Assembly (NCBI RefSeq): GCF_900113245.1
Contig: NZ_FOOQ01000001.1
Coordinates: forward strand, 62,001 to 126,000
Reading direction: 5' to 3'
Length of the DNA: 64,000 nucleotides
Source: Halopelagius inordinatus
GTDB taxonomy: Archaea; Halobacteriota; Halobacteria; Halobacteriales; Haloferacaceae
The notes below the pieces were generated by a model, which was not told where the DNA came from, ran no database searches, and saw only the letters and a program-made list of their open reading frames with translations. A program made the translations under genes and the position numbers. Of this stretch, positions 1 through 64,000 are shown one piece after another. The first letter of the stretch is position 1. Every line of letters starts with the position of its first letter.

Positions 1-136
1 AGGGCGAATCGGCTTCTCGCTATCTGACCGTTCTTTCGACTCTCAGTGCCGTCAGTGGACGTTCGACAACCGCGGCGAGTCGCTTCGAGAGATGTCGGCG
101 AGGAGAGTTATCAGACTGGGGGGCGAACGTCGGTCC

Positions 137-442
137 ATGTCCGAAGAGAAATCGTCCCCGACTATCGGAATGACAGTGTACACAGACGACGGCCGCCCCC
201 TCGGCAGCATCCGCGGGTTCGACGACGACGGCTTCTACGTCACGACCGAGGACGGTATCGAGGCGATGTCCGTCGAACACGAACGGGCGGGCCACGAGTT
301 CGGCGAGGCGGAACTCATGTGGCGGTGCACGAACTGCGGCGAGATGGGCGAGTTGGACGACGACGACGACCAACCCCTCCCGGACACCTGTCCGAACTGC
401 GGGACGGAGAAAGAGAACCTGATGTACTGGACCGAAGACTGA
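137..442 (+). CDS. Small zinc-ribbon protein with PRC-barrel-like N-terminus
   Basis: A 101-residue acidic protein. Residues 8-45 look like a short beta-rich PRC-barrel-like segment (GMTVYTDDGRPLG). The C-terminal half carries two CxxC pairs, C64/C67 (RCTNCGEMG) and C85/C88 (TCPNCGT), which should bind one zinc or iron like a rubredoxin or zinc ribbon. A poly-Asp stretch separates the pairs. The ATG at 137 is preferred over the ATG at 92 because homology-like sequence begins there and a TATA-like GTTATCAG lies about 28 bases upstream. It resembles small single-gene haloarchaeal families of unknown role. Function unknown; a nucleic-acid or protein-binding role is only a guess. Confidence 0.75.
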   Translation: MSEEKSSPTIGMTVYTDDGRPLGSIRGFDDDGFYVTTEDGIEAMSVEHERAGHEFGEAELMWRCTNCGEMGELDDDDDQPLPDTCPNCGTEKENLMYWTED

Positions 443-524
443 GGCCGAATCGGTCGTGGACGGAAGAGAGACCCACCGAACAGCATCCAACCGCTTTTTC
501 CGGTCGGCCGTGGTCGAGTCCGGT

Positions 525-1421
525 ATGGAGATTCTCGTCTTCGGCGCGGGCAGTCTCGGCTCTCTCGTCGGCGGCCTGTTGGCGCGCGTCCACGACGTGA
601 CCCTCGTCGGCCGCGACCCGCACGTCTCGCGGGTTCGCGAGGACGGCCTCCGCGTCACCGGCGCGGAGACGGCCCACACCGCACCGAAGGCGGTCACCGA
701 CGGCGAGGGACGCGCCGCCGAACTCGCCGTCGTGACGGTGAAGTCGTTCGACACCGCCGAGGCCGCCGAAACGCTCGCGACGGGGTCGTTCGACGCCGTG
801 CTCTCGCTACAGAACGGCCTGACCGAGGAGACGCTGGCGTCTCGACTCGATTCGACGGTTCTCGCCGGAACTGCGACGTACGGCGCGCGTCTCGCAGAAC
901 CCGGGCGCGTCGAGTGCACCGGCGTCGGCCGGGTCGTTCTGGGGCCGCGACCCGGCGGCACCCACCCCGCCGCGGAACGCGCCGGCAAGGCGTTCCGCGA
1001 CGCCGGGATTCGAACGCTCGTCGCGACGGACGTCCCCCGCCGACGGTGGGAGAAGTTGGCCGTCAACGCCGGTATCAACGCCGTCACCGCTCTCGCCCGC
1101 GTCGAGAACGGCGCTCTCGCTGACGGTCCGGGCTCGGAGGCGGCCCACCGCGCGGTGCGCGAGACGGTTCGCATCGCCCGCGCCGAGGGCGTCCGCCTCA
1201 CCTACCGCGGCGCGCGCGACGCACTGGAGGAGGTGATTTCGGCTACCGCGGCCAACCGGTCGTCGATGCTTCAAGACGTGGAGTCGGGCCGCCGGACCGA
1301 GGTGGACGCGATTCACGGCGAGATCGTCGAACGCGCCGACCGGCACGGCGTCGACGCGCCGACGAACCGGACGCTCGCGGACCTGGTGGGCGCGTGGGAG
1401 TCCGGCCGCGGCGTCCGGTGA
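525..1421 (+). CDS. panE: 2-dehydropantoate 2-reductase (ketopantoate reductase)
   Basis: A 298-residue ApbA/PanE-family enzyme that reduces ketopantoate to pantoate with NADPH for coenzyme A synthesis in the cytosol. The N-terminal Rossmann motif is GAGSLG at residues 7-12. The middle carries the VKSFDT and LQNG blocks, and the C-terminal helical domain contains WEKLAVNAGINAVTAL with the likely catalytic Lys, then NRSSMLQDVESGRRTEVD. Length and motif order match the family. The ATG at 525 starts directly with the Rossmann strand, so the longer frame from 456 is rejected. It appears to be a single gene. A related 2-hydroxyacid reductase activity is possible, since family members differ in substrate. 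Confidence 0.9.
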   Translation: MEILVFGAGSLGSLVGGLLARVHDVTLVGRDPHVSRVREDGLRVTGAETAHTAPKAVTDGEGRAAELAVVTVKSFDTAEAAETLATGSFDAVLSLQNGLTEETLASRLDSTVLAGTATYGARLAEPGRVECTGVGRVVLGPRPGGTHPAAERAGKAFRDAGIRTLVATDVPRRRWEKLAVNAGINAVTALARVENGALADGPGSEAAHRAVRETVRIARAEGVRLTYRGARDALEEVISATAANRSSMLQDVESGRRTEVDAIHGEIVERADRHGVDAPTNRTLADLVGAWESGRGVR

Positions 1422-1485
1422 CGCCTCTCCGACCGGGGCGACCGATTCCGTGCCGGTCAAGAGGCCGTCTCTCGAACTGACGCGC

Positions 1486-1812
1486 ATGAACCAACAGACC
1501 GCGTGGCTCGTTCTCCTCGGGGCCGCCTGTTTCGAGACGGTGTGGGCCGTCGGACTGGAGTACGCGGACGGCTTCTCGAACCTCCGCGCGACGGCGGTCG
1601 TCGTCGTCGCTCTCGTCGTGAGCATGGCCGGTCTCGCGAAAGCCGTCGAAATCCTGCCCGTCGGGACGGCCTACGCGGTGTGGACGGGAATCGGTGCGGT
1701 CGGAACCGTCATCCTCGGAATCGTCCTGTTCGGCGAGTCCACGTCGCCCGCCCGTCTGGTCTGTCTGACGGCTATCGTCGCGGGCGTCACCGGACTGCGT
1801 CTGGCGGGCTGA
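1486..1812 (+). CDS. SMR-family multidrug/guanidinium exporter (Gdx/SugE-like)
   Basis: A 108-residue integral membrane protein with four hydrophobic helices and the small multidrug resistance pattern. The membrane-embedded glutamate is E17 in the context CFETVWAVGLEY, and the GTAYAVWTGIGAVGT stretch in helix 3 is typical of the SugE/Gdx branch, whose studied members export guanidinium in exchange for protons. SMR proteins act as antiparallel homodimers; no paired second subunit is adjacent, which also fits the Gdx type. The ATG at 1486 gives a normal family length. Substrate is inferred from subfamily motifs only. Confidence 0.88.
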   Translation: MNQQTAWLVLLGAACFETVWAVGLEYADGFSNLRATAVVVVALVVSMAGLAKAVEILPVGTAYAVWTGIGAVGTVILGIVLFGESTSPARLVCLTAIVAGVTGLRLAG

Positions 1813-1971
1813 ACGCCGAGGCGCGGTTCGCTCGCCGCGTTCGGTCGCGGTTCGCGCACACTCTCTGTGAACCCTCTCGCCCGAAATAGCGCGTCGAAGA
1901 GGATGGCTTCGGCGGATTCTTATCGCTTCTTCCAGCGACTCCGCGGTGATTCGGCCGCTACGGAGGTCGGC

Positions 1972-2259
1972 TTACCGACCGAGCCAAGAGTCGTTCGGAA
2001 TCTCGTATCCGTTGTTTCGGCAGAACTTGGCGCCGTGTTGACGCACCGCCTTGGAACTGGGTCGCTTCCCGTTCGTCTCGATTTGGTCGACGATCCACTC
2101 TGTGACGACGGTGACTCCTTCGTTCTCGTCGTCCGCGTCGATGTCCTCCAGCGATTCCAACGTCTTCTGGTACATCTCGTACTGCTGTTCGATATCGTCT
2201 CTCTCGGTCACGGAATCGTCGACCTCTGCGATGCGACGGAGCGAGGATTTCACGGTCAT
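1972..2259 (-). CDS. Uncharacterised 95-residue haloarchaeal protein
   Basis: A 95-residue, charged, mostly helical soluble protein with no catalytic motif I recognise. It contains an acidic region (SLEDIDADDENEG) followed by VTEWIVDQIETNGKRPSSKAVRQHG, which resembles the helix-turn-helix-like pattern of a small DNA- or protein-binding domain, though weakly. Two residues of note are a lone Cys in KFCRNNGYEIP and the C-terminal WLGR. A TATA-like TGTTTATCGG at 2281-2290 on the same strand sits about 25 bases before the ATG, supporting a leaderless transcript and hence a genuine gene. Function unknown. Confidence 0.7.
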   Translation of the reverse strand: MTVKSSLRRIAEVDDSVTERDDIEQQYEMYQKTLESLEDIDADDENEGVTVVTEWIVDQIETNGKRPSSKAVRQHGAKFCRNNGYEIPNDSWLGR

Positions 2260-2280
2260 ACACTAACTACCCCTCCGACG

Positions 2281-2290
2281 CCGATAAACA
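2281..2290 (-). promoter_or_regulatory. TATA-box promoter of the 95-residue protein
   Basis: Reads TGTTTATCGG on the minus strand and ends about 22-25 bases before the ATG at 2259, the spacing expected for a leaderless haloarchaeal mRNA. Confidence 0.5.
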
Positions 2291-2435
2291 TCTGCATCGT
2301 ACCGCTCGGCCCGTCCGCAGTGAGTCGGAACCGCTCCCGCGCCGAACGAACCGCTCTCGCGGTGAATGGGCGCTAGACCGACCCGGTCTCGTCACGGTAT
2401 CGCTCCTCGAACCCCCCCGACGACGCCCTCGGCTC

Positions 2436-3974
2436 TCATTCGAGGTAGCCGAGGTCTCTGAGGCGGTCTTGCGCCTCGTCGTCCATCTCTTCGACCGTGT
2501 CGTCCGAGACGTCGTCGTCCAAGGCGTCGGTCCACGCACCGCCGACGGCCGCCTCGAACTCCGAAAGCGTCGCCTCCGTCGCTTCTATCTCCTCGTCGCC
2601 CTCGCCCGCGAGGTTCGTCGTCTCCCGAGGGTCCGAATCGAGGCGGTACGCCTCGTCTTCGATGCGGTCGATGCGGACGTACTTCGCGTCCGTCCGGCGC
2701 GCCGCGCGCATCCGCGAGTAAAAGCGCGAGTCCTTCGGGAGCGTGATGCCCGCGTCCGAGGCCTTCTCCTCTAACTGCTTGAGTTCGACCACCGGACGGG
2801 AGTACTCGACGAAGGCGTACTCGCCGCCGCCTCGTTGTCCGGGGTCGTCGTTCGTCGCCTCGGCGAACTCGCGGTACGACTGCGAGAGAAGCGACCGCGT
2901 GCGGTCGAGTGCGACGGCGTCGTCGCCGGGTTCGGCGGGGTCGCCGCCGTCGACGCCGAGAGCGTCGAGGACGGTGTGATAGAGGTCCACGAGTTCGACT
3001 TGGTCCTCGCGGCGGTCCTCCTCCAGTTTCGGGTGTTTGACCATCAGCGGGACGTTCACGAGGGGGTCGTACAGGCAGAACTCGTGACCGTACAGGTCGT
3101 GTTCGCCGTGGAGTTCGCCGTGGTCGGCGCAGACGACGACCATCGTCTCGTCCCACCGGCCGGTCTCTTTCAGCCAGTCGAACAGGCGGCCGAGTTGGTC
3201 GTCGATGTGCGCGATTTCGGCGTCGTACAGCCCTCGAATCGACTCCCACTCCTCGTCGTCGATGTCGCGCGCCCCGGAGTTGTACTCTTTCGAGTTCTGG
3301 CAGATGTCGGTGGAGTCGACGCACGGCGCGAACTCCGCCGCGAACTCGTCGGGCGGGTGGTACGGCAGGTGGGCGTCCATCAGGTTGATGAACGCGAAAA
3401 ACTCCTCGGAGTCGTCGATGAACGACTTCGTCTGGTCGATTACGGCGGGCGTCTTCGAGTCCGCGCCCTCGCCGCCGGCGAGATACTCGTGGGCGGTGTT
3501 GCCGAGGCTGACGAGTTTGTCCGCTATCTTCCGGAGCGACTCGTTGTCGTTCATCGTCTTCCACGCCTTCGCGAGGGGGCCCGACAGGAACTCTCCGGGC
3601 ATCACCTCGAAGAAGTTGTTCTGGTCGTCGAAGCCGTCGGTGAGGTGGGTGTACGGCGTAATCCACGCGTTCGAGGAGTAACAGGCGGTGTCGTATCCCG
3701 CCGCAGAGAGCGTCTGTGCGAGCGTCGTCGCGCCCTCCAAGTAGGGGTTCTCCTGGTCCGCGCCGTGGTGACTCGGATACATCCCGGTGAAAAGCGACGC
3801 GTGCACCGGCAGGGTCCAGGGCGCGGGGGCGACGGCCTGTTCGAACACCGTCGCCTCCTCGGCGAACGATTCCAGCGTCGGCGTCGTGGGCTTCTCGTAG
3901 CCGTACGGCGTGAGGTGGTCCTTTCGAACCGTGTCCATCACGACGAAGAGAACGTTCTCGGGCGACTCGGTCAT
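2436..3974 (-). CDS. Sulfatase-fold (alkaline phosphatase superfamily) hydrolase
   Basis: A 512-residue protein of the sulfatase/alkaline phosphatase superfamily. Metal-binding blocks are visible: FVVMDTVRKDH (D14), MDAHLPYH near 199-206 and VVCADHGELHGEH (D284/H285). At the nucleophile position the sequence is WTLPVHASLFTG: Thr54 stands where sulfatases have the formylglycine Cys or Ser, and His58 replaces the usual Arg. That pattern is closer to Thr-nucleophile relatives (phosphoglycerol or phosphoethanolamine transferases, phosphodiesterases) than to true sulfatases. No signal peptide or membrane segment is seen, so it should be cytosolic. A TATA-like element at 3998-4006 fits a leaderless ATG at 3974. 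Substrate unknown. Confidence 0.85.
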   Translation of the reverse strand: MTESPENVLFVVMDTVRKDHLTPYGYEKPTTPTLESFAEEATVFEQAVAPAPWTLPVHASLFTGMYPSHHGADQENPYLEGATTLAQTLSAAGYDTACYSSNAWITPYTHLTDGFDDQNNFFEVMPGEFLSGPLAKAWKTMNDNESLRKIADKLVSLGNTAHEYLAGGEGADSKTPAVIDQTKSFIDDSEEFFAFINLMDAHLPYHPPDEFAAEFAPCVDSTDICQNSKEYNSGARDIDDEEWESIRGLYDAEIAHIDDQLGRLFDWLKETGRWDETMVVVCADHGELHGEHDLYGHEFCLYDPLVNVPLMVKHPKLEEDRREDQVELVDLYHTVLDALGVDGGDPAEPGDDAVALDRTRSLLSQSYREFAEATNDDPGQRGGGEYAFVEYSRPVVELKQLEEKASDAGITLPKDSRFYSRMRAARRTDAKYVRIDRIEDEAYRLDSDPRETTNLAGEGDEEIEATEATLSEFEAAVGGAWTDALDDDVSDDTVEEMDDEAQDRLRDLGYLE

Positions 3975-3997
3975 ACCCCCGACTGCGGGCGTACGCG

Positions 3998-4006
3998 GGA
4001 TAAACT
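3998..4006 (-). promoter_or_regulatory. TATA-box promoter of the sulfatase-fold gene
   Basis: AGTTTATCC on the minus strand, about 25 bases upstream of the ATG at 3974. Confidence 0.5.
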
Positions 4007-4095
4007 TCCTGTTCTCGGGCGTTCGGTGTCGCTACCTGCGATGGAGTCGCACCGCTGTGGAGCGCGAAAAACGGAGAACTCTGCGACCGCGACCC

Positions 4096-4458
4096 TCAGA
4101 AGGGGGCCTGCGGGCCTTCGTCGCTGCTGCCGTCGCCGTCTTCGGTGTCGCCGGGGAAGGACGGAGACATGCCGCTGTCGCCGTGACCGTCGCCGCCCAT
4201 GCCCGTCTCGGCGTTGACCTTGTTTATCTCGGGAATCTCCTTGACCATGCGGCTCTTTATGGCCTGGATGGTCATCGGCGAGATGCCGCACCCGGAGCAA
4301 GCGCCGCCGAGCATGATGGTGACCTCGCCCTCTTCGCGGTCGAGGTGTTGGATGGCCGCGGAGCCACCGTGCATCTGAATCTGCGGGAAGTTCCGGCGGA
4401 GGAAGTTCGTGACCCGGTCTTTGAGGTCGTCGTCTCCGTCGGTCGCGTCCGTACTCAT
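4096..4458 (-). CDS. NifU C-terminal-domain iron-sulfur scaffold protein
   Basis: A 120-residue protein of the NifU-C/Nfu type. Residues 12-80 form the domain, with the cluster-binding pair C54/C57 in GGACSGCGIS; such proteins carry and deliver Fe-S clusters to apoproteins, probably as dimers. The last 40 residues are a Gly/Asp/Ser-rich low-complexity tail (GMGGDGHGDSGMSP) that is likely disordered. The ATG at 4458 begins the natural protein; the longer upstream frame lacks conserved sequence. It is not adjacent to the SufU and SufS genes elsewhere in the window but would act in the same pathway. Confidence 0.88.
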   Translation of the reverse strand: MSTDATDGDDDLKDRVTNFLRRNFPQIQMHGGSAAIQHLDREEGEVTIMLGGACSGCGISPMTIQAIKSRMVKEIPEINKVNAETGMGGDGHGDSGMSPSFPGDTEDGDGSSDEGPQAPF

Positions 4459-4578
4459 GTATCGGGGTTCGGTACGAACCGGCTTAGGCCTTTGGTTCGG
4501 ACCGTCGGCTGCCGGCACGTGCGCCGGAGTTCACCGCTCTGAGCGGCGAACGCCGCCGCGGAGACGGTGCCGTCGGCG

Positions 4579-4896
4579 TCAGGAATCGAGGCCGAAGACG
4601 CGCCGGAGTTCGCTCCGAATCTCCTCTCTGTACCGGTCGAGCGTGGCGTCCAGTTTGTCGGCTTCGACGACGACGTCCGTCAGGCGTTCGTGGGGGTCGT
4701 CGGGCAACTCGACTCGGAACTCGCCGTCCTCGTAGACTGGCTCTGACTCGTTCAGAATCTGCTGGTCGATGCCGTGGATGAGCGTCGAGTCGAACTCGTC
4801 GTTCATCGTGCTGAAGGCGTTCTTGTACGCGCGCTGTAACTCGGGGAAGTAGTGGACGTATTTGTCCTCGAACTTCTCGGGGTCGAAGTCGGCCAT
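4579..4896 (-). CDS. Conserved haloarchaeal protein (DUF5783-like)
   Basis: A 105-residue acidic, helix-rich soluble protein that I believe belongs to the haloarchaea-restricted DUF5783 family. It starts MADFDPEKFEDKYVHYFPELQ and includes STLIHGIDQQILNESEPVYEDG and a C-terminal charged helix. No catalytic motif, Cys pair or membrane segment is present. A TATA-like CTTTTATCC on the minus strand at 4917-4925 lies about 25 bases upstream of the ATG. The gene is divergent from the Tm-1-like operon and shares its upstream region. Function unknown. Confidence 0.75.
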   Translation of the reverse strand: MADFDPEKFEDKYVHYFPELQRAYKNAFSTMNDEFDSTLIHGIDQQILNESEPVYEDGEFRVELPDDPHERLTDVVVEADKLDATLDRYREEIRSELRRVFGLDS

Positions 4897-4916
4897 ACCC
4901 GGCCGTTGGCCGTCGT

Positions 4917-4925
4917 GGATAAAAG
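4917..4925 (-). promoter_or_regulatory. TATA-box promoter of the DUF5783-like gene
   Basis: CTTTTATCC on the minus strand, about 25 bases before the ATG at 4896. Confidence 0.5.
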
Positions 4926-4966
4926 TCGGCGTGGTTCCGGTGCGCCGACTCGCCCCCGCTCTTCGG

Positions 4967-5020
4967 CTGCAGTTTCTGCAGACGGTTCACACTCTCCGTG
5001 AAAGTTGCAACTGGTTATCA
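4967..5020 (+). promoter_or_regulatory. Palindrome-rich promoter of the Tm-1-like operon
   Basis: Three dyads lie in 46 bases: CTGCAGTTTCTGCAG at 4967-4981, TTCAC-(7)-GTGAA at 4986-5002, and the perfect 10-bp palindrome AGTTGCAACT at 5003-5012. The last abuts a TATA-like GGTTATCA at 5013-5020, which is about 25 bases before the ATG at 5044. The palindrome next to the TATA box is where a repressor or activator would be expected to bind. Confidence 0.45.
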
Positions 5021-5043
5021 TGTACTGCGTCAGTGAGTCACAC

Positions 5044-5877
5044 ATGGAGTTCGAGAGACAGGAGTCGCTTGCGCGACTCCGGGAGACGGTCGAGTCGGGA
5101 GAACCGATAATCGGCGCGGGGGCGGGAACCGGCATCTCGGCGAAGTTCGCCGAACGCGGCGGCGTGGACCTGCTCATCATCTACAACTCCGGTCGGTACC
5201 GGATGAACGGCCGGGGGTCGTTGGCGGGACTGCTCCCGTACGGCGACGCGAACGAAATCGTCGTCGAGATGGGTCACGAGGTGATTCCCGTCGTCGAAGA
5301 CACGCCCGTTCTGGCGGGGGTCAACGGCACCGACCCGTTCCGACAGATGGACGTGTTCGTCGAAGACCTGAAACGCCGGGGCTTCTCGGGCGTCCAGAAC
5401 TTCCCGACGGTCGGTCTCATAGACGAGGACAGCCAGTTCCGGCAGAACCTCGAAGAGACCGGGATGGGTTACGACGAGGAGGTGGCGATGATTCGGGAGG
5501 CGTCCCAACAGGGGATGCTCACCTGCCCGTACGTCTTCGACGAGGACCAAGCGCGGCGGATGGCCGAGGCCGGCGCCGACGTCGTCGTCGCGCACATGGG
5601 TCTCACCACCTCCGGCGACATCGGCGCGGAGACGTCGTTGGACCTCGATACGGCCGCAGAGCGGGTTCAGGACATCCGCGACGCCGCAGTCGAGGTAAAG
5701 GAGGATGCCCTCGTCATCTGCCACGGCGGACCGATAGCGTGGCCCGACGACGCGCGGCACGTCCTCGAGAACACCGAGGGCGTCGTGGGGTTCTTCGGCG
5801 CGTCCAGCATCGAACGCCTCCCCACGGAGGAGGCCATCGAGAACCAAGCCCGCGACTTCAAGGATATCTCGCTATGA
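5044..5877 (+). CDS. Phosphoenolpyruvate hydrolase-like TIM-barrel protein (Tm-1 C-terminal type)
   Basis: A 277-residue TIM-barrel protein of the PEP hydrolase-like family, which includes the C-terminal half of the plant Tm-1 protein. Conserved stretches are [16 protein letters not shown] (22-37), [21 protein letters not shown] (47-67), [13 protein letters not shown], and the C-terminal [17 protein letters not shown]. The barrel order beta/alpha is regular throughout. It is the first gene of an operon: its TGA overlaps the ATG of the cupin gene by four bases. The ATG at 5044 sits at the right distance from a TATA-like box and begins with the conserved region. Enzymatic activity on PEP is not established for this clade; substrate unknown. 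Confidence 0.82.
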
Positions 5878-6308
5878 GCGACGACGAAACGCGGTTCGTC
5901 TCGCCCGACGACGTCGAGAGCCTGGTGTTCGACTGGGGCGTCCTCAAATGGCTCAACACGCCCGAGGTGACCGGTTCGGAGCGGTTCAGCGCGGGCGTGG
6001 TACGACTCGAACCGGGAAAGGGCCACGAACGGCACGACCACCCCGAGAGCGACGAGATTCTCTACGTCCTCGACGGCGAGGGCGAACAGACGGTCGGCGA
6101 GGAGACGCGCGACATCGACGCCGGGGAGGTGGTGTTCGTCCCCCGCGGCGTTCCCCACAGCACGGTCAACACCGGATGGGAGACGCTCCGTCTCCTCGCG
6201 GTGTACGCGCCGCCCGGACCCGAGGAGACGCTACGCGAGATGCCCGAGTGCACCGTCGTTCCGCCGGGCGAACTGCCGACGCGAGACGCCGGAGGTGACG
6301 GCGAGTGA
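5874..6308 (+). CDS. Cupin-domain protein
   Basis: A 144-residue single-domain cupin. The metal-binding motifs are visible: motif 1 [23 protein letters not shown] (residues 45-67), with two His, and motif 2 [15 protein letters not shown] with a third His. The fold is a small beta barrel that usually binds a divalent metal and acts as an isomerase, dioxygenase or sensor. ATG overlaps the previous stop (ATGA), and its own stop overlaps the GTG start of the next gene, so the three genes should be translationally coupled. The role is probably tied to the substrate of the flanking Tm-1-type proteins; the reaction is unknown. Confidence 0.85.
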
Positions 6309-7513
6309 CCGTCGCACTCGTCGGCACACTCGACACCAAAGGCGAGGAACTCGCGTTCGCCCGCGACGTGCTGACGGACCGCGGCGTCTCCGTCCACGTC
6401 GTGGACGTGGGGGTGATGGGCGACCCCGCCTTCGAACCGGACACGACGAACGCGGACGTCGCGAGAGAGGCGGGGACGACGATACAGTCGCTCCGCGACG
6501 CCGGTGACCGCGGCGAGGCGATGGACGCGATGGGCCGCGGGGCCGCCGGAGTGGTCGAACGCCTCCACGAGGAGGGCGTCTTAGACGGCGTTCTCGGCCT
6601 CGGCGGGTCCGGAAACACCTCCGTCGTCACGACGGCCATGCGGGCGCTTCCCTACGGCGTCCCGAAACTGGTGGTTTCGACGATGGCCTCCGGCGACACC
6701 CGACCCTACGTCGGGTCGAGCGACATCGCGATGATGTACTCGGTCGCCGATATCGAGGGACTGAACCAACTCTCTCGGCGCGTCATCTCGAACGCCGCAC
6801 TCGCGATGGCGGGCATGGCGTCGCACGAGGTAGCGGTCGACGTCTCCGACGGTCCGACCGTCGCCGTCACCATGTTCGGCGTGACGACGCCCTGCGTGAA
6901 GGCGGCCCGCGCGTGGTTGGAAGACCGAGGCTACGAGTGCATCGTCTTTCACGCCACCGGCACCGGCGGCCAGGCCATGGAGAACCTCGTCGAACAGGGC
7001 GTCGTCGACGCCGTCCTCGACGTGACGACGACGGAACTGGCGGACGAACTCGTCGGCGGCGTTCTCAGCGCCGGACCCGACCGTCTGGAGGCGGCGGGCG
7101 AACGCGGCGTCCCGCAAGTCGTCTCCGTCGGCGCACTCGACATGGTGAACTTCGGGCCGAAAGCGGACGTCCCCGAGGAGTTCCGCGACAGACACCTCCA
7201 CGTCCACAACCCGACGGTGACGCTCATGCGGACGACGCCCGAGGAAAACGCGGAACTCGGGCGCATCCTCGCGGAGAAACTGAACGGCGCTACCGGACCG
7301 ACGGCCCTGTTTCTCCCCCTCCGAGGCGTCTCCATGCTCGACGCCGACGGCGAGGAGTTCCACGACCCGGCGGCGGACGACGCCCTGTTCGACGCCGTCC
7401 GCGAGAACCTCGACGACGGCGTCGAACTCGTCGAAGTCGACGCGGACATCAACGACGAGGCGTTCGCCGAGGCGATGACCGAGAAACTCCACGAGTTCCT
7501 CGAGGGTGCCTGA
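6305..7513 (+). CDS. Tm-1-like ATP-binding protein (UPF0261)
   Basis: A 402-residue member of the UPF0261/Tm-1-like family, equivalent to the N-terminal half of the plant antiviral protein Tm-1. Visible blocks are [20 protein letters not shown], the glycine-rich GLGGSGNTSVVTTAMRALPYG, STMASGDTRPYVGSSDI and GVTTPCVKAARAWLEDRGYE. The protein splits into two alpha/beta lobes of about 180 residues, the arrangement known for Tm-1. The GTG start at 6305 overlaps the cupin stop codon (GTGA). In plants both halves are fused; here they are separate genes flanking a cupin. Activity is unknown; nucleotide binding is inferred from the family. Confidence 0.85.
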   Translation: MTVALVGTLDTKGEELAFARDVLTDRGVSVHVVDVGVMGDPAFEPDTTNADVAREAGTTIQSLRDAGDRGEAMDAMGRGAAGVVERLHEEGVLDGVLGLGGSGNTSVVTTAMRALPYGVPKLVVSTMASGDTRPYVGSSDIAMMYSVADIEGLNQLSRRVISNAALAMAGMASHEVAVDVSDGPTVAVTMFGVTTPCVKAARAWLEDRGYECIVFHATGTGGQAMENLVEQGVVDAVLDVTTTELADELVGGVLSAGPDRLEAAGERGVPQVVSVGALDMVNFGPKADVPEEFRDRHLHVHNPTVTLMRTTPEENAELGRILAEKLNGATGPTALFLPLRGVSMLDADGEEFHDPAADDALFDAVRENLDDGVELVEVDADINDEAFAEAMTEKLHEFLEGA

Positions 7514-7731
7514 GAGAGACAGGGACCCGTGACAGTCTCGGACTCAGACCACACCTCCACATTTCGTATCGCGCTATTCGATTTATCGACGGTTCGTCGG
7601 CGTTTCTCGCGGAGTCGACCCAACCCGGGTAAGAGAGCGTCCTAGCGCGTCTTCCCGGAAAAAACCGACAGATACCACCGCTGTATCCGACTCGTGACGA
7701 CTGTTATCCCACTGGAGACCCACGTACGGGT

Positions 7732-7959
7732 ATGTCTCGACACGAGGCCTCCTTCGATATCGACTCGAAGACAGATTCGTACGCCGCCCGGCGTATCTTA
7801 GAGCAGGCGTACGATACGATTCGAGAGGAGTCACGAAGCGTCAGAGAGGGTACCGAAGACGCCGACGCTCTGCTTCGGGAGTTCGAAGCGCTCCGGGACG
7901 CGGCGAAGCGACCGGCGGACGGAAAACTGACGATAACCTACGAGCGATACGACGACTGA
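7732..7959 (+). CDS. Uncharacterised 75-residue acidic protein
   Basis: A 75-residue soluble, helical, acidic protein (SYAARRILEQAYDTIREESRSV) ending in a short beta-like KLTITYERYDD. No Cys pair or catalytic motif. A TATA-like TGTTATCCC near 7701-7709 lies about 25 bases before the ATG at 7732, which supports a leaderless gene. It looks like one of many small haloarchaea-specific proteins. Function unknown. Confidence 0.65.
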   Translation: MSRHEASFDIDSKTDSYAARRILEQAYDTIREESRSVREGTEDADALLREFEALRDAAKRPADGKLTITYERYDD

Positions 7960-8040
7960 CCGCCGTCTCCCGTAATCCGCCGGTCGCCGGGCGAGGACTC
8001 GGATACGAGTCCTTTTCCCTCGTTACCGTCTCGGTTCAGT

Positions 8041-9912
8041 ATGGCTTTCTCTCTGCCCGCTCTGACGCTTCAGAGCGTGGCTTCGACTCCCGTGACGGGC
8101 GATATGCTCGTCGTCTTCGCACTCATCCTTCTCGCACTCGTTCTCTTCGCGACGGAGTGGTTCCCGATAGACGTCACCGCCATCTCGATCATGGTTCTGT
8201 TGATGGTTCTCGAACCGTGGACGCAGATCACCCCGCGAGAGGGTATCGCCGGCTTCGCCAGCCCCGCGACCATCACTGTGCTGGCGATGCTCATCCTGAG
8301 TACCGGCATCAACCGGACCGGCATCGTCCAGTTGATCGGTCGGAAGATGGCCGCGTTCGCGGGGTCCGACCAACGCAAACAACTCGCCGCCACCATCGGC
8401 GTCACCGGCCCCGTCTCGGGGTTCGTCAACAACACCCCGGTCGTCGCGATACTGGTCCCCGTCATCGCCGACCTCGCGCACGAGGGGAAGACGTCGCCGT
8501 CGAAGTTGCTCATGCCGTTGTCGTTCGCCTCGATGCTCGGGGGGACGCTGACGCTCATCGGAACCTCGACGAACATCCTCGCCAGCGACATCGCGGCCCA
8601 AATCGGGGCGGAGTCGCCCGAACTCGGACTGCGCGCGTTCTCGATGTTCGAGTTCACCAAACTCGGCGTCGTCGTGTTCGCGGTGGGAGCAGTCTACCTC
8701 ATGACCGTCGGCGTCCGACTGCTTCCCGAACGGGTACCGGCCGAAGAGGACCTCGTAGAGGAGTACGCCCTCCAAGAGTACCTCGCGGACGTCGTCGTCC
8801 CGGCGAACTCGCCGCTGATCGGGCAGACCGTCGGCGAAGCCCTCGGCGACGACGACCTCGACATCGACGTACTCCAGCTAATCCGGTACGGAGAGCGCTT
8901 TTCGGACCCACTGAGCCGAAAGGAGATTCACGAGAGCGACACGCTCCGCCTCCGGACGAACCGACAGACGCTCGAACGGATCATGGACGCGGAGGGGCTC
9001 GTGTTCGCGGGCGGGCCGCAGACCGAAGACGACCTGGACCCGGACGGGGAAGAACCCGTCCTCGTCGAAGTCGTCATCCCCTCGGGGTCGTTCCTCGTCG
9101 GGGAGACGCTGGCGAGTTCGTCGTTTCGACAGCGCTACGACGCGAACGTCCTCGCGTTTCGGACCCGCGGCGACGTGATACGCGACCGATTCGAGGACAT
9201 CCGCATCCGCGTCGGCGACACCGTCCTCGTGCAGGCGCCGCCCGACAGCCTCGCGCGACTCGTCCAGAACGAGGACTTCATCGTCGCCCACGAGTTCGAC
9301 GACGCGGACTACCGGAGCGACAAGATTCCGTTCGCGGTCGCCATCATCGGCGGAGTCGTCGCGTTACCCGCGTTGGACGTCCTCCCCATCGTCGTCTCGG
9401 CGTTGGCGGGGGTGGTCGCCATGGTCTTTACGGGCGTCCTCAAACCGACCGAACTGTACTCGTCCGTCGAGTGGAACGTCATCTTCCTCTTGGCGGGGGT
9501 CATCCCCCTCGGAACCGCCCTCCAGCAGACCGGTGCCGCCGCGCTTCTCGGAGACGCCGTCGCGGCGACGGCGACGTTCCTACCGGCGATAGGCGTCCTC
9601 TGGGTGTTCTATCTCGCGACCGGACTGCTGACGAGCGTCATCAGCAACAACGCCAGCGTCGTACTCATGATTCCCGTCGCCGCCAGCGCGGCGCAGTCTA
9701 TCGGGGCGAACGCCTTCGCGTTCGTCTTGGCCGTGACGTTCGCCGCCTCCACGGCGTTCATGACGCCCGTCGGCTACCAGACGAACCTCTTCGTCTACGG
9801 GCCCGGCGGCTACCGGTTCTCGGACTTTCTCCGCGTCGGAGCGCCGTTGCAGTTGCTCCTCTCGGTCGTCACCGTCCTCGGTATCGCGTTCTTCTGGGGC
9901 CTCGGCGCGTGA
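8041..9912 (+). CDS. SLC13-family permease with two central RCK-C (TrkA-C) domains
   Basis: A 623-residue membrane protein of the divalent-anion:Na+ symporter (SLC13/ArsB-NhaD) type. The paired SNT-like signatures are SGFVNNTPVVAILVPV near residue 125 and TSVISNNASVVLMIPV near residue 533, marking two inverted membrane halves. Between them are two cytosolic RCK-C/TrkA-C domains, around residues 250-315 (IGQTVGEALG...) and 340-415 (FLVGETLASSSF...GDTVLVQAPP), which bind small ligands in related proteins. Homologues have been linked to sulfate, phosphate or dicarboxylate uptake; the substrate here is not determinable. It stands alone with its own promoter region. Confidence 0.88.
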   Translation: MAFSLPALTLQSVASTPVTGDMLVVFALILLALVLFATEWFPIDVTAISIMVLLMVLEPWTQITPREGIAGFASPATITVLAMLILSTGINRTGIVQLIGRKMAAFAGSDQRKQLAATIGVTGPVSGFVNNTPVVAILVPVIADLAHEGKTSPSKLLMPLSFASMLGGTLTLIGTSTNILASDIAAQIGAESPELGLRAFSMFEFTKLGVVVFAVGAVYLMTVGVRLLPERVPAEEDLVEEYALQEYLADVVVPANSPLIGQTVGEALGDDDLDIDVLQLIRYGERFSDPLSRKEIHESDTLRLRTNRQTLERIMDAEGLVFAGGPQTEDDLDPDGEEPVLVEVVIPSGSFLVGETLASSSFRQRYDANVLAFRTRGDVIRDRFEDIRIRVGDTVLVQAPPDSLARLVQNEDFIVAHEFDDADYRSDKIPFAVAIIGGVVALPALDVLPIVVSALAGVVAMVFTGVLKPTELYSSVEWNVIFLLAGVIPLGTALQQTGAAALLGDAVAATATFLPAIGVLWVFYLATGLLTSVISNNASVVLMIPVAASAAQSIGANAFAFVLAVTFAASTAFMTPVGYQTNLFVYGPGGYRFSDFLRVGAPLQLLLSVVTVLGIAFFWGLGA

Positions 9913-10013
9913 GTTCGGTGCAATTTGGGTGAGAATCAGAACCGAACCGGTGCGCGGTTTGGTCGGAATTCGGAATTTCTTCTTGTGTCGTCTCGCCCTC
10001 GAACCGAGCGACG

Positions 10014-11342
10014 ATGAACTCAGACGAACCCACTCGCGACGCGACGACCGGCCGCGACAACTACACTCGTCGACGCGTACTCGGCGCGGGCGCCGCACTC
10101 GCGGCGGTCGGACTCGCCGGTTGCTCGGGCGACGGCGGTTCCGGCGCGACCGAAACCGAGGCGACGACCGAGAGCACCGAGACGATGACTCCGACGGAGG
10201 AACCGACGGAAGAACCGACCGAAGAGCCGACGAACCCCGACGTCCCCGTCCTGAACTACGCGCTCACGCTCGAACACCTGGAGAACGCGTTCTACCGCGA
10301 GGGACTGGAGACGTTCGCGGACGACGAACTGATGGCGGCGGACGTACTCTCGAACTTCGGCGAAACCGTCCGCACGGACGTTCCGGCGTACTTGAAGACG
10401 GTCGGCGAACACGAGGCGGCGCACGTCGACGCTCTGACGCAGACGGTGTCTGACCTCGGCGGCACTCCCGTCGAGGAGGCGTCGTACGACTTCGGATACG
10501 AGACGCCGTCCGAGTTCCTCGGCGTCGCGAAAGCACTCGAAAACACGGGCGTGGCCGCCTACGCCGGTGCCGCGCCGAAGGTGACGAACAACGACGTCCT
10601 CGCCGCGGCCGCCGGAATCCACAGCGTCGAGGCGCGACACGCCGCGTTCCTCAATCTCCTCGACGGAGACGCGCCGTTCCCGAACGCCGTCGACGAGGCT
10701 CGCTCCGTCGAGGAAGTTCTGGAGATAGCCGGCCAGTTCGTCACGAGCGACGTCGACCCCGCGGCGTTCACGCGCGACGACGGCGGCGAGATGCCCGCCT
10801 ACGACCGCAAACAGGAGAACGACGTCGCCGACGTCGACGTGTTGAACTACGCGCTCACGCTCGAACACCTGGAGAACGCGTTCTACCGCGAGGGACTGGA
10901 GACGTTCGCGGACGACGAACTGATGGCGGCGGACGTGCTCTCGGAGTACGGCGACGAACTCCGGATGACGGTCCCCGGTCACTTGGAGACGGTCGGCGAA
11001 CACGAGGCGGCGCACGTCGACGCCCTGACGCAGACGGTGTCCGACCTCGGGGGTACCCCCGTCGAGGAGGCGTCGTACGACTTCGGTTACGAGACGCCGT
11101 CCGAGTTCCTCGGGGTCGCGAAAGCGCTCGAAAACACGGGCGTGGCCGCCTACGCCGGCGCTGCGCCGACCGTCTCGAACGACGAGATATTCTCCGCGGC
11201 CATCGGAATCCACAGCGTGGAGGCGCGACACGCAGCGTTCCTCAACGAACTCAACGTCGAGTCGCCGTTCCCCGACGGCGTCGATCAGCCGATGACGATG
11301 CAGGAAGTCGAGGAGGTCGCCGGCCAGTTCATCCAGGGATAG
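10014..11342 (+). CDS. Tat-exported lipoprotein with two tandem ferritin-like domains
   Basis: A 442-residue extracytoplasmic protein. The N-terminus has a Tat motif (TRRRVLGAGA, residues 18-27) and a lipobox LAGC with Cys37, followed by a Thr/Glu/Pro linker of halophilic lipoproteins. Two ferritin-like (Ferritin_2-type) four-helix domains follow, about residues 79-250 and 276-440. Each has LEHLENAFYREGL plus two ExxH motifs (EHEAAHVDAL and SVEARHAAF), a complete di-metal ligand set. The domains are nearly identical in parts, at protein and DNA level, with a 591-base offset. Likely role: metal or oxidative-stress chemistry at the cell surface, by family inference only. Confidence 0.88.
   Translation: MNSDEPTRDATTGRDNYTRRRVLGAGAALAAVGLAGCSGDGGSGATETEATTESTETMTPTEEPTEEPTEEPTNPDVPVLNYALTLEHLENAFYREGLETFADDELMAADVLSNFGETVRTDVPAYLKTVGEHEAAHVDALTQTVSDLGGTPVEEASYDFGYETPSEFLGVAKALENTGVAAYAGAAPKVTNNDVLAAAAGIHSVEARHAAFLNLLDGDAPFPNAVDEARSVEEVLEIAGQFVTSDVDPAAFTRDDGGEMPAYDRKQENDVADVDVLNYALTLEHLENAFYREGLETFADDELMAADVLSEYGDELRMTVPGHLETVGEHEAAHVDALTQTVSDLGGTPVEEASYDFGYETPSEFLGVAKALENTGVAAYAGAAPTVSNDEIFSAAIGIHSVEARHAAFLNELNVESPFPDGVDQPMTMQEVEEVAGQFIQG
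10252..10345 (+). repeat. Intragenic direct repeat, copy 1 (ferritin-like domain)
   Basis: A 94-base segment identical to 10843-10936, starting TGAACTACGCGCTCACGCTC. It encodes the first helix of ferritin-like domain 1. Further segments downstream are also highly similar at the same 591-base offset. Confidence 0.95.
10843..10936 (+). repeat. Intragenic direct repeat, copy 2 (ferritin-like domain)
   Basis: Identical to 10252-10345 over 94 bases, including third codon positions, so the duplication is recent or maintained by gene conversion. Confidence 0.95.
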
Positions 11343-11499
11343 CCTGGCCGCCATCGGCTAATTCCGTCCCTCCCGCTGCCGTCTCACCGGTATCCGACCG
11401 CTCGATTCCCCGCCGACGCTCACTGCGGTTTCGACGCCCCCACCACGAGATGCTACCTGACACCTCGAACCAGACGACCGGACGCCGCAGGTCCGACAG

Positions 11500-11805
11500 A
11501 TGAGTCCGTGGGCCGCCCTCGCGCAGGGGGCGTCGGGGCTGAACGTGCTCATGCTCGCCGGACTCTGTGCGGTTTGGGGGCGGAACTACCTGCGATTCCG
11601 GACGAAACACCCTCTCGGGTTGTTCGTCTTCGGTCTGTTGTTACTCGCCGAGAACGCTCTCTCGTTGTACTACTACCTCGCCGACCCGACGCTGTCTGCG
11701 TGGTTCGCAACCGCGGTTCCGCCGGTGGTCTGGCGGGCGACGATGGCCGTTCACGTCGCCGAAACGGCGGCCGTCGCCTTTCTCGTCTGGATAACGGCGG
11801 ACTGA
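11500..11805 (+). CDS. Small membrane protein, three helices, unknown function
   Basis: A 101-residue hydrophobic protein with about three membrane segments: residues 14-30 (LNVLMLAGLCAVWG), 39-60 (LGLFVFGLLLLAENALSLYY) and 78-98 (TMAVHVAETAAVAFLVWI). A short basic loop, RNYLRFRTKHP, follows the first helix and is probably cytosolic. Two charged residues, Glu and His, sit inside the predicted helices and may matter for function. No family name is recognised. The ATG at 11500 follows a 157-base intergenic stretch after the ferritin-like gene. Confidence 0.65.
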   Translation: MSPWAALAQGASGLNVLMLAGLCAVWGRNYLRFRTKHPLGLFVFGLLLLAENALSLYYYLADPTLSAWFATAVPPVVWRATMAVHVAETAAVAFLVWITAD

Positions 11806-12255
11806 TTCTCACCTCCTCTCGGTTCTGTATCGCGACGTTCGATTCACTCACGACTCAGTGTACTCCGCACCCGCCTCTTCTCCGGAGCAGAAACGCTCTC
11901 GAACGCCGCCCGCGCGTCCGGACCGGTCGTCGCCCGAGTCTCCCACTCGTCGGCCCGATACCTCACTCGTCAGTGGCCGTCCGACGCGTTCCGAATCGAT
12001 GCGCGGACTTCGATTCCGAGAACCCTGTCGCGGACGTGACGGCCTCACCTCCCGGTTTCGTCCACCGAAACGCGGTTTGCGGGCGTCTTTCGCCGTCTCA
12101 GCGGGCAGGGTCGTACTCTCGACCACCACGGAATATATCCCATGACGCTATACGAAACTGGACGTACTCCGCTCGACGACGGAAACGCCGTCGCTCACGG
12201 AGAACCTCGAACCGGCGACACGGCGGCGGGTCGTCGAAGTAGCGTGAACGCCGAC
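11806..12255. other. 450-base gap without a recognisable gene
   Basis: No frame shows convincing codon bias or family sequence. The stretch is pyrimidine-rich on the plus strand, as haloarchaeal spacers often are. A good TATA-like GAATATATCC is present at 12131-12140 but has no start codon at leaderless distance on either strand. It ends at the stop codon of the minus-strand DHH gene. Confidence 0.6.
12131..12140. promoter_or_regulatory. Orphan TATA-like element
   Basis: GAATATATCC stands out in a G+C-rich spacer. Transcription to the right would start around 12160 and run antisense to the DHH gene; to the left it would enter the 450-base spacer. No gene is served by it, so a non-coding RNA or a chance match are both possible. 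Confidence 0.3.
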
Positions 12256-13668
12256 TCAGCCGAGTTGGTCGCCGACGATTCGGTTCGCTTCGGCGACGAA
12301 CTCGTCTTCTCTCCCCTTCGGGATGGTCGCGCCCGCGGCGACGTTGTGGCCGCCGCCGTCGCCGCCGACGGCCCGCGACGCCTCGCGCATCACGGCCGAG
12401 AGGTCGAGTCCCTCTCGGACGAGGACGTGCGACCCTCGCGCGGACACCTTCACTTCCGAGTCGGATTTCTCCGCGAACGCGAGGATGGGCTTGTCGCGAC
12501 TGATACCGCCGGACCCGACGGCCATACCCGCGACGATGCCGACGATGGTCTCGCGGATTCGCGTTCCGGCGTCGAACCACTGGACGTGGTCTTCGACGGT
12601 CGTCCCTTCGTTTTTCACCCACTGGAGGCCCTCCGAGAGGTTCCGGCGGTGGTTTCTGAGCAACGTCCGGGCGCTCTCTAGCGCGCCGTCGCGGTTCCCC
12701 AGACAGACCGCGAGTCCGACGTCGGCGCGTTCGTACCGCGCCGTCGCGTTCAGGAGCGTGGAGAACTCGCTCACGTCGCGGAGTTCGGTCCCTTCCTCTT
12801 CGGCCGTCAGGGTGTACGTCGTCCCGACGAGGCTCTCGATTCTGTCTGCGGGGACGCCCGAGGCGATGGCCCGGCGCATCAGGGCACTCACGAGCGTCTT
12901 CCGTTCGTCCATCGTCAGGTCGACCCATCGCCGCCAGTCGCCCTCCTCTTTCAGATCCAAATCGAGGTCCGAAAGGAACCGTACCGCGCCGTTCGCGTCG
13001 TTCGAGATGCCGGGGATGCGAACGTCGCTCGCGTACTCCAGAAACTTCGGAAGCGGGCGGGTCTGTCTGCCGTAGAGGACGAGGTCGGTCGCCTCCTCTA
13101 AGACGCCCGCGGCGACGCCCTCCTCTACGATACCGGCGTTCGCGCCGTGCAGACCGCCCTCGGAGTTCTGCATGTCGCCGACCGCACCGACGACGGCCAG
13201 AGCCGCCAAATCGCGGTTGTCGACCCCCTCCGTTTCGAGTGCGCGAGCGAGAACGTAACTCGCGCCCGCACCGGAGAGTTCCGACGCGCCGTCGATGCCG
13301 AAGAGGAGCGGATTGAGGTGGTACTCCGTCTCCGCGTCCGCCGGTCGGTGGTGGTCCGCGATGACCGGCGTGAACTCGTCCGCCTCCTCGTGCGGCGCGA
13401 CGACGTCTAACTGACCGCTCCCGAAGTCGGTGAAAAGCACGGTATCGTACTCCGTGGCGGCTATCTTTCGTACTTCAGTCTCGTCTAACTGCTTTGCGAA
13501 CGCCGTCTCGAACGGAATCTCCGCCCGTTCCAACGCCGTCGCGGCGACGGCGGCACTCGTCAACCCGTCGGCGTCGATGTGCGAGGCGAGGAGAACCCGG
13601 TCTGCCTCCCGCAGTCGTTCCGCACACGCCTCCGCGCGCGCCTCCATCTCGGGGACGGGACCTGCCAT
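12256..13668 (-). CDS. DHH-family phosphoesterase (archaeal RecJ/GAN-like)
   Basis: A 470-residue DHH/DHHA1 phosphoesterase. Motif I is ASHIDADGLTSAAV (D32, D34), motif II FTDFGSGQ, motif III IADHHRP, and the C-terminal DHHA1 signature GGGHN is at about 438-442. This layout matches the archaeal RecJ-like proteins, which include the GINS-associated nuclease and oligoribonuclease-type exonucleases; haloarchaea carry several paralogues, so the exact role (replisome partner or RNA/DNA exonuclease) is open. A TTTAAA box at 13694-13699 is 27 bases upstream of the ATG at 13668. It stands upstream of no other gene in the same transcript. Confidence 0.85.
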   Translation of the reverse strand: MAGPVPEMEARAEACAERLREADRVLLASHIDADGLTSAAVAATALERAEIPFETAFAKQLDETEVRKIAATEYDTVLFTDFGSGQLDVVAPHEEADEFTPVIADHHRPADAETEYHLNPLLFGIDGASELSGAGASYVLARALETEGVDNRDLAALAVVGAVGDMQNSEGGLHGANAGIVEEGVAAGVLEEATDLVLYGRQTRPLPKFLEYASDVRIPGISNDANGAVRFLSDLDLDLKEEGDWRRWVDLTMDERKTLVSALMRRAIASGVPADRIESLVGTTYTLTAEEEGTELRDVSEFSTLLNATARYERADVGLAVCLGNRDGALESARTLLRNHRRNLSEGLQWVKNEGTTVEDHVQWFDAGTRIRETIVGIVAGMAVGSGGISRDKPILAFAEKSDSEVKVSARGSHVLVREGLDLSAVMREASRAVGGDGGGHNVAAGATIPKGREDEFVAEANRIVGDQLG

Positions 13669-13690
13669 TACTCGGGGTTGGGTCGGTATC

Positions 13691-13700
13691 GGGTTTAAAC
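13691..13700 (-). promoter_or_regulatory. TATA-box promoter of the DHH gene
   Basis: GTTTAAACCC on the minus strand, centred about 27 bases upstream of the ATG at 13668; leaderless spacing. Confidence 0.55.
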
Positions 13701-13764
13701 TCTCGCCTGTGAGTCGTCGCCCGCTATCCGCGGCGAACGGGCGTCTCGCCGCGGGGTTCCGAGT

Positions 13765-14508
13765 TCACTCGCGGTACGTCGGCGCGGCCGTCTCCACCAC
13801 GTCGCAGACGAGTTCCTCGAAGTCGGCGGCGTCCGGAACCACGTCCACGTCGATGCCGTGGGACTCGGCCGTCTCCCGCGTCGGCGGACCGATGACTCCG
13901 ACGACGGCGTCGTTCAGGCCCGCGATGGCCTCCTCGCGGAGGCCGCGTTCGGCCGCGGCGTCGAGGAAGTGGTCGACGGTGAGAGACGAGGAGAAACAGA
14001 CGCCGTCGAGTTCGCCGCCGGCGGCCATCACCGCCGACTGGCCCGACCCCTCCGGGCGGACGAGGCGGTAGAGGACCGTCTCGTGTACGCGTGCACCCGC
14101 CTCGCGCAGGCCGTCCAACAGCACGTCGCTGCCGTGGTCCGACCGGGCGACTTCCACCGTCGCGTCGGACACCTCCTCGCGGAGGTGTTCGACGAGTCCG
14201 GCGGAGGTGTACTTCTCGGGGACGCGGCCGACCGTCCACCCGGCGTCGCGGGCGGCGGCGGCCGTCGACGCGCCGATACAACAGAGCGTCGCGCCGTCGG
14301 GACTCCACCCGGCCGCGGCGAGGAGTTCGACGCCGGTCTTGCTCGTGAGGACGACGTACTCGGCGTCTTCGGGCGTCGCGTCGGTCGGTTCGACGGCGAG
14401 CATCGGGTCGGGCACGGGCGTCGCGCCGAGCGAATCGAGCAGTTCCACGGCGTCCGATAGCCTGTCGTCGTCCGGGCGGAAGACGGCGACGCGAACGTCG
14501 CGGTTCAC
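13765..14508 (-). CDS. hemD: Uroporphyrinogen-III synthase
   Basis: A 247-residue HemD-family protein that closes and inverts ring D of hydroxymethylbilane to give uroporphyrinogen III. The sequence is weakly conserved, as usual, but shows VAVFRPDDDRLSDAVELLDSLGA at the N-terminus, YVVLTSKTGVELL, CCIGASTAAAARDAGW, and a C-terminal VVGVIGPPTRETAESHGIDVD block, in family order. The GTG at 14508 is chosen because it overlaps the stop codon of cobA (GTGA) and begins the first beta strand. It is the last gene of the hemC-cobA-hemD operon, supplying the substrate of CobA. Confidence 0.87.
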   Translation of the reverse strand: MNRDVRVAVFRPDDDRLSDAVELLDSLGATPVPDPMLAVEPTDATPEDAEYVVLTSKTGVELLAAAGWSPDGATLCCIGASTAAAARDAGWTVGRVPEKYTSAGLVEHLREEVSDATVEVARSDHGSDVLLDGLREAGARVHETVLYRLVRPEGSGQSAVMAAGGELDGVCFSSSLTVDHFLDAAAERGLREEAIAGLNDAVVGVIGPPTRETAESHGIDVDVVPDAADFEELVCDVVETAAPTYRE

Positions 14509-15350
14509 TCCTCCGTCACCTCCGAGTCCGCGGTTTCGGTCGGGAGTTCGCCGGTCCGGTTCCGGAGGAGATCGACCACTCGGTCTCTCGTCGCCGCCAC
14601 CTCGCCGATGACCGTTATCGCGGGCGGTTCTATCTCCGCTGCGTCGCGCACGTCGACGATGGTATCGAGCGTTCCGGTGGCGACGCGCATCTCCGGCCAC
14701 GTCGCGCGTTCGACGAGTGCGACGGGCGTCTCGCCGTCCATCCCGGCGTCTCGGAGCGCTTTCGCGTACTTCGGCAGTTTACCGACGCCCATCAGGACGA
14801 CGAGGGTGCCGCCCGTCGCGGCCAACGCCTCCCAGTCGACGGCGGACTCGGCTTTCGTGGGGTCTTCGTGGCCCGTGACGAACGAGACGGAAGACGTGTG
14901 GTCGCGGTGGGTGACGGGGATGCCCGCGACGCCCGCACCGGCGATGGCGGAGGTGACGCCCGGCACCACCTCGAACGGGATTTCCTCGTCCGCGAGATGC
15001 TCCATCTCCTCGCCGCCGCGGCCGAAGACGAACGGGTCGCCGCCCTTCAGGCGGACGACCGACTTCCCCTCGCGGGCGAGTTCGACCATCCGATGGTTCG
15101 TGTACTCCTGCGGCGTCCACTCGCCGCCCGCGCGTTTGCCGACGTCCTCGCGCTTTTCGTCGGGTATTTGGCCGAGAATCTCCGGGCCGGGGAGTTTGTC
15201 GTGCAGGACGACGTCCGCCTCCGAGAGCAGTCGCTTGGCCTTCACGGTCATGAGTTCGGGGTCGCCCGGTCCGCTTCCGACGAGATAGACCGTCCCCGGC
15301 GCGGACGCTGCGCCTTCGACTGTCGCGTCGTGGGTGTCTCGGTCGCTCAT
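14505..15350 (-). CDS. cobA: Uroporphyrinogen-III C-methyltransferase (SUMT)
   Basis: A 281-residue SUMT that uses S-adenosylmethionine to methylate uroporphyrinogen III at C2 and C7, forming precorrin-2 for siroheme, cobalamin and archaeal heme. Signature blocks are YLVGSGPGDPELMTVKA (residues 20-36), VVRLKGGDPFVFGRGGEE, VVPGVTSAIAGAGVAGIPVTH and LVVLMGVGKL. The first 17 residues are a variable acidic leader. It lies four bases after hemC and its stop overlaps the hemD start, so the three enzymes are co-transcribed and coupled. No siroheme synthase CysG-type fusion is present. Confidence 0.93.
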   Translation of the reverse strand: MSDRDTHDATVEGAASAPGTVYLVGSGPGDPELMTVKAKRLLSEADVVLHDKLPGPEILGQIPDEKREDVGKRAGGEWTPQEYTNHRMVELAREGKSVVRLKGGDPFVFGRGGEEMEHLADEEIPFEVVPGVTSAIAGAGVAGIPVTHRDHTSSVSFVTGHEDPTKAESAVDWEALAATGGTLVVLMGVGKLPKYAKALRDAGMDGETPVALVERATWPEMRVATGTLDTIVDVRDAAEIEPPAITVIGEVAATRDRVVDLLRNRTGELPTETADSEVTEE

Positions 15351-15354
15351 CGGT

Positions 15355-16458
15355 TCACTCCTCGTCCGCGAGTTCGCGGGCCGCCGCGACGAGTTCGTCG
15401 GCCCCCTTCTCCGCGAGCGTTTCTGCGAACTCCGCGGCGGCGTCTGCGTGGTCTTCGACCGGCAGGTCCCGCGACCCGCGGACCTCCTGTTCCCCGTCGA
15501 CGGAGAGGATTCGCGCGGTGACGTGGACGTGTCGCCCTTGGAGGGTCGCGTGGACGCCCATCGGCGCGACGCATCCGCCGCCGAGAACTTCGAGGACGGT
15601 CCGTTCGACGGTCGTCTCCACCCGGGTCCGCGAGTGGTCTATCGCGTCGCGGACGTCTTCGGCCGTCTCGTCGTACTGGGTCGTCACGGCGATGGCTCCC
15701 TGTCCGGGCGCGGGGACGAACTCGCTGGTCGGCAGGCGGACGGACTCGACGGTGTGGAGCAGACCGCTCCGTTCGAGGCCCGCCTCCGCGAGAACGATAG
15801 CGTCGTACTCCGTCTCGATGTCGCGTTCGAGCGCCCGACGCTCGATTTCGTGCAGTCCGTCGAACCACTCTTCGATGGACTCGTCGAACTCCGTCTCGGC
15901 GGTGTCGCCTTTCGCCGTCGCCTCGGCTTTCTCGTCGCTGTCTGCGTCCACGCGCTTCTCGTGTTCGGCCTGCATCGACGGCGCGAGGAGTTTCTCGACG
16001 CGCGTGTCGACGTTGCCGCGGAGGGGTTCGACGTCGAGGTCGGGACGCGCGGAGAGAATCTCCGCCTTGCGTCGGAGCGAGGAGGTACCGACCGTCGCGC
16101 CGGCGGGCAGGTCGTTCAGGTCGGACCCGTCGGGCGTGACGAGAACGTCGCCCGCCGCCGCGCGCATCGGGACGCCCGCGACGACGAGGTTCTGCGGACT
16201 CTCCGTCGGCATGTCCTTCATCGAGTGGACGGCGGCGTCGACGCTCCCGTCGAGCACCTTCTCGTCGAGTGCCCGGACGAACGCGCCGGTCTTGCCGAGT
16301 CGGTGGATGAGTTCGTCGCGCACCTGGTCGCCGTGCGTCTCCACCTCCACCAGTTCTACGTCGAATCGGTGGCCGGAGAGCGCCTCTTGGACGCTCGCCG
16401 CCTGCCGAAGCGCGAGGTCTGACCCCCGCGTCGCCAATCGGAGTGTCCCGCGTGTCAT
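15355..16458 (-). CDS. hemC: Hydroxymethylbilane synthase (porphobilinogen deaminase)
   Basis: A 367-residue HemC that polymerises four porphobilinogens on a dipyrromethane cofactor. The cofactor Cys is C296 in VLGGGCVAPMG; other blocks are LRLATRGSDLALRQA (6-20), TGAFVRALDEKVLDG and GTSSLRRKAEIL. Compared with bacterial HemC, an acidic insertion of about 55-60 residues is present at roughly 158-215 (EHEKRVDADSDEKAEATAKG onward), after DTRVEKL; this accounts for the extra length. The ATG at 16458 begins the conserved TRGTLRLATRGS. First gene of the hemC-cobA-hemD operon. Confidence 0.95.
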   Translation of the reverse strand: MTRGTLRLATRGSDLALRQAASVQEALSGHRFDVELVEVETHGDQVRDELIHRLGKTGAFVRALDEKVLDGSVDAAVHSMKDMPTESPQNLVVAGVPMRAAAGDVLVTPDGSDLNDLPAGATVGTSSLRRKAEILSARPDLDVEPLRGNVDTRVEKLLAPSMQAEHEKRVDADSDEKAEATAKGDTAETEFDESIEEWFDGLHEIERRALERDIETEYDAIVLAEAGLERSGLLHTVESVRLPTSEFVPAPGQGAIAVTTQYDETAEDVRDAIDHSRTRVETTVERTVLEVLGGGCVAPMGVHATLQGRHVHVTARILSVDGEQEVRGSRDLPVEDHADAAAEFAETLAEKGADELVAAARELADEE

Positions 16459-16596
16459 CGTTGTTAGAACGTGCGCGCCGGTGAGTGAAAAGGCCACCAC
16501 TTCCGCCCGCGCACCCGCGAGTCCGCGGCGTTCGGCCGTCTCGTCGCCGTGTCCGTTCACCCAAACCTATTCAGAATCTCGCGCGAACCGTCGTCC

Positions 16597-17034
16597 GTGT
16601 CCCTCCCCGGCCGCGCCGCCCCCGAACTCGCCGACCTCTTCCGCACCGCCCTCCTGTGGGTCGGACTCCTGCCCGCCGTCTCTCCGATACAGACGGTCGT
16701 CACCGCCGTTCCCGCCGTCGCGGGCGCGCCGGGGTGGCTCTCTCTCGTCGCCACCGCCGTTTCCGTCGGGTGGCTGAACTACGAGTATCCCGAGGTTTCG
16801 GTCCTCCGCGTCTGGGCGTTCGGCCTCCTCGCGTCGCTCTCTCTCGCCGTTTTCTCCGTCGTCGCCGTCGAGTTCACGACGCTCGGGGCCGCGGACGAAT
16901 CGTGGGCCTTCGCCGCCGCCTACGCCGTCTGTTGGGCCCTCGCAATCGGGTTCGCGCTCGTCGTCACGTCGCCTCGCGCGCGAGAGATAGCGAGCGCTCG
17001 CCTCGACCCCGCGGCGCGGGGCCGGTCGGACTAG
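16597..17034 (+). CDS. Small membrane protein, four helices, unknown function
   Basis: About 145 residues with four hydrophobic segments, for example TALLWVGLLPAVSPIQTVVTAV, GWLSLVATAVSVGWLNY, VWAFGLLASLSLAVFSVVAV and WAFAAAYAVCWALAIGFALVV, and a short basic tail. The GTG at 16597 is preferred because a TATA-like CCTATTCAG sits about 30 bases upstream; a longer GTG start at 16549 in the same frame is possible. The gene is divergent from hemC and convergent with the next gene, whose stop is one base away. No family is recognised. Confidence 0.55.
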   Translation: MSLPGRAAPELADLFRTALLWVGLLPAVSPIQTVVTAVPAVAGAPGWLSLVATAVSVGWLNYEYPEVSVLRVWAFGLLASLSLAVFSVVAVEFTTLGAADESWAFAAAYAVCWALAIGFALVVTSPRAREIASARLDPAARGRSD

Positions 17035-17035
17035 C

Positions 17036-17488
17036 TCACGGCGTTCCGACCGCGCCGTGTCGCTTGTAGAGATAGTACAGGGCGGCCACGACGCTCAAAG
17101 AGAACGCGCTGAGGACGACGCTCGCGAGGGCGACGAGTCCCCACACGAGGGGGTCGGGCGTCCACTCCGCGGACGACTCCGCCACCGCCCGGGCGTCCAC
17201 GTACGTCGCGACCGGATACATCACCGTCAGCACCAACCCCGCGAGTCCGACGACGGGGACGAAGAGGAACGTCACCCCGAACGTCAACAGACCTCCCGTC
17301 AAGAAGAGATCGAAGAAGAAGCCGAAGAGCAAGAAGACGCCCCCGACGAGAGCGACGAGAGCGGACACCGGAACGGCCGCTATCCAGTACCACCACCGCG
17401 AGTCAACGTCGGCGCGCGGCAGGAGGTCACCCAACGGGTCGTCGTACTCCCGCGTCGCGCCCGGTTCTGTCGTCACGTCCGTGTCCAT
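17036..17488 (-). CDS. Membrane protein of unknown function
   Basis: A 150-residue protein with an acidic N-terminal tail (MDTDVTTEPGATREYDDPLGD) and four hydrophobic helices, including WWYWIAAVPVSALVALVGGVF, a Phe-rich segment FGFFFDLFLTGGLL and VWGLVALASVVLSAFSL. It ends in a basic RH motif. The ATG at 17488 is used; an upstream extension is possible but unsupported. It is divergent from the BrkB-family gene, which starts 89 bases to the right, so the two may share a control region. Function unknown. Confidence 0.62.
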   Translation of the reverse strand: MDTDVTTEPGATREYDDPLGDLLPRADVDSRWWYWIAAVPVSALVALVGGVFLLFGFFFDLFLTGGLLTFGVTFLFVPVVGLAGLVLTVMYPVATYVDARAVAESSAEWTPDPLVWGLVALASVVLSAFSLSVVAALYYLYKRHGAVGTP

Positions 17489-17576
17489 AGTTGGCACGAC
17501 GCGCTCCGGAGAGAAAAAACAGACGCCGCCTCGTTTCGCTACAGCGGTTTTACGTTTCGGCTCCCTACAGCGGTGT

Positions 17577-18362
17577 ATGTCGTACATCGACGGGCGACTC
17601 GGCGTAGTTTTGGCCGTCGCTCGGGCGGCGCAGGAACACGACGTGGAGTATCCGGCGGCGTCGCTCGCGTACTACGGATTCGTCTCTCTGTTTCCGCTCC
17701 TCGTGTTGGTGTTGGCTCTGGTCAGTCGGCCGGTCGCCGCGAGTGTTCGGGATGTGACGCCGCCGTTTCTCACGCCCGAGGCGCGGCAGTTGGTCTCCGA
17801 CGCGATGACGGCGACGGAGGGACAGATCGGCGCGACGGTGCTCGCCGTTCTCGTCCTCGGGTGGAGCGGAGCGAACGTCGCCGTCGGCTTTCTGACCGTC
17901 GTCGAACGCGTCGAGGGCGACAGCGGATGGTCGATACGCCACCAACTGTGCGGCGGTGTCGCCGTCCTCGCGTCCCTACTGTTGGCTCTGTTCTCGATAG
18001 TCACGACGAGCGCCGCCTTCTCGTTTCTGCCGGACACGCTTCTCGTCGCGCCCGTCGCCCTCGCGGCCCTGTTCGTCGTCCTCACCGTCGCGTTCGTCCC
18101 GTTGTACTACGTCCCCTCGCGGACGGTGACCGACCTGCGGGCGGCGGTTCCCGGCGCACTCACCGCCGCTATCGGATGGACGGCTCTGCTCGTCGTCATC
18201 CACCTCTACGCCATCAACGCCGGGCGGTACGCCGTCTACGGCGTGATAAGCGGCATCATCATCATCCTCACGAGCCTCTATCTCGCGGCGTTCGTACTCC
18301 TCTTGGGCGTCGTCGTCAACGCGACGCTGGTCGGCGGTATCGACCCCGACCGGTCGATTTGA
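17577..18362 (+). CDS. YihY/BrkB-family inner membrane protein
   Basis: A 261-residue polytopic membrane protein of the YihY/BrkB (formerly ribonuclease BN) family. It shows about six helices and the family core ASLAYYGFVSLFPLLVLVLAL, an amphipathic region with WSGANVAVGFLTVVERVEG, and the C-terminal VFVLTVAFVPLYYVP and AINAGRYAVYGVISGIIIILTSLYL blocks. The real function of the family is unsettled; some members are linked to complement resistance or transport, and nuclease activity was a misassignment. Starts at ATG 17577. Converges on hemL with 27 bases between stops. Confidence 0.88.
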   Translation: MSYIDGRLGVVLAVARAAQEHDVEYPAASLAYYGFVSLFPLLVLVLALVSRPVAASVRDVTPPFLTPEARQLVSDAMTATEGQIGATVLAVLVLGWSGANVAVGFLTVVERVEGDSGWSIRHQLCGGVAVLASLLLALFSIVTTSAAFSFLPDTLLVAPVALAALFVVLTVAFVPLYYVPSRTVTDLRAAVPGALTAAIGWTALLVVIHLYAINAGRYAVYGVISGIIIILTSLYLAAFVLLLGVVVNATLVGGIDPDRSI

Positions 18363-18389
18363 ATACTGTAGCCCCCGAATCGACGACGC

Positions 18390-19727
18390 CTACAGCGCCG
18401 CTTTGTACGCTTCCAGCGTCTCCTCGATATCCTCCTCGGTGTGAGCGTAGGAGACGAACTGCGACTCGAACTGGTTCGCCGTGAGGAAGACGCCCCGGTC
18501 TTTCATCTCCTGCCAGAAGATGCGCTCCCAGCGCTCGGTTTCGGCGTTCGACACGTCCGCGCCGTTCTTCGGGCAGTAGTCGTAGCGGGGACAGGCGTCG
18601 CGTTGCGCGCATCCGGCCTCGCAGGCGTCCGTCAGGTCGTCCGGCCCCTCGCGCGTGAAGACTGTCTTGAACATCGAGTCCGTGCCGACGACGGTGTAGG
18701 AGGGCGCTTTCTCCGCTACGATGTCGGTCAGGCCGCGTCGGAGCGTCTCCGCGAGGTCGTTCACGTAGTCGTACACGTCGTTCTCGGCGGCGTAGGTCAG
18801 AGAGGCGTGTCCCGCCGCCATCGTCACCGGGTGCCCCGAGAAGGTGCCCGACTGGAACACGTCGCCCGAGGGGGTGAACCGCTCCATAATCTCCGCTTGC
18901 CCGCCTATCGCGCCGACGGGGAACCCGCCGCCGATTATCTTCCCGAACGTCGTCACGTCGGGCGTGACGCCGAACTTCCCCTGTGCGCACTGGAGGCCGC
19001 CGACGCGGAACCCCGTGATGACCTCGTCGAATATCAGGAGCGACCCGTGCTCTTCGGTCACGTCGCGGAGGTGTTGGAGGTAGCCGTCGACGGGGTGGAC
19101 GATACCCGTGTTCCCGAGGATGGGTTCCGTGAGGACGGCGGCGACGTCGTCGCCGTACTCCTCGAACACCTCGTCTATCGCCGCCTCGTCGTTGAACGGC
19201 ACCGGAATCGTGTGTTCGGCGAACGACTCGGGGATGCCCTTCGTACTCGGCGCGGTGTCTCCGGGTTCGCCCTCGACGAGGGTGGACTCCTGTGCGCCGT
19301 GGTAGCCGCCCTTCATGACGACTATCTTGTCTCGACCGGTGTACCCGCGGGCGAGGCGGACGGCCGACACCGTCGCCTCGGTGCCGGAGTTGACGAACCG
19401 AATCTTCTCGACGGAGGGGACGTGTCGCGCGACGAACTCGGCGTGGTCTACCTCTATCTCCGTGGGCGCGCCGTACATCGGCCCGTCGGAGGCGTACGAC
19501 TGGACCGCAGAGCGAACCGGGTCCGGCATGTCGTGTCCGTACAGGAGGGGTCCGTAGCCCATCACGTAGTCGGTGTAGCGGTTCCCGTCGGCGTCGATGA
19601 CGTGCGCGCCGTCGCCGCGTTCGACGAAGAACGGGTACGGCCGAACTGCACGAACCGAGGAGTTGACCCCGCCGGGCATGACCGAGAGCGACCGGTCGTA
19701 CAGGTCGCGGGACTCGTCGTGATTCAT
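18390..19727 (-). CDS. hemL: Glutamate-1-semialdehyde 2,1-aminomutase
   Basis: A 445-residue PLP enzyme forming 5-aminolevulinate from glutamate-1-semialdehyde (C5 pathway). The PLP lysine is K263 in [33 protein letters not shown] (113-128) and [11 protein letters not shown] (233-243) are also present. Unlike bacterial HemL it has a four-cysteine segment, C369, C373, C379 and C385 ([17 protein letters not shown]), in the C-terminal domain, possibly metal-binding. The ATG at 19727 is chosen; an upstream ATG at 19751 adds a Pro-rich stretch without conservation. It is separate from the other hem genes on the same strand; hemA is outside the window. Confidence 0.95.
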
Positions 19728-19854
19728 GGGCGGCGGTTCGACCGGCGGCAAAAAGAAGTACGGGGTTCGGCGGTCGAACCATCCCCCCTACCGAGGCGTA
19801 TCCGTCCGGTCCGGACCCGACCGCCCCGTACCGCTACGGAACTGTCAATACGGG

Positions 19855-19942
19855 TATTATAAACGACTACTACGCGGCCGAAGCCACGCCCAACTGCCTC
19901 GTGGCGGACGACACGCGCGAACCGAATGTGGCGAGCAAGTGA
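19855..19942 (+). other. TATA box followed by a 13-codon frame or small RNA candidate
   Basis: GTATTATAAACG at 19854-19865 is one of the best TATA boxes in the window and has no annotated gene behind it. About 40 bases on, a GTG at 19901 opens a 13-codon frame (VADDTREPNVASK) ending at 19942. The sequence lies in a 272-base spacer between hemL and the CPBP gene, both on the minus strand. It could be a leader peptide, a small RNA or a chance box. Confidence 0.3.
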
Positions 19943-19974
19943 GAATTCGCGCGTTCGGCGGGCGCGGCGACGGT

Positions 19975-19996
19975 CGGTGACGTCTCGGCGTCACCG
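19975..19996. terminator. Hairpin after the CPBP gene
   Basis: CGGTGACG and CGTCACCG form a perfect 8-bp stem with loop TCTCGG. It begins three bases beyond the stop codon of the minus-strand CPBP gene. No long T run follows on either strand, so a terminator or processing role is tentative. Confidence 0.4.
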
Positions 19997-19999
19997 CTC

Positions 20000-20722
20000 T
20001 CAGTCCAACCAGCGGACGACGGACGTCGGTTCCCCCGCTTCGTCTCCGTCCGCCCCCTCTCTGTCTCCGGGCGCGTACCGCCCCACCGCGAGCAACCCCA
20101 CGGCGTCGTTGACGGCGTGGACGGCGACGAGGACGGGCAGGGACCGAAACCAAAGATAGAGAAGCGTCGTCAAAAGCGCCGGTTGGGCGATGCGGACGAC
20201 GGCGTGTCGGTCCCACGTCTCGCCGTGGTGCCCGAGCGTGAACGCCAGAAACGAGACGAACCCCGCGAGCGGATAGCTTCCGGTCAGAGCGAGCAGTCGC
20301 TCGACGGCGTAGCCGTGGAACGCGAACTCCTCCGTCGCGCCCGCGGTGAACGCGACGAACAGTCGTTCCGGAACCGAGAGGGAGGCGAACGTCCGGATGC
20401 CTTCGAGGAGGCTCTCGCCGCCGTCGCCCACCCGCGCCCAGACGGGAGCCATGAGGAGGTTCGCGCCCAACATCACGGCGAGGCCGACGGCCACGTCTCC
20501 GAGGAACCCCCCGACGGTTCCGACGCGCCACCCGACGGACGCGAGTGTCTCTCCCTCCGCGGCGACGACGAGGAGGAGGGCGGCGGGGACGGCCCACTTC
20601 CAGACGTGGTCTCTGAGTTCGCCGCCGCCTGTCCACCCGAGGCACTCTCTCCCGCGATCGAGCAACTCGAACCCCGCGAGAGCGACGAGGAGTCCCCCGA
20701 GAGTGATCGGCGAGAGAGCCAT
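20000..20722 (-). CDS. CPBP-family intramembrane protein (Abi/CAAX protease-like)
   Basis: A 240-residue membrane protein with about six helices and the CPBP motifs: TEEFAFHG (E131, E132), FTLGH (H165) and HAVND (H202, N205). Known members are intramembrane glutamic proteases, such as Rce1, and bacteriocin-immunity proteins. Motif 1 is normally EExxxR, but here the Arg is His136, a departure that might alter activity. The ATG at 20722 gives the expected membrane start. It stands between hemL and glnK with no obvious operon partner. Substrate unknown. Confidence 0.82.
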   Translation of the reverse strand: MALSPITLGGLLVALAGFELLDRGRECLGWTGGGELRDHVWKWAVPAALLLVVAAEGETLASVGWRVGTVGGFLGDVAVGLAVMLGANLLMAPVWARVGDGGESLLEGIRTFASLSVPERLFVAFTAGATEEFAFHGYAVERLLALTGSYPLAGFVSFLAFTLGHHGETWDRHAVVRIAQPALLTTLLYLWFRSLPVLVAVHAVNDAVGLLAVGRYAPGDREGADGDEAGEPTSVVRWLD

Positions 20723-20882
20723 ACCGCTTCTCCGACGGACCCCGTCTTTGCTCTTTTCGTCTCCGACCCGGCGAGTCTCCCCCGCGTCGGCCCTCCGAAC
20801 GACGACTCCTCGCGCCAGAGAGGACCGAGTCTCGGCGGCGACGAACGCGCGCAAAAACAGCGGAACCGCGTCGAAGACCGAC

Positions 20883-21251
20883 TCAGACGGCGTCGCGGCC
20901 GGTCTTGCCCGTGCGGACCTGCACGGCGTCGTCGACGGGCATGATGAACACCTTGCCGTCGCCGGGTTCGCCCGTCCGCGCGGCGTCGGCGATCGCGTCC
21001 GCCACGTCCTCTGCGGGGATGTCGGCGACGAAGCACTCTATCTTGACCTTCTGGTGCAGGTCGACGGTGTACTCCTCGCCGCGCCACTGGCCTTTCTTGG
21101 CCGGTTGGGACCCGCGGCCGGAGACGTTCGTCACCGTCAGCGACGGCGCGCCGACTTCCGCGAGTGCTTGCTTTACGTCGCCGAGTTTGTCCGGTCGGAC
21201 GACGGCCGTTACCAGTCGAATCTCTCCGTCGTTTGGAAGTTCGTCACTCAT
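20883..21251 (-). CDS. glnK: PII nitrogen regulatory protein (first copy)
   Basis: A 122-residue PII signal protein that forms trimers, senses ATP/ADP and 2-oxoglutarate, and gates the neighbouring Amt channel. The N-terminal strand is [19 protein letters not shown]; the T-loop is [21 protein letters not shown], with the Tyr of EEYTVD aligned with the bacterial uridylylation site. The C-terminal [19 protein letters not shown] signature binds nucleotide. It lies two bases after the amt stop, so amt-glnK is an operon. A 62-base segment (21100-21161) is identical to the second glnK gene. Confidence 0.95.
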
Positions 21252-21253
21252 GA

Positions 21254-22609
21254 TTACTCCTCACGCTCCGCGTCCGTGAACGCTCCGCCGTCCGCGCGGA
21301 GGCCGGTTTCCGACTCGGGGCGACCGAACTCGGGGTAGGTATCGACGCCGTGTTCGGAGGTATCGAGTCCCTCGCGTTCGTGTTCGCGGGTGACGCGGGC
21401 CTGTCCGGTCGAACGGAAGAGGCCGAAGACGGCGGCCGTCGCGACGAACGTCCAGACGCCGATGACCGCGACGCCGACGAGTTGCGGGACGGCCAGTTCG
21501 ACGACCGATGCGCTGCCGTTCCAGACGCCCGTGGCGAAGACGGGGAACAGAACCGCGCCCAACACGCCCGCGGAGCCGTGAACCGGGAACACGGCACAGA
21601 CGTCGTCTATCTTCAGGCGCTTCTCGACGAACGAGAAGACGAGGGGAAGTTGGACGCCGCAGAGGAGGCCGACGACGAGTGCGCCGGGCCAGACGATGGC
21701 GTCCGCGATGGCCGTGACGCCGACGAGGCCGGCGAGCAGGCCGTTTGCGACGTACAGCGTGTCCACCTTGCCGGTCTGGTACATGGCCATCCCGGCCGCG
21801 CCGATGGCTCCGGCGGCCATTCCGAGCGTCGTCACGAGGGCGACGCGGCCGACGTAGGCGAACGCGCCGAGCGTCACCTCACCGCTCTCGGTGAGAGCGA
21901 GGGGGGAGGCGGCGGTGCCGACGTTGAAGCCGTACCAGCCGAACGCGAGGATGAGCGTTCCGAGGACGGCGAACGTCATCGAGTGGCCGGGGATGACGTT
22001 CGCGCTTCCGTCGTCGTTGTAGCGGTCCATGCGCGGGCCGATGACCCACGCCGCGGTCAGACCGGCGATGCCGCCCATCCCGTGGACTATCATGCCGCCC
22101 GCGAAGTCGTGGAAGCCGAGCGTAGAGAGGAAGCCGCCCGCCCACGTGACCCCGACCACGACGGGGTAGATGACGCCCGCGAGGAGGACGGTGTAGCTGA
22201 CGTACGCGCGGAGTCTCGCGCGTCCGGCCACCGCGCCGGAGACGATGGTGGCGGCGGTCATCGCGAACACCGCGCCGAACAGCCAATCGACCCACGCCGT
22301 CGTGGCCGCGGCCTCCGGTGCGTACACGTCCGCGAACGCCCCCGACACGGAGACGGGACCGCCGCCGGTCAGGCCGCCGACGATAGTCGAAACGGCCGCG
22401 CCGAGCAGGAAGTAGACGACCACTCCGACGCTCCACGTCAGGAGGTTCTTGGTCAGTTGGTTCGCGACGTTCTTCGAGCGAACCTGCCCCGCTTCGAGCA
22501 TCGCGAACCCGGCGTGCATGAAGAAGATGAGGAACGTGACGGTCAGCACCCACACGAGGTTCACGCCCTCGACGACGGCCGCGAGGTCGGTCTGTAGGGG
22601 GGTTAGCAT
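21254..22609 (-). CDS. amt: Ammonium transporter (first copy)
   Basis: A 451-residue Amt/MEP/Rh channel protein with about eleven helices, ending in a charged tail. The pore twin-histidines are in [10 protein letters not shown] and [11 protein letters not shown]. The conserved Amt block normally read SGAVAERxxFxxY is [13 protein letters not shown] here, with Glu and Phe changed, so this copy has diverged from the canonical cytosolic gate region. A Shine-Dalgarno GGAGGT (22615-22620) precedes the ATG by five bases, unusual in a genome of mostly leaderless genes. First gene of an amt-glnK operon. Confidence 0.95.
22225..22285 (-). repeat. 61-base identical segment shared by the two amt genes, copy 1
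   Basis: Identical to 24448-24508, encoding the [16 protein letters not shown] region. Identity includes synonymous positions. The second pair at glnK (21100-21161 and 23273-23334, 62 bases) shows the same pattern. Confidence 0.9.
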
Positions 22610-23055
22610 GCGATACCTCCGTCGAACGCTTTCGAGCCGAGATTGAATGGACGGTCGTTCATTATTTGGGTATATTCTCCAAGGTTTGTCTCGGAGTTCT
22701 CGTCAGTATCTGTGCTCGCGATTGCTTATAACGGTTAGCGTTAACAAACGTAAGTTTCCAAGCCGTATAATCGACGCTCGTCCGATATATATGCGTATAC
22801 AAGCAATATAAGGTCGTAATGTGGTCGGTTGTCGAACAAATGTTGCCGAATTTTTCGACGTGCGTGTAACCGGGAGCTGAGGTGAACGTCGGGGCGAAGA
22901 GGGAACGGAGAGTTCGGCGCGCGAGAGACGCGGGCGGCGCAACGGGGCGAGAAAAGCAGTCGCTCGGCAGGAAGACGCGCGGGCCGCGAGCGGAGAGCCG
23001 ACGGAAAAGAGCCGTTCGGAGGTGTCAGAGCGAGTCGGGTTCGAGGGACGGAGAC
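22610..23055. other. 446-base spacer: amt promoter region and A+T-rich patch
   Basis: No gene is seen. From 22610 it holds the Shine-Dalgarno site and a TATA-like GAATATACC (22669-22677, minus strand) of the first amt. At about 22710-22830 there is a strikingly A+T-rich patch with several TATA-like words (CTTATAAC, CGTATAATC, GATATATATG) and the dyad TAACG-GTTAG-CGTTA at 22729-22743. The remainder up to 23055 is G-rich and lies downstream of the second glnK stop. Confidence 0.55.
22615..22620 (-). promoter_or_regulatory. Shine-Dalgarno site of the first amt gene
   Basis: GGAGGT on the minus strand, five bases before the ATG at 22609. It implies a leadered mRNA, unlike most genes here. Confidence 0.65.
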
Positions 23056-23433
23056 TCAGACGGCGTCGACTCCCTCCTTGCCCGTGCGGACTTGGACCGC
23101 CGAGTCGACGGGGAGGACGAACACCTTGCCGTCGCCGGGTTCGCCCGTCTGTGCGGCGTCGATAATCGCGTCTACGACGTCCTCCGCGGGGATGTCCGCG
23201 ACGAAGCACTCTATCTTGACCTTCTGGTGCAGGTCGATGGTGTACTCCTCGCCGCGCCACTGGCCCTTAGTCGCCGGTTGGGACCCGCGGCCGGAGACGT
23301 TCGTCACCGTCAGCGACGGCGCGCCGACTTCCGCCAGCGCCTGCTTTACGTCGCCGAGTCTGTCCGGTCGGATGACCGCCATCACGAGTTCGATACCGCC
23401 GTCCGTGGGTTCGGGTATGGATTCGTCACTCAT
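23056..23433 (-). CDS. glnK: PII nitrogen regulatory protein (second copy)
   Basis: A 125-residue PII protein very similar to the first copy, starting with a longer acidic leader ([18 protein letters not shown]). The T-loop again reads [18 protein letters not shown] with the Tyr preserved, and the C-terminal [19 protein letters not shown] is intact, so nucleotide and 2-oxoglutarate sensing should be kept. Its ATG overlaps the end of the second amt gene by eight bases, so the two are coupled. The presence of two GlnK proteins suggests possible mixed trimers. Confidence 0.95.
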
Positions 23434-24808
23434 CGTCGTTCTCCGTCGCAGATTCGGTCTGACCCGCCGCGCCGCCGTCGGTTCTGAGTTCGCCGCCGTC
23501 GGTCGTCATCGACCCGTCGCGAGCCCCGTCGGGCACGAACTCGGGGTAGACCGAGACGCCGTGTTCGCCGAGGTCGAGTCCCTCACGTTCTTCTTCTTCG
23601 GTCACGCGGAGGCCGACGACGGCGTCGATGACGCCGAGGACGACGGCCGACGCGATGACGGTCCACGCCGCGATGACGAGGACGCCGACGACCTGCAACA
23701 GTAGTTGGTTCACGCCGAGAAAGCCGTCCGCTCCGAAGACGGGAATGAGAGCCGTCCCCATCGCGCCGGCGACGCCGTGAACCGCGAAGACGCCGCAGAC
23801 GTCGTCTACCTTCAGCGTGTCTACGGTGAACCGGTAGGCTGGCAGGACTATCAGTCCGCCGAGTCCCCCGAGGACGAGACCGCCCCACCACGTCACGTGC
23901 GGTACCGCGCCGGTGACCGCGACCAGACCCGCGAGCAGGCCGTTCGCGGTCCAAAGCGGGTCGGGCTTGCCCTGCAGGGACGCCGAGACGGCCATCGCGC
24001 CCGCGCCGCCGGCACCCATGCCGAGCGTCGTCACGAGGGCGACGCGGCCGAGTTCGGCTCCCATGAACGCGAGACTGCCGTCGTCGGCCACCACGAGAAC
24101 GGTCGCCTGCGTGCCGACGTTGAAGCCGTACCAGCCGAACGCGAGCATGAACGTCCCGAGGACGGCGAGCAACATCGAGTGTCCCGGGATGGGGTTGCTG
24201 CTCCCGTCGGCGTCGAAGCGTCCCTTGCGCGGGCCGACCATCTTCGCGGCGACGAGACCGGCGATGCCGCCGCACATGTGAACCACGGTCGCACCGGCGA
24301 AGTCGAGGTAGCCGACACCGAGTGCGGCACCGACGAAGCCGTCGCCCGAGAGGAGGCCGCCACCCCACGTGAACCCGACGACGACGGGGTAGATGAACGC
24401 CGTCATCAGGACGGTAAAGAGCACGTACGCGTTGAACTCCATGCGTTCGGCCACCGCGCCGGAGACGATGGTGGCGGCGGTCATCGCGAACACCGCGCCG
24501 AACAGCCATCCGATCCACGCCGTCGGGTCGTTCACGTAGGCGAACGCCCCTCCGAACTCGCCGCCGGAGGTCAACGCCCCGGCGATAGTCACGACGCCCG
24601 CACCCACCACGAAGTAGACGAGGACGCCGAGAATCCAGTCGGTCATGTTCTTCATCAGGACGTTCCCCACGTTCTTCGCGCGAACCTGCCCCGCTTCGAG
24701 GAGGGCAAAGCCCGGTTGCATGAAGAAGATGAGGAACGTGACGACCAACACCCAGACGTTGTTGACGCCGCTTGCGACCGCGCTCGGATCCACCTGTATG
24801 GGAATCAT
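23426..24808 (-). CDS. amt: Ammonium transporter (second copy)
   Basis: A 460-residue Amt channel with the same topology as the first. Twin-histidines are in [11 protein letters not shown] and [11 protein letters not shown], and the canonical [13 protein letters not shown] block is intact, unlike the first copy. The N-terminal region [26 protein letters not shown] is typical. A Shine-Dalgarno-like GAGGTG at 24817-24822 precedes the ATG. A TATA-like TTTTATATG (24906-24914, minus strand) about 100 bases upstream fits a leadered mRNA. This copy is probably the more conventional transporter of the two. Confidence 0.95.
24448..24508 (-). repeat. 61-base identical segment shared by the two amt genes, copy 2
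   Basis: Counterpart of 22225-22285 at an offset of 2223 bases; see the duplication note under the ammonium transporters. Confidence 0.9.
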
Positions 24809-25171
24809 CCCGTCACCACCTCAATATGTGACTGACTGTCCACCGTTTCTCCATATCCGTTCCGCTTCGTGTTCGAGTTCACGCGAGATGCTCACGGATA
24901 GGTAACATATAAAATTTGGAGTTAAAAATGTCAAGTTTTGGCTCGTGATTATAGACGACCGGACAATCTTGAGAACAATACTATGTGTATAAGGCCGTTT
25001 TCCGTCCACTTTTCTCGCCGATTCCGTCGCGTCTCTGGACGAACGTACAGGAGAATATTGCCGGACCGACGGCGTATCCTCGCGCGCGACACGGAAAGAG
25101 GTGGTACGTCTCGAAACGCTGGAAAACGGATTCCGGGCGCTCGCCGACGGCCGCGGACGGTCTCGACGCCG
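24809..25171. other. 363-base spacer: promoter of the second amt-glnK operon
   Basis: Contains a Shine-Dalgarno site, a long leader, an A+T-rich patch (about 24895-24990) with a TATA-like box on the minus strand, and a plus-strand GTGTATAAGG near 24983. The right third lies downstream of the hemB stop codon. No coding frame with haloarchaeal codon bias is visible. Confidence 0.55.
24817..24822 (-). promoter_or_regulatory. Shine-Dalgarno site of the second amt gene
   Basis: GAGGTG on the minus strand, eight bases before the ATG at 24808. Confidence 0.5.
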
Positions 25172-26152
25172 CTACAGGCCCGGCGCGACGTCCTCGGCGA
25201 AGTACGTCACGATGAGGTCGGCGCCCGCGCGTTTCATCGACAGAAGGGACTCGTGCGCCGTCGTTTCGAGGTCCATCCATCCCCTGTCCGCGGCGGCGTG
25301 CAGCATCGCGTACTCCCCGGAGACGTTGTACGCCGCCACCGGATGCTCGAACTCCTCGCGAACCGCCCGGACGATGTCGAGGTACGCGAGCGCCGGTTTC
25401 ACCATCAGCACGTCCGCCCCCTGTTCGACGTCGAGTCGGACTTCGCGGAGGGCTTCCCGCGCGTTCGCCGGGTCCATCTGGTAGTGCCTCCGGTCGCCGA
25501 ACGCCGGGGCACCGTCGGCGGCGTCGCGGAACGGGCCGTAGAACGCGCTCTCGTACTTTGCGGCGTAGGACATGATGGGGACGCCCTCGAACCCCGCGGC
25601 GTCTAACCCCCCGCGTATCGCGCCGACCATCCCGTCGGTCATCGAACTCGGTGCGACCATGTCCGCACCCGCCTCGGCGTGGGAGACGGCTATCTTCGAG
25701 AGGAGGTCGAGCGTCTCGTCGTTCTTCACGGTGAGCGTCGGGCTTTCGCGGGCGTCGTGTTCCAGGACGCCGCAGTGGCCGTGGCTCGTGTACTCACAGA
25801 GACAGACGTCCGTGATGACGTACGCGTCCGTCTCGGCGGTGATTCGGCGCGTCGCCTCCTGTACGACCCCGTCTTCGGCCCACGCGCGCGTCCCGCGTTC
25901 GTCCTTGGACCCGGGGATGCCGAACAGCATGACCGCCTCGACTCCCGTCTCCAGTACCTCTCTCGCGCGGGCGACGGCGTCCGAGAGAGGGACGCGTTCG
26001 TGACCCGGCATCGTCTCGATGGGGACGCGTTCGTCCGTCGTCGCGTCCACGAATATCGGCGCGACGAGGTCCGTCGCCTCCAGACGCGTCTCGCTGACGA
26101 GTGGGCGCACGCCGTCCGTACGGAGCCGTCGGGGTCGGTCGCTGAGAGTCAT
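25172..26152 (-). CDS. hemB: Porphobilinogen synthase (5-aminolevulinate dehydratase)
   Basis: A 326-residue TIM-barrel enzyme condensing two 5-aminolevulinate molecules to porphobilinogen. Schiff-base lysines are K199 in SYAAKYESAFYGPF and K252 in MVKPALAYLD. The metal site is of the zinc type: C117, C119 and C127 in DVCLCEYTSHGHCG. The N-terminal RPRRLRTDGVRPLVSETRL is typical. The ATG at 26152 begins the conserved region; a longer frame upstream is rejected. It is divergent from the DedA gene and follows HemL in the pathway, although the two genes are 5.4 kb apart. Confidence 0.95.
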   Translation of the reverse strand: MTLSDRPRRLRTDGVRPLVSETRLEATDLVAPIFVDATTDERVPIETMPGHERVPLSDAVARAREVLETGVEAVMLFGIPGSKDERGTRAWAEDGVVQEATRRITAETDAYVITDVCLCEYTSHGHCGVLEHDARESPTLTVKNDETLDLLSKIAVSHAEAGADMVAPSSMTDGMVGAIRGGLDAAGFEGVPIMSYAAKYESAFYGPFRDAADGAPAFGDRRHYQMDPANAREALREVRLDVEQGADVLMVKPALAYLDIVRAVREEFEHPVAAYNVSGEYAMLHAAADRGWMDLETTAHESLLSMKRAGADLIVTYFAEDVAPGL

Positions 26153-26272
26153 CGCCGGTGCTTGGGTCCGACCGGGAAAAATCGCATCGCTCTCGACGCG
26201 CGCGTCTCGGACGGTTCCCACCGCGTGCGGCGAGCGAAAAGCGTTTGCCCGCGACGGGGGTAGTCGAAGGCG

Positions 26273-26791
26273 ATGGACGCCCTGCCGGTACAAGTCGCGC
26301 AGATGCCCGCCGAACTGCAGGCGCTTTTGAACTCGCGGTGGGCCTACGTGGCGCTGTTCTGCGTCTTCGTCTTAGAAGGCGCGATGCTGATGTACTTCAT
26401 GCCGAGCGAACTCGTCGTCCCCGCGGCACTCGTTCTTCTCGGCCCCGACCAACTCGTCGGCGTCCTCGCCGTCGCCGTCGTCGGCGCGACGATCGGCCAG
26501 TACGCGCTCTTCAAAGTCGCCCAACGCGGCGGCCGGGAGTATCTACTCTCGAAGCGGTGGTTCAAGATAAGCGAGGGGAAACTCGACCGGTTCGACGGCT
26601 GGTTCGACAGGTGGGGTCCGATAGTCGTCCCCGTGAGCAACACCCTCCTGTTCACGCGCGGGATGATAACCGTCCCCGCGGGATTCGCCGAGATGAACGA
26701 CAGGAAGTTCGTGGCGCTCTCGGCGATAGGGACACTCTCGTTCGAGTCGATTCTGGCCGCACTCTACGTCTACTTCGATACGATGCTGTGA
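26273..26791 (+). CDS. DedA-family membrane protein
   Basis: A 172-residue membrane protein of the DedA/SNARE-associated family. Four to five helices are seen, with the family features FMPSELVVPAALVLLGPDQL, GATIGQYALFKVAQRGGREYL, a conserved amphipathic RFDGWFDRWGPIVVPVSNTLLFTRGMITVPAG containing the functional Arg, and a C-terminal helix. Relatives are undecaprenyl-phosphate or phospholipid translocases/scramblases; in haloarchaea the likely lipids are archaeal phospholipids or dolichol carriers, which is inference. Shares a divergent spacer of 120 bases with hemB. Confidence 0.85.
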   Translation: MDALPVQVAQMPAELQALLNSRWAYVALFCVFVLEGAMLMYFMPSELVVPAALVLLGPDQLVGVLAVAVVGATIGQYALFKVAQRGGREYLLSKRWFKISEGKLDRFDGWFDRWGPIVVPVSNTLLFTRGMITVPAGFAEMNDRKFVALSAIGTLSFESILAALYVYFDTML

Positions 26792-26872
26792 GTCGGCGCG
26801 GGGACTCGCGAGGCGTGGGTCGTTCGACGGTCACTCGGTACCGGTCGTCTCCCGCGAGAGATAGCTCGCTCC

Positions 26873-26982
26873 GTGCGATCGATATCTACTCGATATTGAC
26901 CGCGGGTTGTGACATGAAGGTCACTCGGTGCGATCGATATCTACTCGATATTGACCGCGGGTTGCGACATGAAGGTCACTCG
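26873..26982. repeat. Tandem 55-base repeat, two copies, at the end of a small gene
   Basis: Copies at 26873-26927 and 26928-26982 differ at one base (T26910 versus C26965). A degenerate third start, GTGCGGTCGATATC, follows at 26983 and belongs to the 3' end of the DUF6757-like gene. The unit contains the bases that encode DIDRTE and a stop on the minus strand, so C-terminal codons of that gene have been duplicated downstream of it. Confidence 0.95.
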
Positions 26983-27140
26983 GTGCGGTCGATATCGATC
27001 TGCTCTCTCAGGGCGGCGAGTTCTTCGGAGTCGGCGAGTTCTTCCACTCGTTCTCGGAAGTGCCGCTCGCAGAGACCCACCTTGATTCCGTCTTTTTCGG
27101 CGGCGTATGCGGCCTCGCGGTCGCAGTAGTGGCACTTCAT
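26976..27140 (-). CDS. 54-residue zinc-finger protein (DUF6757-like)
   Basis: A very small protein, start MKCHYCDREAAYAAEKDG. C3 and C6 plus C24 and H27 (VGLCERHF) give a CxxC...CxxH zinc site; the rest is a charged helix ending in DIDRTE. It matches a haloarchaea-specific family I believe is DUF6757. A TATA-like GTTAAACC on the minus strand near 27164-27171 lies about 26 bases upstream of the ATG. The stop region continues into the 55-base tandem repeat, which repeats its last codons. A regulatory or RNA-binding role is plausible but unproven. Confidence 0.78.
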   Translation of the reverse strand: MKCHYCDREAAYAAEKDGIKVGLCERHFRERVEELADSEELAALREQIDIDRTE

Positions 27141-27205
27141 ACACGACCTTGGCTCTTCATCCGGTTTAACTCTACGCTCCCGGTTATCGGCGACGAGAGC
27201 TCGCG

Positions 27206-28096
27206 TCAGACGCCCGGCACGCACGCGGCGAACGCCTCGAACTCCGCTCGGGGCGGCCCTGCGACGCCGAGCGTCTTCTCGTGGGCGTCCGTTCCGCCGG
27301 TCGCGAGCAACTCGTTTCGTTCGACGTACTCGTCGAGGAGTTCCCCGTCCTCCCTCTCGGCACTCGCGCCGCCGTAGGGGTAGAACCGCTCGACTGCGTC
27401 GAGTTCGGACGTGAGTTCCAGCGCGGATTCGGGGTCGGGATACCGGAAGGGGTGTGCCAGTCCGACGACGGCACAGGAGTCGCGCAGGGCGGCGACGCCC
27501 GCCTCGAAGTCGGGGACCCACCGCGCGACGTAACAGGGGCCGTCGCTGCCGATGAGGTGGTCGAACGCGCCCTGATAGTCGAACGGTGCGTCGCTCTCCG
27601 CGACGGCCCGCGCGACGTTCGGTCGGCCGATTCCCTCGCCGAGTTCCACGTCCAAGGAGACGTCGAGACGCGACTCCACCCGGTCGACGATTCGCCGCCC
27701 GCGCTCTTTCCGGTCGCGTTGGATGCGTTCGGTCAGGTCACGGATGGCGGGCACGTCTTCGACGCCGTATCCGAGAAGGTCCACCCGTTGGTCGCCCGCG
27801 TCGACGCGGAGTTCGATGCCGCGGACGACGGTCACGCCGTCTAGCGTCGTCACGGGCGCGTCCAGGTCCGGGTGGACTCTGTCGTGGTCGGTGACGGCTA
27901 TCGCGGCGACGCCGCCGTCGCGGGCCGCCGCCGGCAGTTCGGGCACGGTGAGCGTTCCGTCGGATGCGGTCGTGTGAAGATGCAGGTCTGCGACGGGCGT
28001 CTCCCCGTCGAACTCGCCGTTGCGGTCCCGTATCACGGGTCTTGCTCCGCGCGGACGCCGCAAATCGCTTGCGTCTGCGCTCCTCACCACGTCCAT
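27206..28096 (-). CDS. PHP-domain phosphoesterase-like protein
   Basis: A 296-residue PHP-superfamily protein. Metal-ligand motifs are DLHLHTTASDG (H39, H41, D46), AVTDHDR, a mid-protein RGIELRVD, ACA-like GLAHPFRYP and the C-terminal TGGTDAHE. This pattern is that of stand-alone PHP phosphoesterases related to histidinol-phosphatase, 3',5'-nucleotide phosphatase and the polymerase PHP domain. Substrate unknown. The ATG at 28096 lies inside the dyad TTAATG-TT-CATTAA (28096-28109), which may be an operator. The N-terminal 30 residues are variable. Confidence 0.85.
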   Translation of the reverse strand: MDVVRSADASDLRRPRGARPVIRDRNGEFDGETPVADLHLHTTASDGTLTVPELPAAARDGGVAAIAVTDHDRVHPDLDAPVTTLDGVTVVRGIELRVDAGDQRVDLLGYGVEDVPAIRDLTERIQRDRKERGRRIVDRVESRLDVSLDVELGEGIGRPNVARAVAESDAPFDYQGAFDHLIGSDGPCYVARWVPDFEAGVAALRDSCAVVGLAHPFRYPDPESALELTSELDAVERFYPYGGASAEREDGELLDEYVERNELLATGGTDAHEKTLGVAGPPRAEFEAFAACVPGV

Positions 28097-28109
28097 TAAT
28101 GTTCATTAA
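28096..28109. promoter_or_regulatory. Inverted repeat at the PHP start codon
   Basis: TTAATG-TT-CATTAA is a perfect dyad overlapping the ATG of the PHP gene and lying within the spacer shared with the divergent DUF5789-like gene. It is a candidate operator. Confidence 0.35.
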
Positions 28110-28143
28110 GGAATCCAAGGAGACTTATGACCATCATGGAAAA

Positions 28144-28152
28144 ACATTATAG
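28144..28152 (+). promoter_or_regulatory. TATA-box promoter of the DUF5789-like gene
   Basis: ACATTATAG, about 28-30 bases before the ATG at 28179. Confidence 0.5.
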
Positions 28153-28178
28153 TTCTCCTCCGATTCGCTTTGGGTGTA

Positions 28179-28463
28179 ATGCGCCTGAACGGAACCGGCG
28201 ACCTGATCGACGCCCACGAGTACCCCGCGACGACCGAAGAACTCGTCGAACAGTACGGCGAGCAGACTATCGAACTCCCGAACGGGTCCGAGACGCTCGC
28301 AGACGTACTCGAACGCATGGGCTCGGAAACCTACACCTGCGCGGCCGACGCGCGGAACGCGGTGTTCTGCGGCGTCGGCCACGAGGCCATCGGTCGGCGG
28401 TACTACAGCGACCGCGACGTCTACACGCTCGGCGAAAAAGGCTCTCAGGAAGTCTCCTTCTAG
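28179..28463 (+). CDS. Haloarchaeal protein (DUF5789-like)
   Basis: A 94-residue soluble protein, start MRLNGTGDLIDAHEYPATTEEL. It has a repeated acidic and Tyr-rich composition and a core YTCAADARNAVFCGVGHEAIGRRYYSDRD with two Cys, and I believe it belongs to DUF5789. No catalytic residues are recognised. The ATG at 28179 is preferred over 28170 because of leaderless spacing to the TATA-like box. Its stop overlaps the stop of the convergent DUF5784-like gene. Function unknown. Confidence 0.75.
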   Translation: MRLNGTGDLIDAHEYPATTEELVEQYGEQTIELPNGSETLADVLERMGSETYTCAADARNAVFCGVGHEAIGRRYYSDRDVYTLGEKGSQEVSF

Positions 28464-29449
28464 AACGGTAGTTCGAGGGGGACGCTCCCCTTCGTGTATC
28501 CGTCGGTGCGGCCGTCGGGCCGCGTCCGAAACACGACCGCCGGACGGTGGTGAACCTCCGGTTTCTCGCTTCTGACGGCCATCCAGTCGTCGTCCGGGAA
28601 GGAGGAGCAGTCGACGAACAGGACGACGCCGCCGCCGTGTTCCTGTAACTGCCCGACGGATTTCGTCTCTGCGGTGTCGCGGACGGCGGCGACGCCCGTG
28701 CCCGCGTTCCGTCGGTTCGGCGGCAACGGCCGCGTCACTTCGACGAGGGTTCCGGTGCCGTTCTTCTCGGCGCGGAAGTCGATTGCGTGTCCGGTTGAGA
28801 CGGATATCTCCGGTTCGAGGGCGTATCCGGCGTCGTGGAGGACCCGCGCCGCGTTGAACTCGCCCATCGCCGCCGTCATCCGAGTGAGGTCCAGATACTC
28901 GGAGGTGCCGAGTTTCCCGGCCATGACCTCGCGTTCGTCGTCTAAGACCCCCGTTCGGAGGAACGAATCGAAGTACTCCAAGGCCTCCTCGGCCGTCGCG
29001 TCGGGGAACCCGGCGGCGTGTTCTCGGAAGAACGTCCGCGTCGTCTCTCGGCCGTCCTTCGAGAGAAACACCGGAAGAAAGTACCACGAGAGATGCGGGT
29101 ACGGTTCGAGCCACGGCGACTCGTCGTGGAGTTGCGCCGTCAGTTCGCGCGTCGCCCACCGCGAGACGCCGTGCGGTACTTCGGTGAAGCCGTACTTTTC
29201 GGTGTTCCAGAGACACTTCGGCGTCTCGGTGTTTCCGAGCCAGTACGCCTCCTCGTCGTTCCACAGAAACAGCGCCACGTCGCCGTTGTCCATCTCGAAT
29301 CGGTGCCCTTCGTAGCCGGGGGGCGTTTTGAACCACGGCGTAGTCATCGTCGCGCCGAGGTTCCGGTCGAGGTCGTCGTAGATGTCCCGGCGGACCTGAT
29401 CTCGGGTCCATCGGCCGGGTGCGTGCCGAAAGCGAAGTGGGCGTGCCAC
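28460..29449 (-). CDS. DUF5784-like protein with possible nuclease fold
   Basis: A 329-residue haloarchaeal protein that I believe is DUF5784. The region around residues 205-260, GEFNAARVLHDAGYALEPEI, GHAIDFRAE and TLVEVTRPLPP, has the helix-strand-strand-strand order of PD-(D/E)XK nucleases, with Asp and Glu at plausible positions but Thr where the active-site Lys is expected. Aromatic-rich N-terminal half, no membrane segment. A CGGATAAACC element at 29471-29480 is 26 bases upstream of the ATG. Its stop overlaps the DUF5789-like stop. Function unknown; nuclease activity is a hypothesis. Confidence 0.72.
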   Translation of the reverse strand: MARPLRFRHAPGRWTRDQVRRDIYDDLDRNLGATMTTPWFKTPPGYEGHRFEMDNGDVALFLWNDEEAYWLGNTETPKCLWNTEKYGFTEVPHGVSRWATRELTAQLHDESPWLEPYPHLSWYFLPVFLSKDGRETTRTFFREHAAGFPDATAEEALEYFDSFLRTGVLDDEREVMAGKLGTSEYLDLTRMTAAMGEFNAARVLHDAGYALEPEISVSTGHAIDFRAEKNGTGTLVEVTRPLPPNRRNAGTGVAAVRDTAETKSVGQLQEHGGGVVLFVDCSSFPDDDWMAVRSEKPEVHHRPAVVFRTRPDGRTDGYTKGSVPLELPF

Positions 29450-29470
29450 ACCACATCTATGCGGGCGTCG

Positions 29471-29480
29471 GGTTTATCCG
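29471..29480 (-). promoter_or_regulatory. TATA-box promoter of the DUF5784-like gene
   Basis: CGGATAAACC on the minus strand, centred about 26 bases upstream of the ATG at 29449. Confidence 0.5.
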
Positions 29481-29510
29481 TTCCGCGTCGGTCGCGAACC
29501 GCTCGGCGAT

Positions 29511-29520
29511 AGTTATATAT
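29511..29520 (+). promoter_or_regulatory. TATA-box promoter of the DUF5786-like gene
   Basis: AGTTATATAT at about 30-35 bases before the ATG at 29550. It is back to back with the divergent DUF5784-like promoter. Confidence 0.5.
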
Positions 29521-29549
29521 GACTCGGATTGCCAAAGGTATGTTGTACC

Positions 29550-29723
29550 ATGTCAATGGGGGCATACGACGAAGACGAACACGAGCGCCGTGAGCGAAAG
29601 AACGGAACCGTCGACGCGGGGTTCGACGACGAGCGTACCGTCTATCAGGGTAAGGTAGAGTACGACTCCGGCAACTCCGCGGAGGCCCTCTTAGACCAGT
29701 TCCGGAAGATGAAAGACGAGTGA
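29550..29723 (+). CDS. Small haloarchaeal protein (DUF5786-like)
   Basis: A 57-residue, highly charged protein, start MSMGAYDEDEHERRERK, with the C-terminal YDSGNSAEALLDQFRKMKDE. It matches the small haloarchaea-only family I believe is DUF5786. No catalytic motif is seen; it is likely an RNA- or protein-binding accessory. The ATG at 29550 suits the TATA box at 29511-29520. It converges with the following membrane protein gene, 14 bases away. Confidence 0.75.
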   Translation: MSMGAYDEDEHERRERKNGTVDAGFDDERTVYQGKVEYDSGNSAEALLDQFRKMKDE

Positions 29724-29737
29724 GCGCTCTTTTCTCG

Positions 29738-30463
29738 TCACCGAACTCGTAGCGACGCCGCCGCCACCGCCGACACGACGGAGACGGCGACGACGTGTCC
29801 GCCCACCGCCGCGAGCAACACCGGTCGGTCCGTGAGAAAGGGGAGTAAAGCCAGTTGGGAGAGGCCGAAGAGGACGTTCCACGCGTCCACGCGGCGCAAC
29901 GCCGTCGCCGTCGATTCGTCGAACGCGTACCGCCGGGACCGCCACGCGGCGACGACGGCGGCCCACCACGAGGTGCCGATGCGGTAACAGAGGTCCCAAA
30001 GCACCAGAAGCATCAGGTAGACGACGACGATGGGCGGTTCCGTCCCGAAAAGCGACTCCACGAGAGGCGTCGCCTCCTGTCGCGGTTCGAAGACGAAAAG
30101 ATGCGTCACGAGTGCGACGAACGCGAGGACGCCGAGGACGACTTCGATGCTCGACCCGAACAGCATCCGGCCGTACGCCTCCGGCAGGTCCAGACGGCGC
30201 GTCGTCCGACCCATCCGCAGCATCACGACGCTCCCGACGGCGGCGACGGCCACCGCGATGGTTCCGGGGAGGACGGCGCCCCACAGGTCGTACACCCACG
30301 CGAAGACGAACACTCCGAGTTGGAACAGGCCCAACTGGAGGGCTATCGCTTGGCCGTCGGTCAGTTCGATTCCCGGAAGCGCGCCGACGATGCTCTCGTA
30401 CACCCACGCCTCGCCGTACTCCGTCTGTGCGGCCGGTCTCTCCTCTGGGGGGCCTCGTTGCAT
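29738..30463 (-). CDS. Polytopic membrane protein of unknown function
   Basis: A 241-residue protein with six or so hydrophobic helices, for example ALQLGLFQLGVFVFAWVYDLW, IEVVLGVLAFVALVTHLFVF and VVYLMLLVLWDLCYRIGTSWW, and an acidic N-terminus. No transporter motif is recognised. Its ATG follows immediately after the stop codon of the SDR-family gene (no gap), so the two are likely one transcript. Function unknown; the neighbouring SDR protein with membrane-protein partner might point to lipid or quinone metabolism, which is speculation. Confidence 0.72.
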   Translation of the reverse strand: MQRGPPEERPAAQTEYGEAWVYESIVGALPGIELTDGQAIALQLGLFQLGVFVFAWVYDLWGAVLPGTIAVAVAAVGSVVMLRMGRTTRRLDLPEAYGRMLFGSSIEVVLGVLAFVALVTHLFVFEPRQEATPLVESLFGTEPPIVVVYLMLLVLWDLCYRIGTSWWAAVVAAWRSRRYAFDESTATALRRVDAWNVLFGLSQLALLPFLTDRPVLLAAVGGHVVAVSVVSAVAAASLRVR

Positions 30464-31468
30464 TCAGTCGTCCACCGCACTCGACCCCGCGCCCGCGTCC
30501 GAGTCGGCGGCCCGCGCCTCCCCGTCCTCGTTCTCGTCGGCGTCCTCGCCGAACGGCGGGACCACGCCCGACTCCTCGTCTGCCGTCTCGGCGGACGCGA
30601 GTGCGTTCTTCACCGCCTCGTCGAACGTCGTGAGGTCCACAGAGACGTGGTCTTTGATGCTGTCGTCGTGGACGACGACTTTGTTCTTCAGCCCCTCGAT
30701 TAGCGGCCGCGCCACGGAGGCGGGGATATCCGTCACGAGTCCGACCCAGTACGACGAGAGGCCGGGCGACAGCACCGGTATCTCGATGAGTCGGGGCTTC
30801 CGACCCATCTGTTCGCCGACGCGAGCGAGCATCTCGCCGTAGGTCAGCACGTCTGGGCCGCCGATTTCGTACGTCTCGCCCGCCGTCTCCGGCGCGTCGA
30901 GGACGCCGACGAGGTACTGGACCACGTCTCCGATTGCGATGGGCTGACAGGGCGTATCGACCCACCGCGGCGTCAACATCACCGGCAGGCGGGCGGCCAA
31001 CTGCCGCACCGTCTCGAACCCCGCGCTCCCGTCGCCGACGACGATTGCGGCCCGAAGCGTCGTCACCTCGTAGTCGCCGTCTTCGAGGATGAACTCGACC
31101 TCCCGCCGAGAGCGTAGGTGCGGCGACAGTTTGTCGCGTTCCTCGCCGAGGCCGCCGAGGTAGATGACTCGCTTTACTCCCGCCTCAGACGCCGCCCGAG
31201 CGAAGTTCCGGGCGCCGAGTCGGTCCTCTCGTTCGAAGTCGTCGCCCGAGGCCATCGAGTGAACGAGGTAGTACGCCGCGTCGACGTCGAGTGCCGACTC
31301 GAACGTCCCCGATTCGAGGACGTTCCCCTCGACGATGCGGACGCTCTCCGGGCCGTCGTAGTGGTCTGCATCCCGCGTGAGGACGGTCACGTCGTGGCCG
31401 GCATCGAGGAGGGCGGGGACGAGGTGGCTGCCGACGAACCCCGTCGCGCCCGTAACGAGTACGCGCAT
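30464..31468 (-). CDS. NAD(P)-binding SDR protein (extended atypical, NDUFA9-like)
   Basis: A 334-residue atypical extended SDR. The Rossmann motif is GATGFVGSHL (residues 7-16), followed by LTRDADHYDG and the later GASVLD-like DGDYEVTTLRAAIVVGDGSAGFE block, then a YEIGGPDVLTYGEML segment typical of NDUFA9/complex-I-associated and nucleoside-diphosphate-sugar epimerase-like proteins. No Tyr-x3-Lys catalytic signature is obvious. The acidic C-terminal tail is halophilic. It precedes the membrane protein gene without spacing. The ligand is unknown. Confidence 0.83.
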   Translation of the reverse strand: MRVLVTGATGFVGSHLVPALLDAGHDVTVLTRDADHYDGPESVRIVEGNVLESGTFESALDVDAAYYLVHSMASGDDFEREDRLGARNFARAASEAGVKRVIYLGGLGEERDKLSPHLRSRREVEFILEDGDYEVTTLRAAIVVGDGSAGFETVRQLAARLPVMLTPRWVDTPCQPIAIGDVVQYLVGVLDAPETAGETYEIGGPDVLTYGEMLARVGEQMGRKPRLIEIPVLSPGLSSYWVGLVTDIPASVARPLIEGLKNKVVVHDDSIKDHVSVDLTTFDEAVKNALASAETADEESGVVPPFGEDADENEDGEARAADSDAGAGSSAVDD

Positions 31469-31493
31469 GTCCGTTCATGGGGCGTCGACGCTG

Positions 31494-32405
31494 TTAACGC
31501 TTCCCGCCGTCGTCTCCGTCGTCTCCGTCGTCTCCGGCGTCCCAACCGGGCGTCCCGGGCGCGCCGTACGACTCCTCTACGCCGTCGGGGGCGTCCGTCG
31601 CCGCCGCCCCGAGTTCGCCCGCCGCCGCCGTCCACGCCGCGACGGCGTCGCTCACCCACGAGGACGTCTCCTCGACTCTCTCGCGGGTCTCTTCGACTCG
31701 CGTCTCGGATATTTCGAGCGACCCCGGGCGCGACCCGGCGGCGACGGCGACGAACTCCGCGCGGTCCGCGGGCGTCAGGTCGCCCCGCCGCATCCGTTCG
31801 ACCACGCCGTCGAGGCGACTCGGGTCGGGGTGGGCAAACACCTTCGAACCGACGGCGTGCGGGCCGAGAAGCAGTCCGCGCTGACCCGCCGGCACCTCGT
31901 CGTCGAGCAGTCTCTCGCCGCCGAAGGCGGATTCGACCCGTTCGCACTCGGTCCGCTGGCCGAGAGAGAGGTTGTGGCCGGGGTAGTCGGCGCACTCTTC
32001 GGGGTACTCGTCGTCGCCGTGGATTCGACACTGGAGCGTCTCGGGGTCCAAGAAGGCGCACGACCGGAGCCACGTCCGCGGGTGGCCGAACGGCGCGACC
32101 GGTTTCGGCGGCTTCCGGAGGCCGACGAAGAACGCCGGACGGCCGTCGATGGCGGCGACGTTCGCGCCGTCTATCTCGACTCCCTCCTCCGGTCTGGCCT
32201 CGGACGCGGCCCACATCCGCGGGGTCATCGCGTCGCCGACGCCGCGTTCGACGAACGCGACCACTTCGTCGCGGGTCACGGGGACGAGGTTGTAGACGTC
32301 GTCTAACGGCTCTCTCGGTCCTCGTCGTTCGTCGCCGCCGTCCGCGGGCGCTATCGGTCGCCAGTCGGGGCAGCATCCGGCGCAGCCTTCGCAGTCGACG
32401 CGCAC
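31494..32405 (-). CDS. YkgJ-family cysteine cluster protein
   Basis: A 303-residue protein of the YkgJ/UPF0153 type. The N-terminal cluster CEGCAGCC gives C5, C8, C11 and C12; further Cys are in SCAFLDPETLQCRIHGDDEYPEECADYPG, the family arrangement for a zinc or Fe-S site. The second half (about 200-303) is a helical region and a low-complexity Gly/Asp tail (GWDAGDDGDDGDDGG). Family members are proposed metal-binding or oxidoreductase-like proteins, none with a firm role. Codes divergently from the next small gene. Confidence 0.82.
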   Translation of the reverse strand: MRVDCEGCAGCCPDWRPIAPADGGDERRGPREPLDDVYNLVPVTRDEVVAFVERGVGDAMTPRMWAASEARPEEGVEIDGANVAAIDGRPAFFVGLRKPPKPVAPFGHPRTWLRSCAFLDPETLQCRIHGDDEYPEECADYPGHNLSLGQRTECERVESAFGGERLLDDEVPAGQRGLLLGPHAVGSKVFAHPDPSRLDGVVERMRRGDLTPADRAEFVAVAAGSRPGSLEISETRVEETRERVEETSSWVSDAVAAWTAAAGELGAAATDAPDGVEESYGAPGTPGWDAGDDGDDGDDGGKR

Positions 32406-32498
32406 GCCGACCCTCTATGCGACGTACTCTCATGAATCCTCGGTGCGTTCGCGCGTCGCGACGGTGGACGTTTACGTCTCGGGTGCCTCGCGTCGGCC

Positions 32499-32702
32499 AT
32501 GACGACAGAACCGTGCGACGGGTGCGGGAAGGCGGTTCGCATCGCCGGCGGCATCGGGGACTTCTGGAGTTTCGAGACGAGTTCGACCGGCGGCATCACG
32601 CTCGAACTCGACGACGGCGGCGAGTTCTTCCTCTGTTACGACTGTATCGACCGACTCCCGGACGACAGAGTCGTGACGAGTTCCGACGTGTCTGCGCTGT
32701 AG
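32499..32702 (+). CDS. Small CxxC/CxxC zinc-ribbon protein
   Basis: A 67-residue protein with C6/C9 (CDGCG) and C46/C49 (LCYDCID), a one-zinc ribbon around a beta-rich middle (ITLELDDGGEFF). Zinc ribbons of this size often bind RNA, DNA or a partner protein; no clue to its target is visible here. The ATG at 32499 follows a 93-base spacer shared with the YkgJ-type gene. Function unknown. Confidence 0.72.
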   Translation: MTTEPCDGCGKAVRIAGGIGDFWSFETSSTGGITLELDDGGEFFLCYDCIDRLPDDRVVTSSDVSAL

Positions 32703-32832
32703 GCCGTCTCGCTCGACGGCCCGTCTCCTCGGGCGGCAAGAGCACCTCGCTCGACCAACGGTTGGACTTCTATACCGTCCCGAATCCGGACTGGTGTGGT
32801 GTTTATCACTCTCTGCGGCCTCCGTACGACTG

Positions 32833-34362
32833 ATGAGTGACCACGAGGAGGCCGCCGGCTCCGGTCCGCGGACGGAGCGAACGGAGGCGGAGGCGCTCCA
32901 GCACTACCGGACACTCGCGAACGCCGTCGACGACGGCATCTACCGGCTCGACGCCGAGAGCCGGTTCGTCGCCGTCAACGACGTCGTCGTCGAGAGACTG
33001 GGCTACGCCCGCGAGGAACTCCTCGGCGAGCCCGTCTCGACGATTCTGGCCGACGGCGACGCCGAACGCGTCGAAACGCTGATTCGCGACCTCCTGGCGT
33101 CCGACGAGGACGCTCGGACGGTCGAACTTCCGGTCCGGACCGCAGACGGCGGGCGCGTCGTCTGCGAGGTTCGCGTGAGCCTCCTCCGCGCGGACGGCGA
33201 GTTCAGCGGCACCGTCGGCGTCGCCCGCGACATCTCGGAGCGCACGGCGACCGAACGGCGATTCGAACGGAGAGCGAACGAGATAGAGCTCGAACGGTAC
33301 AAACAGTACACGGACGACGTGTTGGACGCCGTCGACGACATCTTCTACATCCTCGACGAAGACGGCCACCTCAGACGGTGGAACGAGAGCCTCTGCGAGG
33401 TGTCGGGCTACGCAGACGACGAGGTTCGGTCGATGCACGCACTGGAGTTTTTCGACTCGGGCGCGGTCGATTCGGACGACGTCTCGGAGGCGATTCGGAC
33501 GGGATTCGAGACGGGTCACACGCGTATCCAAGCGAACGTCCTGACCAAAGACGGCGATTCCGTCCCCTACGAGTTCTACGGCGCGTCGCTCGAAGACCCC
33601 GACGGGAACCCGGTCATCGCGGGCATCGGACGGGACGTCACGGAGCGAAAAGAGACGAAACGCCGGTTAGAGGAGTCCAACGAGCGGTTAGAGCAGTTCG
33701 CCTACGCCGCCTCCCACGACCTGCAGGAACCGCTCCGGATGGTATCCAGCTATCTCTCTCTCGTAGACCGGCGGTACGGAGAGGAGTTAGACGACGACGC
33801 CGCGGAGTTCATCGAGTACGCCGTCGACGGCGCAGAGCGGATGCGCGACATGATCGACGCGCTTCTGACGTACTCTCGGGTCGAGATGCGCGGCGACGAC
33901 TTCGACCGCATCGACCTCGAAACTCTCCTCGAAGACGTGCAAAAGAACCTTGAACTAAAGATAGAGGAGACCGAAGCCGAGGTGACGGTGGAATCACTAC
34001 CCCGCGTCCACGGCGACAGAGGACAACTGCAACAGGTGTTTCAGAACCTCCTGAGCAACGCGCTCGAATACAGCGGCGACGCCCGGCCGCGGGTCCACGT
34101 CTCGGCGACCCGACGCGGGTCCGAGTGGGCACTCACCGTTCGCGACGAAGGTATCGGCATCGACCCGAAACACGCAGACCGCATCTTCGAGGTGTTCCAA
34201 CGCCTCCACACGCGCGACGAACATCCCGGAACGGGTATCGGTCTCGCACTCTGTCGCCGCATCGTCGAACGCCACGGCGGGCGCATCTGGGCCGATTCGG
34301 AATCGGGGGAGGGGTCGGCGTTCCGGTTCACCCTCCCCGCCGCGGAGGGACGCGATGACTGA
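32833..34362 (+). CDS. PAS-domain sensor histidine kinase
   Basis: A 509-residue cytosolic histidine kinase without membrane helices. Residues about 22-140 and 155-275 are two PAS domains (YRLDAESRFVAVNDVVVE and YILDEDGHLRRWNESLCEVSGY), ending in the RDISER and RDVTERK signatures. The HisKA phosphoacceptor is H295 in YAASHDLQEPLRM. The ATPase domain shows the N box FQNLLSNALEYS, DEGIGIDPKHADRIFEVFQRL and GTGIGLALCRRIVERHGG. Its stop overlaps the receiver-only gene by eight bases, so it probably phosphorylates that protein and the following regulator. The ligand of the PAS domains is unknown. Confidence 0.92.
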   Translation: MSDHEEAAGSGPRTERTEAEALQHYRTLANAVDDGIYRLDAESRFVAVNDVVVERLGYAREELLGEPVSTILADGDAERVETLIRDLLASDEDARTVELPVRTADGGRVVCEVRVSLLRADGEFSGTVGVARDISERTATERRFERRANEIELERYKQYTDDVLDAVDDIFYILDEDGHLRRWNESLCEVSGYADDEVRSMHALEFFDSGAVDSDDVSEAIRTGFETGHTRIQANVLTKDGDSVPYEFYGASLEDPDGNPVIAGIGRDVTERKETKRRLEESNERLEQFAYAASHDLQEPLRMVSSYLSLVDRRYGEELDDDAAEFIEYAVDGAERMRDMIDALLTYSRVEMRGDDFDRIDLETLLEDVQKNLELKIEETEAEVTVESLPRVHGDRGQLQQVFQNLLSNALEYSGDARPRVHVSATRRGSEWALTVRDEGIGIDPKHADRIFEVFQRLHTRDEHPGTGIGLALCRRIVERHGGRIWADSESGEGSAFRFTLPAAEGRDD

Positions 34363-34813
34363 GGGGTCCGGCGAGGGCCCGATAGACATCCTTCTCGTCG
34401 AGGACAACCCCGGCGACGTTCGCCTCGTACAGGAGGCGTTCAAGCGGGGGACGCTACGCACCGACCTGCGGGTCGTCCGCGACGGCGAGGCGGCCTTGGA
34501 GTACCTCCACCAACGCGGCGAGTACGCCGACGCGCCGCGTCCGGACTTCGTCCTCTTGGATCTGAATCTGCCGAAGGTAAACGGGATGGCGGTCCTCGAC
34601 GAGGTCAAAAGCGACCCCTCCCTGCGGCGCATCCCCGTCGTCATCCTGACGGGCTCTGAGGCCGAAGAGGATATTGCCCGCGGTTACGAACTCCACTCTA
34701 ACGCGTACCTTACAAAACCGGTCGACCCAGACGAGTTCATCGAACTCGTCCGGTCGTTCGAGGAGTTCTGGTTCAGACTCGCTCACCTTCCTCCGTCCGG
34801 AGAGACACAATGA
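34355..34813 (+). CDS. Receiver-domain response regulator (Rcp1-like)
   Basis: A 152-residue stand-alone receiver. The acidic pair and phosphoacceptor are LLVEDNPGD (E16/D17) and DFVLLDLNLPKVNG with D69; the LTG switch Thr and the conserved Lys of YLTKPVD are present. The extended C-terminal helix FEEFWFRLAHLPP is as in the Rcp1-type regulators that relay to phytochrome-like kinases. It has no output domain and would act as a phosphate shuttle or an allosteric partner. Overlaps both neighbours (ATGAC at 34810 within its stop), so it is translationally coupled. Confidence 0.93.
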   Translation: MTEGSGEGPIDILLVEDNPGDVRLVQEAFKRGTLRTDLRVVRDGEAALEYLHQRGEYADAPRPDFVLLDLNLPKVNGMAVLDEVKSDPSLRRIPVVILTGSEAEEDIARGYELHSNAYLTKPVDPDEFIELVRSFEEFWFRLAHLPPSGETQ

Positions 34814-36480
34814 CAGACGACACGACGCTCACGGTCCTCCTCATAGAGGACAATCCCGGCGACGCACGCTACATCCGCGAGATTCTTCGCGATGCGACCG
34901 AACTCTCCGAACGGACGGCGGAGGCCGAATCCGGCGTCGCCGTCGAGCAGGTGCCGCGCCCGGAGACGGGCGAACCGTCCGTGATTCACGAGTCCCGCCT
35001 CGAACCCGGACTAGAGCGACTCCGAAGCGACCGACCGGACGTCGCCCTCCTCGATTTGGACCTCCCGGACAGCACCGGTCTCGACACGCTCCGGTCGGTC
35101 CTGCGAGAGGCGGGGACGACGCCCGTGGTCGTCCTCACCGGACTCCGCGACAGACAGACCGGGATGGAGGCGCTCAGACAGGGCGCAGACGAGTATCTCG
35201 TCAAGGACGAAATCAACGCCGACATCCTCACTCGCTCCATCTACCACACGATAGAGCGGAGCCAACAGGAACGGCAACTCGAACAACAGCGCGAACAACT
35301 CGCCGCGCTGAACCAGTTGAACAGCGTCGTCCAAGAGATTACGGGCGCTATCCTCCAGCAGTCTACCCGCGACGAGATAGAACAGTTGGTCTGTGAACGC
35401 TTGGCCGCCTCCGAGTCGTACCTGTTCTGTTGGATCGGCGACGCCGAACGCGGGAACTCCGACGTGACCATTCGCGTCGAGGCGGGCGTCGACGGCTACC
35501 TCGACGACATCGACGTCACGTACGACGACAGCGAAACGAGCAAAGGCCCCACCGGGAAAGCCATCCGGTCACAGGAGATGCAGGTGGCACAGAACATCCC
35601 CGAGAACCCCGACTTCGAACCGTGGCAGAATCACGTAGAGAAGTACGGTATCCAGTCGTCGGCGGCGATACCCATCGCGTACGAGGGTATCCTCTACGGC
35701 GTGTTGAACGTCTACTCGGCGCGGCCGGACGCCTTCGGCGGCCAGGAGGGCGACGTGCTCAGCAGACTCGGCGAAATCGTCGGCCACGCCATCGCCTCCA
35801 TCGAACGGAAGGAAGCGCTGATGAGCGACGACGTCGTCGAGATAGAGTTCGAGATTCAGGACATCTTCGAATCTCTGGGTGGAGGGTCCGGGATGGGGAC
35901 GATAACGCTCGACCGGACGATTCACCTCGACGACGAGCAGTATCTCACGTACGGGTCCGCGGACGAACAGGGACGAGAGACGCTCGACAAGGTCGTCGAG
36001 GCGCTTCCGTCGTGGGACGCCGTCTCCGAGGTGGGCCAACGGGACGGGATGACGCGCTTTGCGGTCCAACTCACCGACCCGCCGGTCGTGACGCAGGTCG
36101 CCTCGCAGGGCGGCCGCGTCCGGGCGGCGAAGATAGAGGACGGCGACTACCGGGTCGTCGTCCACCTGCCCCAGAGCGCCGACGTGCGCCGCATCGTCGA
36201 CGGCGTCCAAGAGGCGTACCCCACGGCGAGAGTCATCGCCCAGCGACACGCCTCCCGGACCGACAACGACGCCGCGGCGCAGTCGACGAACGTCCTCGAC
36301 CGCCTGACCGACCGTCAGCGGTCGGTGCTCGAAGCCGCCTTCTACGGGGGCTTTTTCGAGTGGCCGCGGGAGAGTTCCGGCAAGGAAGTGGCCGAATCGC
36401 TCGACATCTCCGCGCCGACGTTCACCCAGCACATGCGCGCCGCAGAGCAGAAGATAATCTCGGCGCTGTTGGGCGAGTAA
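34810..36480 (+). CDS. Receiver-GAF-HTH10 regulator (bacterio-opsin activator type)
   Basis: A 556-residue regulator. Residues 8-140 form a receiver (IEDNPGD; D82 in LLDLDLPDSTG; VLTGLRD; YLVKDE). A helical linker precedes a GAF domain around 170-335 (YLFCWIGDAERGNSD, GPTGKAIRSQ). After an acidic beta-rich bacterioopsin-activator region, residues 500-553 form the HTH_10 DNA-binding domain (LTDRQRSVLEAAFYGGFFEWP, ESLDISAPTFTQHMRAAE). As in Bat-type proteins it should activate or repress target genes on phosphorylation or ligand binding. Target genes are not evident locally. ATG overlaps the preceding stop. Confidence 0.92.
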   Translation: MTDDTTLTVLLIEDNPGDARYIREILRDATELSERTAEAESGVAVEQVPRPETGEPSVIHESRLEPGLERLRSDRPDVALLDLDLPDSTGLDTLRSVLREAGTTPVVVLTGLRDRQTGMEALRQGADEYLVKDEINADILTRSIYHTIERSQQERQLEQQREQLAALNQLNSVVQEITGAILQQSTRDEIEQLVCERLAASESYLFCWIGDAERGNSDVTIRVEAGVDGYLDDIDVTYDDSETSKGPTGKAIRSQEMQVAQNIPENPDFEPWQNHVEKYGIQSSAAIPIAYEGILYGVLNVYSARPDAFGGQEGDVLSRLGEIVGHAIASIERKEALMSDDVVEIEFEIQDIFESLGGGSGMGTITLDRTIHLDDEQYLTYGSADEQGRETLDKVVEALPSWDAVSEVGQRDGMTRFAVQLTDPPVVTQVASQGGRVRAAKIEDGDYRVVVHLPQSADVRRIVDGVQEAYPTARVIAQRHASRTDNDAAAQSTNVLDRLTDRQRSVLEAAFYGGFFEWPRESSGKEVAESLDISAPTFTQHMRAAEQKIISALLGE

Positions 36481-36553
36481 CGCGACCGACCGGAGGCGAC
36501 CGACGAGTCATTCGAGACTGCCGAAAACGTGTCTCTAAAATCATAAGAGATAT

Positions 36554-36568
36554 TCGAAGAAACTTCGA
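36554..36568. promoter_or_regulatory. Inverted repeat between the TATA region and the membrane protein start
   Basis: TCGAAG-AAA-CTTCGA is a perfect dyad. It sits about 10 bases before the ATG at 36578 and just after an A+T-rich CTAAAATCATAAG. It could be an operator or mRNA hairpin. Confidence 0.35.
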
Positions 36569-36577
36569 CCTCCGACT

Positions 36578-36820
36578 ATGTCCGACAGTCCCGCCGCTGA
36601 TTCGTTTCGGTACGCGCTGAATCCCGAGCTGCTCAAACTCTACGGAGTGACCGTCCTCGGGTACTTCGTCACCGTCTCCTCGCAGAACGCGTTCCTCATC
36701 GTCGCCGACACCGAACCGTGGGAGAGTCTCGTTGAACTCCCCTTCGTCCTCTGCGGGTTGGCACTCTTCTTCGGCGGCCTCGTCGGCGTCGTCCACCGCG
36801 TCCTGACCGACGCGGCGTAG
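36578..36820 (+). CDS. 80-residue membrane protein, unknown function
   Basis: An 80-residue protein with two or three hydrophobic segments, YGVTVLGYFVTVSSQNAFLIV and LPFVLCGLALFFGGLVGVVHRV, and a hydrophilic N-terminus (MSDSPAADSFRYALNPELLKL). An acidic loop DTEPWESLVE separates the helices. No family is recognised; small haloarchaeal membrane proteins like this are common. It follows the signalling operon by 97 bases with its own A+T-rich promoter region and dyad. Confidence 0.65.
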   Translation: MSDSPAADSFRYALNPELLKLYGVTVLGYFVTVSSQNAFLIVADTEPWESLVELPFVLCGLALFFGGLVGVVHRVLTDAA

Positions 36821-36912
36821 ACGAAACGACGCCCTCCCGCGCACCGGTCGGTTCGCCGCCCTCGCTCTGCTCGCGGGTCGTTCCTCCCCGCTCGCATTTC
36901 GTTGCCTCACTC

Positions 36913-36933
36913 CGGAAGAACGGAGTTCTTCCG
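36913..36933. terminator. Perfect 9-bp hairpin upstream of the helicase gene
   Basis: CGGAAGAAC-GGA-GTTCTTCCG is a perfect stem of nine base pairs with a 3-base loop, about 90 bases downstream of the stop of the preceding gene and about 50 bases before the helicase TATA box. A role as terminator of the upstream transcript or as operator is possible. Confidence 0.4.
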
Positions 36934-36985
36934 TGCTTCCGTTCGCCTTCGGCTCACGGAAACTCCGTTCGGCAACGCATAGAAG

Positions 36986-36994
36986 CTTTTTACC
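36986..36994 (+). promoter_or_regulatory. TATA-box promoter of the helicase gene
   Basis: CTTTTTACC, about 27 bases upstream of the GTG at 37017; this spacing favours that start codon. Confidence 0.5.
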
Positions 36995-37016
36995 TCGGCG
37001 GGAAGCAGGGACGCAC

Positions 37017-38876
37017 GTGGACCCCTCGCGTATCCTCCCCTCTTTCCCGGCCCCGAGTTACCGCGGAACCCAAGAGCAAGCGCTCCGCGACATCCGCGAC
37101 GCGTTCGCCGCCGGAAACGACGTGGTGTTGGTGCGCGCGCCGACGGGAAGCGGGAAGTCGCTCCTCGCGCGTTCCATCGCGGGCGCGGCCCGGACCGTAG
37201 AGGAGGCGGCCCCCGCGGAGGCGACGGACGCGTACTACACGACGCCGCAGGTGTCGCAACTCGACGACGTGGCCGAAGACGAGTTACTCTCTGACCTGCA
37301 AGTCATCCGGGGCAAGCGAAACTACGACTGCATCATAAACGGCGAGGAGGACACGCCGGTGGACCGCGCACCCTGCGCCAGACAGAAGGGGTTCGACTGC
37401 ACGGTCCGTCACCGCTGTCCGTACTTCTCGGACCGCGCCATCGCCTCGAACAGGCAGATAGCGGCGATGACGCTCGCGTACTTCATGCAGACCGCCGGGT
37501 CGGACGTGTTCCGAAAGCGCGACGTCGTGGTGATAGACGAAGCGCACGGACTCGCAGAGTGGGCGGAGATGTACGCGACCATCGACGTGAACCCGCGAAC
37601 CGTCCCCGTCTGGGACGACGTGGGCGTCCCCGACGTGACGGCGGCGGACGACCCCGTCGAACGGGCGGTTCGGTTCGCGGACGCCCTGACGGGCATCTGT
37701 AAGCGCGCGAAAGACGAGTTGCTCACGAAACCCGAACTGACGCCCGAGGAGGCCGCGCGCCGCGACCGGTTGCAGGAACTCCGCTCGGAGTTGCAGTGGT
37801 TCGTAGAGGACTACCGCAACCCCGAGAGCGCGACGACGTGGGTGGTAGACCAACCCGACGGCGAGGGGATGAGCATCAAACCGCTCGACCCCGAGCGGTA
37901 TCTCCACCACACCGTCTGGGACCGCGGAAACAAGTTCGCCCTGCTGTCTGCGACGATTCTCAACAAGGAGGCGTTCTGCCGCGGCGTGGGTCTCGACCCC
38001 GACGACGTGGCTCTCGTGGACGTCGAACACACGTTCCCCGTGGAGAACCGCCCCCTGTACGACGTGACGCAGGGGAAGATGACGTACGAACACCGCGACG
38101 AGACGCTTCCGAAGGTGGCGCGCGTCCTCGTCCGACTGCTGGCGCACCACCGCGAGGAGAAGGGTCTCGTCCACTGTCACTCCTACGCCATCCAGTCGGA
38201 ACTGAAGCGCCGACTCGCCCAGTTGGGTCTCGGAAATCGAATCCGCGCTCACGACAGGGAGAACCGCGACGCCGAACTGGAGTCGTGGAAGGCGACGGAC
38301 GACCCCGACGTGTTTCTCTCGGTGAAGATGGAGGAGGCGTTAGACCTGCGCGGCGACCTCTGTCGCTGGCAGGTCGTCTGTAAGGCCCCGTACCTCAACA
38401 CGAACGACTCCCGCGTCGCGCGCCGCCTCGAAGACGGCCAGTGGCCGTGGTACCGCCGCGCCGCCCTCAGAACGGTCATCCAAGCGTGCGGGCGAGTCGT
38501 CCGCGCGCCCGACGACTACGGCGCGACGTATCTCGCGGATTCGAGCCTGCTCGACCTGTTCGAACGAACGCGTTCGGACATGCCCGCGTGGTTCCGCGAA
38601 CAGGTAGACCGGACGACGGACCCCGACCTCCCGGAGTTCGACCCCGCGGCGGCGGGCGGACGGGCGGGGACTCGGTCGGGCGGAATATCGACGTCGAAGA
38701 GCGCACCAGCCTCGAAATCGACGCGGAACGGTCGCCCCGGCGGGAGTCGAGGAAACTCCTCGGGCGGTTCGGGCGGCGGTTCTCGGACCGACGCCGGGTC
38801 GAACTCGTCGTCGGAGTCGGGCGGCGCTACCGGACGGTCGAACCATCCGCTCTCGGACGTCTGGGGCGACGGTTAG
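37017..38876 (+). CDS. XPD/DinG-type Fe-S DNA helicase
   Basis: A 619-residue superfamily 2 DNA helicase. Walker A is APTGSGKS (41-48), four cysteines C105, C120, C128 and C134 form the Fe-S site, and Walker B is IDEAH (173-177). The C-terminal half has the motifs LLSATIL, GLVHCHSYAIQSELKRRL, VFLSVKMEEALDL and IQACGRVVRAPDD. Such enzymes unwind DNA in repair (XPD/DinG/Rad3 group). The last 75 residues are a disordered Ser/Gly/Asn-rich linker ending in HPLSDVWGDG. The GTG start at 37017 is chosen for its TATA box; an upstream ATG at 36933 is not supported. Confidence 0.92.
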   Translation: MDPSRILPSFPAPSYRGTQEQALRDIRDAFAAGNDVVLVRAPTGSGKSLLARSIAGAARTVEEAAPAEATDAYYTTPQVSQLDDVAEDELLSDLQVIRGKRNYDCIINGEEDTPVDRAPCARQKGFDCTVRHRCPYFSDRAIASNRQIAAMTLAYFMQTAGSDVFRKRDVVVIDEAHGLAEWAEMYATIDVNPRTVPVWDDVGVPDVTAADDPVERAVRFADALTGICKRAKDELLTKPELTPEEAARRDRLQELRSELQWFVEDYRNPESATTWVVDQPDGEGMSIKPLDPERYLHHTVWDRGNKFALLSATILNKEAFCRGVGLDPDDVALVDVEHTFPVENRPLYDVTQGKMTYEHRDETLPKVARVLVRLLAHHREEKGLVHCHSYAIQSELKRRLAQLGLGNRIRAHDRENRDAELESWKATDDPDVFLSVKMEEALDLRGDLCRWQVVCKAPYLNTNDSRVARRLEDGQWPWYRRAALRTVIQACGRVVRAPDDYGATYLADSSLLDLFERTRSDMPAWFREQVDRTTDPDLPEFDPAAAGGRAGTRSGGISTSKSAPASKSTRNGRPGGSRGNSSGGSGGGSRTDAGSNSSSESGGATGRSNHPLSDVWGDG

Positions 38877-38962
38877 GTAAAGAGGAAGCTGGCTCCGTAG
38901 GCGAACATCGACCCGACCATCAGGAAGACCAAGACGAGCGCCAGTATCTGCTGTCTGTCCAT
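38873..38962 (-). CDS. 29-residue single-helix membrane protein
   Basis: A tiny gene, start ATGGACAGACAGCAG, coding for a 29-residue peptide with sequence MDRQQILALVLVFLMVGSMF followed by AYGASFLFT. A short polar N-terminus and one hydrophobic helix are clear, and the pattern resembles a recurrent haloarchaeal micro-protein. Its last four bases overlap the end of the helicase gene on the other strand. No strong TATA box is evident; an A-rich stretch lies 25-30 bases upstream. Function unknown; it could be a regulatory or complex-associated membrane peptide. Confidence 0.6.
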   Translation of the reverse strand: MDRQQILALVLVFLMVGSMFAYGASFLFT

Positions 38963-39058
38963 ACGCCCTTTGACCTACCGAGGGGTTTCAATTCTTTCGC
39001 CCCGATTCTCGCGTCCGAGATTGGCAACTCTTACACGAACCCGAACGATGGCTCGCCA

Positions 39059-39072
39059 AATCATTAATGATT
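39059..39072. promoter_or_regulatory. Perfect 14-bp palindrome in an A+T-rich spacer
   Basis: AATCATTAATGATT reads the same on both strands. It lies in the 255-base spacer between the micro-protein and the next gene, in an A+T-rich region unlike the surrounding genome, and is a candidate binding site. Confidence 0.4.
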
Positions 39073-39217
39073 GTACATGCTGGTGTCCGAATGTGGCTTT
39101 TTTGACCGGATTAGATTCAAAAAGAATACGCTATAACTCGAATAGAAGCGTGGTCTGGCAAGCGTTCTCACGAAATAGTTAACACCCTCCGATTTGTTTG
39201 TAGGGTCGTAACCGGCC

Positions 39218-39412
39218 ATGCACACACACGCCCTCACCACGGCGATGACACTGTACCAAAGCGGGACGCTCTCGCTCTCCGAGGCGGCCGCCCGCGCTGG
39301 CAGGTCCGAACGCGAACTGGTCGCCGCGCTGAAACAACACGGTATCCCCCTCCGAGACGACTCCGGTGCGGCGGTGTCCACCGGGACGGACTCGCCCGTC
39401 GGTGCCGACTGA
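39218..39412 (+). CDS. Small HTH-like protein
   Basis: A 64-residue protein with a helix-turn-helix-like pattern, MTLYQSGTLSLSEAAARAGRS followed by ERELVAALKQHGIP, resembling the small UPF0175-type antitoxin-like DNA-binding domains, and a Ser/Thr/Asp-rich tail (SGAAVSTGTDSPVGAD). The A+T-rich spacer upstream contains a perfect palindrome. No toxin partner gene is adjacent. Its role as a regulator is inferred from the fold pattern; no target is known. Confidence 0.6.
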   Translation: MHTHALTTAMTLYQSGTLSLSEAAARAGRSERELVAALKQHGIPLRDDSGAAVSTGTDSPVGAD

Positions 39413-39428
39413 TTCGGGAGAAACTGTA

Positions 39429-40550
39429 TTACTCTTCGTCCGACTCCACCGCGTCAGCGGGTAGTATGTGCAGTCCCGCCCGACTCTTCAGCACCGGCAC
39501 CGTCGACTCGTCGGGGTCGAAGTACGAGGGCCGGGAGATGGTTTTCGACTCGTACGTCTCGGGGTCGAGCAGTTGGACCGCGTGTTCGTCCTCGACGGTA
39601 ACGACGGTGGTCTCTTCTGCCTCCTCGACGGTTCCGAGCGTCCGGGCGTCCGGCGTCTCTCCCTCCTCGAACTGCGCTTCGTACTCCGCTCCGCTGTCGA
39701 GGCGGACGCCCTTCAGGTTGCCTTGGACGCTCCGGACGAGGACGGGTCCGTCGTCGTCGGGTTCGATGACCTCGCCGGGCGTGAACTTCGGCAGGCGAAC
39801 GGCGTAGGTGACGCGGTACACCTCGTTGCCGTCGCCGTCCTCGGTGACGAGCGTCGGATACTCCTCGAAACTCCCGCCGAGTTCGCGGACGATACGCTTC
39901 GAGACGCCTCGGCCCATCTGGTTCGTCGATATCTTGATGTCGGGGCCCTCGGGCGTTTGGTTCACCTCGGTGATGAACGCGTCGCGGTCGCCCTTCTCCT
40001 CGCGCTTTGCGATGTACGTCTCCGCGATTTCTGTGGCCCGCGCCTGTTCCTCCGCGGTCGGCGTGCGTTCGTTCGCGCGTATCTGGACGGTACTGGAGTA
40101 GTACCCCCCAGCGATGCGCCCGCAGCGTTGACACGTCTCCCGGGAGATGCGCACCGGCACCGTCACCGTCTCTTCGAGGTACGTGCCGCGGACGAGACCC
40201 GAGAACGTACTGTGGATGCGGATGCTGTTTTCGTCCACCTGTTCGGCTTCGAGTCCCCACTGGACGTCCTCGGCTTTGAGGTGGACGCCGAGTGCGTCGC
40301 TCACCTCCTCTATGGCGATGTCGGTGTAGTCGCGAGCACCCACGTCCACCCAGCGGTTTCCACGGTGGACCGCCCCGCACTGCGCGCAGACGCGGACCTG
40401 AATCCGGTCGGGTGCGTCGACCAACTCGAAGTCCTCGAAGTAGCACTCGTCGCAGAGCACCGCGTCTCGTTCGCGGGGCATCCCGGGAAGCGGTTCCGCT
40501 CGCTTCGGAACCGGATCCCCACAGCGCGGACAGAAGTCGCCAGAACTCAT
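39429..40550 (-). CDS. nmd3: NMD3 family ribosome-export/quality-control protein
   Basis: A 373-residue NMD3 homologue. The N-terminal zinc sites are C7/C10 (FCPRCGD), C33/C36 (CDECYF), C55/C58 (VCAQCG) and C140/C143 (TCQRCGRIAGGYY). Middle and C-terminal regions show KISTNQMGRGVSKRIVREL and DGPVLVRSVQGNLKGVRL, typical of the family. In eukaryotes NMD3 exports the large ribosomal subunit; in archaea it probably serves large-subunit maturation, close to aIF6. A CTTAAAAG element at 40573-40580 is 27 bases upstream of the ATG. The ATG at 40550 begins at the first zinc domain. Confidence 0.92.
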   Translation of the reverse strand: MSSGDFCPRCGDPVPKRAEPLPGMPRERDAVLCDECYFEDFELVDAPDRIQVRVCAQCGAVHRGNRWVDVGARDYTDIAIEEVSDALGVHLKAEDVQWGLEAEQVDENSIRIHSTFSGLVRGTYLEETVTVPVRISRETCQRCGRIAGGYYSSTVQIRANERTPTAEEQARATEIAETYIAKREEKGDRDAFITEVNQTPEGPDIKISTNQMGRGVSKRIVRELGGSFEEYPTLVTEDGDGNEVYRVTYAVRLPKFTPGEVIEPDDDGPVLVRSVQGNLKGVRLDSGAEYEAQFEEGETPDARTLGTVEEAEETTVVTVEDEHAVQLLDPETYESKTISRPSYFDPDESTVPVLKSRAGLHILPADAVESDEE

Positions 40551-40572
40551 CGTACGGCGTAGGCCGCGAGGA

Positions 40573-40580
40573 CTTTTAAG
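40573..40580 (-). promoter_or_regulatory. TATA-box promoter of nmd3
   Basis: CTTAAAAG on the minus strand, centred about 27 bases upstream of the ATG at 40550. Confidence 0.55.
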
Positions 40581-40651
40581 ATGCACGACAGGCGCGTCGG
40601 TCCCCTCTCACCCGCGTTCGGACGTCGGGAGTTCGACGCCGCCTCACCGCG

Positions 40652-41569
40652 TCACCGCGTCAGCGACGGTTCCGAGACGGACTCGGACTCGGCTTCGCGC
40701 CACGAGTGGCGGGGTTCCCAGTCGAGTTCTTCAGCGGCCTTCACCGTCGAGAGCGCCGATTCCTCACCGTCGACCGTCCAGTCGTCGGGGAGTCCGCCGA
40801 AGAACTCCGACACCGCTTCGGCGGTCGGTCGTCCGAGGTAGTTCTCCTCTGCGGCGGCGTGGAACGCCTCGTGGCCCTCGACGTCGCTATCGAGTGCCGC
40901 GGCGACGATACCCGCTACGTCGCGCACGTCGACGTAACTCCAGAAGTTGCCCGCGCCGCCCGACAGGTCGCCCGACTCGGCCACGTCTCGGCAGTTGTAC
41001 TCGCCGGGGTACTGTATCCACGATGGCCGAATCGAGGCGACGGGGACGCCGTACTTGCGCGTGACCATCTTCGCCACCTCCTCGCCCGCGACTTTCGACG
41101 TTCCGTACGGGTCCTCCGGTCGCAACGGGTGCGACTCGGTGAGAGGCAACTCCTCGGGGAGCGTCTTCTCCTCGGCGAAGGCGAACCCGTAGGCGGATTC
41201 GCTCGACGCCCAGACGACCCGCGCCCCGGCGCGGCCCGCGCCGACGAGGACGTTGTACGTCGCGAGGGTGTTCGTCTCGAAGACGCGCCCGCCCGCGTGC
41301 CGCGTCGGCGACGGGAGGGCCGCCCAGTGAACGACCGCGTCGGGGTCTATCTCGCCGAGGAGGTCGAACGCCTCTCCCCTGTCCGTGAGGTCCGCCGCGC
41401 GGAAGTCCACGTTCTCGCGGGCGTCCGCCTCGAACCCCGGATGGTCGATATCGACGCAGACGACCTCGTACTCGTCCGCGAGAGCGTCCGCGATCCAGCG
41501 ACCCGACCGCCCGCCCGCGCCGGTGACGACGACTGTGTCCATGCTCTCGACGACGGGCCTGCCCGCCAT
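40652..41569 (-). CDS. NAD-dependent epimerase/dehydratase (extended SDR)
   Basis: A 305-residue extended SDR. The coenzyme motif is VTGAGGRSGRWIAD, with acidic specificity residue VDIDHP, and the active-site Tyr-x3-Lys is PYGTSKVAGE, after ASSESAYGF (Ser). The C-terminal domain has GNFWSYVDVRDVAGIVAAAL, common in nucleotide-sugar epimerases and reductases; the substrate is not deducible. A GGTTATAAAC box at 41591-41600 lies 25 bases upstream of the ATG at 41569, which favours it over the ATG at 41542. Divergent from htpX. Confidence 0.85.
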   Translation of the reverse strand: MAGRPVVESMDTVVVTGAGGRSGRWIADALADEYEVVCVDIDHPGFEADARENVDFRAADLTDRGEAFDLLGEIDPDAVVHWAALPSPTRHAGGRVFETNTLATYNVLVGAGRAGARVVWASSESAYGFAFAEEKTLPEELPLTESHPLRPEDPYGTSKVAGEEVAKMVTRKYGVPVASIRPSWIQYPGEYNCRDVAESGDLSGGAGNFWSYVDVRDVAGIVAAALDSDVEGHEAFHAAAEENYLGRPTAEAVSEFFGGLPDDWTVDGEESALSTVKAAEELDWEPRHSWREAESESVSEPSLTR

Positions 41570-41590
41570 AATTCCCCGTTCTCCAACAGC

Positions 41591-41600
41591 GTTTATAACC
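41591..41600 (-). promoter_or_regulatory. TATA-box promoter of the epimerase gene
   Basis: GGTTATAAAC on the minus strand; 25 bases before the ATG at 41569 decides the start choice. Confidence 0.55.
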
Positions 41601-41619
41601 GTGAGCACGAAGAGACAGT

Positions 41620-42489
41620 ATGGAATGGAAACGGGACTGGGGACTACGAGGGCGCATGGCCCTCACGATGTTCCTGCTTTTCGCCCTCTACATCGTCTTC
41701 GTGGCGGTGTTAGTGCGAACCGGATACGTGGTCGCCCTCCCCTTCGTCGTGTTGTTCCTCGGCGCGCAGTTCTTCTTCAGCGACAAACTCGCGCTCTACA
41801 GCATGGGCGCAAAGACGGTCTCCGAAGAGGAGTACCCCGAACTGCACGCGACCGTATCGCGCCTCTCTCAGCAGGCCGACCTGCCGAAACCGAAGATCGC
41901 CGTCGCGGACTCGCGCGTCCCGAACGCCTTCGCGACCGGACGCTCGAAGAAGTCCTCGGCCGTCGCCGTCACCACCGGCCTCCTGCGGACGTTGGACCGC
42001 GACGAACTCGAAGGCGTCCTCGCGCACGAACTCGCGCACGTGAAGAACCGCGACGTGATGGTGATGACAATCGCGTCGTTCCTCTCGACTGTGGCGTTCA
42101 TGGTCGTCCGCTGGGGGTTCTTCTTCGGCGGCGGGAACCGCGACAGACAGGGCGGCGGCGTCCTCGTGGCGGTGCTGGCCTCTCTCGTCGTCTGGATAAT
42201 CTCGTTTTTCCTCATCCGCGCGCTCTCGCGCTACCGCGAGTACGCCGCGGACAGAGGGGCGGCGCTCATCACCGGCCGACCGGCCGCACTCGCCTCCGCC
42301 CTCCAGAAGATATCCGGCCGGATGGAGAGCGTCCCGAGCGACGACCTGCGGGAGCAATCGGAGATGAACGCCTTTTTCATCATCCCGATAAAGAGCGGCG
42401 TCGTCGGGAAACTGTTCTCGACGCACCCCTCCACCGAGAACCGCATCGAACGACTCCGCCAACTCGAACGCGAGATGGAGACGGCCTGA
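41620..42489 (+). CDS. htpX: HtpX-family zinc metalloprotease (M48)
   Basis: A 289-residue membrane-anchored metalloprotease. Two N-terminal helices (residues about 13-33 and 37-53) precede the zinc site HELAH (H136, E137, H140) and the third ligand E207 in REYAADRGAAL. Another two helices flank the glycine-rich FGGGNRDRQGGG loop. In bacteria HtpX degrades misfolded membrane proteins and is stress-regulated; the same role is expected here. The gene is followed 3 bases later by the PspAB-like gene, so the two form an operon. Confidence 0.95.
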   Translation: MEWKRDWGLRGRMALTMFLLFALYIVFVAVLVRTGYVVALPFVVLFLGAQFFFSDKLALYSMGAKTVSEEEYPELHATVSRLSQQADLPKPKIAVADSRVPNAFATGRSKKSSAVAVTTGLLRTLDRDELEGVLAHELAHVKNRDVMVMTIASFLSTVAFMVVRWGFFFGGGNRDRQGGGVLVAVLASLVVWIISFFLIRALSRYREYAADRGAALITGRPAALASALQKISGRMESVPSDDLREQSEMNAFFIIPIKSGVVGKLFSTHPSTENRIERLRQLEREMETA

Positions 42490-42492
42490 CCG

Positions 42493-43098
42493 ATGGGACT
42501 GTTCGACTCCCTGCGCTCCGTTCTCGGTATGAGCGCCGAGGCGGACGCGACGCGCGACGCGGACCCGGAGGACCTGTTCGGGATGAGCACCGCCTACATG
42601 ACGATGGAGGCGGACTTGGGGTACGACCACGTCGGCGCGGCGGCGCTTTGCTTCTCCTCGGTCGATAGCACCGACTTCGCGGACACCGTAGACGAGGTGG
42701 AGGCCATCCTCCACGCCGGAAGCGAGGAGACGGGGACGACGTTCGAACTGTACGAAGACTCCCACGGGTGGGAGTGGGTCGTCCTCGAAGACGACGACCC
42801 CGAGGACCTCGTCACGAGCGTTCACTTCGCCGCGGACGAGTTCATCGAACAGGGCTACGGGTCGCGCCTCCTCGCGGCCGTCTTCGGGTTCGAGAAGGAC
42901 GGCCAACGCGCCTACTGGATATACTCGTTCCGCCGCGGGGCGTACTACCCGTTCGCGCCGGAACGCGGCAAAGAACAGAACGAGCAGGTGCTCCACAAAC
43001 TGGAGTCCGTCTTGGACGGCGAACTCGGACTCGAACCGGACAAAGAGTACTGGTACCCGATGTGGTCCGACCGGACCGGCGGCCACCCCTGGGAGTAG
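42493..43098 (+). CDS. PspA-associated protein PspAB
   Basis: A 201-residue soluble acidic protein of the family called PspA-associated PspAB, which occurs next to htpX or PspA-type genes in archaea and actinobacteria. It starts MGLFDSLRSVLGMSAEADATR, has an alpha/beta core with DLGYDHVGAAALCFSSVDSTDF and SFRRGAYYPFAPERGKEQNEQ, and ends in YWYPMWSDRTGGHPWE. The three-base gap from htpX suggests coupling. The likely role is in the membrane-stress response; the biochemical function is unknown. The family assignment rests on recall rather than a search. Confidence 0.65.
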   Translation: MGLFDSLRSVLGMSAEADATRDADPEDLFGMSTAYMTMEADLGYDHVGAAALCFSSVDSTDFADTVDEVEAILHAGSEETGTTFELYEDSHGWEWVVLEDDDPEDLVTSVHFAADEFIEQGYGSRLLAAVFGFEKDGQRAYWIYSFRRGAYYPFAPERGKEQNEQVLHKLESVLDGELGLEPDKEYWYPMWSDRTGGHPWE

Positions 43099-43223
43099 AC
43101 CCCCCGTCGCCGCGGTGACGACGCCCTCTCTTTCGGCTTCCCACCTCTGAGTCGCTTCGCCCGACGTCGCCGCGGGAGGACTCGACGTCACTCCGACGTT
43201 CTCGCCACTTGAAAATTCACCGA

Positions 43224-43242
43224 CCGGGTTCAGACGACCCGG
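43224..43242. terminator. Hairpin upstream of radA
   Basis: CCGGGT-TCAGACG-ACCCGG, a 6-bp stem with a 7-base loop about 40 bases before the radA TATA box and about 125 bases after the pspAB stop. Possible terminator of the htpX transcript. Confidence 0.3.
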
Positions 43243-43282
43243 CGCAGTCTTGCGATTACACTTTCACCACGCTGTTAACGAG

Positions 43283-43291
43283 CCTTTATGT
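43283..43291 (+). promoter_or_regulatory. TATA-box promoter of radA
   Basis: CCTTTATGT, about 30 bases before the ATG at 43318. Confidence 0.5.
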
Positions 43292-43317
43292 GGGTATAGG
43301 CCCGAGGAGAGAGTACG

Positions 43318-44349
43318 ATGGCAGAAGACGACTTAGAGAACCTCCCCGGCGTCGGCCCCGCGACAGCAGACAAACTCATCGATACGGGCTACGAGAGCTA
43401 TCAGAGCATCGCGGTAGCCAGCCCCGGCGAACTCTCGAACAAAGCCGACATCGGAAGCAGCACGGCATCGGACATCATCAACGCGGCCCGCGACGCCGCG
43501 GACGTCGGCGGGTTCGAGACCGGTTCGGTGGTCCTCGAACGGCGCGAACAGATCGGCAAACTCAGTTGGCGCATCCCCGAGGCCGACGACTTACTCGGCG
43601 GCGGCTTGGAGACCCAGTCCATCACCGAGGTGTACGGCGAGTTCGGTGCCGGGAAGTCGCAGGTCACCCACCAGATGGCGGTCAACGTCCAACTGCCGAA
43701 GGAACACGGCGGCCTGCACGGCAGTTGTATCTTCATCGACTCCGAGGACACGTTCCGTCCCGAACGTATCGACGACATGGTCCGCGGACTCGACGACGAG
43801 GCCCTGCAGGCGACGATGGACGACCGAGAGATAGAGGGGACGCCGGACGACGAAGAGGCGATGCAGGAACTCCTCGAAGACATCCTCGACAAGATTCACG
43901 TCGCGAAGGCGTTCAACTCCAACCACCAGATTCTCCTCGCGGAGAAGGCGAAGGAAGTCGCCAGCGAACACGAAGACGACGACTTCCCGGTGCGTCTGGT
44001 CTGCGTGGACTCTCTGACCGCGCACTTCCGCGCGGAGTACGTCGGCCGCGGCGAACTCGCGGAACGACAGCAGAAACTCAACAAACATCTCCACGACCTG
44101 ATGCGCCTCGGCGACCTGTACAACTCCATCGTCCTCGTGACGAATCAGGTGGCGTCGAACCCCGACTCGTACTTCGGCGACCCGACCCAGCCCATCGGTG
44201 GCAACATCCTCGGGCACACCTCGACGTTCCGCATCTACCTCCGCAAGTCGAAGGGCGACAAGCGTATCGTCCGCCTCGTGGACGCGCCGAACCTCGCCGA
44301 CGGCGAGGCGGTCATGCGCGTGCAGGACGGCGGTCTGATGCCCGAGTAA
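43318..44349 (+). CDS. radA: RadA recombinase
   Basis: A 343-residue archaeal RecA/Rad51 homologue that forms filaments on single-stranded DNA and catalyses strand exchange. An N-terminal helix-hairpin-helix domain (residues 5-60) is followed by the ATPase core with Walker [10 protein letters not shown] (107-115) and Walker [12 protein letters not shown]. The L2-loop region with [20 protein letters not shown] and the C-terminal [20 protein letters not shown] are intact. No intein is present in the gene. The upstream spacer holds a TATA box and a hairpin. Confidence 0.97.
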
Positions 44350-44563
44350 GCGGCGTTCTGAACTCCGACGACGGTTCGACCCCTGCCGACGGGTGTTCGC
44401 CCTCGCGTCTCGCGATTCGGCGGTGACGCCCCGACCCGATACCCCGTCGCTGGTGATTTCTAGCCGATTAGTATTGCTCCATGTAGACAATAACAATGGG
44501 CGGGTGGTCCTCTTTCGACCTCTTGTATGCGGATAAAGGGTGGTTATTCGGAACGCGTTCTCA

Positions 44564-44571
44564 CAATATTG
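44564..44571. promoter_or_regulatory. Palindrome in the sulfur-operon promoter region
   Basis: CAATATTG in an A+T-rich 287-base spacer upstream of the TusA-like gene. The spacer (44350-44636) also holds CACTATTATC, a TATA-like element, about 50 bases before the start. Confidence 0.3.
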
Positions 44572-44636
44572 GAATCAGGACGCACTATTATCATCGCTCC
44601 CTCCGAACGCTTACGTGCGACCACGAGGTGACCACG

Positions 44637-44876
44637 ATGACCGAAGCTCTCTCCCCCGACGTGACGCTGGACGAACGCGGCGCTGGCTGTCCCGGCCCGC
44701 TGATGAGTCTGGTTGGCAAAGTAAAGGACGTCGACTCCGGAACCGTCGTCGAACTCCGCACGAGCGACAGGGGTTCGAAAGACGACGTACCGGAGTGGCT
44801 AGAGAAAGCCGGACACGAACTCCTCGGCGTCGAAGACCACGAGGGCTACTGGAGTATACACATCCGGAAATCGTAA
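44637..44876 (+). CDS. TusA-like sulfur carrier protein
   Basis: A 79-residue TusA/SirA-family protein. The sulfur-carrying Cys is C18 in the CPxP motif GAGCPGPLMSL, and the fold pattern beta-alpha-beta continues with SGTVVELRTSDRGSKDDVPEWLEKAGHELLG. It accepts and hands on persulfide sulfur. It lies in front of the sulfide:quinone reductase-like flavoprotein gene, 58 bases apart, and DUF1641. The set suggests handling of sulfane sulfur from sulfide oxidation. The ATG at 44637 fits the fold start; the longer frame upstream is non-conserved. Confidence 0.87.
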   Translation: MTEALSPDVTLDERGAGCPGPLMSLVGKVKDVDSGTVVELRTSDRGSKDDVPEWLEKAGHELLGVEDHEGYWSIHIRKS

Positions 44877-44934
44877 CGAACGGACAGAGAGACGCCGAAC
44901 GGACCACCGAACGACCCGGCTATCGAACCCACAC

Positions 44935-46077
44935 ATGACCCAACGAATCGTAATCATCGGCGGCGGAACCGGAGGGTCGGTCCTCGCAAACCGACTGGCA
45001 GACGGTCTCGCGCCGGAAATAGACGAAGACGACGTCGAAGTGACGCTCGTGAACGACTCGACAGACCACGTCTACAAACCGGTCTGGCTGTACGTCGCCT
45101 TCGGACAACGCGACGTGGCCGACGGCGTCAGACCGCTCGCGGACCTCGTCGACTCTCGTGTCGACTTGGTGTACGACCGCGTCGAGGGAATCGACAAGGA
45201 CGCAAAGCGCCTGACGCTTCGTCAGGGCGCTGCGCTCTCGTACGACTACCTCGTCCTCGCGACGGGGGCGACTATCACGCCCGAGGAGGTTCCCGGTCTG
45301 AAAGAGGGGGCGCACGACTTCTACAGCGCCGACGGAGCGGAGCGACTCCGCGACGAACTCGCGGAGTTCACCGAAGGACACCTCGTCTTGTCGGTGGTCG
45401 GATCGCCGCACATGTGCCCGGCGGCGCCCGTCGAGTTCGTCATGATGGCCGACGAGTGGTTCCGCGAACGAGGGCTGCGCGACCAGGTGGACATCACCTA
45501 CACCTACCCCATACAGCGACTCCACGGTAAGGTTCCCATCCACGAGTGGGCCGAACCTCGGTTCGAAGAGCGCGGTATCGACACCGTGACGTTCTTCAAC
45601 GCCGAGGAGGTCGACCCGGAGTCGGGCGTCATCCGTTCGATGGAGGGAGAGGAACTCGACTACGACCTCCTCGTCGGCATCCCGCCGCACCGCGGCGACC
45701 GACTCGTGACGGACTCCGGTCTCGGCGACGACGGCTGGGTCGAGGTGGACCAACACACCTTGGAGGCGGCGCGCGCCGACGACGTGTACGCCCTCGGAGA
45801 CGCCAGCGACGTCTCGGCGCCGAAAGCCGGGAGCGCCGCCCACTACCAGGCATCGGTGGTGGCCGACCGAATCGCCAGCCAGGTCCGCGAACAGGTACCG
45901 ACCGCGACGTACGACGGAAAGACCGTCTGCTTCATCGAAGCGGGCACGAACGAGGCGACGTTCGTCTCGTTCGACTACGAGAACGAACCGGTCGTGCGTC
46001 CCGAGTCGAAGTTCGTCCACTGGGCGAAACTCGCCTACAACGAATCGTACTGGCTCACCGCGCGAGGACTCCTGTGA
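44935..46077 (+). CDS. Sulfide:quinone oxidoreductase-like flavoprotein
   Basis: A 380-residue FAD-binding oxidoreductase of the SQR/NDH-2 superfamily. The dinucleotide motif is GGGTGGS (9-15), the second FAD site is YALGDASDVSAPKAGSAAHYQ, and LVLATGATITP is the glycine-rich region. Two cysteines, C161 (HMCPAAPVEF) and C332 (TVCFIEAG), sit where SQR/FCSD redox cysteines occur. Coupled to TusA-like and DUF1641 proteins in one direction, it probably oxidises sulfide, feeding electrons to quinone and sulfur to the carrier. The substrate is inferred from cysteines and gene context. Confidence 0.85.
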   Translation: MTQRIVIIGGGTGGSVLANRLADGLAPEIDEDDVEVTLVNDSTDHVYKPVWLYVAFGQRDVADGVRPLADLVDSRVDLVYDRVEGIDKDAKRLTLRQGAALSYDYLVLATGATITPEEVPGLKEGAHDFYSADGAERLRDELAEFTEGHLVLSVVGSPHMCPAAPVEFVMMADEWFRERGLRDQVDITYTYPIQRLHGKVPIHEWAEPRFEERGIDTVTFFNAEEVDPESGVIRSMEGEELDYDLLVGIPPHRGDRLVTDSGLGDDGWVEVDQHTLEAARADDVYALGDASDVSAPKAGSAAHYQASVVADRIASQVREQVPTATYDGKTVCFIEAGTNEATFVSFDYENEPVVRPESKFVHWAKLAYNESYWLTARGLL

Positions 46078-46086
46078 GGTCGACTC

Positions 46087-46728
46087 ATGAGTGACTCTGA
46101 CACCGAAGTAGAGTTCGAGGCGGAAACGTCCGAACTCGCACACGCAATCGAGAAGAACCCCGAAGCGGTCGCCCGCTTCGTCGAACGACTCGACTTGGTG
46201 AACGAACTACTCGACGTGGCCGAACTCGGCACCGGCGCTCTCGAAGACGACATGGTCGTCGAACTCTCCGGCACGGCGGCGACGCTGGCGGAGGCGGGCG
46301 ACGCCGCGGCCACTACGGAGACGGTCCGACTCGCGGAGTCGGTCGGCGAGAACGGCGACGAACTCGCGGCGGCGCTGCAGACGCTGGCCGAACTCCAGCG
46401 GACGGGCACGCTCGACGACCTGGTCTCGTTGGCCGACGTGGTCTCGCTCGCCTCCGGCGCACTCGAAGACGACATGGTGACCGAACTCGCCTCGACGGGG
46501 GCCGCACTCGGCGAAGTCGCCGACGAAGCGTCCGACCCGAACGCTGTCCGCGGTCTGACGACGCTCATGCGTGCACTCGGTGAGGCCAGCGACCCGGACG
46601 ACCCGCCGAAGCCGACGGGCGTGCTCGACGTGTTTCGCGCGATTCGAGACCCGGACGTTCGAACCGGAATCAGCTACGTCGTCTCGCTCGCGAAAGCGCT
46701 CGGGGCGTCGCTGCGGCGACCGAAGTAG
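46087..46728 (+). CDS. DUF1641-domain protein
   Basis: A 213-residue, helical, Ala/Leu/Asp-rich protein. Three repeats of a motif ending in ALEDDMV (GTGALEDDMVVELSG and SGALEDDMVTELAST) are seen, followed by a C-terminal DUF1641 core (GVLDVFRAIRDPDVRTGISYVVSLAKAL). DUF1641 genes commonly sit next to SQR-like or formate-type flavoproteins; the function is unknown. It begins nine bases after the flavoprotein stop, so it is probably co-transcribed. The protein has no cysteine and may be a structural or membrane-associated partner. Confidence 0.83.
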   Translation: MSDSDTEVEFEAETSELAHAIEKNPEAVARFVERLDLVNELLDVAELGTGALEDDMVVELSGTAATLAEAGDAAATTETVRLAESVGENGDELAAALQTLAELQRTGTLDDLVSLADVVSLASGALEDDMVTELASTGAALGEVADEASDPNAVRGLTTLMRALGEASDPDDPPKPTGVLDVFRAIRDPDVRTGISYVVSLAKALGASLRRPK

Positions 46729-46754
46729 AGACGGAGAGACGCGGCGGCGAACGA

Positions 46755-47171
46755 CTACTCTTCGGTCGTCGTCCGGTCGATTTCTTCGCCCTCGTGCAGT
46801 TTCGCGCCGTCCTGTGCGACTTTCTCCGCGAGGACGGCGCATTTGATCCGCATCGGCGAGATATCGACGCCGAGCATCTCCACCACGTCGTCGGTGTCCA
46901 TCGCTTCGAGTTCCGACAGCGTCGTCCCCGGGAGGGTCTGTGAGAGCATGCTCGCGGAGGCCTGACTGATGGCGCATCCGTCGCCGGTGAAACTGACGAA
47001 CTCGATGGTCTCGTCGTCGTCCTCCAAGCGCACGTTCATCGTGATGGTGTCGCCGCAGGAGGGGTTCTCCCCGGTGTGGGTGAACGTCGGGTCTTCCATC
47101 TCGCCCTTGTTCCGGGGGTTCTTGTAGTGGTCCAGAATCTGCTGTCGATACATGTCGGAACCCATTCCCAT
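46755..47171 (-). CDS. Iron-sulfur cluster scaffold (SufU/IscU type)
   Basis: A 138-residue IscU/SufU-family scaffold. The three ligand cysteines are C39 (NPSCGD), C66 (GDGCAIS) and C111 (IKCAVL), with the conserved Asp41 in the first loop. SufU-type proteins act as zinc-dependent sulfur acceptors for SufS or as Fe-S scaffold; SufS is 0.7 kb downstream on the same strand, separated by the MscS gene. Start at ATG 47171 has leaderless spacing to a CTTTTTGG element; a downstream ATG at 47165 is also possible. A separate NifU-C protein occurs at 4.1-4.5 kb. Confidence 0.92.
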   Translation of the reverse strand: MGMGSDMYRQQILDHYKNPRNKGEMEDPTFTHTGENPSCGDTITMNVRLEDDDETIEFVSFTGDGCAISQASASMLSQTLPGTTLSELEAMDTDDVVEMLGVDISPMRIKCAVLAEKVAQDGAKLHEGEEIDRTTTEE

Positions 47172-47217
47172 AGTTATCTTCGCTACGGCGGTGCGGCCAA
47201 AAAGGGTTCCGGGGCGG

Positions 47218-47778
47218 TCAGGCGGCGGCGTCCGCGAGCGTCGTCCACTTCTTTTCTACGTCGCGGTTCGCGACCACGACGGTGTCTCCGTCTTCGTTCT
47301 CGAAGCGCGTCTTCCGCAGTTCGATGGTCTGGACCGTCCCCGTCACCGGGTCCGCCTCTACCCGGTCGCCGGGGTTGAAATCGGGGTCACGGAGGAGATA
47401 GACGCCGGCGACGGTGTCGGCTATCATGTTCGAGAGAGCGTAGGAGACGCCGAGAGCGATGAACCCCGCCGCCGTCCCCAGACTCGCCGCTATCTCGCCC
47501 ATCCCGAGGATGTCCAACAGCGTCAACGCGACGCCGAACCAAAGAAAGACACTCGCGGCGGTCACGCCCAACTCGACGACGAGGTCCTGTTCTTCCGGGT
47601 AGACCGCGTCCAACGACCGACGGAGGACGGCGAGCACGATTTTCACGCCGACGTACGCGATAGCGAGAAAGACGACTGCGGTGAGAACTCTCGGCGCCGC
47701 CGCACGAATCCCCTCGCCGAACGCGTCGAGGGTCCGCCAGACCGTCTCTGCGAGATATCGCGTGGCCGCTCGTGTCAT
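47218..47778 (-). CDS. Small-conductance mechanosensitive channel family (MscS-like)
   Basis: A 186-residue short MscS-family protein. Three hydrophobic helices span about residues 25-100, with the Gly/Ala-rich pore helix MGEIAASLGTAAGFIALGVSYALS near 92-115, followed by the beta domain GDRVEADPVTGTVQTIELRKTRFENEDGDTVVVANRDV. It is shorter than typical MscS and lacks a large C-terminal cage. It should release solutes on osmotic downshock, a plausible need in haloarchaea. Sits between sufU and sufS but is likely independent. Function inferred from the fold signatures. Confidence 0.82.
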   Translation of the reverse strand: MTRAATRYLAETVWRTLDAFGEGIRAAAPRVLTAVVFLAIAYVGVKIVLAVLRRSLDAVYPEEQDLVVELGVTAASVFLWFGVALTLLDILGMGEIAASLGTAAGFIALGVSYALSNMIADTVAGVYLLRDPDFNPGDRVEADPVTGTVQTIELRKTRFENEDGDTVVVANRDVEKKWTTLADAAA

Positions 47779-47884
47779 ACGCTCGGCTCGTCACTCTCTC
47801 ACAAAATTCTTCGGGAGACGGGCGCGCCCGGCGACTCACGGCGCGGAGACGATTCGCCGGATTCGAGGCGGGGAACGACCGAAC

Positions 47885-49162
47885 TCAGGCGAACAACTGC
47901 CGCGCGTCGTCGATGGCTTCGACCAGCTTGTCGATTTCTTCTCGGGTGTTATATATATAGAACGACGCGCGCGTGGAAGCCGGGACGCCGAGTTTGTCGT
48001 GAAGCGGTTGCGTGCAGTGGTCGCCCGCGCGGACGGCGACGGCGTGGTCGTTGAGGATGCTCGAGAGGTCGTGGGCGTGGACGCCCTCTACGTTGAACCC
48101 GACGAGGCCGCCTCTGTCGTCGCCGGGCGGGCCGTATATTTCGATGTCGTCGAACGCCGTCAGTTCGTCGTACGCGTACTCCGCGAGGTGTTCCTCGTGG
48201 GCTTGGACGTTCTCCATCCCGATGTCGTCGAGGTAGTCGATTGCGGCGTGCAGGGCGATGCCCTGCTCTATGACCGGCGTTCCGGCCTCGAACTTCCACG
48301 GGAGGTCCTCCCACGTCGAGTCCTCGTAGGTGACGCTTCGAATCATCGACCCGCCGTAGAGGTACGGGTCCATCTCTTCGAGGATCTCCTCTTTCCCGTA
48401 GAGGACGCCGATACCCGTCGGGCCGAGCATCTTGTGTCCCGAGAAGGCGAAGAAGTCCGCGTCGATGGCTTCGACGTCGACGGGCCGCGTCGGCACCGAC
48501 TGCGCGGCGTCGACGAAGATGTACGCGCCCGCCTCGTGGGCTAGGTCGGCGAGTTCGGAGACGGGAACGACGGTGCCGAGCGTGTTCGAGACGTGGACTG
48601 CGCTCACCATCTTCGTCGAGTCGTCTACGAGTTCCGCGGCGTGTTCCATGTCGAGGTAGCCCTCGTCGGTGACTCGGATGTAGCGCACCTCCGCGCCCGT
48701 CTTCTTGGCTATCTGCTGCCAGGTAACGAGCGACGCGTGGTGTTCCATCTCGGTGAGAACGACGCTGTCGCCGGGGCCGAGTTCGTTCAGCCCCCACGCG
48801 TAGGCGACGAGGTTCATCGCCTCCGTCGTGTTCTTCGTGAACACGATTTCCTCGCGACCCGACGCGCCGATGAACTCCGCGACCCGGTCGTGGGCGTTCT
48901 CGTACGCGACGGACGCTTCCTGACTCAGGTGGTGGATGCCGCGGTGGACGTTCGAGTTGTAGCCGTAGTAGTAGTCGACGATGGCTTCGACGACCTGTTT
49001 CGGCGTCTGACTCGTGGCCGCGTTGTCGAGATAGACTAACGGCAGGGTGTCGTCCGGACCCTCGCCGGGCGTCGTGGTGTCGCCGCCGACGTTCCGTTCG
49101 AGGATGGGGAAGTCCTCGCGGATGCTCGCGACGTCAACTGGGTACGATTCCTGCGCTTCCAT
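47885..49162 (-). CDS. sufS: Cysteine desulfurase SufS
   Basis: A 425-residue PLP enzyme that takes sulfur from cysteine for Fe-S clusters. The PLP lysine is K244 in FSGHKMLGPTGIGVLYGK; the active-site Cys is C383 in RAGDHCTQPLHDK. The conserved YLDNAATSQTPK, GREEIVFTKNTTEAMN and HHASLVTWQQ blocks are intact. It is encoded on the same strand as sufU with the MscS-like gene between them. Acts with the SufU scaffold; SufB/C/D genes are not in the window. Confidence 0.95.
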   Translation of the reverse strand: MEAQESYPVDVASIREDFPILERNVGGDTTTPGEGPDDTLPLVYLDNAATSQTPKQVVEAIVDYYYGYNSNVHRGIHHLSQEASVAYENAHDRVAEFIGASGREEIVFTKNTTEAMNLVAYAWGLNELGPGDSVVLTEMEHHASLVTWQQIAKKTGAEVRYIRVTDEGYLDMEHAAELVDDSTKMVSAVHVSNTLGTVVPVSELADLAHEAGAYIFVDAAQSVPTRPVDVEAIDADFFAFSGHKMLGPTGIGVLYGKEEILEEMDPYLYGGSMIRSVTYEDSTWEDLPWKFEAGTPVIEQGIALHAAIDYLDDIGMENVQAHEEHLAEYAYDELTAFDDIEIYGPPGDDRGGLVGFNVEGVHAHDLSSILNDHAVAVRAGDHCTQPLHDKLGVPASTRASFYIYNTREEIDKLVEAIDDARQLFA

Positions 49163-49266
49163 TGGAGGAACGTAGCGGGCACAGCACTAACACGTCTTCG
49201 GTCCGGGCGTCGGAGCGAAACGAGATTCGGTTACGACAGCGCGGTCAAGCCGTCGCTCCGGAGGTG

Positions 49267-49293
49267 AAAAACGCGCGGCGCGTCTCCGCGCCG
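49267..49293 (-). terminator. Intrinsic-like terminator after the DUF424 gene
   Basis: On the minus strand CGGCGCG-GAGA-CGCGCCG forms a perfect 7-bp stem and is followed within a few bases by GTTTTT. It lies 24-50 bases beyond the DUF424 stop, where the TPR-DUF424 transcript should end. Confidence 0.55.
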
Positions 49294-49316
49294 AACCGAA
49301 GACGGCGAACGCGGGG

Positions 49317-49619
49317 CTACCGCATCCAGAGCAGTTGCGCGTGGCGCGTCTCGCCGACGTCGAGAACCGTCTCTTCGTCTACGATTCCCGCCTCGACGGC
49401 GACGCCGACGGCGCGTTCCCCGACGATGTTCGCGACGGTGGCGCGCGTGAGACTGTCGACGACGGCGTCTTCGTCCGCCTCGTCGGCCTCGGTGCCGCCG
49501 TAGAACTCCTCTGTCACTTCGAGCGACACCTCTCCGTTCTCGTACGTCTCGCCGAGGCAGTCGTCGTCGCAAACGGAGACGAGCAGTCCCTCCGGCGTCT
49601 GTCGTTCGCGCAGTAACAT
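49317..49619 (-). CDS. DUF424-domain protein
   Basis: A 100-residue protein of the archaeal DUF424 family, start MLLRERQTPEGLLVSVCDDDC with three Cys/Asp-rich N-terminal residues (VCDDDCLGETYENGE) and the C-terminal TVANIVGERAVGVAVEAGIV, a fold signature of the family. The role is unknown; homologues have been linked to RNA metabolism by context. Its ATG overlaps the TPR gene stop by one base (TGATG), so they are translationally coupled. The gene is followed by a hairpin with a T run. Confidence 0.85.
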   Translation of the reverse strand: MLLRERQTPEGLLVSVCDDDCLGETYENGEVSLEVTEEFYGGTEADEADEDAVVDSLTRATVANIVGERAVGVAVEAGIVDEETVLDVGETRHAQLLWMR

Positions 49620-50362
49620 CACCGGTCCTCGATGAGTTGTTGTTCCTGTTCTTGCCGGAGTTCGTTGGCCTGCTCTTGGACGCGTTCGGCCTCCTCGCTC
49701 TCGCCGAGTTCCTCCAGTGCGCGGGCCTTCTCTTCGAGTACGTCCGCGCTCCGCATGCCGAGTCGGATGGCGTTGTCGAACGCGTTGACGGCGTCCTCGT
49801 TGAGGCCGCGTTCCTGCAGGAAGAAGCCGCGGTTGTACCACGCCTGCGGGGACCGCGAGTCGGCCTCGACTGCGCGTTCGGCGTGTTCGAGAGCCTCGTC
49901 GGTCTCGCCGAACTCCCAGAGGGCGTACGCCAGATTCGTGTGGGCGTCCGAATCGTACTCGGTCGCGTCCACGTGAAGCGCCTCGCGGTACGCGCCGATG
50001 GCCTCGTCGTACTCTTCGAGTTGGGCGTGTGCGGCGCCTTTGTTCACCCACGCCTCTTGGGCGTCCGACGAGTCCTCTTCGGCGAACTGCGCGGCGCGTC
50101 CGAGCGTCTCCGTGGCCTCCTCGAACCGGTTTATCTGCATGTACGAGAGGCCGACGTCGATGAGTTCCTGTACGTCGACTTGGTCGGATGCGATGTTTCG
50201 CTCGTCCAGCGTGTCGGTGATGACGCGCGTGTCCACCGGGTCCTCCTTCGTGGGGTCCATCTTCAACTCGGGCGGGTCGAGCGAGAACTCTTCGTAGTCC
50301 TCGTCGAACCCTTGTCCCTCGGAGAACTCGTGGGGACGGTCTCGCTCGCCGTCTTCTGCCAT
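49619..50362 (-). CDS. TPR-repeat protein
   Basis: A 247-residue soluble protein with about four tetratricopeptide repeats, roughly residues 78-215 (SYMQINRFEEATETLGRAAQ, AWVNKGAAHAQLEEYDEAIG, NLAYALWEFGETDEALEHAER, AWYNRGFFLQERGLNEDAVN), an acidic N-terminal 55 residues, and a Glu/Gln-rich coil at the end (ELRQEQEQQLIEDR). TPRs act as protein-binding scaffolds. It is coupled to the DUF424 gene. The ATG at 50362 lies about 27 bases after a CTTAACCG promoter element; the upstream ATG at 50395 is less likely. Confidence 0.85.
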   Translation of the reverse strand: MAEDGERDRPHEFSEGQGFDEDYEEFSLDPPELKMDPTKEDPVDTRVITDTLDERNIASDQVDVQELIDVGLSYMQINRFEEATETLGRAAQFAEEDSSDAQEAWVNKGAAHAQLEEYDEAIGAYREALHVDATEYDSDAHTNLAYALWEFGETDEALEHAERAVEADSRSPQAWYNRGFFLQERGLNEDAVNAFDNAIRLGMRSADVLEEKARALEELGESEEAERVQEQANELRQEQEQQLIEDR

Positions 50363-50384
50363 ACGCCGCGATTGGGTACCGGGA

Positions 50385-50394
50385 CGGTTAAGCA
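50385..50394 (-). promoter_or_regulatory. TATA-box promoter of the TPR-DUF424 operon
   Basis: GCTTAACCGT on the minus strand, about 27 bases before the ATG at 50362. Confidence 0.45.
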
Positions 50395-50440
50395 CTACGT
50401 CACGGAGCGCAGCGGCCGCCCTCGCGGCGTCACCGACCGG

Positions 50441-50450
50441 TTTTTACTCC
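50441..50450 (+). promoter_or_regulatory. TATA-box promoter of the phosphatase-like gene
   Basis: GTTTTTACTC, about 27 bases upstream of the GTG at 50471, which supports that start. Confidence 0.45.
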
Positions 50451-50470
50451 CCGCGGACCCCCCACCGAGA

Positions 50471-51118
50471 GTGAGCGCTCCGACCGAACCCACTCGCATC
50501 ACCTTCGTCTGCCGCGCGGCGTCCTCGGGGACTCCGGGTCCGACGCGCACGCCCGGCCTCTCTCGACGCGGGCGACGCGACGCGGCGCGTCTGACCGCGC
50601 ACCTCCTCGAACTCGAACCGGTCGACGTGGTCGTCGCGAGTCCGCGCCCGAGCGCACGACAGACGGTCGCGGGCGTCGCCGACGGCGCGGACGTTCCGCT
50701 CCTCACGGACGAACGGTTCAGAAAGCGCCGCCTCTCGGGGACGGCCGTCGCCGACAGAGCGGAGGCGAGAGACCGTCTGTGGGCCGACCCGACGGCGTCG
50801 AACCCCGGCGGCGAATCCCACCGCGAGGCGCAGAAACGGGCGGTCGCGGCTCTCGAACGAATCCTCGACGCCTACCCCGGCCGCCACGTCGTCGTCGGGA
50901 CGCACGCGACGACGCTCGCTCTCGTCTTGAACGCGTTCGACCCGCGGTACGGACGGGCGTTTCGCGACGGCGTGGCGGAACCCGACGCCTATCAGGCGAC
51001 GTTCGTCGAGGGGGACCTGTTCGGCGTCGGGCGCGTCTGGGCCGACGAACTCGCCACGAACGACGCCGACTCGGAGGCGCGCGCGGACGCGGACGACGAG
51101 ACTGACGCGGACGACTGA
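50471..51118 (+). CDS. Histidine phosphatase-fold protein with degenerate catalytic motif
   Basis: A 215-residue protein with the histidine phosphatase (phosphoglycerate mutase) fold: GLSRRGRRDAARLTAHL, VVVASPRPSARQTVAG (the second-strand SSPxxRxxxTA-type block) and the later VVVGTHATTLALVLNAF (second His) are seen. The N-terminal catalytic RHG is replaced: the sequence reads ITFVCRAASSGTPG, with Ala where the phosphorylated His should be. This argues for a pseudo-enzyme or altered chemistry. An acidic tail follows. The GTG at 50471 fits a TATA box; the region in front of it is not protein-like. Confidence 0.75.
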   Translation: MSAPTEPTRITFVCRAASSGTPGPTRTPGLSRRGRRDAARLTAHLLELEPVDVVVASPRPSARQTVAGVADGADVPLLTDERFRKRRLSGTAVADRAEARDRLWADPTASNPGGESHREAQKRAVAALERILDAYPGRHVVVGTHATTLALVLNAFDPRYGRAFRDGVAEPDAYQATFVEGDLFGVGRVWADELATNDADSEARADADDETDADD

Positions 51119-51161
51119 CCGCCCGGCGGACATTTACCTTCTCGGCGGACCGACTCGCGGT

Positions 51162-51722
51162 ATGCGACTCTTCGTGAGCATCGACCTCCCCGACGCGTTG
51201 ACGGAGGCCGTCTCGGCGGCGCAGGCGCGGTTCGCGGACGCCGAGGGTCTCCGCTTTACCGACCCCGGACAGGCGCACCTGACGCTGAAGTTCCTCGGGG
51301 ACTGCGATTCGGACCGCGTCTCCGACATCGAGGCGGCGATGGAGTCCGCCGTCGCCGAGGCGGGCGTCGCCCCGTTCGACGCCGCGGTGGGCGGGTTCGG
51401 CGTCTTCCCCTCTCCGGACTACATCAGCGTCGTCTGGACCGGTATCCGCGACGGCGCGGGCGCGGCGGAGACGACGCGCCTCCACGAGGCACTCGAAGAG
51501 CAGACGACCGAACTCGGATTCGACCCCGAGAGCCACGAGTTCACGCCGCACGTCACCATCGCGCGGATGGACGACGCCCGGGGCAAGGAGTTGGTCCGAC
51601 GGGTCGTCCGAGAGACCGACCCCGACGTGGGGACGTTTCGCGTCGAGGAGATTCGGCTGAAAGAGAGCACCCTCACGAATGAGGGGCCGCGGTACGACAC
51701 GGTGGCGCGCGTGAAACTGTAA
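51162..51722 (+). CDS. thpR: RNA 2',3'-cyclic phosphodiesterase (LigT-like)
   Basis: A 186-residue 2H-phosphodiesterase that opens 2',3'-cyclic phosphates on RNA ends. The two catalytic HxTx motifs are HLTL (H39, T41) and HVTI (H130, T132), in the correct spacing. The N-terminal MRLFVSIDLPDAL and the C-terminal VEEIRLKESTLTNEGPRY are typical. The ATG at 51162 lies in the correct place for the first beta strand. It may act in tRNA splicing or RNA repair; no RtcB or ligase gene is near. Confidence 0.93.
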   Translation: MRLFVSIDLPDALTEAVSAAQARFADAEGLRFTDPGQAHLTLKFLGDCDSDRVSDIEAAMESAVAEAGVAPFDAAVGGFGVFPSPDYISVVWTGIRDGAGAAETTRLHEALEEQTTELGFDPESHEFTPHVTIARMDDARGKELVRRVVRETDPDVGTFRVEEIRLKESTLTNEGPRYDTVARVKL

Positions 51723-51731
51723 GTGTCCGCC

Positions 51732-52670
51732 TCAGTCCGCGTCGTTCGTTCCCACCCACCTACCGGTTCGCATCCGGCGGAGTTCGGCCCGAATCGCTCC
51801 GCGTTTCACGAGGACGAACCCGACGAATATCGACGCGAACCCGACGACGGTGGTCACGGTCAGCGTCTCGCCGAGGGCGACCCACCCGGCTATCGCGGCG
51901 AACACGGGGATGACGTACTCCAGAAGGCTCACCTCCACCGGGCCGATTCGGTCCAAGAGCCAAAAGTAAAGCAGGAAGCCGCCCGCGCCCGCGACGACGG
52001 AGAGGTACGCGAGTGCCGCGACGGCGTCGAGCGTCCACACCGCGTCGGCGTACGACTCCCACGGGAGCACGAACGTGGTGACGTGGAGGAAGACTGCGCC
52101 GACGAGCATCATCCACGCCTGCGTGGAGACGAGGGGAAGCGCCGACTTCGCGTCGTGGGTCAACACCGCGCCGAGAGCGAACGCCACCGCGGAGGCGAGA
52201 ACCAAAGCGACGCCGTGGACGTCGGACCCAAAGAGGTTCGAAGGGTCCGGGTTCGCGATGACGACGACGCCGACGAAGCCGAACGTGACGCCGACTGCCC
52301 CGACTGGGGTCAGTCGCTCCGCCGACGCCGTGAGGCGCGTCAAAGCCGGGGTGATGACGGGGACGAGTCCGAGCAACACCGCGGCGACGGCGCTCTCTAC
52401 GTACTGCTGACCGGTGAACAGGAACGCGTGGTGGACGCCGATGGTGAACACGCCGCCGGTCAGAATCGGCACCCACTCCGCCCGAGAGTGCGGGCGGAGT
52501 CTGTCGCTTCGGGCCGAAGCGAGTGCGAAGAGGAGTGCGGCCGCGAGCGTAAAGCGGACGGCGGCGAACAGCGCGGGGGGAAGAGACCTGAGGCCGACTT
52601 TCGTCGCCATGAACGCCGTCCCCCAGGCGGCGGAGACCAGAAGGAAGACGACAGTCGTTCGGTGACGCAT
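51732..52670 (-). CDS. DMT-superfamily (EamA-type) transporter
   Basis: A 312-residue membrane protein with ten hydrophobic helices arranged as two EamA repeats: residues about 8-140 ([38 protein letters not shown]) and 155-295 ([43 protein letters not shown]). Such drug/metabolite transporters export amino acids, purines or metabolites. The substrate is not deducible. It converges with thpR (10 bases between stops). No operon partner. Confidence 0.85.
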
Positions 52671-52787
52671 CTATCGACCGGAGGAGGCGTCCCGCCCTGA
52701 ATGGCTCGGTTCTCCGGCGGCGTTCGACCGCCGAACGCTAGATTCCGACTGCGAGCGCGTGGCACGGTGCCGGAACCGAAGGAACAA

Positions 52788-52797
52788 GATTTTATGC
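52788..52797 (+). promoter_or_regulatory. TATA-box promoter of the L39e-L31e-aIF6 operon
   Basis: GATTTTATGC, about 30 bases upstream of the ATG at 52822, supporting a strong promoter for the ribosomal-protein block. Confidence 0.55.
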
Positions 52798-52821
52798 GGC
52801 CCAGAGAAAACATCGTCTACT

Positions 52822-52974
52822 ATGAGTAAGAAGACGAAAGCGAAGAAGAAGCGGCTGGCCAAACTGGAGCGTCAGAACAGTCGCGTCCCCGCGTGGGTCA
52901 TGCTGAAGACGGACATGAAGGTCACGCGCAACCCCAAGCGCCGCAACTGGCGGCGGAGCAACACGGACGAGTAA
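52822..52974 (+). CDS. rpl39e: Large-subunit ribosomal protein L39e
   Basis: A 50-residue basic protein, start [20 protein letters not shown], continuing [20 protein letters not shown] and [10 protein letters not shown], the unmistakable L39e pattern; it lines the exit tunnel of the large subunit. It is the first gene of the conserved L39e-L31e-aIF6 cluster, 3 bases before L31e. The ATG at 52822 is chosen because upstream codons are not conserved. Confidence 0.97.
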
Positions 52975-52977
52975 CCG

Positions 52978-53256
52978 ATGAGCGCAAGCGACTTCGAAGA
53001 ACGCGTCATCACGGTACCGCTCCGCGACGTCAAGAACGCCCCCTCTCACGAGGCGGCCGGACGCGCCATGAAGCTCATCCGCCAGCACCTCGCGAAGCAC
53101 TTCAAGGTCGACGAGGACGCAGTCCGCCTCGACCCCGCTATCAACGAGGGCATCTGGGCGCACGGCCGACAGAAACCGCCGAGCAAGTTCCGCGTTCGCG
53201 CGGCCCGCTTCGACGAGGACGGCGACCCCGTCGTCGAAGCAGAACCGGCAGAGTAA
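52978..53256 (+). CDS. rpl31e: Large-subunit ribosomal protein L31e
   Basis: A 92-residue L31e protein near the exit tunnel. The N-terminal ERVITVPLRDVKNAPSHEAAGRAMKLIRQHLAKHF is characteristic, followed by RLDPAINEGIWAHGRQKPPSKFRVRAARFDEDGDP. The charge pattern is halophilic, with an acidic C-terminus. It starts 3 bases after rpl39e and is followed by the aIF6 gene 3 bases later, so the three form one transcript. Confidence 0.97.
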   Translation: MSASDFEERVITVPLRDVKNAPSHEAAGRAMKLIRQHLAKHFKVDEDAVRLDPAINEGIWAHGRQKPPSKFRVRAARFDEDGDPVVEAEPAE

Positions 53257-53259
53257 ACG

Positions 53260-53925
53260 GTGCTTCGCGCCTCCTTCGCCGGTTCGTCGTACGTCGGCGT
53301 CTTCGCTCGCGCCACCGACGACGTGCTTCTCGTCCGCCCGGACGCGGACGAGGGCCTCGTCGAGTCGATGAGCGACGAACTCGGCGTTCCGGCCGTGAAG
53401 ACGACCGTCGGCGGGTCGAGTACCGTCGGCGCACTCGCGATGGGCAACGAGAACGGCGTTCTCGTCTCAGCCCGCGCGACCGACCGCGAGAAGGAGGCCA
53501 TCGCCGAAGCGGCAGACCTCCCGGTGACGGAACTCCCCGGTCGAATCAACGCCGCCGGAAACGTCGTGCTCGCGAACAACTACGGCGCGTGCGTCCACCC
53601 GGACCTCTCCGACGAGGCGGTCGAAGCGGTCGAAGAGGCCCTCGGAGTCCCCGTCGAACACGGTGACCTCGCGGACGTACGCACCATCGGCACCGCCGCC
53701 GTCGCGAACGACAGAGGCGTCCTCTGTCACCCGAAGTCCCGCGAACCCGAACTCGAAGCGCTCGAGGACCTCCTCGACGTTCGAGCGGATATCGGGACGG
53801 TCAACTACGGCGCACCCCTCGTCGGCTCCGGCCTCGTCGCGAACGACGCCGACTACGTCGTCGGCGAGGAGACGACCGGTCCCGAAATCGGGCGCGTCGA
53901 GGACGCACTCGACTACATCGACTGA
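53260..53925 (+). CDS. Translation initiation factor aIF6
   Basis: A 221-residue pentein-fold anti-association factor that prevents premature joining of ribosomal subunits. The N-terminal [19 protein letters not shown], the internal repeats [21 protein letters not shown] and [20 protein letters not shown], and the C-terminal [24 protein letters not shown] show the fivefold pentein repeats. It starts with GTG at 53260, three bases after L31e, and acts on the large subunit with NMD3. Standard archaeal gene order (L39e-L31e-aIF6). Confidence 0.95.
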
Positions 53926-53935
53926 CCGCTCCGAG

Positions 53936-53949
53936 ACGGCCGCGGCCGT
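53936..53949. terminator. 14-bp perfect palindrome after aIF6
   Basis: ACGGCCGCGGCCGT begins 10 bases after the aIF6 stop and is followed by a long pyrimidine-rich stretch on the plus strand containing CTTTTTGCC (54008-54017). Possible terminator or processing site for the L39e-L31e-aIF6 transcript. Confidence 0.4.
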
Positions 53950-54091
53950 TCCGACTCGGTCGTCGTTCTCGCGTCTTCTGCCGCCGCTCCGCCGCTTTCG
54001 TCCCCTCGCTTTTTGCCCTCGGACCGACGGTTCTCGTCGCCGTCTCGCGTTCGCTCGACCTGCGATTGGCCGCCGGATAGTGTCCCGAGTA

Positions 54092-54104
54092 GGAAGATAC
54101 TTCC
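54092..54104. promoter_or_regulatory. Inverted repeat upstream of rpl18a
   Basis: GGAAG-ATA-CTTCC is a perfect dyad that sits 24-36 bases before the ATG at 54128, the region where the TATA box is expected (AAGATACTT). It may be the promoter core itself or an operator. Confidence 0.4.
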
Positions 54105-54127
54105 CCGCGCATCCACTCCCTCGGAGT

Positions 54128-54304
54128 ATGAGCCAATTTACGGTGAGCGGTCGGTACCAAAGCCGCGACAGCTACCGTCAGTTCGAGACTGAGGTCGACG
54201 CGCCCAACGAGAACGTCGCCCGCGAACGAGTGTACGCCAACGTCGGGAGCCGACACGGCCTGAAGCGTACCCAGATCGACCTCGAGGAGGTGTCCGCCCA
54301 ATGA
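54128..54304 (+). CDS. Large-subunit ribosomal protein L18Ae (LX)
   Basis: A 58-residue LX/L18Ae protein, start MSQFTVSGRYQSRDSYRQFE, with TEVDAPNENVARERVYANVGSRHGLKRTQIDLEEVSAQ. It is an archaeal large-subunit protein of small size. Its stop overlaps the start of the prefoldin alpha gene by four bases (ATGA), so the two are coupled. A 202-base spacer separates it from aIF6, with its own dyad. Confidence 0.93.
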   Translation: MSQFTVSGRYQSRDSYRQFETEVDAPNENVARERVYANVGSRHGLKRTQIDLEEVSAQ

Positions 54305-54756
54305 TGGGTGGCGGTCAGCAGCAACTCCAGCAGCTCTCTCAGGAACTGCAGGCTATCGACGAGGAGATCGAGGAGCTCGAAGGCGACATCGAGGATCTCG
54401 AAGTCGAACAAGACGAGATAGACGAGGCCGTCGAAGCCATCGAGACGCTCGAAACCGGCTCGACGGTTCAGGTTCCGCTCGGCGGCGGCGCGTACCTCCG
54501 CGCGGAAGTCCAAGACATAGACGAGGTCATCGTCGGACTCGGCAGCAACTACGCGGCCGAACAAGAGCAAGACGACGCCATCGACGCCCTGCGCACGAAG
54601 CAGGACGCGCTCGACGACCGCATCTCCGACCTCGAAGACGAAGTCGACGAACTCGAAGACGAGAGCAGCGAGCTCGAACAGCAGGCCCAGCAGATGCAAC
54701 AGCAGATGCAGCAACAGCAGATGCAGCAGATGCAGCAGCAGGACGAAGACCAGTAA
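54301..54756 (+). CDS. pfdA: Prefoldin alpha subunit
   Basis: A 151-residue prefoldin alpha subunit that makes the hexameric jellyfish-shaped co-chaperone delivering unfolded proteins to the thermosome. Two coiled-coil helices (about 10-50 and 95-125) frame a beta-hairpin core TGSTVQVPLGGGAYLRAEV. The C-terminal tail is rich in Gln and Met (QQAQQMQQQMQQQQMQQMQ) and is probably disordered. The gene overlaps rpl18a by four bases and precedes ftsY by 46 bases, in the conserved archaeal order. Confidence 0.95.
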   Translation: MMGGGQQQLQQLSQELQAIDEEIEELEGDIEDLEVEQDEIDEAVEAIETLETGSTVQVPLGGGAYLRAEVQDIDEVIVGLGSNYAAEQEQDDAIDALRTKQDALDDRISDLEDEVDELEDESSELEQQAQQMQQQMQQQQMQQMQQQDEDQ

Positions 54757-54802
54757 ATCCCCTACCGTGACGCGGTAGCGTCGCGCCCCCCACCCTATCA
54801 CG

Positions 54803-56299
54803 ATGTTTGACGGACTGAAAAAGAAACTCCAGAGTTTCCGCGACGACGTCGAGGACACCGCCGAGGAGAAAGCAGAAGAGAGAGCCGAGGCGGCCGACGA
54901 CGTCGAGGAGCCCTCGCCGACCGACGCCGAGACGGAGTCGGAAGCGCCCGGGACGACCGACCCCGAACCGGCGACGGCCGCGGACGCGTCGGCCGACGCA
55001 GCGTCGGACGTCGGTCCCGCGGGCGCGGAGGACGCGGCCCCCGCCGAGGAGGCCGCCGCGGACTCCGAGGCCGAAGACGCCGACTCGGAGGTCGAAGTCG
55101 AACCGAACGCGACGGCGGACGCGTCGCTTCACGCCGACCCCGAACCGACCGAGGAGGCTGAAAAACGGGTCCCCGACGCCGCGGACGCGTCGGCCGACGC
55201 GGAGACCGACGACTCCGTTCCCGACCTCGAAGACGTCGCCGAACGAGGGTCGGCGGGCCGCGAGACGGAGTCCCGCGACGCTACGGACGCGGATGCGGAC
55301 GCAGACACGGACACCGACGACGCCGAATCCGAAGAGTACGAGTCTATCGCCTCGGACGCGGCGTCGGAGGCACTCGCGAAAGACGAGACGAAAAAGTCCG
55401 GCGCGGGCCGCCTGAAGCGCGCGGCGGCGTTCGCCACCGGGAAGATAATCATCGAGGAAGAGGACCTCGAAGACCCCCTGTGGGAACTGGAGATGGCGCT
55501 CTTAGAGAGCGACGTCGAGATGACCGTGGCAGAAGAGATTCTCGACACCATCCGCGAGAAGATGCTCGGCGAGACGCGCGCGCAGGTCGAAACCACGGGC
55601 GAACTCGTCTCGGAGGCGCTTCACGACGCCCTCTACGACGTGATAAGCGTCGGTCAGTTCGACTTCGACGAGCGAGTCCGCGAGGCGGACAAGCCGGTCA
55701 CCATCATCTTCACCGGCGTCAACGGCGTCGGCAAGACCACGTCCATCGCGAAGATGGCGCGGTACTTCGAGGAACGCGGCCTCTCGACGGTGCTCGCGAA
55801 CGGGGACACCTATCGTGCGGGTGCGAACGAGCAGATTCGCAAGCACGCCGACAACCTCGGCAAGGAACTCATCACCCACGAACAGGGCGGTGACCCGGCG
55901 GCCGTCCTCTACGACGGCGTTGAGTACGCGGAAGCCCACGACATAGACGTCGTCTTGGGAGACACCGCGGGCCGACTGCACACGTCGAACGACCTCATGT
56001 CGCAGTTAGAGAAGATAGACCGCGTCGTGGACCCGGATATGACGCTTTTCGTCGACGAAGCCGTCGCCGGACAGGACGCGGTCCAACGCTCGAAGAAGTT
56101 CGACGACGCCGCCGAGATAGACGGCACCATCCTCACCAAGGCCGACGCCGACTCCAACGGCGGTGCGGCCATCTCCATCGCCTACGTCACGGGCAAGCCC
56201 ATCCTGTTTCTCGGCGTCGGACAGGGCTACGGTGACATCGAACGGTTCGACCCCGAACGGATGGTCAACCGACTGCTGGGCCGAGAAGACGCGGAGTAA
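54803..56299 (+). CDS. ftsY: Signal recognition particle receptor FtsY
   Basis: A 498-residue GTPase that docks SRP-ribosome complexes at the membrane. The N-terminal 190 residues are a long acidic Ala/Asp/Glu-rich domain of low complexity. The NG core carries the P-loop GVNGVGKTTS (about 304-313), VVLGDTAGRLHT (G3) and TKADADSNGG (G4). The G domain ends with the MVNRLLGRED tail. Gene order rpl39e-rpl31e-eif6-rpl18a-pfdA-ftsY is conserved in archaea. Partner Ffh/SRP54 lies 2.4 kb downstream. The domain split is clear. Confidence 0.95.
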   Translation: MFDGLKKKLQSFRDDVEDTAEEKAEERAEAADDVEEPSPTDAETESEAPGTTDPEPATAADASADAASDVGPAGAEDAAPAEEAAADSEAEDADSEVEVEPNATADASLHADPEPTEEAEKRVPDAADASADAETDDSVPDLEDVAERGSAGRETESRDATDADADADTDTDDAESEEYESIASDAASEALAKDETKKSGAGRLKRAAAFATGKIIIEEEDLEDPLWELEMALLESDVEMTVAEEILDTIREKMLGETRAQVETTGELVSEALHDALYDVISVGQFDFDERVREADKPVTIIFTGVNGVGKTTSIAKMARYFEERGLSTVLANGDTYRAGANEQIRKHADNLGKELITHEQGGDPAAVLYDGVEYAEAHDIDVVLGDTAGRLHTSNDLMSQLEKIDRVVDPDMTLFVDEAVAGQDAVQRSKKFDDAAEIDGTILTKADADSNGGAAISIAYVTGKPILFLGVGQGYGDIERFDPERMVNRLLGREDAE

Positions 56300-56439
56300 C
56301 CCCGCCGCTCTCTCGCGCCTGCGCCCCGATTCTCTCGTTTTGCCGGTAGTACCCGTAAGCGACGTGACCGGCGCCGAATCGGTGGGCGTGGCTCTCTGTC
56401 AGCGAGTGAAAAGTTATTACGCGCGTCGCACCGAACTAC

Positions 56440-56447
56440 GGAGGTGA
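56440..56447 (+). promoter_or_regulatory. Shine-Dalgarno site of the membrane protein gene
   Basis: GGAGGTGA, four bases before the ATG at 56452. An A+T-rich AAGTTATTAC is 40 bases upstream, so the mRNA would be leadered. Confidence 0.6.
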
Positions 56448-56451
56448 GAGA

Positions 56452-56823
56452 ATGAAACTCGAACGACGCGACCGAGACGAAAGACGCTGGTTACATCGGC
56501 TCCTCGTCGTCCTCGCGCTCGTTCTGACCGGGATTCACCTCTATCTCGGTTTCGCGGCCCCGTTCGTGGCCGACTCCGATGCCGCGCGATTCATCGTCAT
56601 CGCCGTACTGTTCGTCTCGGGCATCGTCGTCTACTTCACCTCCCTGTGGCGTCCCATCTACTACCTGGTGGGGACGGCTCTCGCTCTGTATCTCGGCCAA
56701 CTCTGGTTGCTCGGAGGGATGCAGTACTTCCTCATCGGCGCGATTACGGGCGTCGTGTCGACGGCGTTCATGGTTCTGACGTTCTATCTGTTCTACCGAG
56801 AAGAGGAGTTCTTCGCCGACTGA
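56452..56823 (+). CDS. Small membrane protein of unknown function
   Basis: A 123-residue protein with four helices, LLVVLALVLTGIHLYLGFAAPF, FIVIAVLFVSGIVVYFTSLW, YYLVGTALALYLGQLWLLGG and FLIGAITGVVSTAFMVLTFYLF, after a charged N-terminus (MKLERRDRDERRWLHR) and with an acidic tail. No function is recognised. A strong Shine-Dalgarno site supports the start. It lies between ftsY and the LysE-type gene. Confidence 0.72.
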   Translation: MKLERRDRDERRWLHRLLVVLALVLTGIHLYLGFAAPFVADSDAARFIVIAVLFVSGIVVYFTSLWRPIYYLVGTALALYLGQLWLLGGMQYFLIGAITGVVSTAFMVLTFYLFYREEEFFAD

Positions 56824-56873
56824 CTCGCAGGGTGCGTCCGCGAACGTCGCCCTCCGACGCCGACTCTGCGCGT

Positions 56874-57488
56874 TCACTCCAGAGCGACGCCGACGCCGAG
56901 TGCGACCATCACGCCGCCGCCGACCCAGTTGAGTCCGGACGAGAGGCGCGTCGATTCGAGTGCGTCTCCGGCGCGTCCGGACGCGAGAGCGACGACCGAG
57001 AGATACGCCGCCGTCAGGAGGGCGTACGTCGCGCCAAGAAGCGCCATCCTGACCCCGGTTCCGTCGCCCGAACCCGCAAATCCCGGGAGAAACGCGAGGA
57101 AGAAAAGCGCCACCTTCGGGTTCAGGGCGTTCACGAGGACGCCCCGACGGAAACTCCCTTCGGGGTCCGTCTCCACCTGCGGGTCGAACTCGTCGTCGCG
57201 GAGTGCGGTCACGCCGAGGTAGACGAGATACGCCGCGCCGACGTACTTCAGTAGTCGGTACGCCGTCGGGGCGGCGCGGAGGAGTGCGGCGAGACCCAAC
57301 GTCGCCGCCGCGGTGTGGAGTAACACGCCCGCGGAGATGCCGAACGCCGACCGGACGCCCGCGCCGCGGCCCTGCATCCCGCGGGCGAGGACGTACATCG
57401 TGTCCGGACCGGGCGTGAGGACCAAAGCGAGGGCCGCGCCGCAGAACGCGAGATAGGTGGCGGTCGAGAGTCCGGCGACGGATGCCAT
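56874..57488 (-). CDS. LysE/RhtB-family amino acid exporter
   Basis: A 204-residue membrane protein of the LysE/RhtB family with six helices. The family signature LVLTPGPDTMYVLARGMQGRGAGVRSAFG is at residues about 20-48, followed by SAGVLLHTAAATLGLAALLRA and the mid-loop VLVNALNPKVALFFLAFLPGF. It should export small amino acids or related metabolites; substrate not deducible. Starts at ATG 57488, 45 bases beyond the stop of the neighbouring dehydrogenase gene on the same strand, so they may be one transcript. Confidence 0.9.
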   Translation of the reverse strand: MASVAGLSTATYLAFCGAALALVLTPGPDTMYVLARGMQGRGAGVRSAFGISAGVLLHTAAATLGLAALLRAAPTAYRLLKYVGAAYLVYLGVTALRDDEFDPQVETDPEGSFRRGVLVNALNPKVALFFLAFLPGFAGSGDGTGVRMALLGATYALLTAAYLSVVALASGRAGDALESTRLSSGLNWVGGGVMVALGVGVALE

Positions 57489-57533
57489 ACGCGTCGATTC
57501 GGGGTCGCGGTCAAAGAATCCCCGGACGGCGGG

Positions 57534-58490
57534 TCACGGGAGCACTTGGTTCTCTAACTCCTCGTAGGACCCGCTCTCTTCGATTCGTTCGACGTTCGAC
57601 GCGAGGATGTCCGCCAGTCGCGTCCAGTAGTGGGGCGTGTATCCGGAGACGTGCGGCGTCAAGAGGACGTTCTCGAACTCCCAAAGCGGGTGGTCCGTCG
57701 GAAGCGGCTCCGGGTCCGTCACGTCGAGACCCGCCCCGCGTATCTTGTTCCGCCTGAGTTTCGCGACCAAGTCGTCGGTATCGACGACGGGGCCGCGGGC
57801 GACGTTGACGACGACGGCGTGGTCCGGAAGGGCGTTCAGGGCGTCGGCGTCGATGAGGCCCCGCGTCGCATCGGTGAGAGGACACGCGAGGACGACGTAA
57901 TCTGCGTCGGTCAGCGCCGACTCTATCTCGTCGAAGCCGAACACCTCGTCGGTCGGTCCGCCCTTCTCGGGCGTGTAGCGCACCCCGACAGTATCGACGC
58001 CGAACGCGTCCAGTCGTTCGACGACGGCCTGTCCGATTGCCCCGAGTCCGACGACGGCGACGGTGGCGTCGCCCAACTCGCCGAACCCTTGGAAATGCCG
58101 CCACTCGCGGCGTCGTTGGCGGCGGATGCCCTCGTCGAGGCGGCGGGCGAAGACGAGAAGCCACCCGAGGACGTGTTCTGCGATGTTCGGGCCGTGAACG
58201 CCCGAGGCGTTCGTGACGGTGACGCCGCGTTCGTCCAGTTCGTCGAGGGGAAGGTGGCCGTACCCCGCCGACCCGCAGGCGAAAAGCCGGAGTTCCTCGG
58301 CGGCGTCGAGGACGTCGTCGGGGAGGCTGGTACCGGTGATAATCGGCACGTCCGCGGCCAGTTCGACCGCTCGGTCCGTCGTCTCCGCTAGGTGAACCGT
58401 CGCGTCGGGGAGTCGCTCTCTGAGGGTCTCTGCGTACTCGCTCGCGGGGACGCCGTGGGCCGACTGGTCGAGGACGAGAATCTCGGTCAT
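57534..58490 (-). CDS. D-2-hydroxyacid dehydrogenase
   Basis: A 318-residue NAD-dependent D-isomer-specific 2-hydroxyacid dehydrogenase. The coenzyme motif GLGAIGQ, followed by a VGVRYTPEKGG specificity segment, and the catalytic triad NVARGPVVD (Arg), DPEPLP (Glu) and LLTPHVSGYTP (His) are present. Members include glyoxylate/hydroxypyruvate and phosphoglycerate dehydrogenases; the exact substrate is unknown. An ATAACACG element about 27 bases upstream suits the ATG at 58490. Possibly co-transcribed with the exporter gene. Confidence 0.9.
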   Translation of the reverse strand: MTEILVLDQSAHGVPASEYAETLRERLPDATVHLAETTDRAVELAADVPIITGTSLPDDVLDAAEELRLFACGSAGYGHLPLDELDERGVTVTNASGVHGPNIAEHVLGWLLVFARRLDEGIRRQRRREWRHFQGFGELGDATVAVVGLGAIGQAVVERLDAFGVDTVGVRYTPEKGGPTDEVFGFDEIESALTDADYVVLACPLTDATRGLIDADALNALPDHAVVVNVARGPVVDTDDLVAKLRRNKIRGAGLDVTDPEPLPTDHPLWEFENVLLTPHVSGYTPHYWTRLADILASNVERIEESGSYEELENQVLP

Positions 58491-58672
58491 CGAATCGAGA
58501 GTCGAGCGGATTCGTGTTATGCTTTGGCCTAGCGGACCGAAACGAGGCTATCGCCGCCGAACCGGAACGCCGTCGCCGGGAGACGGCGTCCGCCGGACGA
58601 CCGGGGTCTCGCCTCGCCGCCGCCGGACCGACGGATAAAGCCTTTACACGTCCCCTCGCGTAGACTGTCTCA

Positions 58673-60073
58673 ATGGTACTCGACAATCTCGGGAGTTCCC
58701 TTCGCGGCAGTCTCGACAAACTGCAGGGGAAGTCCCGTCTCAGCGAGGAGGACGTCGAGGAGATAGTCAAGGAGATTCAACGCTCCTTGCTCTCCGCCGA
58801 CGTCGACGTGAGCCTCGTGATGGACCTCTCTTCGTCCATCAAAGAGCGCGCGACGGAGGAAGAACCGCCGGGCGGCACCTCCGCGCGCGATCACGTCCTC
58901 AAGATAGTGTACGAGGAACTCGTCGATCTCATCGGCGAGTCAACCGACATCCCCCTCGAACCGCAGACCATCATGCTCGCCGGTCTGCAGGGGTCCGGCA
59001 AGACCACCACCGCCGCGAAGATGGCGTGGTGGTTCTCGAAGAAGGGACTCCGTCCCGCGGTCATCCAGACGGACACGTTCCGCCCCGGCGCGTACGACCA
59101 AGCCAAACAGATGTGCGAACGCGCCGAGGTGGACTTCTACGGCGACCCAGAGGGCGAGGACCCGGTCCAAATCGCCCGCGACGGACTCGAAGCGACGGAC
59201 GACGCCGACGTCCACATCGTGGACACGGCGGGTCGGCACGCCCTCGAAGACTCCCTCATCGACGAGATAGAGGAGATAGAGGGCGTCGTCCAACCGGACC
59301 TCTCGCTTCTCGTCCTCGACGCGGCCATCGGACAGGGCGCGAAAGAACAGGCCCGCGAGTTCGACGACTCCGTCGGCATCGGCGGCGTCGTCATCACGAA
59401 ACTCGACGGGACGGCGAAAGGCGGCGGCGCGTTGACCGCGGTAAACGAGACGGACTCCTCTATCTCCTTCCTCGGTACCGGCGAGACGGTCCAAGACATC
59501 GAGCGATTCGAGCCGAACGGCTTCATCTCTCGGCTCCTCGGCATGGGCGACCTGAAGCAGTTGTCCGAACGGGTCGAACGCGCCATGGCGGAGACCCAAG
59601 AAGGGGACGACGACTGGGACCCCGAGGACATCATGAAGGGGTCGTTCACGCTGAAGGACATGCAAAAACAGATGGAGGCGATGAACAACATGGGTCCGTT
59701 GGACCAGGTCCTCGACATGATTCCGGGCCTCGGCGGCGGGTTGAAAGACCAGTTGCCGGACGACGCGATGGACGTCACCCAAGACCGGATGCGGTCGTTC
59801 GACGTCATCATGGACTCCATGACCGACGAGGAGTTGGAGAACCCGCGCATCATCGGCGCGGCGCGCGTCGAGCGCATCTCGAAGGGGTCCGGACAAGACG
59901 AGGAACTCGTCCGCGAACTGCTCCAACAGCACAAGATGATGGAGCGCACGCTGAAGCAGTTCCAAGGGATGGGCGACGGCGACATGCAGCGCATGATGAA
60001 GAAGATGCAGAACCAAGACGGCGGTGGCGGCGGCATGGGCGGCATGGGCGGACTCGGTCCGTTCGGCGACTGA
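58673..60073 (+). CDS. ffh: Signal recognition particle 54 kDa protein
   Basis: A 466-residue SRP54 GTPase that binds signal sequences and 7S RNA and docks at FtsY. N domain residues 1-90, G domain P-loop [11 protein letters not shown] (104-114), [21 protein letters not shown]. The M domain (from about 330) is Met/Gln-rich ([20 protein letters not shown], ending [13 protein letters not shown]). The C-terminal Gly/Met tail ([16 protein letters not shown]) is typical of haloarchaea. ATG at 58673 follows a CCTTTACAC element. Encoded near its receptor FtsY. Confidence 0.97.
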
Positions 60074-60189
60074 AGCCACTCCGGGCGGGTCCACTCTCGT
60101 CGCCCCGGCGGTCACGGCATCGCCACCTCCGACCCGTCTCGCCCGCGAATCGGCGATAAGGGCGACGTTAAACGCCGGAATAGCCGACT

Positions 60190-60214
60190 GCCGGACCTGT
60201 GCTGACGGTCCGGC
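60190..60214. terminator. 8-bp hairpin between ffh and moxR
   Basis: GCCGGACC and GGTCCGGC form a perfect 8-bp stem around a 9-base loop, about 115 bases after the ffh stop and about 20 bases before the moxR TATA box. A terminator of ffh or a regulatory structure is possible; no T run follows. Confidence 0.4.
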
Positions 60215-60234
60215 GACTCGGGCGCTCACCCCCC

Positions 60235-60243
60235 GTTTATCTA
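60235..60243 (+). promoter_or_regulatory. TATA-box promoter of the MoxR gene
   Basis: GTTTATCTA, about 40 bases before the ATG at 60280. Confidence 0.45.
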
Positions 60244-60279
60244 GGGTCTACTAATGCTCCGCACGGGGCTTTCTCAACC

Positions 60280-61245
60280 ATGGACGTTGCAGACTGTTCG
60301 AGACAGTGCGAGATGATTCTCGACGAACTGTCGAACGCGGTCATCGCGGACCGCTCCGTCTTGGAATCGATACTCGTCGGGTATCTCTCGCGGGGTCACG
60401 TGCTCTTAGAGGACGTGCCCGGAACCGGAAAGACGCTCACCGCGCGGTCGTTCGCGACGGCGTTGGGGCTTTCGGCCTCGCGGATACAGTTCACGCCCGA
60501 CTTGCTCCCCGCCGACGTGATGGGGACGCACGTCTACGACGAGCGAACCAGCACGTTCGACTTCCAAGCCGGGCCGGTGTTTGCGAACGTCGTCCTCGCA
60601 GACGAGATAAACCGCGCGTCGCCGAAGACGCAGTCCGCGCTGCTGGAAGCGATGGAGGAAGGACAGGTGACGGTGGACGGCGACACGTACGAACTGCCGA
60701 GTCCCTTCTTCGTCATCGCCACGCAGAACCCCGCCGAACAGGAGGGGACCTTCGAACTCCCCGAAGCCCAGAAAGACCGCTTTGCGGTCAAGACGAGTCT
60801 CGGCTTCCCCGACGAGGAGGGAGAACTCGAAATCCTCGACCGGCGGGCTGACCGGACGGCGCAGACGCCCTCGGCGAGTACGGTCTGTGCGCAGGGCGTC
60901 GCGGAGGCGATTCGGGACGCGCCCGAACGCGTCCACGTCGGCCGCGAGGTTCGGCGGTACGTCACGCAGGTGACGCGCGCGACGCGCGAGGACAGACGCG
61001 TTCGCTCCGGCGCGTCGCCGCGGGCGACCCAGCGACTGTTCGAGGCGAGTCGAGCAGTCGCCGCCGTCGGCGGGCGAGAGTACGCGACGCCGGACGACGT
61101 GAAGCGGATGGCCGGACCCGTGTTGGCGCACAGGCTCGTTCTCACGCCGGACGCGCGCGTCGAGAACGTCGACAGGCGCGACGTAATCGACGACATCCTC
61201 GATAGGCTCGACGTTCCGTCCGTCGAGAGACAGGTTCGACGGTAA
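60280..61245 (+). CDS. MoxR-family AAA+ ATPase
   Basis: A 321-residue AAA+ ATPase of the MoxR type. Walker A is DVPGTGKT (45-52), Walker B VVLADEINRA, sensor 1 FFVIATQNPAEQEGTFELPEAQKDRF and the C-terminal lid contain the family motifs. MoxR proteins act as chaperones for maturation or assembly of other complexes, often with DUF58 and von Willebrand-type partners. Here it is convergent with a minus-strand DUF58 operon, which is the typical partner. The ATG at 60280 has a TATA-like upstream element. Confidence 0.93.
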   Translation: MDVADCSRQCEMILDELSNAVIADRSVLESILVGYLSRGHVLLEDVPGTGKTLTARSFATALGLSASRIQFTPDLLPADVMGTHVYDERTSTFDFQAGPVFANVVLADEINRASPKTQSALLEAMEEGQVTVDGDTYELPSPFFVIATQNPAEQEGTFELPEAQKDRFAVKTSLGFPDEEGELEILDRRADRTAQTPSASTVCAQGVAEAIRDAPERVHVGREVRRYVTQVTRATREDRRVRSGASPRATQRLFEASRAVAAVGGREYATPDDVKRMAGPVLAHRLVLTPDARVENVDRRDVIDDILDRLDVPSVERQVRR

Positions 61246-61326
61246 GACGTCACGGCGTTCCGAGTGGGGCCGCGGCGAGAAAACGGGCGACCGCGGCGGG
61301 ATGTGACGGTTGGGGGTTCGCTCTTC

Positions 61327-62031
61327 TCAGTTCGACAACGCGACGAGGAGCGCCACCGCGCCGCCGAGAAGCAAGAGTAGCGCCGTGAGGGGAACGTCCG
61401 TCACGTTCAACTCGGTGACGCCGAACGTCGCCGCGACGACGACGGTGCCGTACGACGCCGACGCGCCCGTGTGCCCGAGTTCGACGGGCCACGTCCGCGC
61501 GCGCCGCCCCACGTGTTCGCCCAGCGAGACGGCGTTCTCGCCCGCGTCCCACGCGACGACGACGGCGGCCATCGCGGACAGAAGCGAGAGCGAGCCCACC
61601 TCGGTCATCAGTCCGGCGAGGACGACGGCGACGACGAGGACGCCCGTGCCGACGCCGACGAGGTGGCGCGGTCGGACCGCGGGCGCCGGAGCGAGTCCCG
61701 CGCCGAGGAGACTCACGCCGAGGAGTCCGGCCGCGAGGACGATTCGCAGCGGTAACGTTTCCGCTTCGAGCGTTCCGAAACCCACGCCCGCGAGTGACAA
61801 CCCGACGCCGACGACGAGGAGAACCGCCTCCAGCGACCGGTATCCGTCGTCGCCGCCGACGCCCGCGGCCGACGCCATCGCGAGCGTTCCGAGACAGACG
61901 AGGCCGACGGCGAGGCCCAGAGAGACGCCCGGTCCGCCGTCACCGCCGGACGCGACGAGGGCCACCGCGACGACGGCGAGGCCCAGAGAGAGGACGCTCC
62001 CGAACCGCGTCGGGTGCGAGACGAACGTCAC
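61327..62031 (-). CDS. Membrane protein of the DUF58 operon
   Basis: A 234-residue protein with about seven or eight hydrophobic helices (SVLSLGLAVVAVALVAS, GVSLGLAVGLVCLGTLAMAS, VLLVVGVGLSLAGVGFG, VLVVAVVLAGLMTEVGSL and others), separated by short loops. No transport motif is recognised. The GTG at 62031 overlaps the DUF58 stop codon (GTGA), so it is translated after it, and it is the last gene of the operon. Probably a membrane partner of the MoxR-DUF58 system. Function unknown. Confidence 0.72.
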   Translation of the reverse strand: MTFVSHPTRFGSVLSLGLAVVAVALVASGGDGGPGVSLGLAVGLVCLGTLAMASAAGVGGDDGYRSLEAVLLVVGVGLSLAGVGFGTLEAETLPLRIVLAAGLLGVSLLGAGLAPAPAVRPRHLVGVGTGVLVVAVVLAGLMTEVGSLSLLSAMAAVVVAWDAGENAVSLGEHVGRRARTWPVELGHTGASASYGTVVVAATFGVTELNVTDVPLTALLLLLGGAVALLVALSN

Positions 62032-63293
62032 AGGCCGCGCTCCTTCGCCCGGAGCAGTTCCGGACCGAGCGGTTCGCTCGGCGACCACGGGACGACGGTG
62101 ACGCCGCCGCCTCGAAGTCGCCGGACTCTCTCCTCCCGTTCGACCGCCGCGAACCGACTGCCGGGCGTCTCGGCCGTCGTCACGTCCGGACAGACGACGG
62201 TGACCGCGGTTCGACTGTTCTCAAGTTCCAGCGCGAACGACGCCACCTCCTCGTCGGTCAACGGCGAGAAGAGGAACACCTGCGTCTGGTCCCCGAGACG
62301 GCGGCGTAGTTCGTCGAACTGCCCGCTCGGAGACCAGTCGGCGTCGACTGCGGGCGGCACCGTAGAGAACGTCCGGTGACTCGCGAGTAACTGCCGGGCG
62401 TCCGCGAGGTGGTCGGTGCCGCGTCCCGGTCGGTGCCAACAGAGTTCCCGGCCGACGGCGGCCAGACCGACCGCGTCCCGGCCGTTTCCGACCGCGGTCA
62501 GAAGTTGCGAGATGGCCTCCCGACTGCACGCGACGGCGTTGGGTTCGTCTTCGCTCGCGGCGCGGTAGGCGCACGCTCTCGCGTCGAGACAGAGAAGCAC
62601 GGACGCCGGTCGCTCCTCTCTGAACTCGATGGTGGTGAGTTCGCCCGTCTTCGCCCGGCGCTTCCAGTCGATTCGGGACATCGGGTCGCCCGTGTTGTAC
62701 TCGCGGGTCTTGTGGAACTCGATACCGCTTCCGCCGTCGGGCGTCAACACCCGACCGCTTCCGAGCGTCGTCTGCTCTCGAAGCGGAACCTCCGGAACGG
62801 CCGCCGCGCACTCGATTGCGGCGTCCGCCGAGACGGACGTCTCGACTTCGGTCGAGCCGGTTATATCGCGTGCGACGACCGTCGCGGGGTCGAACTGGTG
62901 GCGGCCGTGCGCGGCCTCCACGTCGTACTCGAACTCGGTCGTCGACCCCGGCCGCAGGAACGCCGCGTGCCGCGGCGTCCCGTTACTCACCGTCAGCATC
63001 GGCGGGACGCCGTCGACGATACGGAGGTCCGAGAGCGTCGAGTCGCCGACGTTGCGAACGCGGACGGTCACCGTCACGTCGTCGCCCGCCGCCGGGTCGG
63101 TCGGCGTCAGAGAGCGCGTCACGTCGAGTTCGACCGACGGCGGGGACCGAAGCCACGGGTACGCCGCGAATCCCGCGCCGACCGCACCGGCGAGCAACAC
63201 CAGCGGTCTCGTCGCGAACACGCCGACTGCGCTCGCGAGCAAGGCGATGGCGACGACGCCCCGCCACCGGTGCGTCCGGCGAACGGCGGTCAT
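62028..63293 (-). CDS. DUF58-domain protein
   Basis: A 421-residue protein of the DUF58 family, which accompanies MoxR. Two N-terminal membrane segments (about 14-50) and a beta-rich domain (VTVTVRVRNVGDSTLSDLRIVDG) precede the DUF58 core with the signature EFHKTREYNTGDPMSRIDWKRRAKTGEL near residues 205-232 and the DARACAYR helical region. It is the outward or membrane-bound partner of a MoxR ATPase. Its ATG overlaps the DUF7269-like stop (ATGA) and its stop overlaps the next GTG. The MoxR ATPase is transcribed on the opposite strand. Confidence 0.9.
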   Translation of the reverse strand: MTAVRRTHRWRGVVAIALLASAVGVFATRPLVLLAGAVGAGFAAYPWLRSPPSVELDVTRSLTPTDPAAGDDVTVTVRVRNVGDSTLSDLRIVDGVPPMLTVSNGTPRHAAFLRPGSTTEFEYDVEAAHGRHQFDPATVVARDITGSTEVETSVSADAAIECAAAVPEVPLREQTTLGSGRVLTPDGGSGIEFHKTREYNTGDPMSRIDWKRRAKTGELTTIEFREERPASVLLCLDARACAYRAASEDEPNAVACSREAISQLLTAVGNGRDAVGLAAVGRELCWHRPGRGTDHLADARQLLASHRTFSTVPPAVDADWSPSGQFDELRRRLGDQTQVFLFSPLTDEEVASFALELENSRTAVTVVCPDVTTAETPGSRFAAVEREERVRRLRGGGVTVVPWSPSEPLGPELLRAKERGL

Positions 63294-63964
63294 CGCTCGC
63301 CTCCCGCGGTGCCCGCCGCACTCGCCGTACTCACGGCGGACTCGCTGTTCTCTCCACCGGTTCCTGTTCCGGGTTCGACGCCGCCGAGGCGGCAGACTTC
63401 GTCGGCCGCGCGCCGCGCGCCCGTCTGGAACCACGACCGCCGAGAGACGAGAGCGCGGAGGCGCGCCCCTATCCACGGCCGTCTGGCGTTGCTCAGAAAC
63501 GTCGCCGCCGCGTCGTCGTCGGTCCACTCGCCGCTTTCGATCATCTCGCTGGCTCTCTCCTGAGAGACGTTTTCGCGGCGCATCACCTCCCGTTCGGCCG
63601 CCCGGCGAATCCGCGCTCGGAGCCGCTTTTCCTCCTCGGTCGGACGGTGCGGAAGCAGGTGGAGACGCTCCGTGACGGTCCGGTCGAACCGGACGCCGGG
63701 GTAGGCGGCGTGTTGGACCGTCTCCGGGTTCGGCATCGTCGCTTGGTCGACGCCGTCCAGTCCGCGACGAGCGACGACAGCAACGACGAACAGGATGGCG
63801 ACGACGCCCACCGCGGCGGCCAGAACGTAGTCGCTCCCGACCGCTTCGACGAGCGCATCGGACGGGAACGCCTCGGAAACGGCCGGGACGGCGACGACGA
63901 GGAGAGCGAGAGACAGGACGCAAGCGCCCGCGATGCCGAGTGCGATTCGGAGGCGTCGTCTCAT
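63290..63964 (-). CDS. Membrane protein in the DUF58 operon (DUF7269-like)
   Basis: A 224-residue protein with two N-terminal membrane helices (ALGIAGACVLSLALLVVAV and VLAAAVGVVAILFVVAVV), a coiled charged middle (RPTEEEKRLRARIRRAAERE) and a Gly/Ser/Thr-rich C-terminal tail. It is a member of a haloarchaeal family I believe is DUF7269, which sits between a transglutaminase-like or DUF4129 gene and DUF58. Its ATG overlaps the stop of the upstream gene, so the operon is tightly coupled. Function unknown. Confidence 0.72.
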   Translation of the reverse strand: MRRRLRIALGIAGACVLSLALLVVAVPAVSEAFPSDALVEAVGSDYVLAAAVGVVAILFVVAVVARRGLDGVDQATMPNPETVQHAAYPGVRFDRTVTERLHLLPHRPTEEEKRLRARIRRAAEREVMRRENVSQERASEMIESGEWTDDDAAATFLSNARRPWIGARLRALVSRRSWFQTGARRAADEVCRLGGVEPGTGTGGENSESAVSTASAAGTAGGER

Positions 63965-64000
63965 CGTCTCTCCTCGTTGTTTGCACGCCGATCCGACGAC
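63961..64000 (-). CDS. C-terminal end of an upstream operon gene (partial)
   Basis: On the minus strand a reading frame ends at TGA 63961-63963 with the last residues SSDRRANNEERR, and this stop overlaps the ATG of the DUF7269-like gene (ATGA). Only 12 codons lie within the window, so the product cannot be named; in similar haloarchaeal clusters a DUF4129-type protein is found at this position. Confidence 0.45.
   Translation of the reverse strand, partial: SSDRRANNEERR

Follow-up and report, generated by a model that had tools for sequence, protein, structure and literature searches.

A near-universal 29-residue haloarchaeal membrane microprotein gene whose predicted helix resembles S-layer signal sequences

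The window analysed here is a 64,000-nucleotide stretch of the Halopelagius inordinatus genome (contig NZ_FOOQ01000001.1, positions 62,001 to 126,000 of the forward strand), and all coordinates are those of the window. Between a helicase gene of the XPD/Rad3/DinG type and the genes for a DUF7317 protein and an NMD3 family protein lies a short reading frame on the minus strand, hereafter the microprotein gene (Table 1). The initial annotation had described this frame as running complete from start to stop, and it does so, with an ATG at 38962, 29 codons and a TAA at 38875..38873. The stop codon of the convergent helicase, TAG, occupies 38874..38876, giving the four-base overlap that had also been pointed out. 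The description of the frame as antisense to the helicase end applies to these four shared bases of the two stop codons and to nothing beyond them. The peptide consists of a polar MDRQQ followed by approximately 23 hydrophobic residues (mean Kyte-Doolittle value of 2.3 over residues 6–28), in agreement with the short polar N-terminus and single hydrophobic helix proposed earlier. It has fewer than 30 residues, contains no Cys motif and is predicted to span the membrane. It belongs to the general kind of small single-span membrane protein, with fewer than 50 residues, one hydrophobic span and selection acting on the protein. In Haloferax relatives (L079; lineage name inferred) the corresponding peptide is MDRQQVIALTLVALMIGSALLSGASLFL.

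Table 1 Features at the microprotein locus, in window coordinates.
Feature	Coordinates	Strand	Evidence or remark
XPD/Rad3/DinG-type helicase, convergent neighbour	36933..38876	plus	Pfam Helicase_C_2 1.3e-26, DEAD_2 7.4e-6
TTAG common to both stop codons	38873..38876		microprotein TAA (minus) and helicase TAG (plus)
Microprotein gene, 29 aa, MDRQQILALVLVFLMVGSMFAYGASFLFT	38873..38962	minus	residues 6–28 form the hydrophobic span
TATA-like ATTGAA	38987..38992	minus	-30..-25; placed for a leaderless transcript
BRE-like CGAAA	38995..38999	minus	-37..-33 from the start codon; upstream sequence and column conservation (113 genes)
64-aa DUF7317 protein, divergent neighbour	39218..39412	plus	Pfam DUF7317 1e-10
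NMD3 family protein, upstream neighbour	39429..40586	minus	Pfam NMD3 9.6e-59

Two further observations concern the neighbouring genes. The DUF7317 protein also shows a weak likeness to UPF0175 (1.6e-7), and in the family of the window its gene is inverted and stands at the place that a Trm5 gene takes between NMD3 and the microprotein in other families. Directly upstream of the helicase, a plus-strand frame at 36578..36820 encodes 80 residues with hydrophobic stretches and matches no Pfam family.

The window peptide was matched in 159 of the 170 genomes of its own family, which represent 26 of 28 genera (E<=1). The reversed peptide, used as a control, gave matches in 11 of 99 genomes with a best E value of 0.046; ten of these fell inside open frames of at least 600 codons and the remaining one in a 212-codon frame. 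A search of the class with a 14-row profile (E<=1) recovered 383 of 391 genomes, with 85 of 86 genera represented; by a manual count, 355 of the 391 genomes reach E<=1e-4. Some of the matches weaker than 1e-4 are signal sequences of other proteins, while others, such as those in L138, L140, L150 and L163, are orthologues that have diverged in sequence but remain syntenic. The divergent microproteins, of the type NKRNKFIALTFAVLMATSMIAMPAMHLF, are found at these four loci and at L177 and are almost missed by profile searches; they are regarded as syntenic orthologues because four of the five adjoin a Trm5-type gene and the helicase.

For analysis at the gene level, 113 distinct coding sequences were taken from 132 loci. 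All 113 encode 26–30 residues; they start with ATG (110) or GTG (3) and stop with TGA (45), TAG (42) or TAA (26). Ser18 is present in all 113 distinct genes, Met15 in 112, Leu14 in 111, Ala8 in 110 and Arg3 in 109. When 44 disjoint close pairs were compared, 260 mismatches fell at the first codon position, 81 at the second and 388 at the third, and identity was 0.79 within the gene, 0.42 in the immediate upstream spacer, 0.27 further upstream and 0.35 downstream. The dN/dS ratio, computed from 51 disjoint pairs, was 0.29. Clustering of the conserved residues on one helical face was not significant (p 0.14; detrended 0.09). The suggestion that the frame belongs to a conserved haloarchaeal micro-protein was therefore borne out, as frame, start and stop are kept across the class; a lack of conservation of the frame or start codon in relatives, named at the outset as the result to look for against it, did not occur. 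Such frames do arise by chance in high-GC DNA and are common in haloarchaea, according to the part of PMC4500146 available to us, yet the distribution, the reversed-peptide control, the kept frame, start and stop, and the purifying selection together leave a negligible chance that this one is spurious. We regard the frame as a genuine gene with near certainty, and it is a core-genome haloarchaeal gene under purifying selection.

When the 113 upstream regions were aligned on their start codons, a CGAAA-like element appeared between about -37 and -31 and an A/T box between -28 and -25. Position -10 favours A, and position -1 is a pyrimidine in all but one of the genes (112 of 113). A 4-mer composed entirely of A and T starts between -32 and -25 in 77 of the 113; the corresponding counts for two control windows are 12 and 7. 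These elements agree with the haloarchaeal promoter motifs given in the available text of PMC4983044, namely the BRE consensus CGAAA, the TATA motif TTWT and a -10 WW. The spacing of the motifs implies that transcription would begin on the ATG or beside it, and the mRNA is thus predicted to be leaderless, as are 72 percent of protein-coding transcripts in the haloarchaeal data of the same available text. Moreover, the BRE/TATA promoter stays with the microprotein gene even when the latter lies in other gene contexts. Several other families most often have the genes in the order NMD3, a Trm5-type methyltransferase (Pfam TRM5-TYW2), the microprotein and then the helicase on the opposite strand. 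An operon with Trm5 was considered for this arrangement and set aside, as the promoter lies directly before the microprotein gene and is kept in other contexts.

The proposed check for synteny with an XPD-type helicase showed that the convergent placement is common: the helicase lies within 700 bases in 94 of the 132 microprotein loci and is convergent but further off in 15, while it is absent from the fetched stretch in 22 and one locus is at a contig end. In the 78 distinct adjacent loci, the two genes overlap or are separated by at most 50 bases in 56, and the exact overlap of four bases seen in the window recurs in 20. The helicase itself was found in 285 of 292 genomes. Two genomes (G170 and G175) have the microprotein and lack the helicase, six (G021, G022, G215, G247, G288 and G350) have the helicase and lack a convincing microprotein, and in Haloplanus- and Halobaculum-like genomes (lineage names inferred) the two genes are far apart. 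A functional link to the helicase was rejected on these grounds, that each gene is found without the other and that the pair is distant in some genomes, and the helicase is a positional neighbour of the microprotein, not a partner. Of 20 genomes picked for a missing or weak microprotein, nine also lack the helicase, a joint loss that is most simply explained by deletion of neighbours. In genus g21, genomes G148, G116 and G117 are without both genes while most of the searched members have both, which likewise looks like deletion of the neighbourhood.

The close convergent arrangement in those 56 of 78 loci would also be expected if the conserved unit were an RNA, whether small or antisense, or a helicase terminator, with the peptide incidental to it. 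This reading is very improbable. The overlap occurs in just 20 of the 78 loci and then spans merely four bases, the gene and its promoter persist where no helicase lies alongside or in the genome, and the codon-position pattern and dN/dS ratio indicate selection on the protein; an Rfam search gave no match near the gathering score.

When compared with Pfam and NCBIfam, the window peptide matched no model above cut-off, a result that fits the earlier remark that automatic annotation misses such genes. Pfam DUF5325 matches six of 76 microprotein members, with a best E value of 3.5e-4. No microprotein match better than E 0.022 was obtained in PHROGs, a PDB profile search returned none up to E 10, and plasmids, phages and viral contigs gave no match. 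In the literature searched, no paper contained the string MDRQQ and no description of the microprotein was found; a record in H. volcanii small-proteome work is possible. In that organism the detection limit of proteomics is near 30 residues, as stated in the available part of PMC12482152, and a limit of this size would hide the microprotein. The gene probably escaped the family models by being too short for gene callers and mass spectrometry. It is of interest as a gene that almost all of the examined haloarchaeal genomes contain and that none of the family models searched covers.

Weak profile similarity was found to Prli42 (NF033880), a 31-residue Firmicutes membrane miniprotein that the microprotein also resembles in its size and single span. 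NF033880 matches 10 of the 76 members at E<=0.1, and in a blind scan of 59 genomes with this model three of the five matches at E<0.1 were the microprotein (G203, G206 and G031). The microprotein could accordingly be read as a membrane tether like Prli42, with a cytosolic tail that passes a stress signal to a soluble complex. However, the curated cut-off of this model (27.5 bits) was reached by no match in the 59 genomes, and the best of ten members scanned scored 18.1 bits. Prli42 binds through the basic residues K4, K5 and R8, according to the accessible portion of PMC6614362, whereas the microprotein, with its MDRQQ, lacks a strongly basic tail (among 106 peptides, residues 1–7 carry a net charge of 0 in 88, +1 in 16 and -1 in 2). 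In addition, the N-terminal domain of the stressosome partner RsbR (Rsbr_N, PF08678) was not found in any of 20 relatives, with a positive control in Bacillus subtilis. Such a tether is unlikely, and we give it very little weight.

A closer resemblance is to TIGR04207, the NCBIfam model halo_sig_pep for the signal region of surface (S-layer) glycoproteins in haloarchaea, which matches 36 of the 76 members at E<=0.1 with a best value of 1.5e-6. Its cut-off of 24.6 bits was passed by one of ten members scanned, at 27.7 bits, and the window peptide scored 17.7 bits, under that cut-off. The search was also run in reverse, with a 76-row microprotein profile against 20 whole genomes. The top matches were the 20 microproteins, each with at least 48.5 bits, and the secondary matches followed at least 24 bits behind. 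Of the latter, 40 of 53 lie on same-strand TIGR04207 sites. Among the 28 with E<0.1 the number is 26, and in 16 of 18 genomes the best secondary match falls on such a site. A decoy profile with permuted helix columns, built from 40 of the 76 rows and with its matches counted by hand, gave 28 matches, of which 13 were the microprotein itself and none of the other 15 lay on a TIGR04207 site. In the register that HMMER sets independently, to which a check of positions was added, peptide residues 6–26 lie on profile positions 2–22, and Ala8, Leu14, Met15, Ser18 and Ala21 of the peptide correspond to A4, L10, M11, S14 and A17 of the signal. From the matched sites, the core motif reads A4-x5-L10-M11-x2-S14-x2-A17. 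The two share an A-x5-L-M-x2-S-x2-A core in register, a basic residue ahead of the hydrophobic stretch and a wide occurrence in haloarchaea. The helix of the microprotein is very probably a specific look-alike of the S-layer signal sequence. This likeness is new here; the positional-only link to the helicase and the microprotein's own promoter had likewise not been seen earlier.

The signals of the surface proteins are mainly K-x-R-A-V-F-L-A-A-L-M-V-L-S-V-F-A-G. An Arg precedes the core in 62 of 68 TIGR04207 sites, and Met and Ser, on which the script was anchored, are present in 68 of 68. So high a conservation would not seem to be required of a generic Sec signal.

The microprotein differs from the TIGR04207 signals in being a stand-alone gene with a stop after 26–30 codons (113 of 113) and no glycoprotein attached, in ending 8–12 residues past the invariant Ser18 and in an N-terminal net charge that is mostly 0. 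Charge beyond residue 7 is absent from all 106 peptides. The window peptide contains no A-x-A site for signal peptidase, and a strict A-x-A between residue 23 and the end occurs in 14 of the 106 distinct peptides, where it sits among the final few residues. Peptides and signals were also compared within genomes, in a reduced set of 68 of 77 genomes. At 12 variable positions a peptide shares 3.75 identities with the signals of its own genome compared to 3.21 after shuffling (z 5.1), and shuffling within families gives an expectation of 3.39 (z 4.0). Six of eight misaligned registers show no excess; register -2 is borderline (p 0.049 overall and 0.061 within families) and register +3 also scores clearly (z 4.6 overall and 3.1 within families). 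The covariation of peptide and signal is no more than suggestive, and residue preferences common to whole lineages may account for part of it.

The arrangement of a basic residue ahead of a stretch that is free of charge beyond residue 7 predicts a signal anchor whose N-terminus lies inside. In the mechanism that we propose, a short leaderless mRNA of its own would yield a single-span membrane protein of 26–30 residues, which would insert as a signal anchor, keep its MDRQQ on the inner side, escape cleavage and stay in the membrane. The simplest reading of the residues that it keeps in common with the S-layer signal is that the same partner reads both. The microprotein might then dock at the site used by that signal, either the lateral gate of the Sec translocon or a dedicated targeting factor, and there tune or assist export of the surface glycoprotein, whether by helping, gating or competing. 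Transcript start, topology, non-cleavage, shared receptor and export role are all inferred here. In its general form, that of an uncleaved look-alike of the signals on S-layer and further surface glycoproteins, with a role in surface-protein export, this reading stands at slightly short of an even chance.

Recruitment of nascent S-layer glycoprotein to midcell ahead of its Sec-dependent export, reported in the available part of PMC7157517, makes an export role worth testing; we noticed no targeting mechanism in that part. In a more specific and rather improbable version, A-x5-LM-x2-S-x2-A would be a private signal code and the microprotein its free, uncleaved carrier, which meters, gates or places S-layer export, perhaps at midcell. 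It would be part of this version, and shares its low probability, that the private surface-glycoprotein code is read by a dedicated receptor or a dedicated state of the translocon. Independently of this version, the helix of the microprotein offers a lead, based on sequence, towards a partner, as its specific likeness suggests that S-layer signals are recognised by something particular.

The main rival to an export role is that the microprotein is an accessory helix, a single-span subunit or regulator of another membrane complex, with its signal likeness due to shared ancestry or to the need for insertion by Sec and not to a common function. Small membrane regulators with one span are common, and the evidence at the gene level, comprising distribution, constraint and promoter, fits this account equally. 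Moreover, microprotein and S-layer signal each occur alone in some genomes: G060, G197 and G301 have the microprotein and no TIGR04207 match at E<=0.01, and G215 and L162 have an S-layer-type signal and no microprotein. Similar N-terminal anchors are also carried by exported proteins of about 290–310 residues in other archaea. Against it, the secondary matches of the reverse search are nearly confined to one signal family instead of extending to signal anchors generally, and no partner gene is linked. As regards the export role, it counts against it that no gene neighbourhood among the loci examined ties the microprotein to secretion. We consider the accessory helix a serious contender, at somewhat less than an even chance.

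Outside the class, the best matches are to the N-terminal anchors of proteins that other archaea export, with E values to 1.6e-6 per genome. The search that gave these matches also takes S-layer signals of haloarchaea to 2.5e-5, and the anchors are for that reason treated as near the noise floor and not claimed as homologues. Exported-looking proteins of approximately 290–310 residues with a microprotein-like N-terminal anchor occur in L168-L175 (families f13 and f15 of the same phylum), an example of the anchor being KSARILALILALIMIGSVLAYA. The three of these proteins that were compared with Pfam matched no family above cut-off. In L171, a 96-residue NMD3-like frame lies less than 1 kb from the anchor protein.
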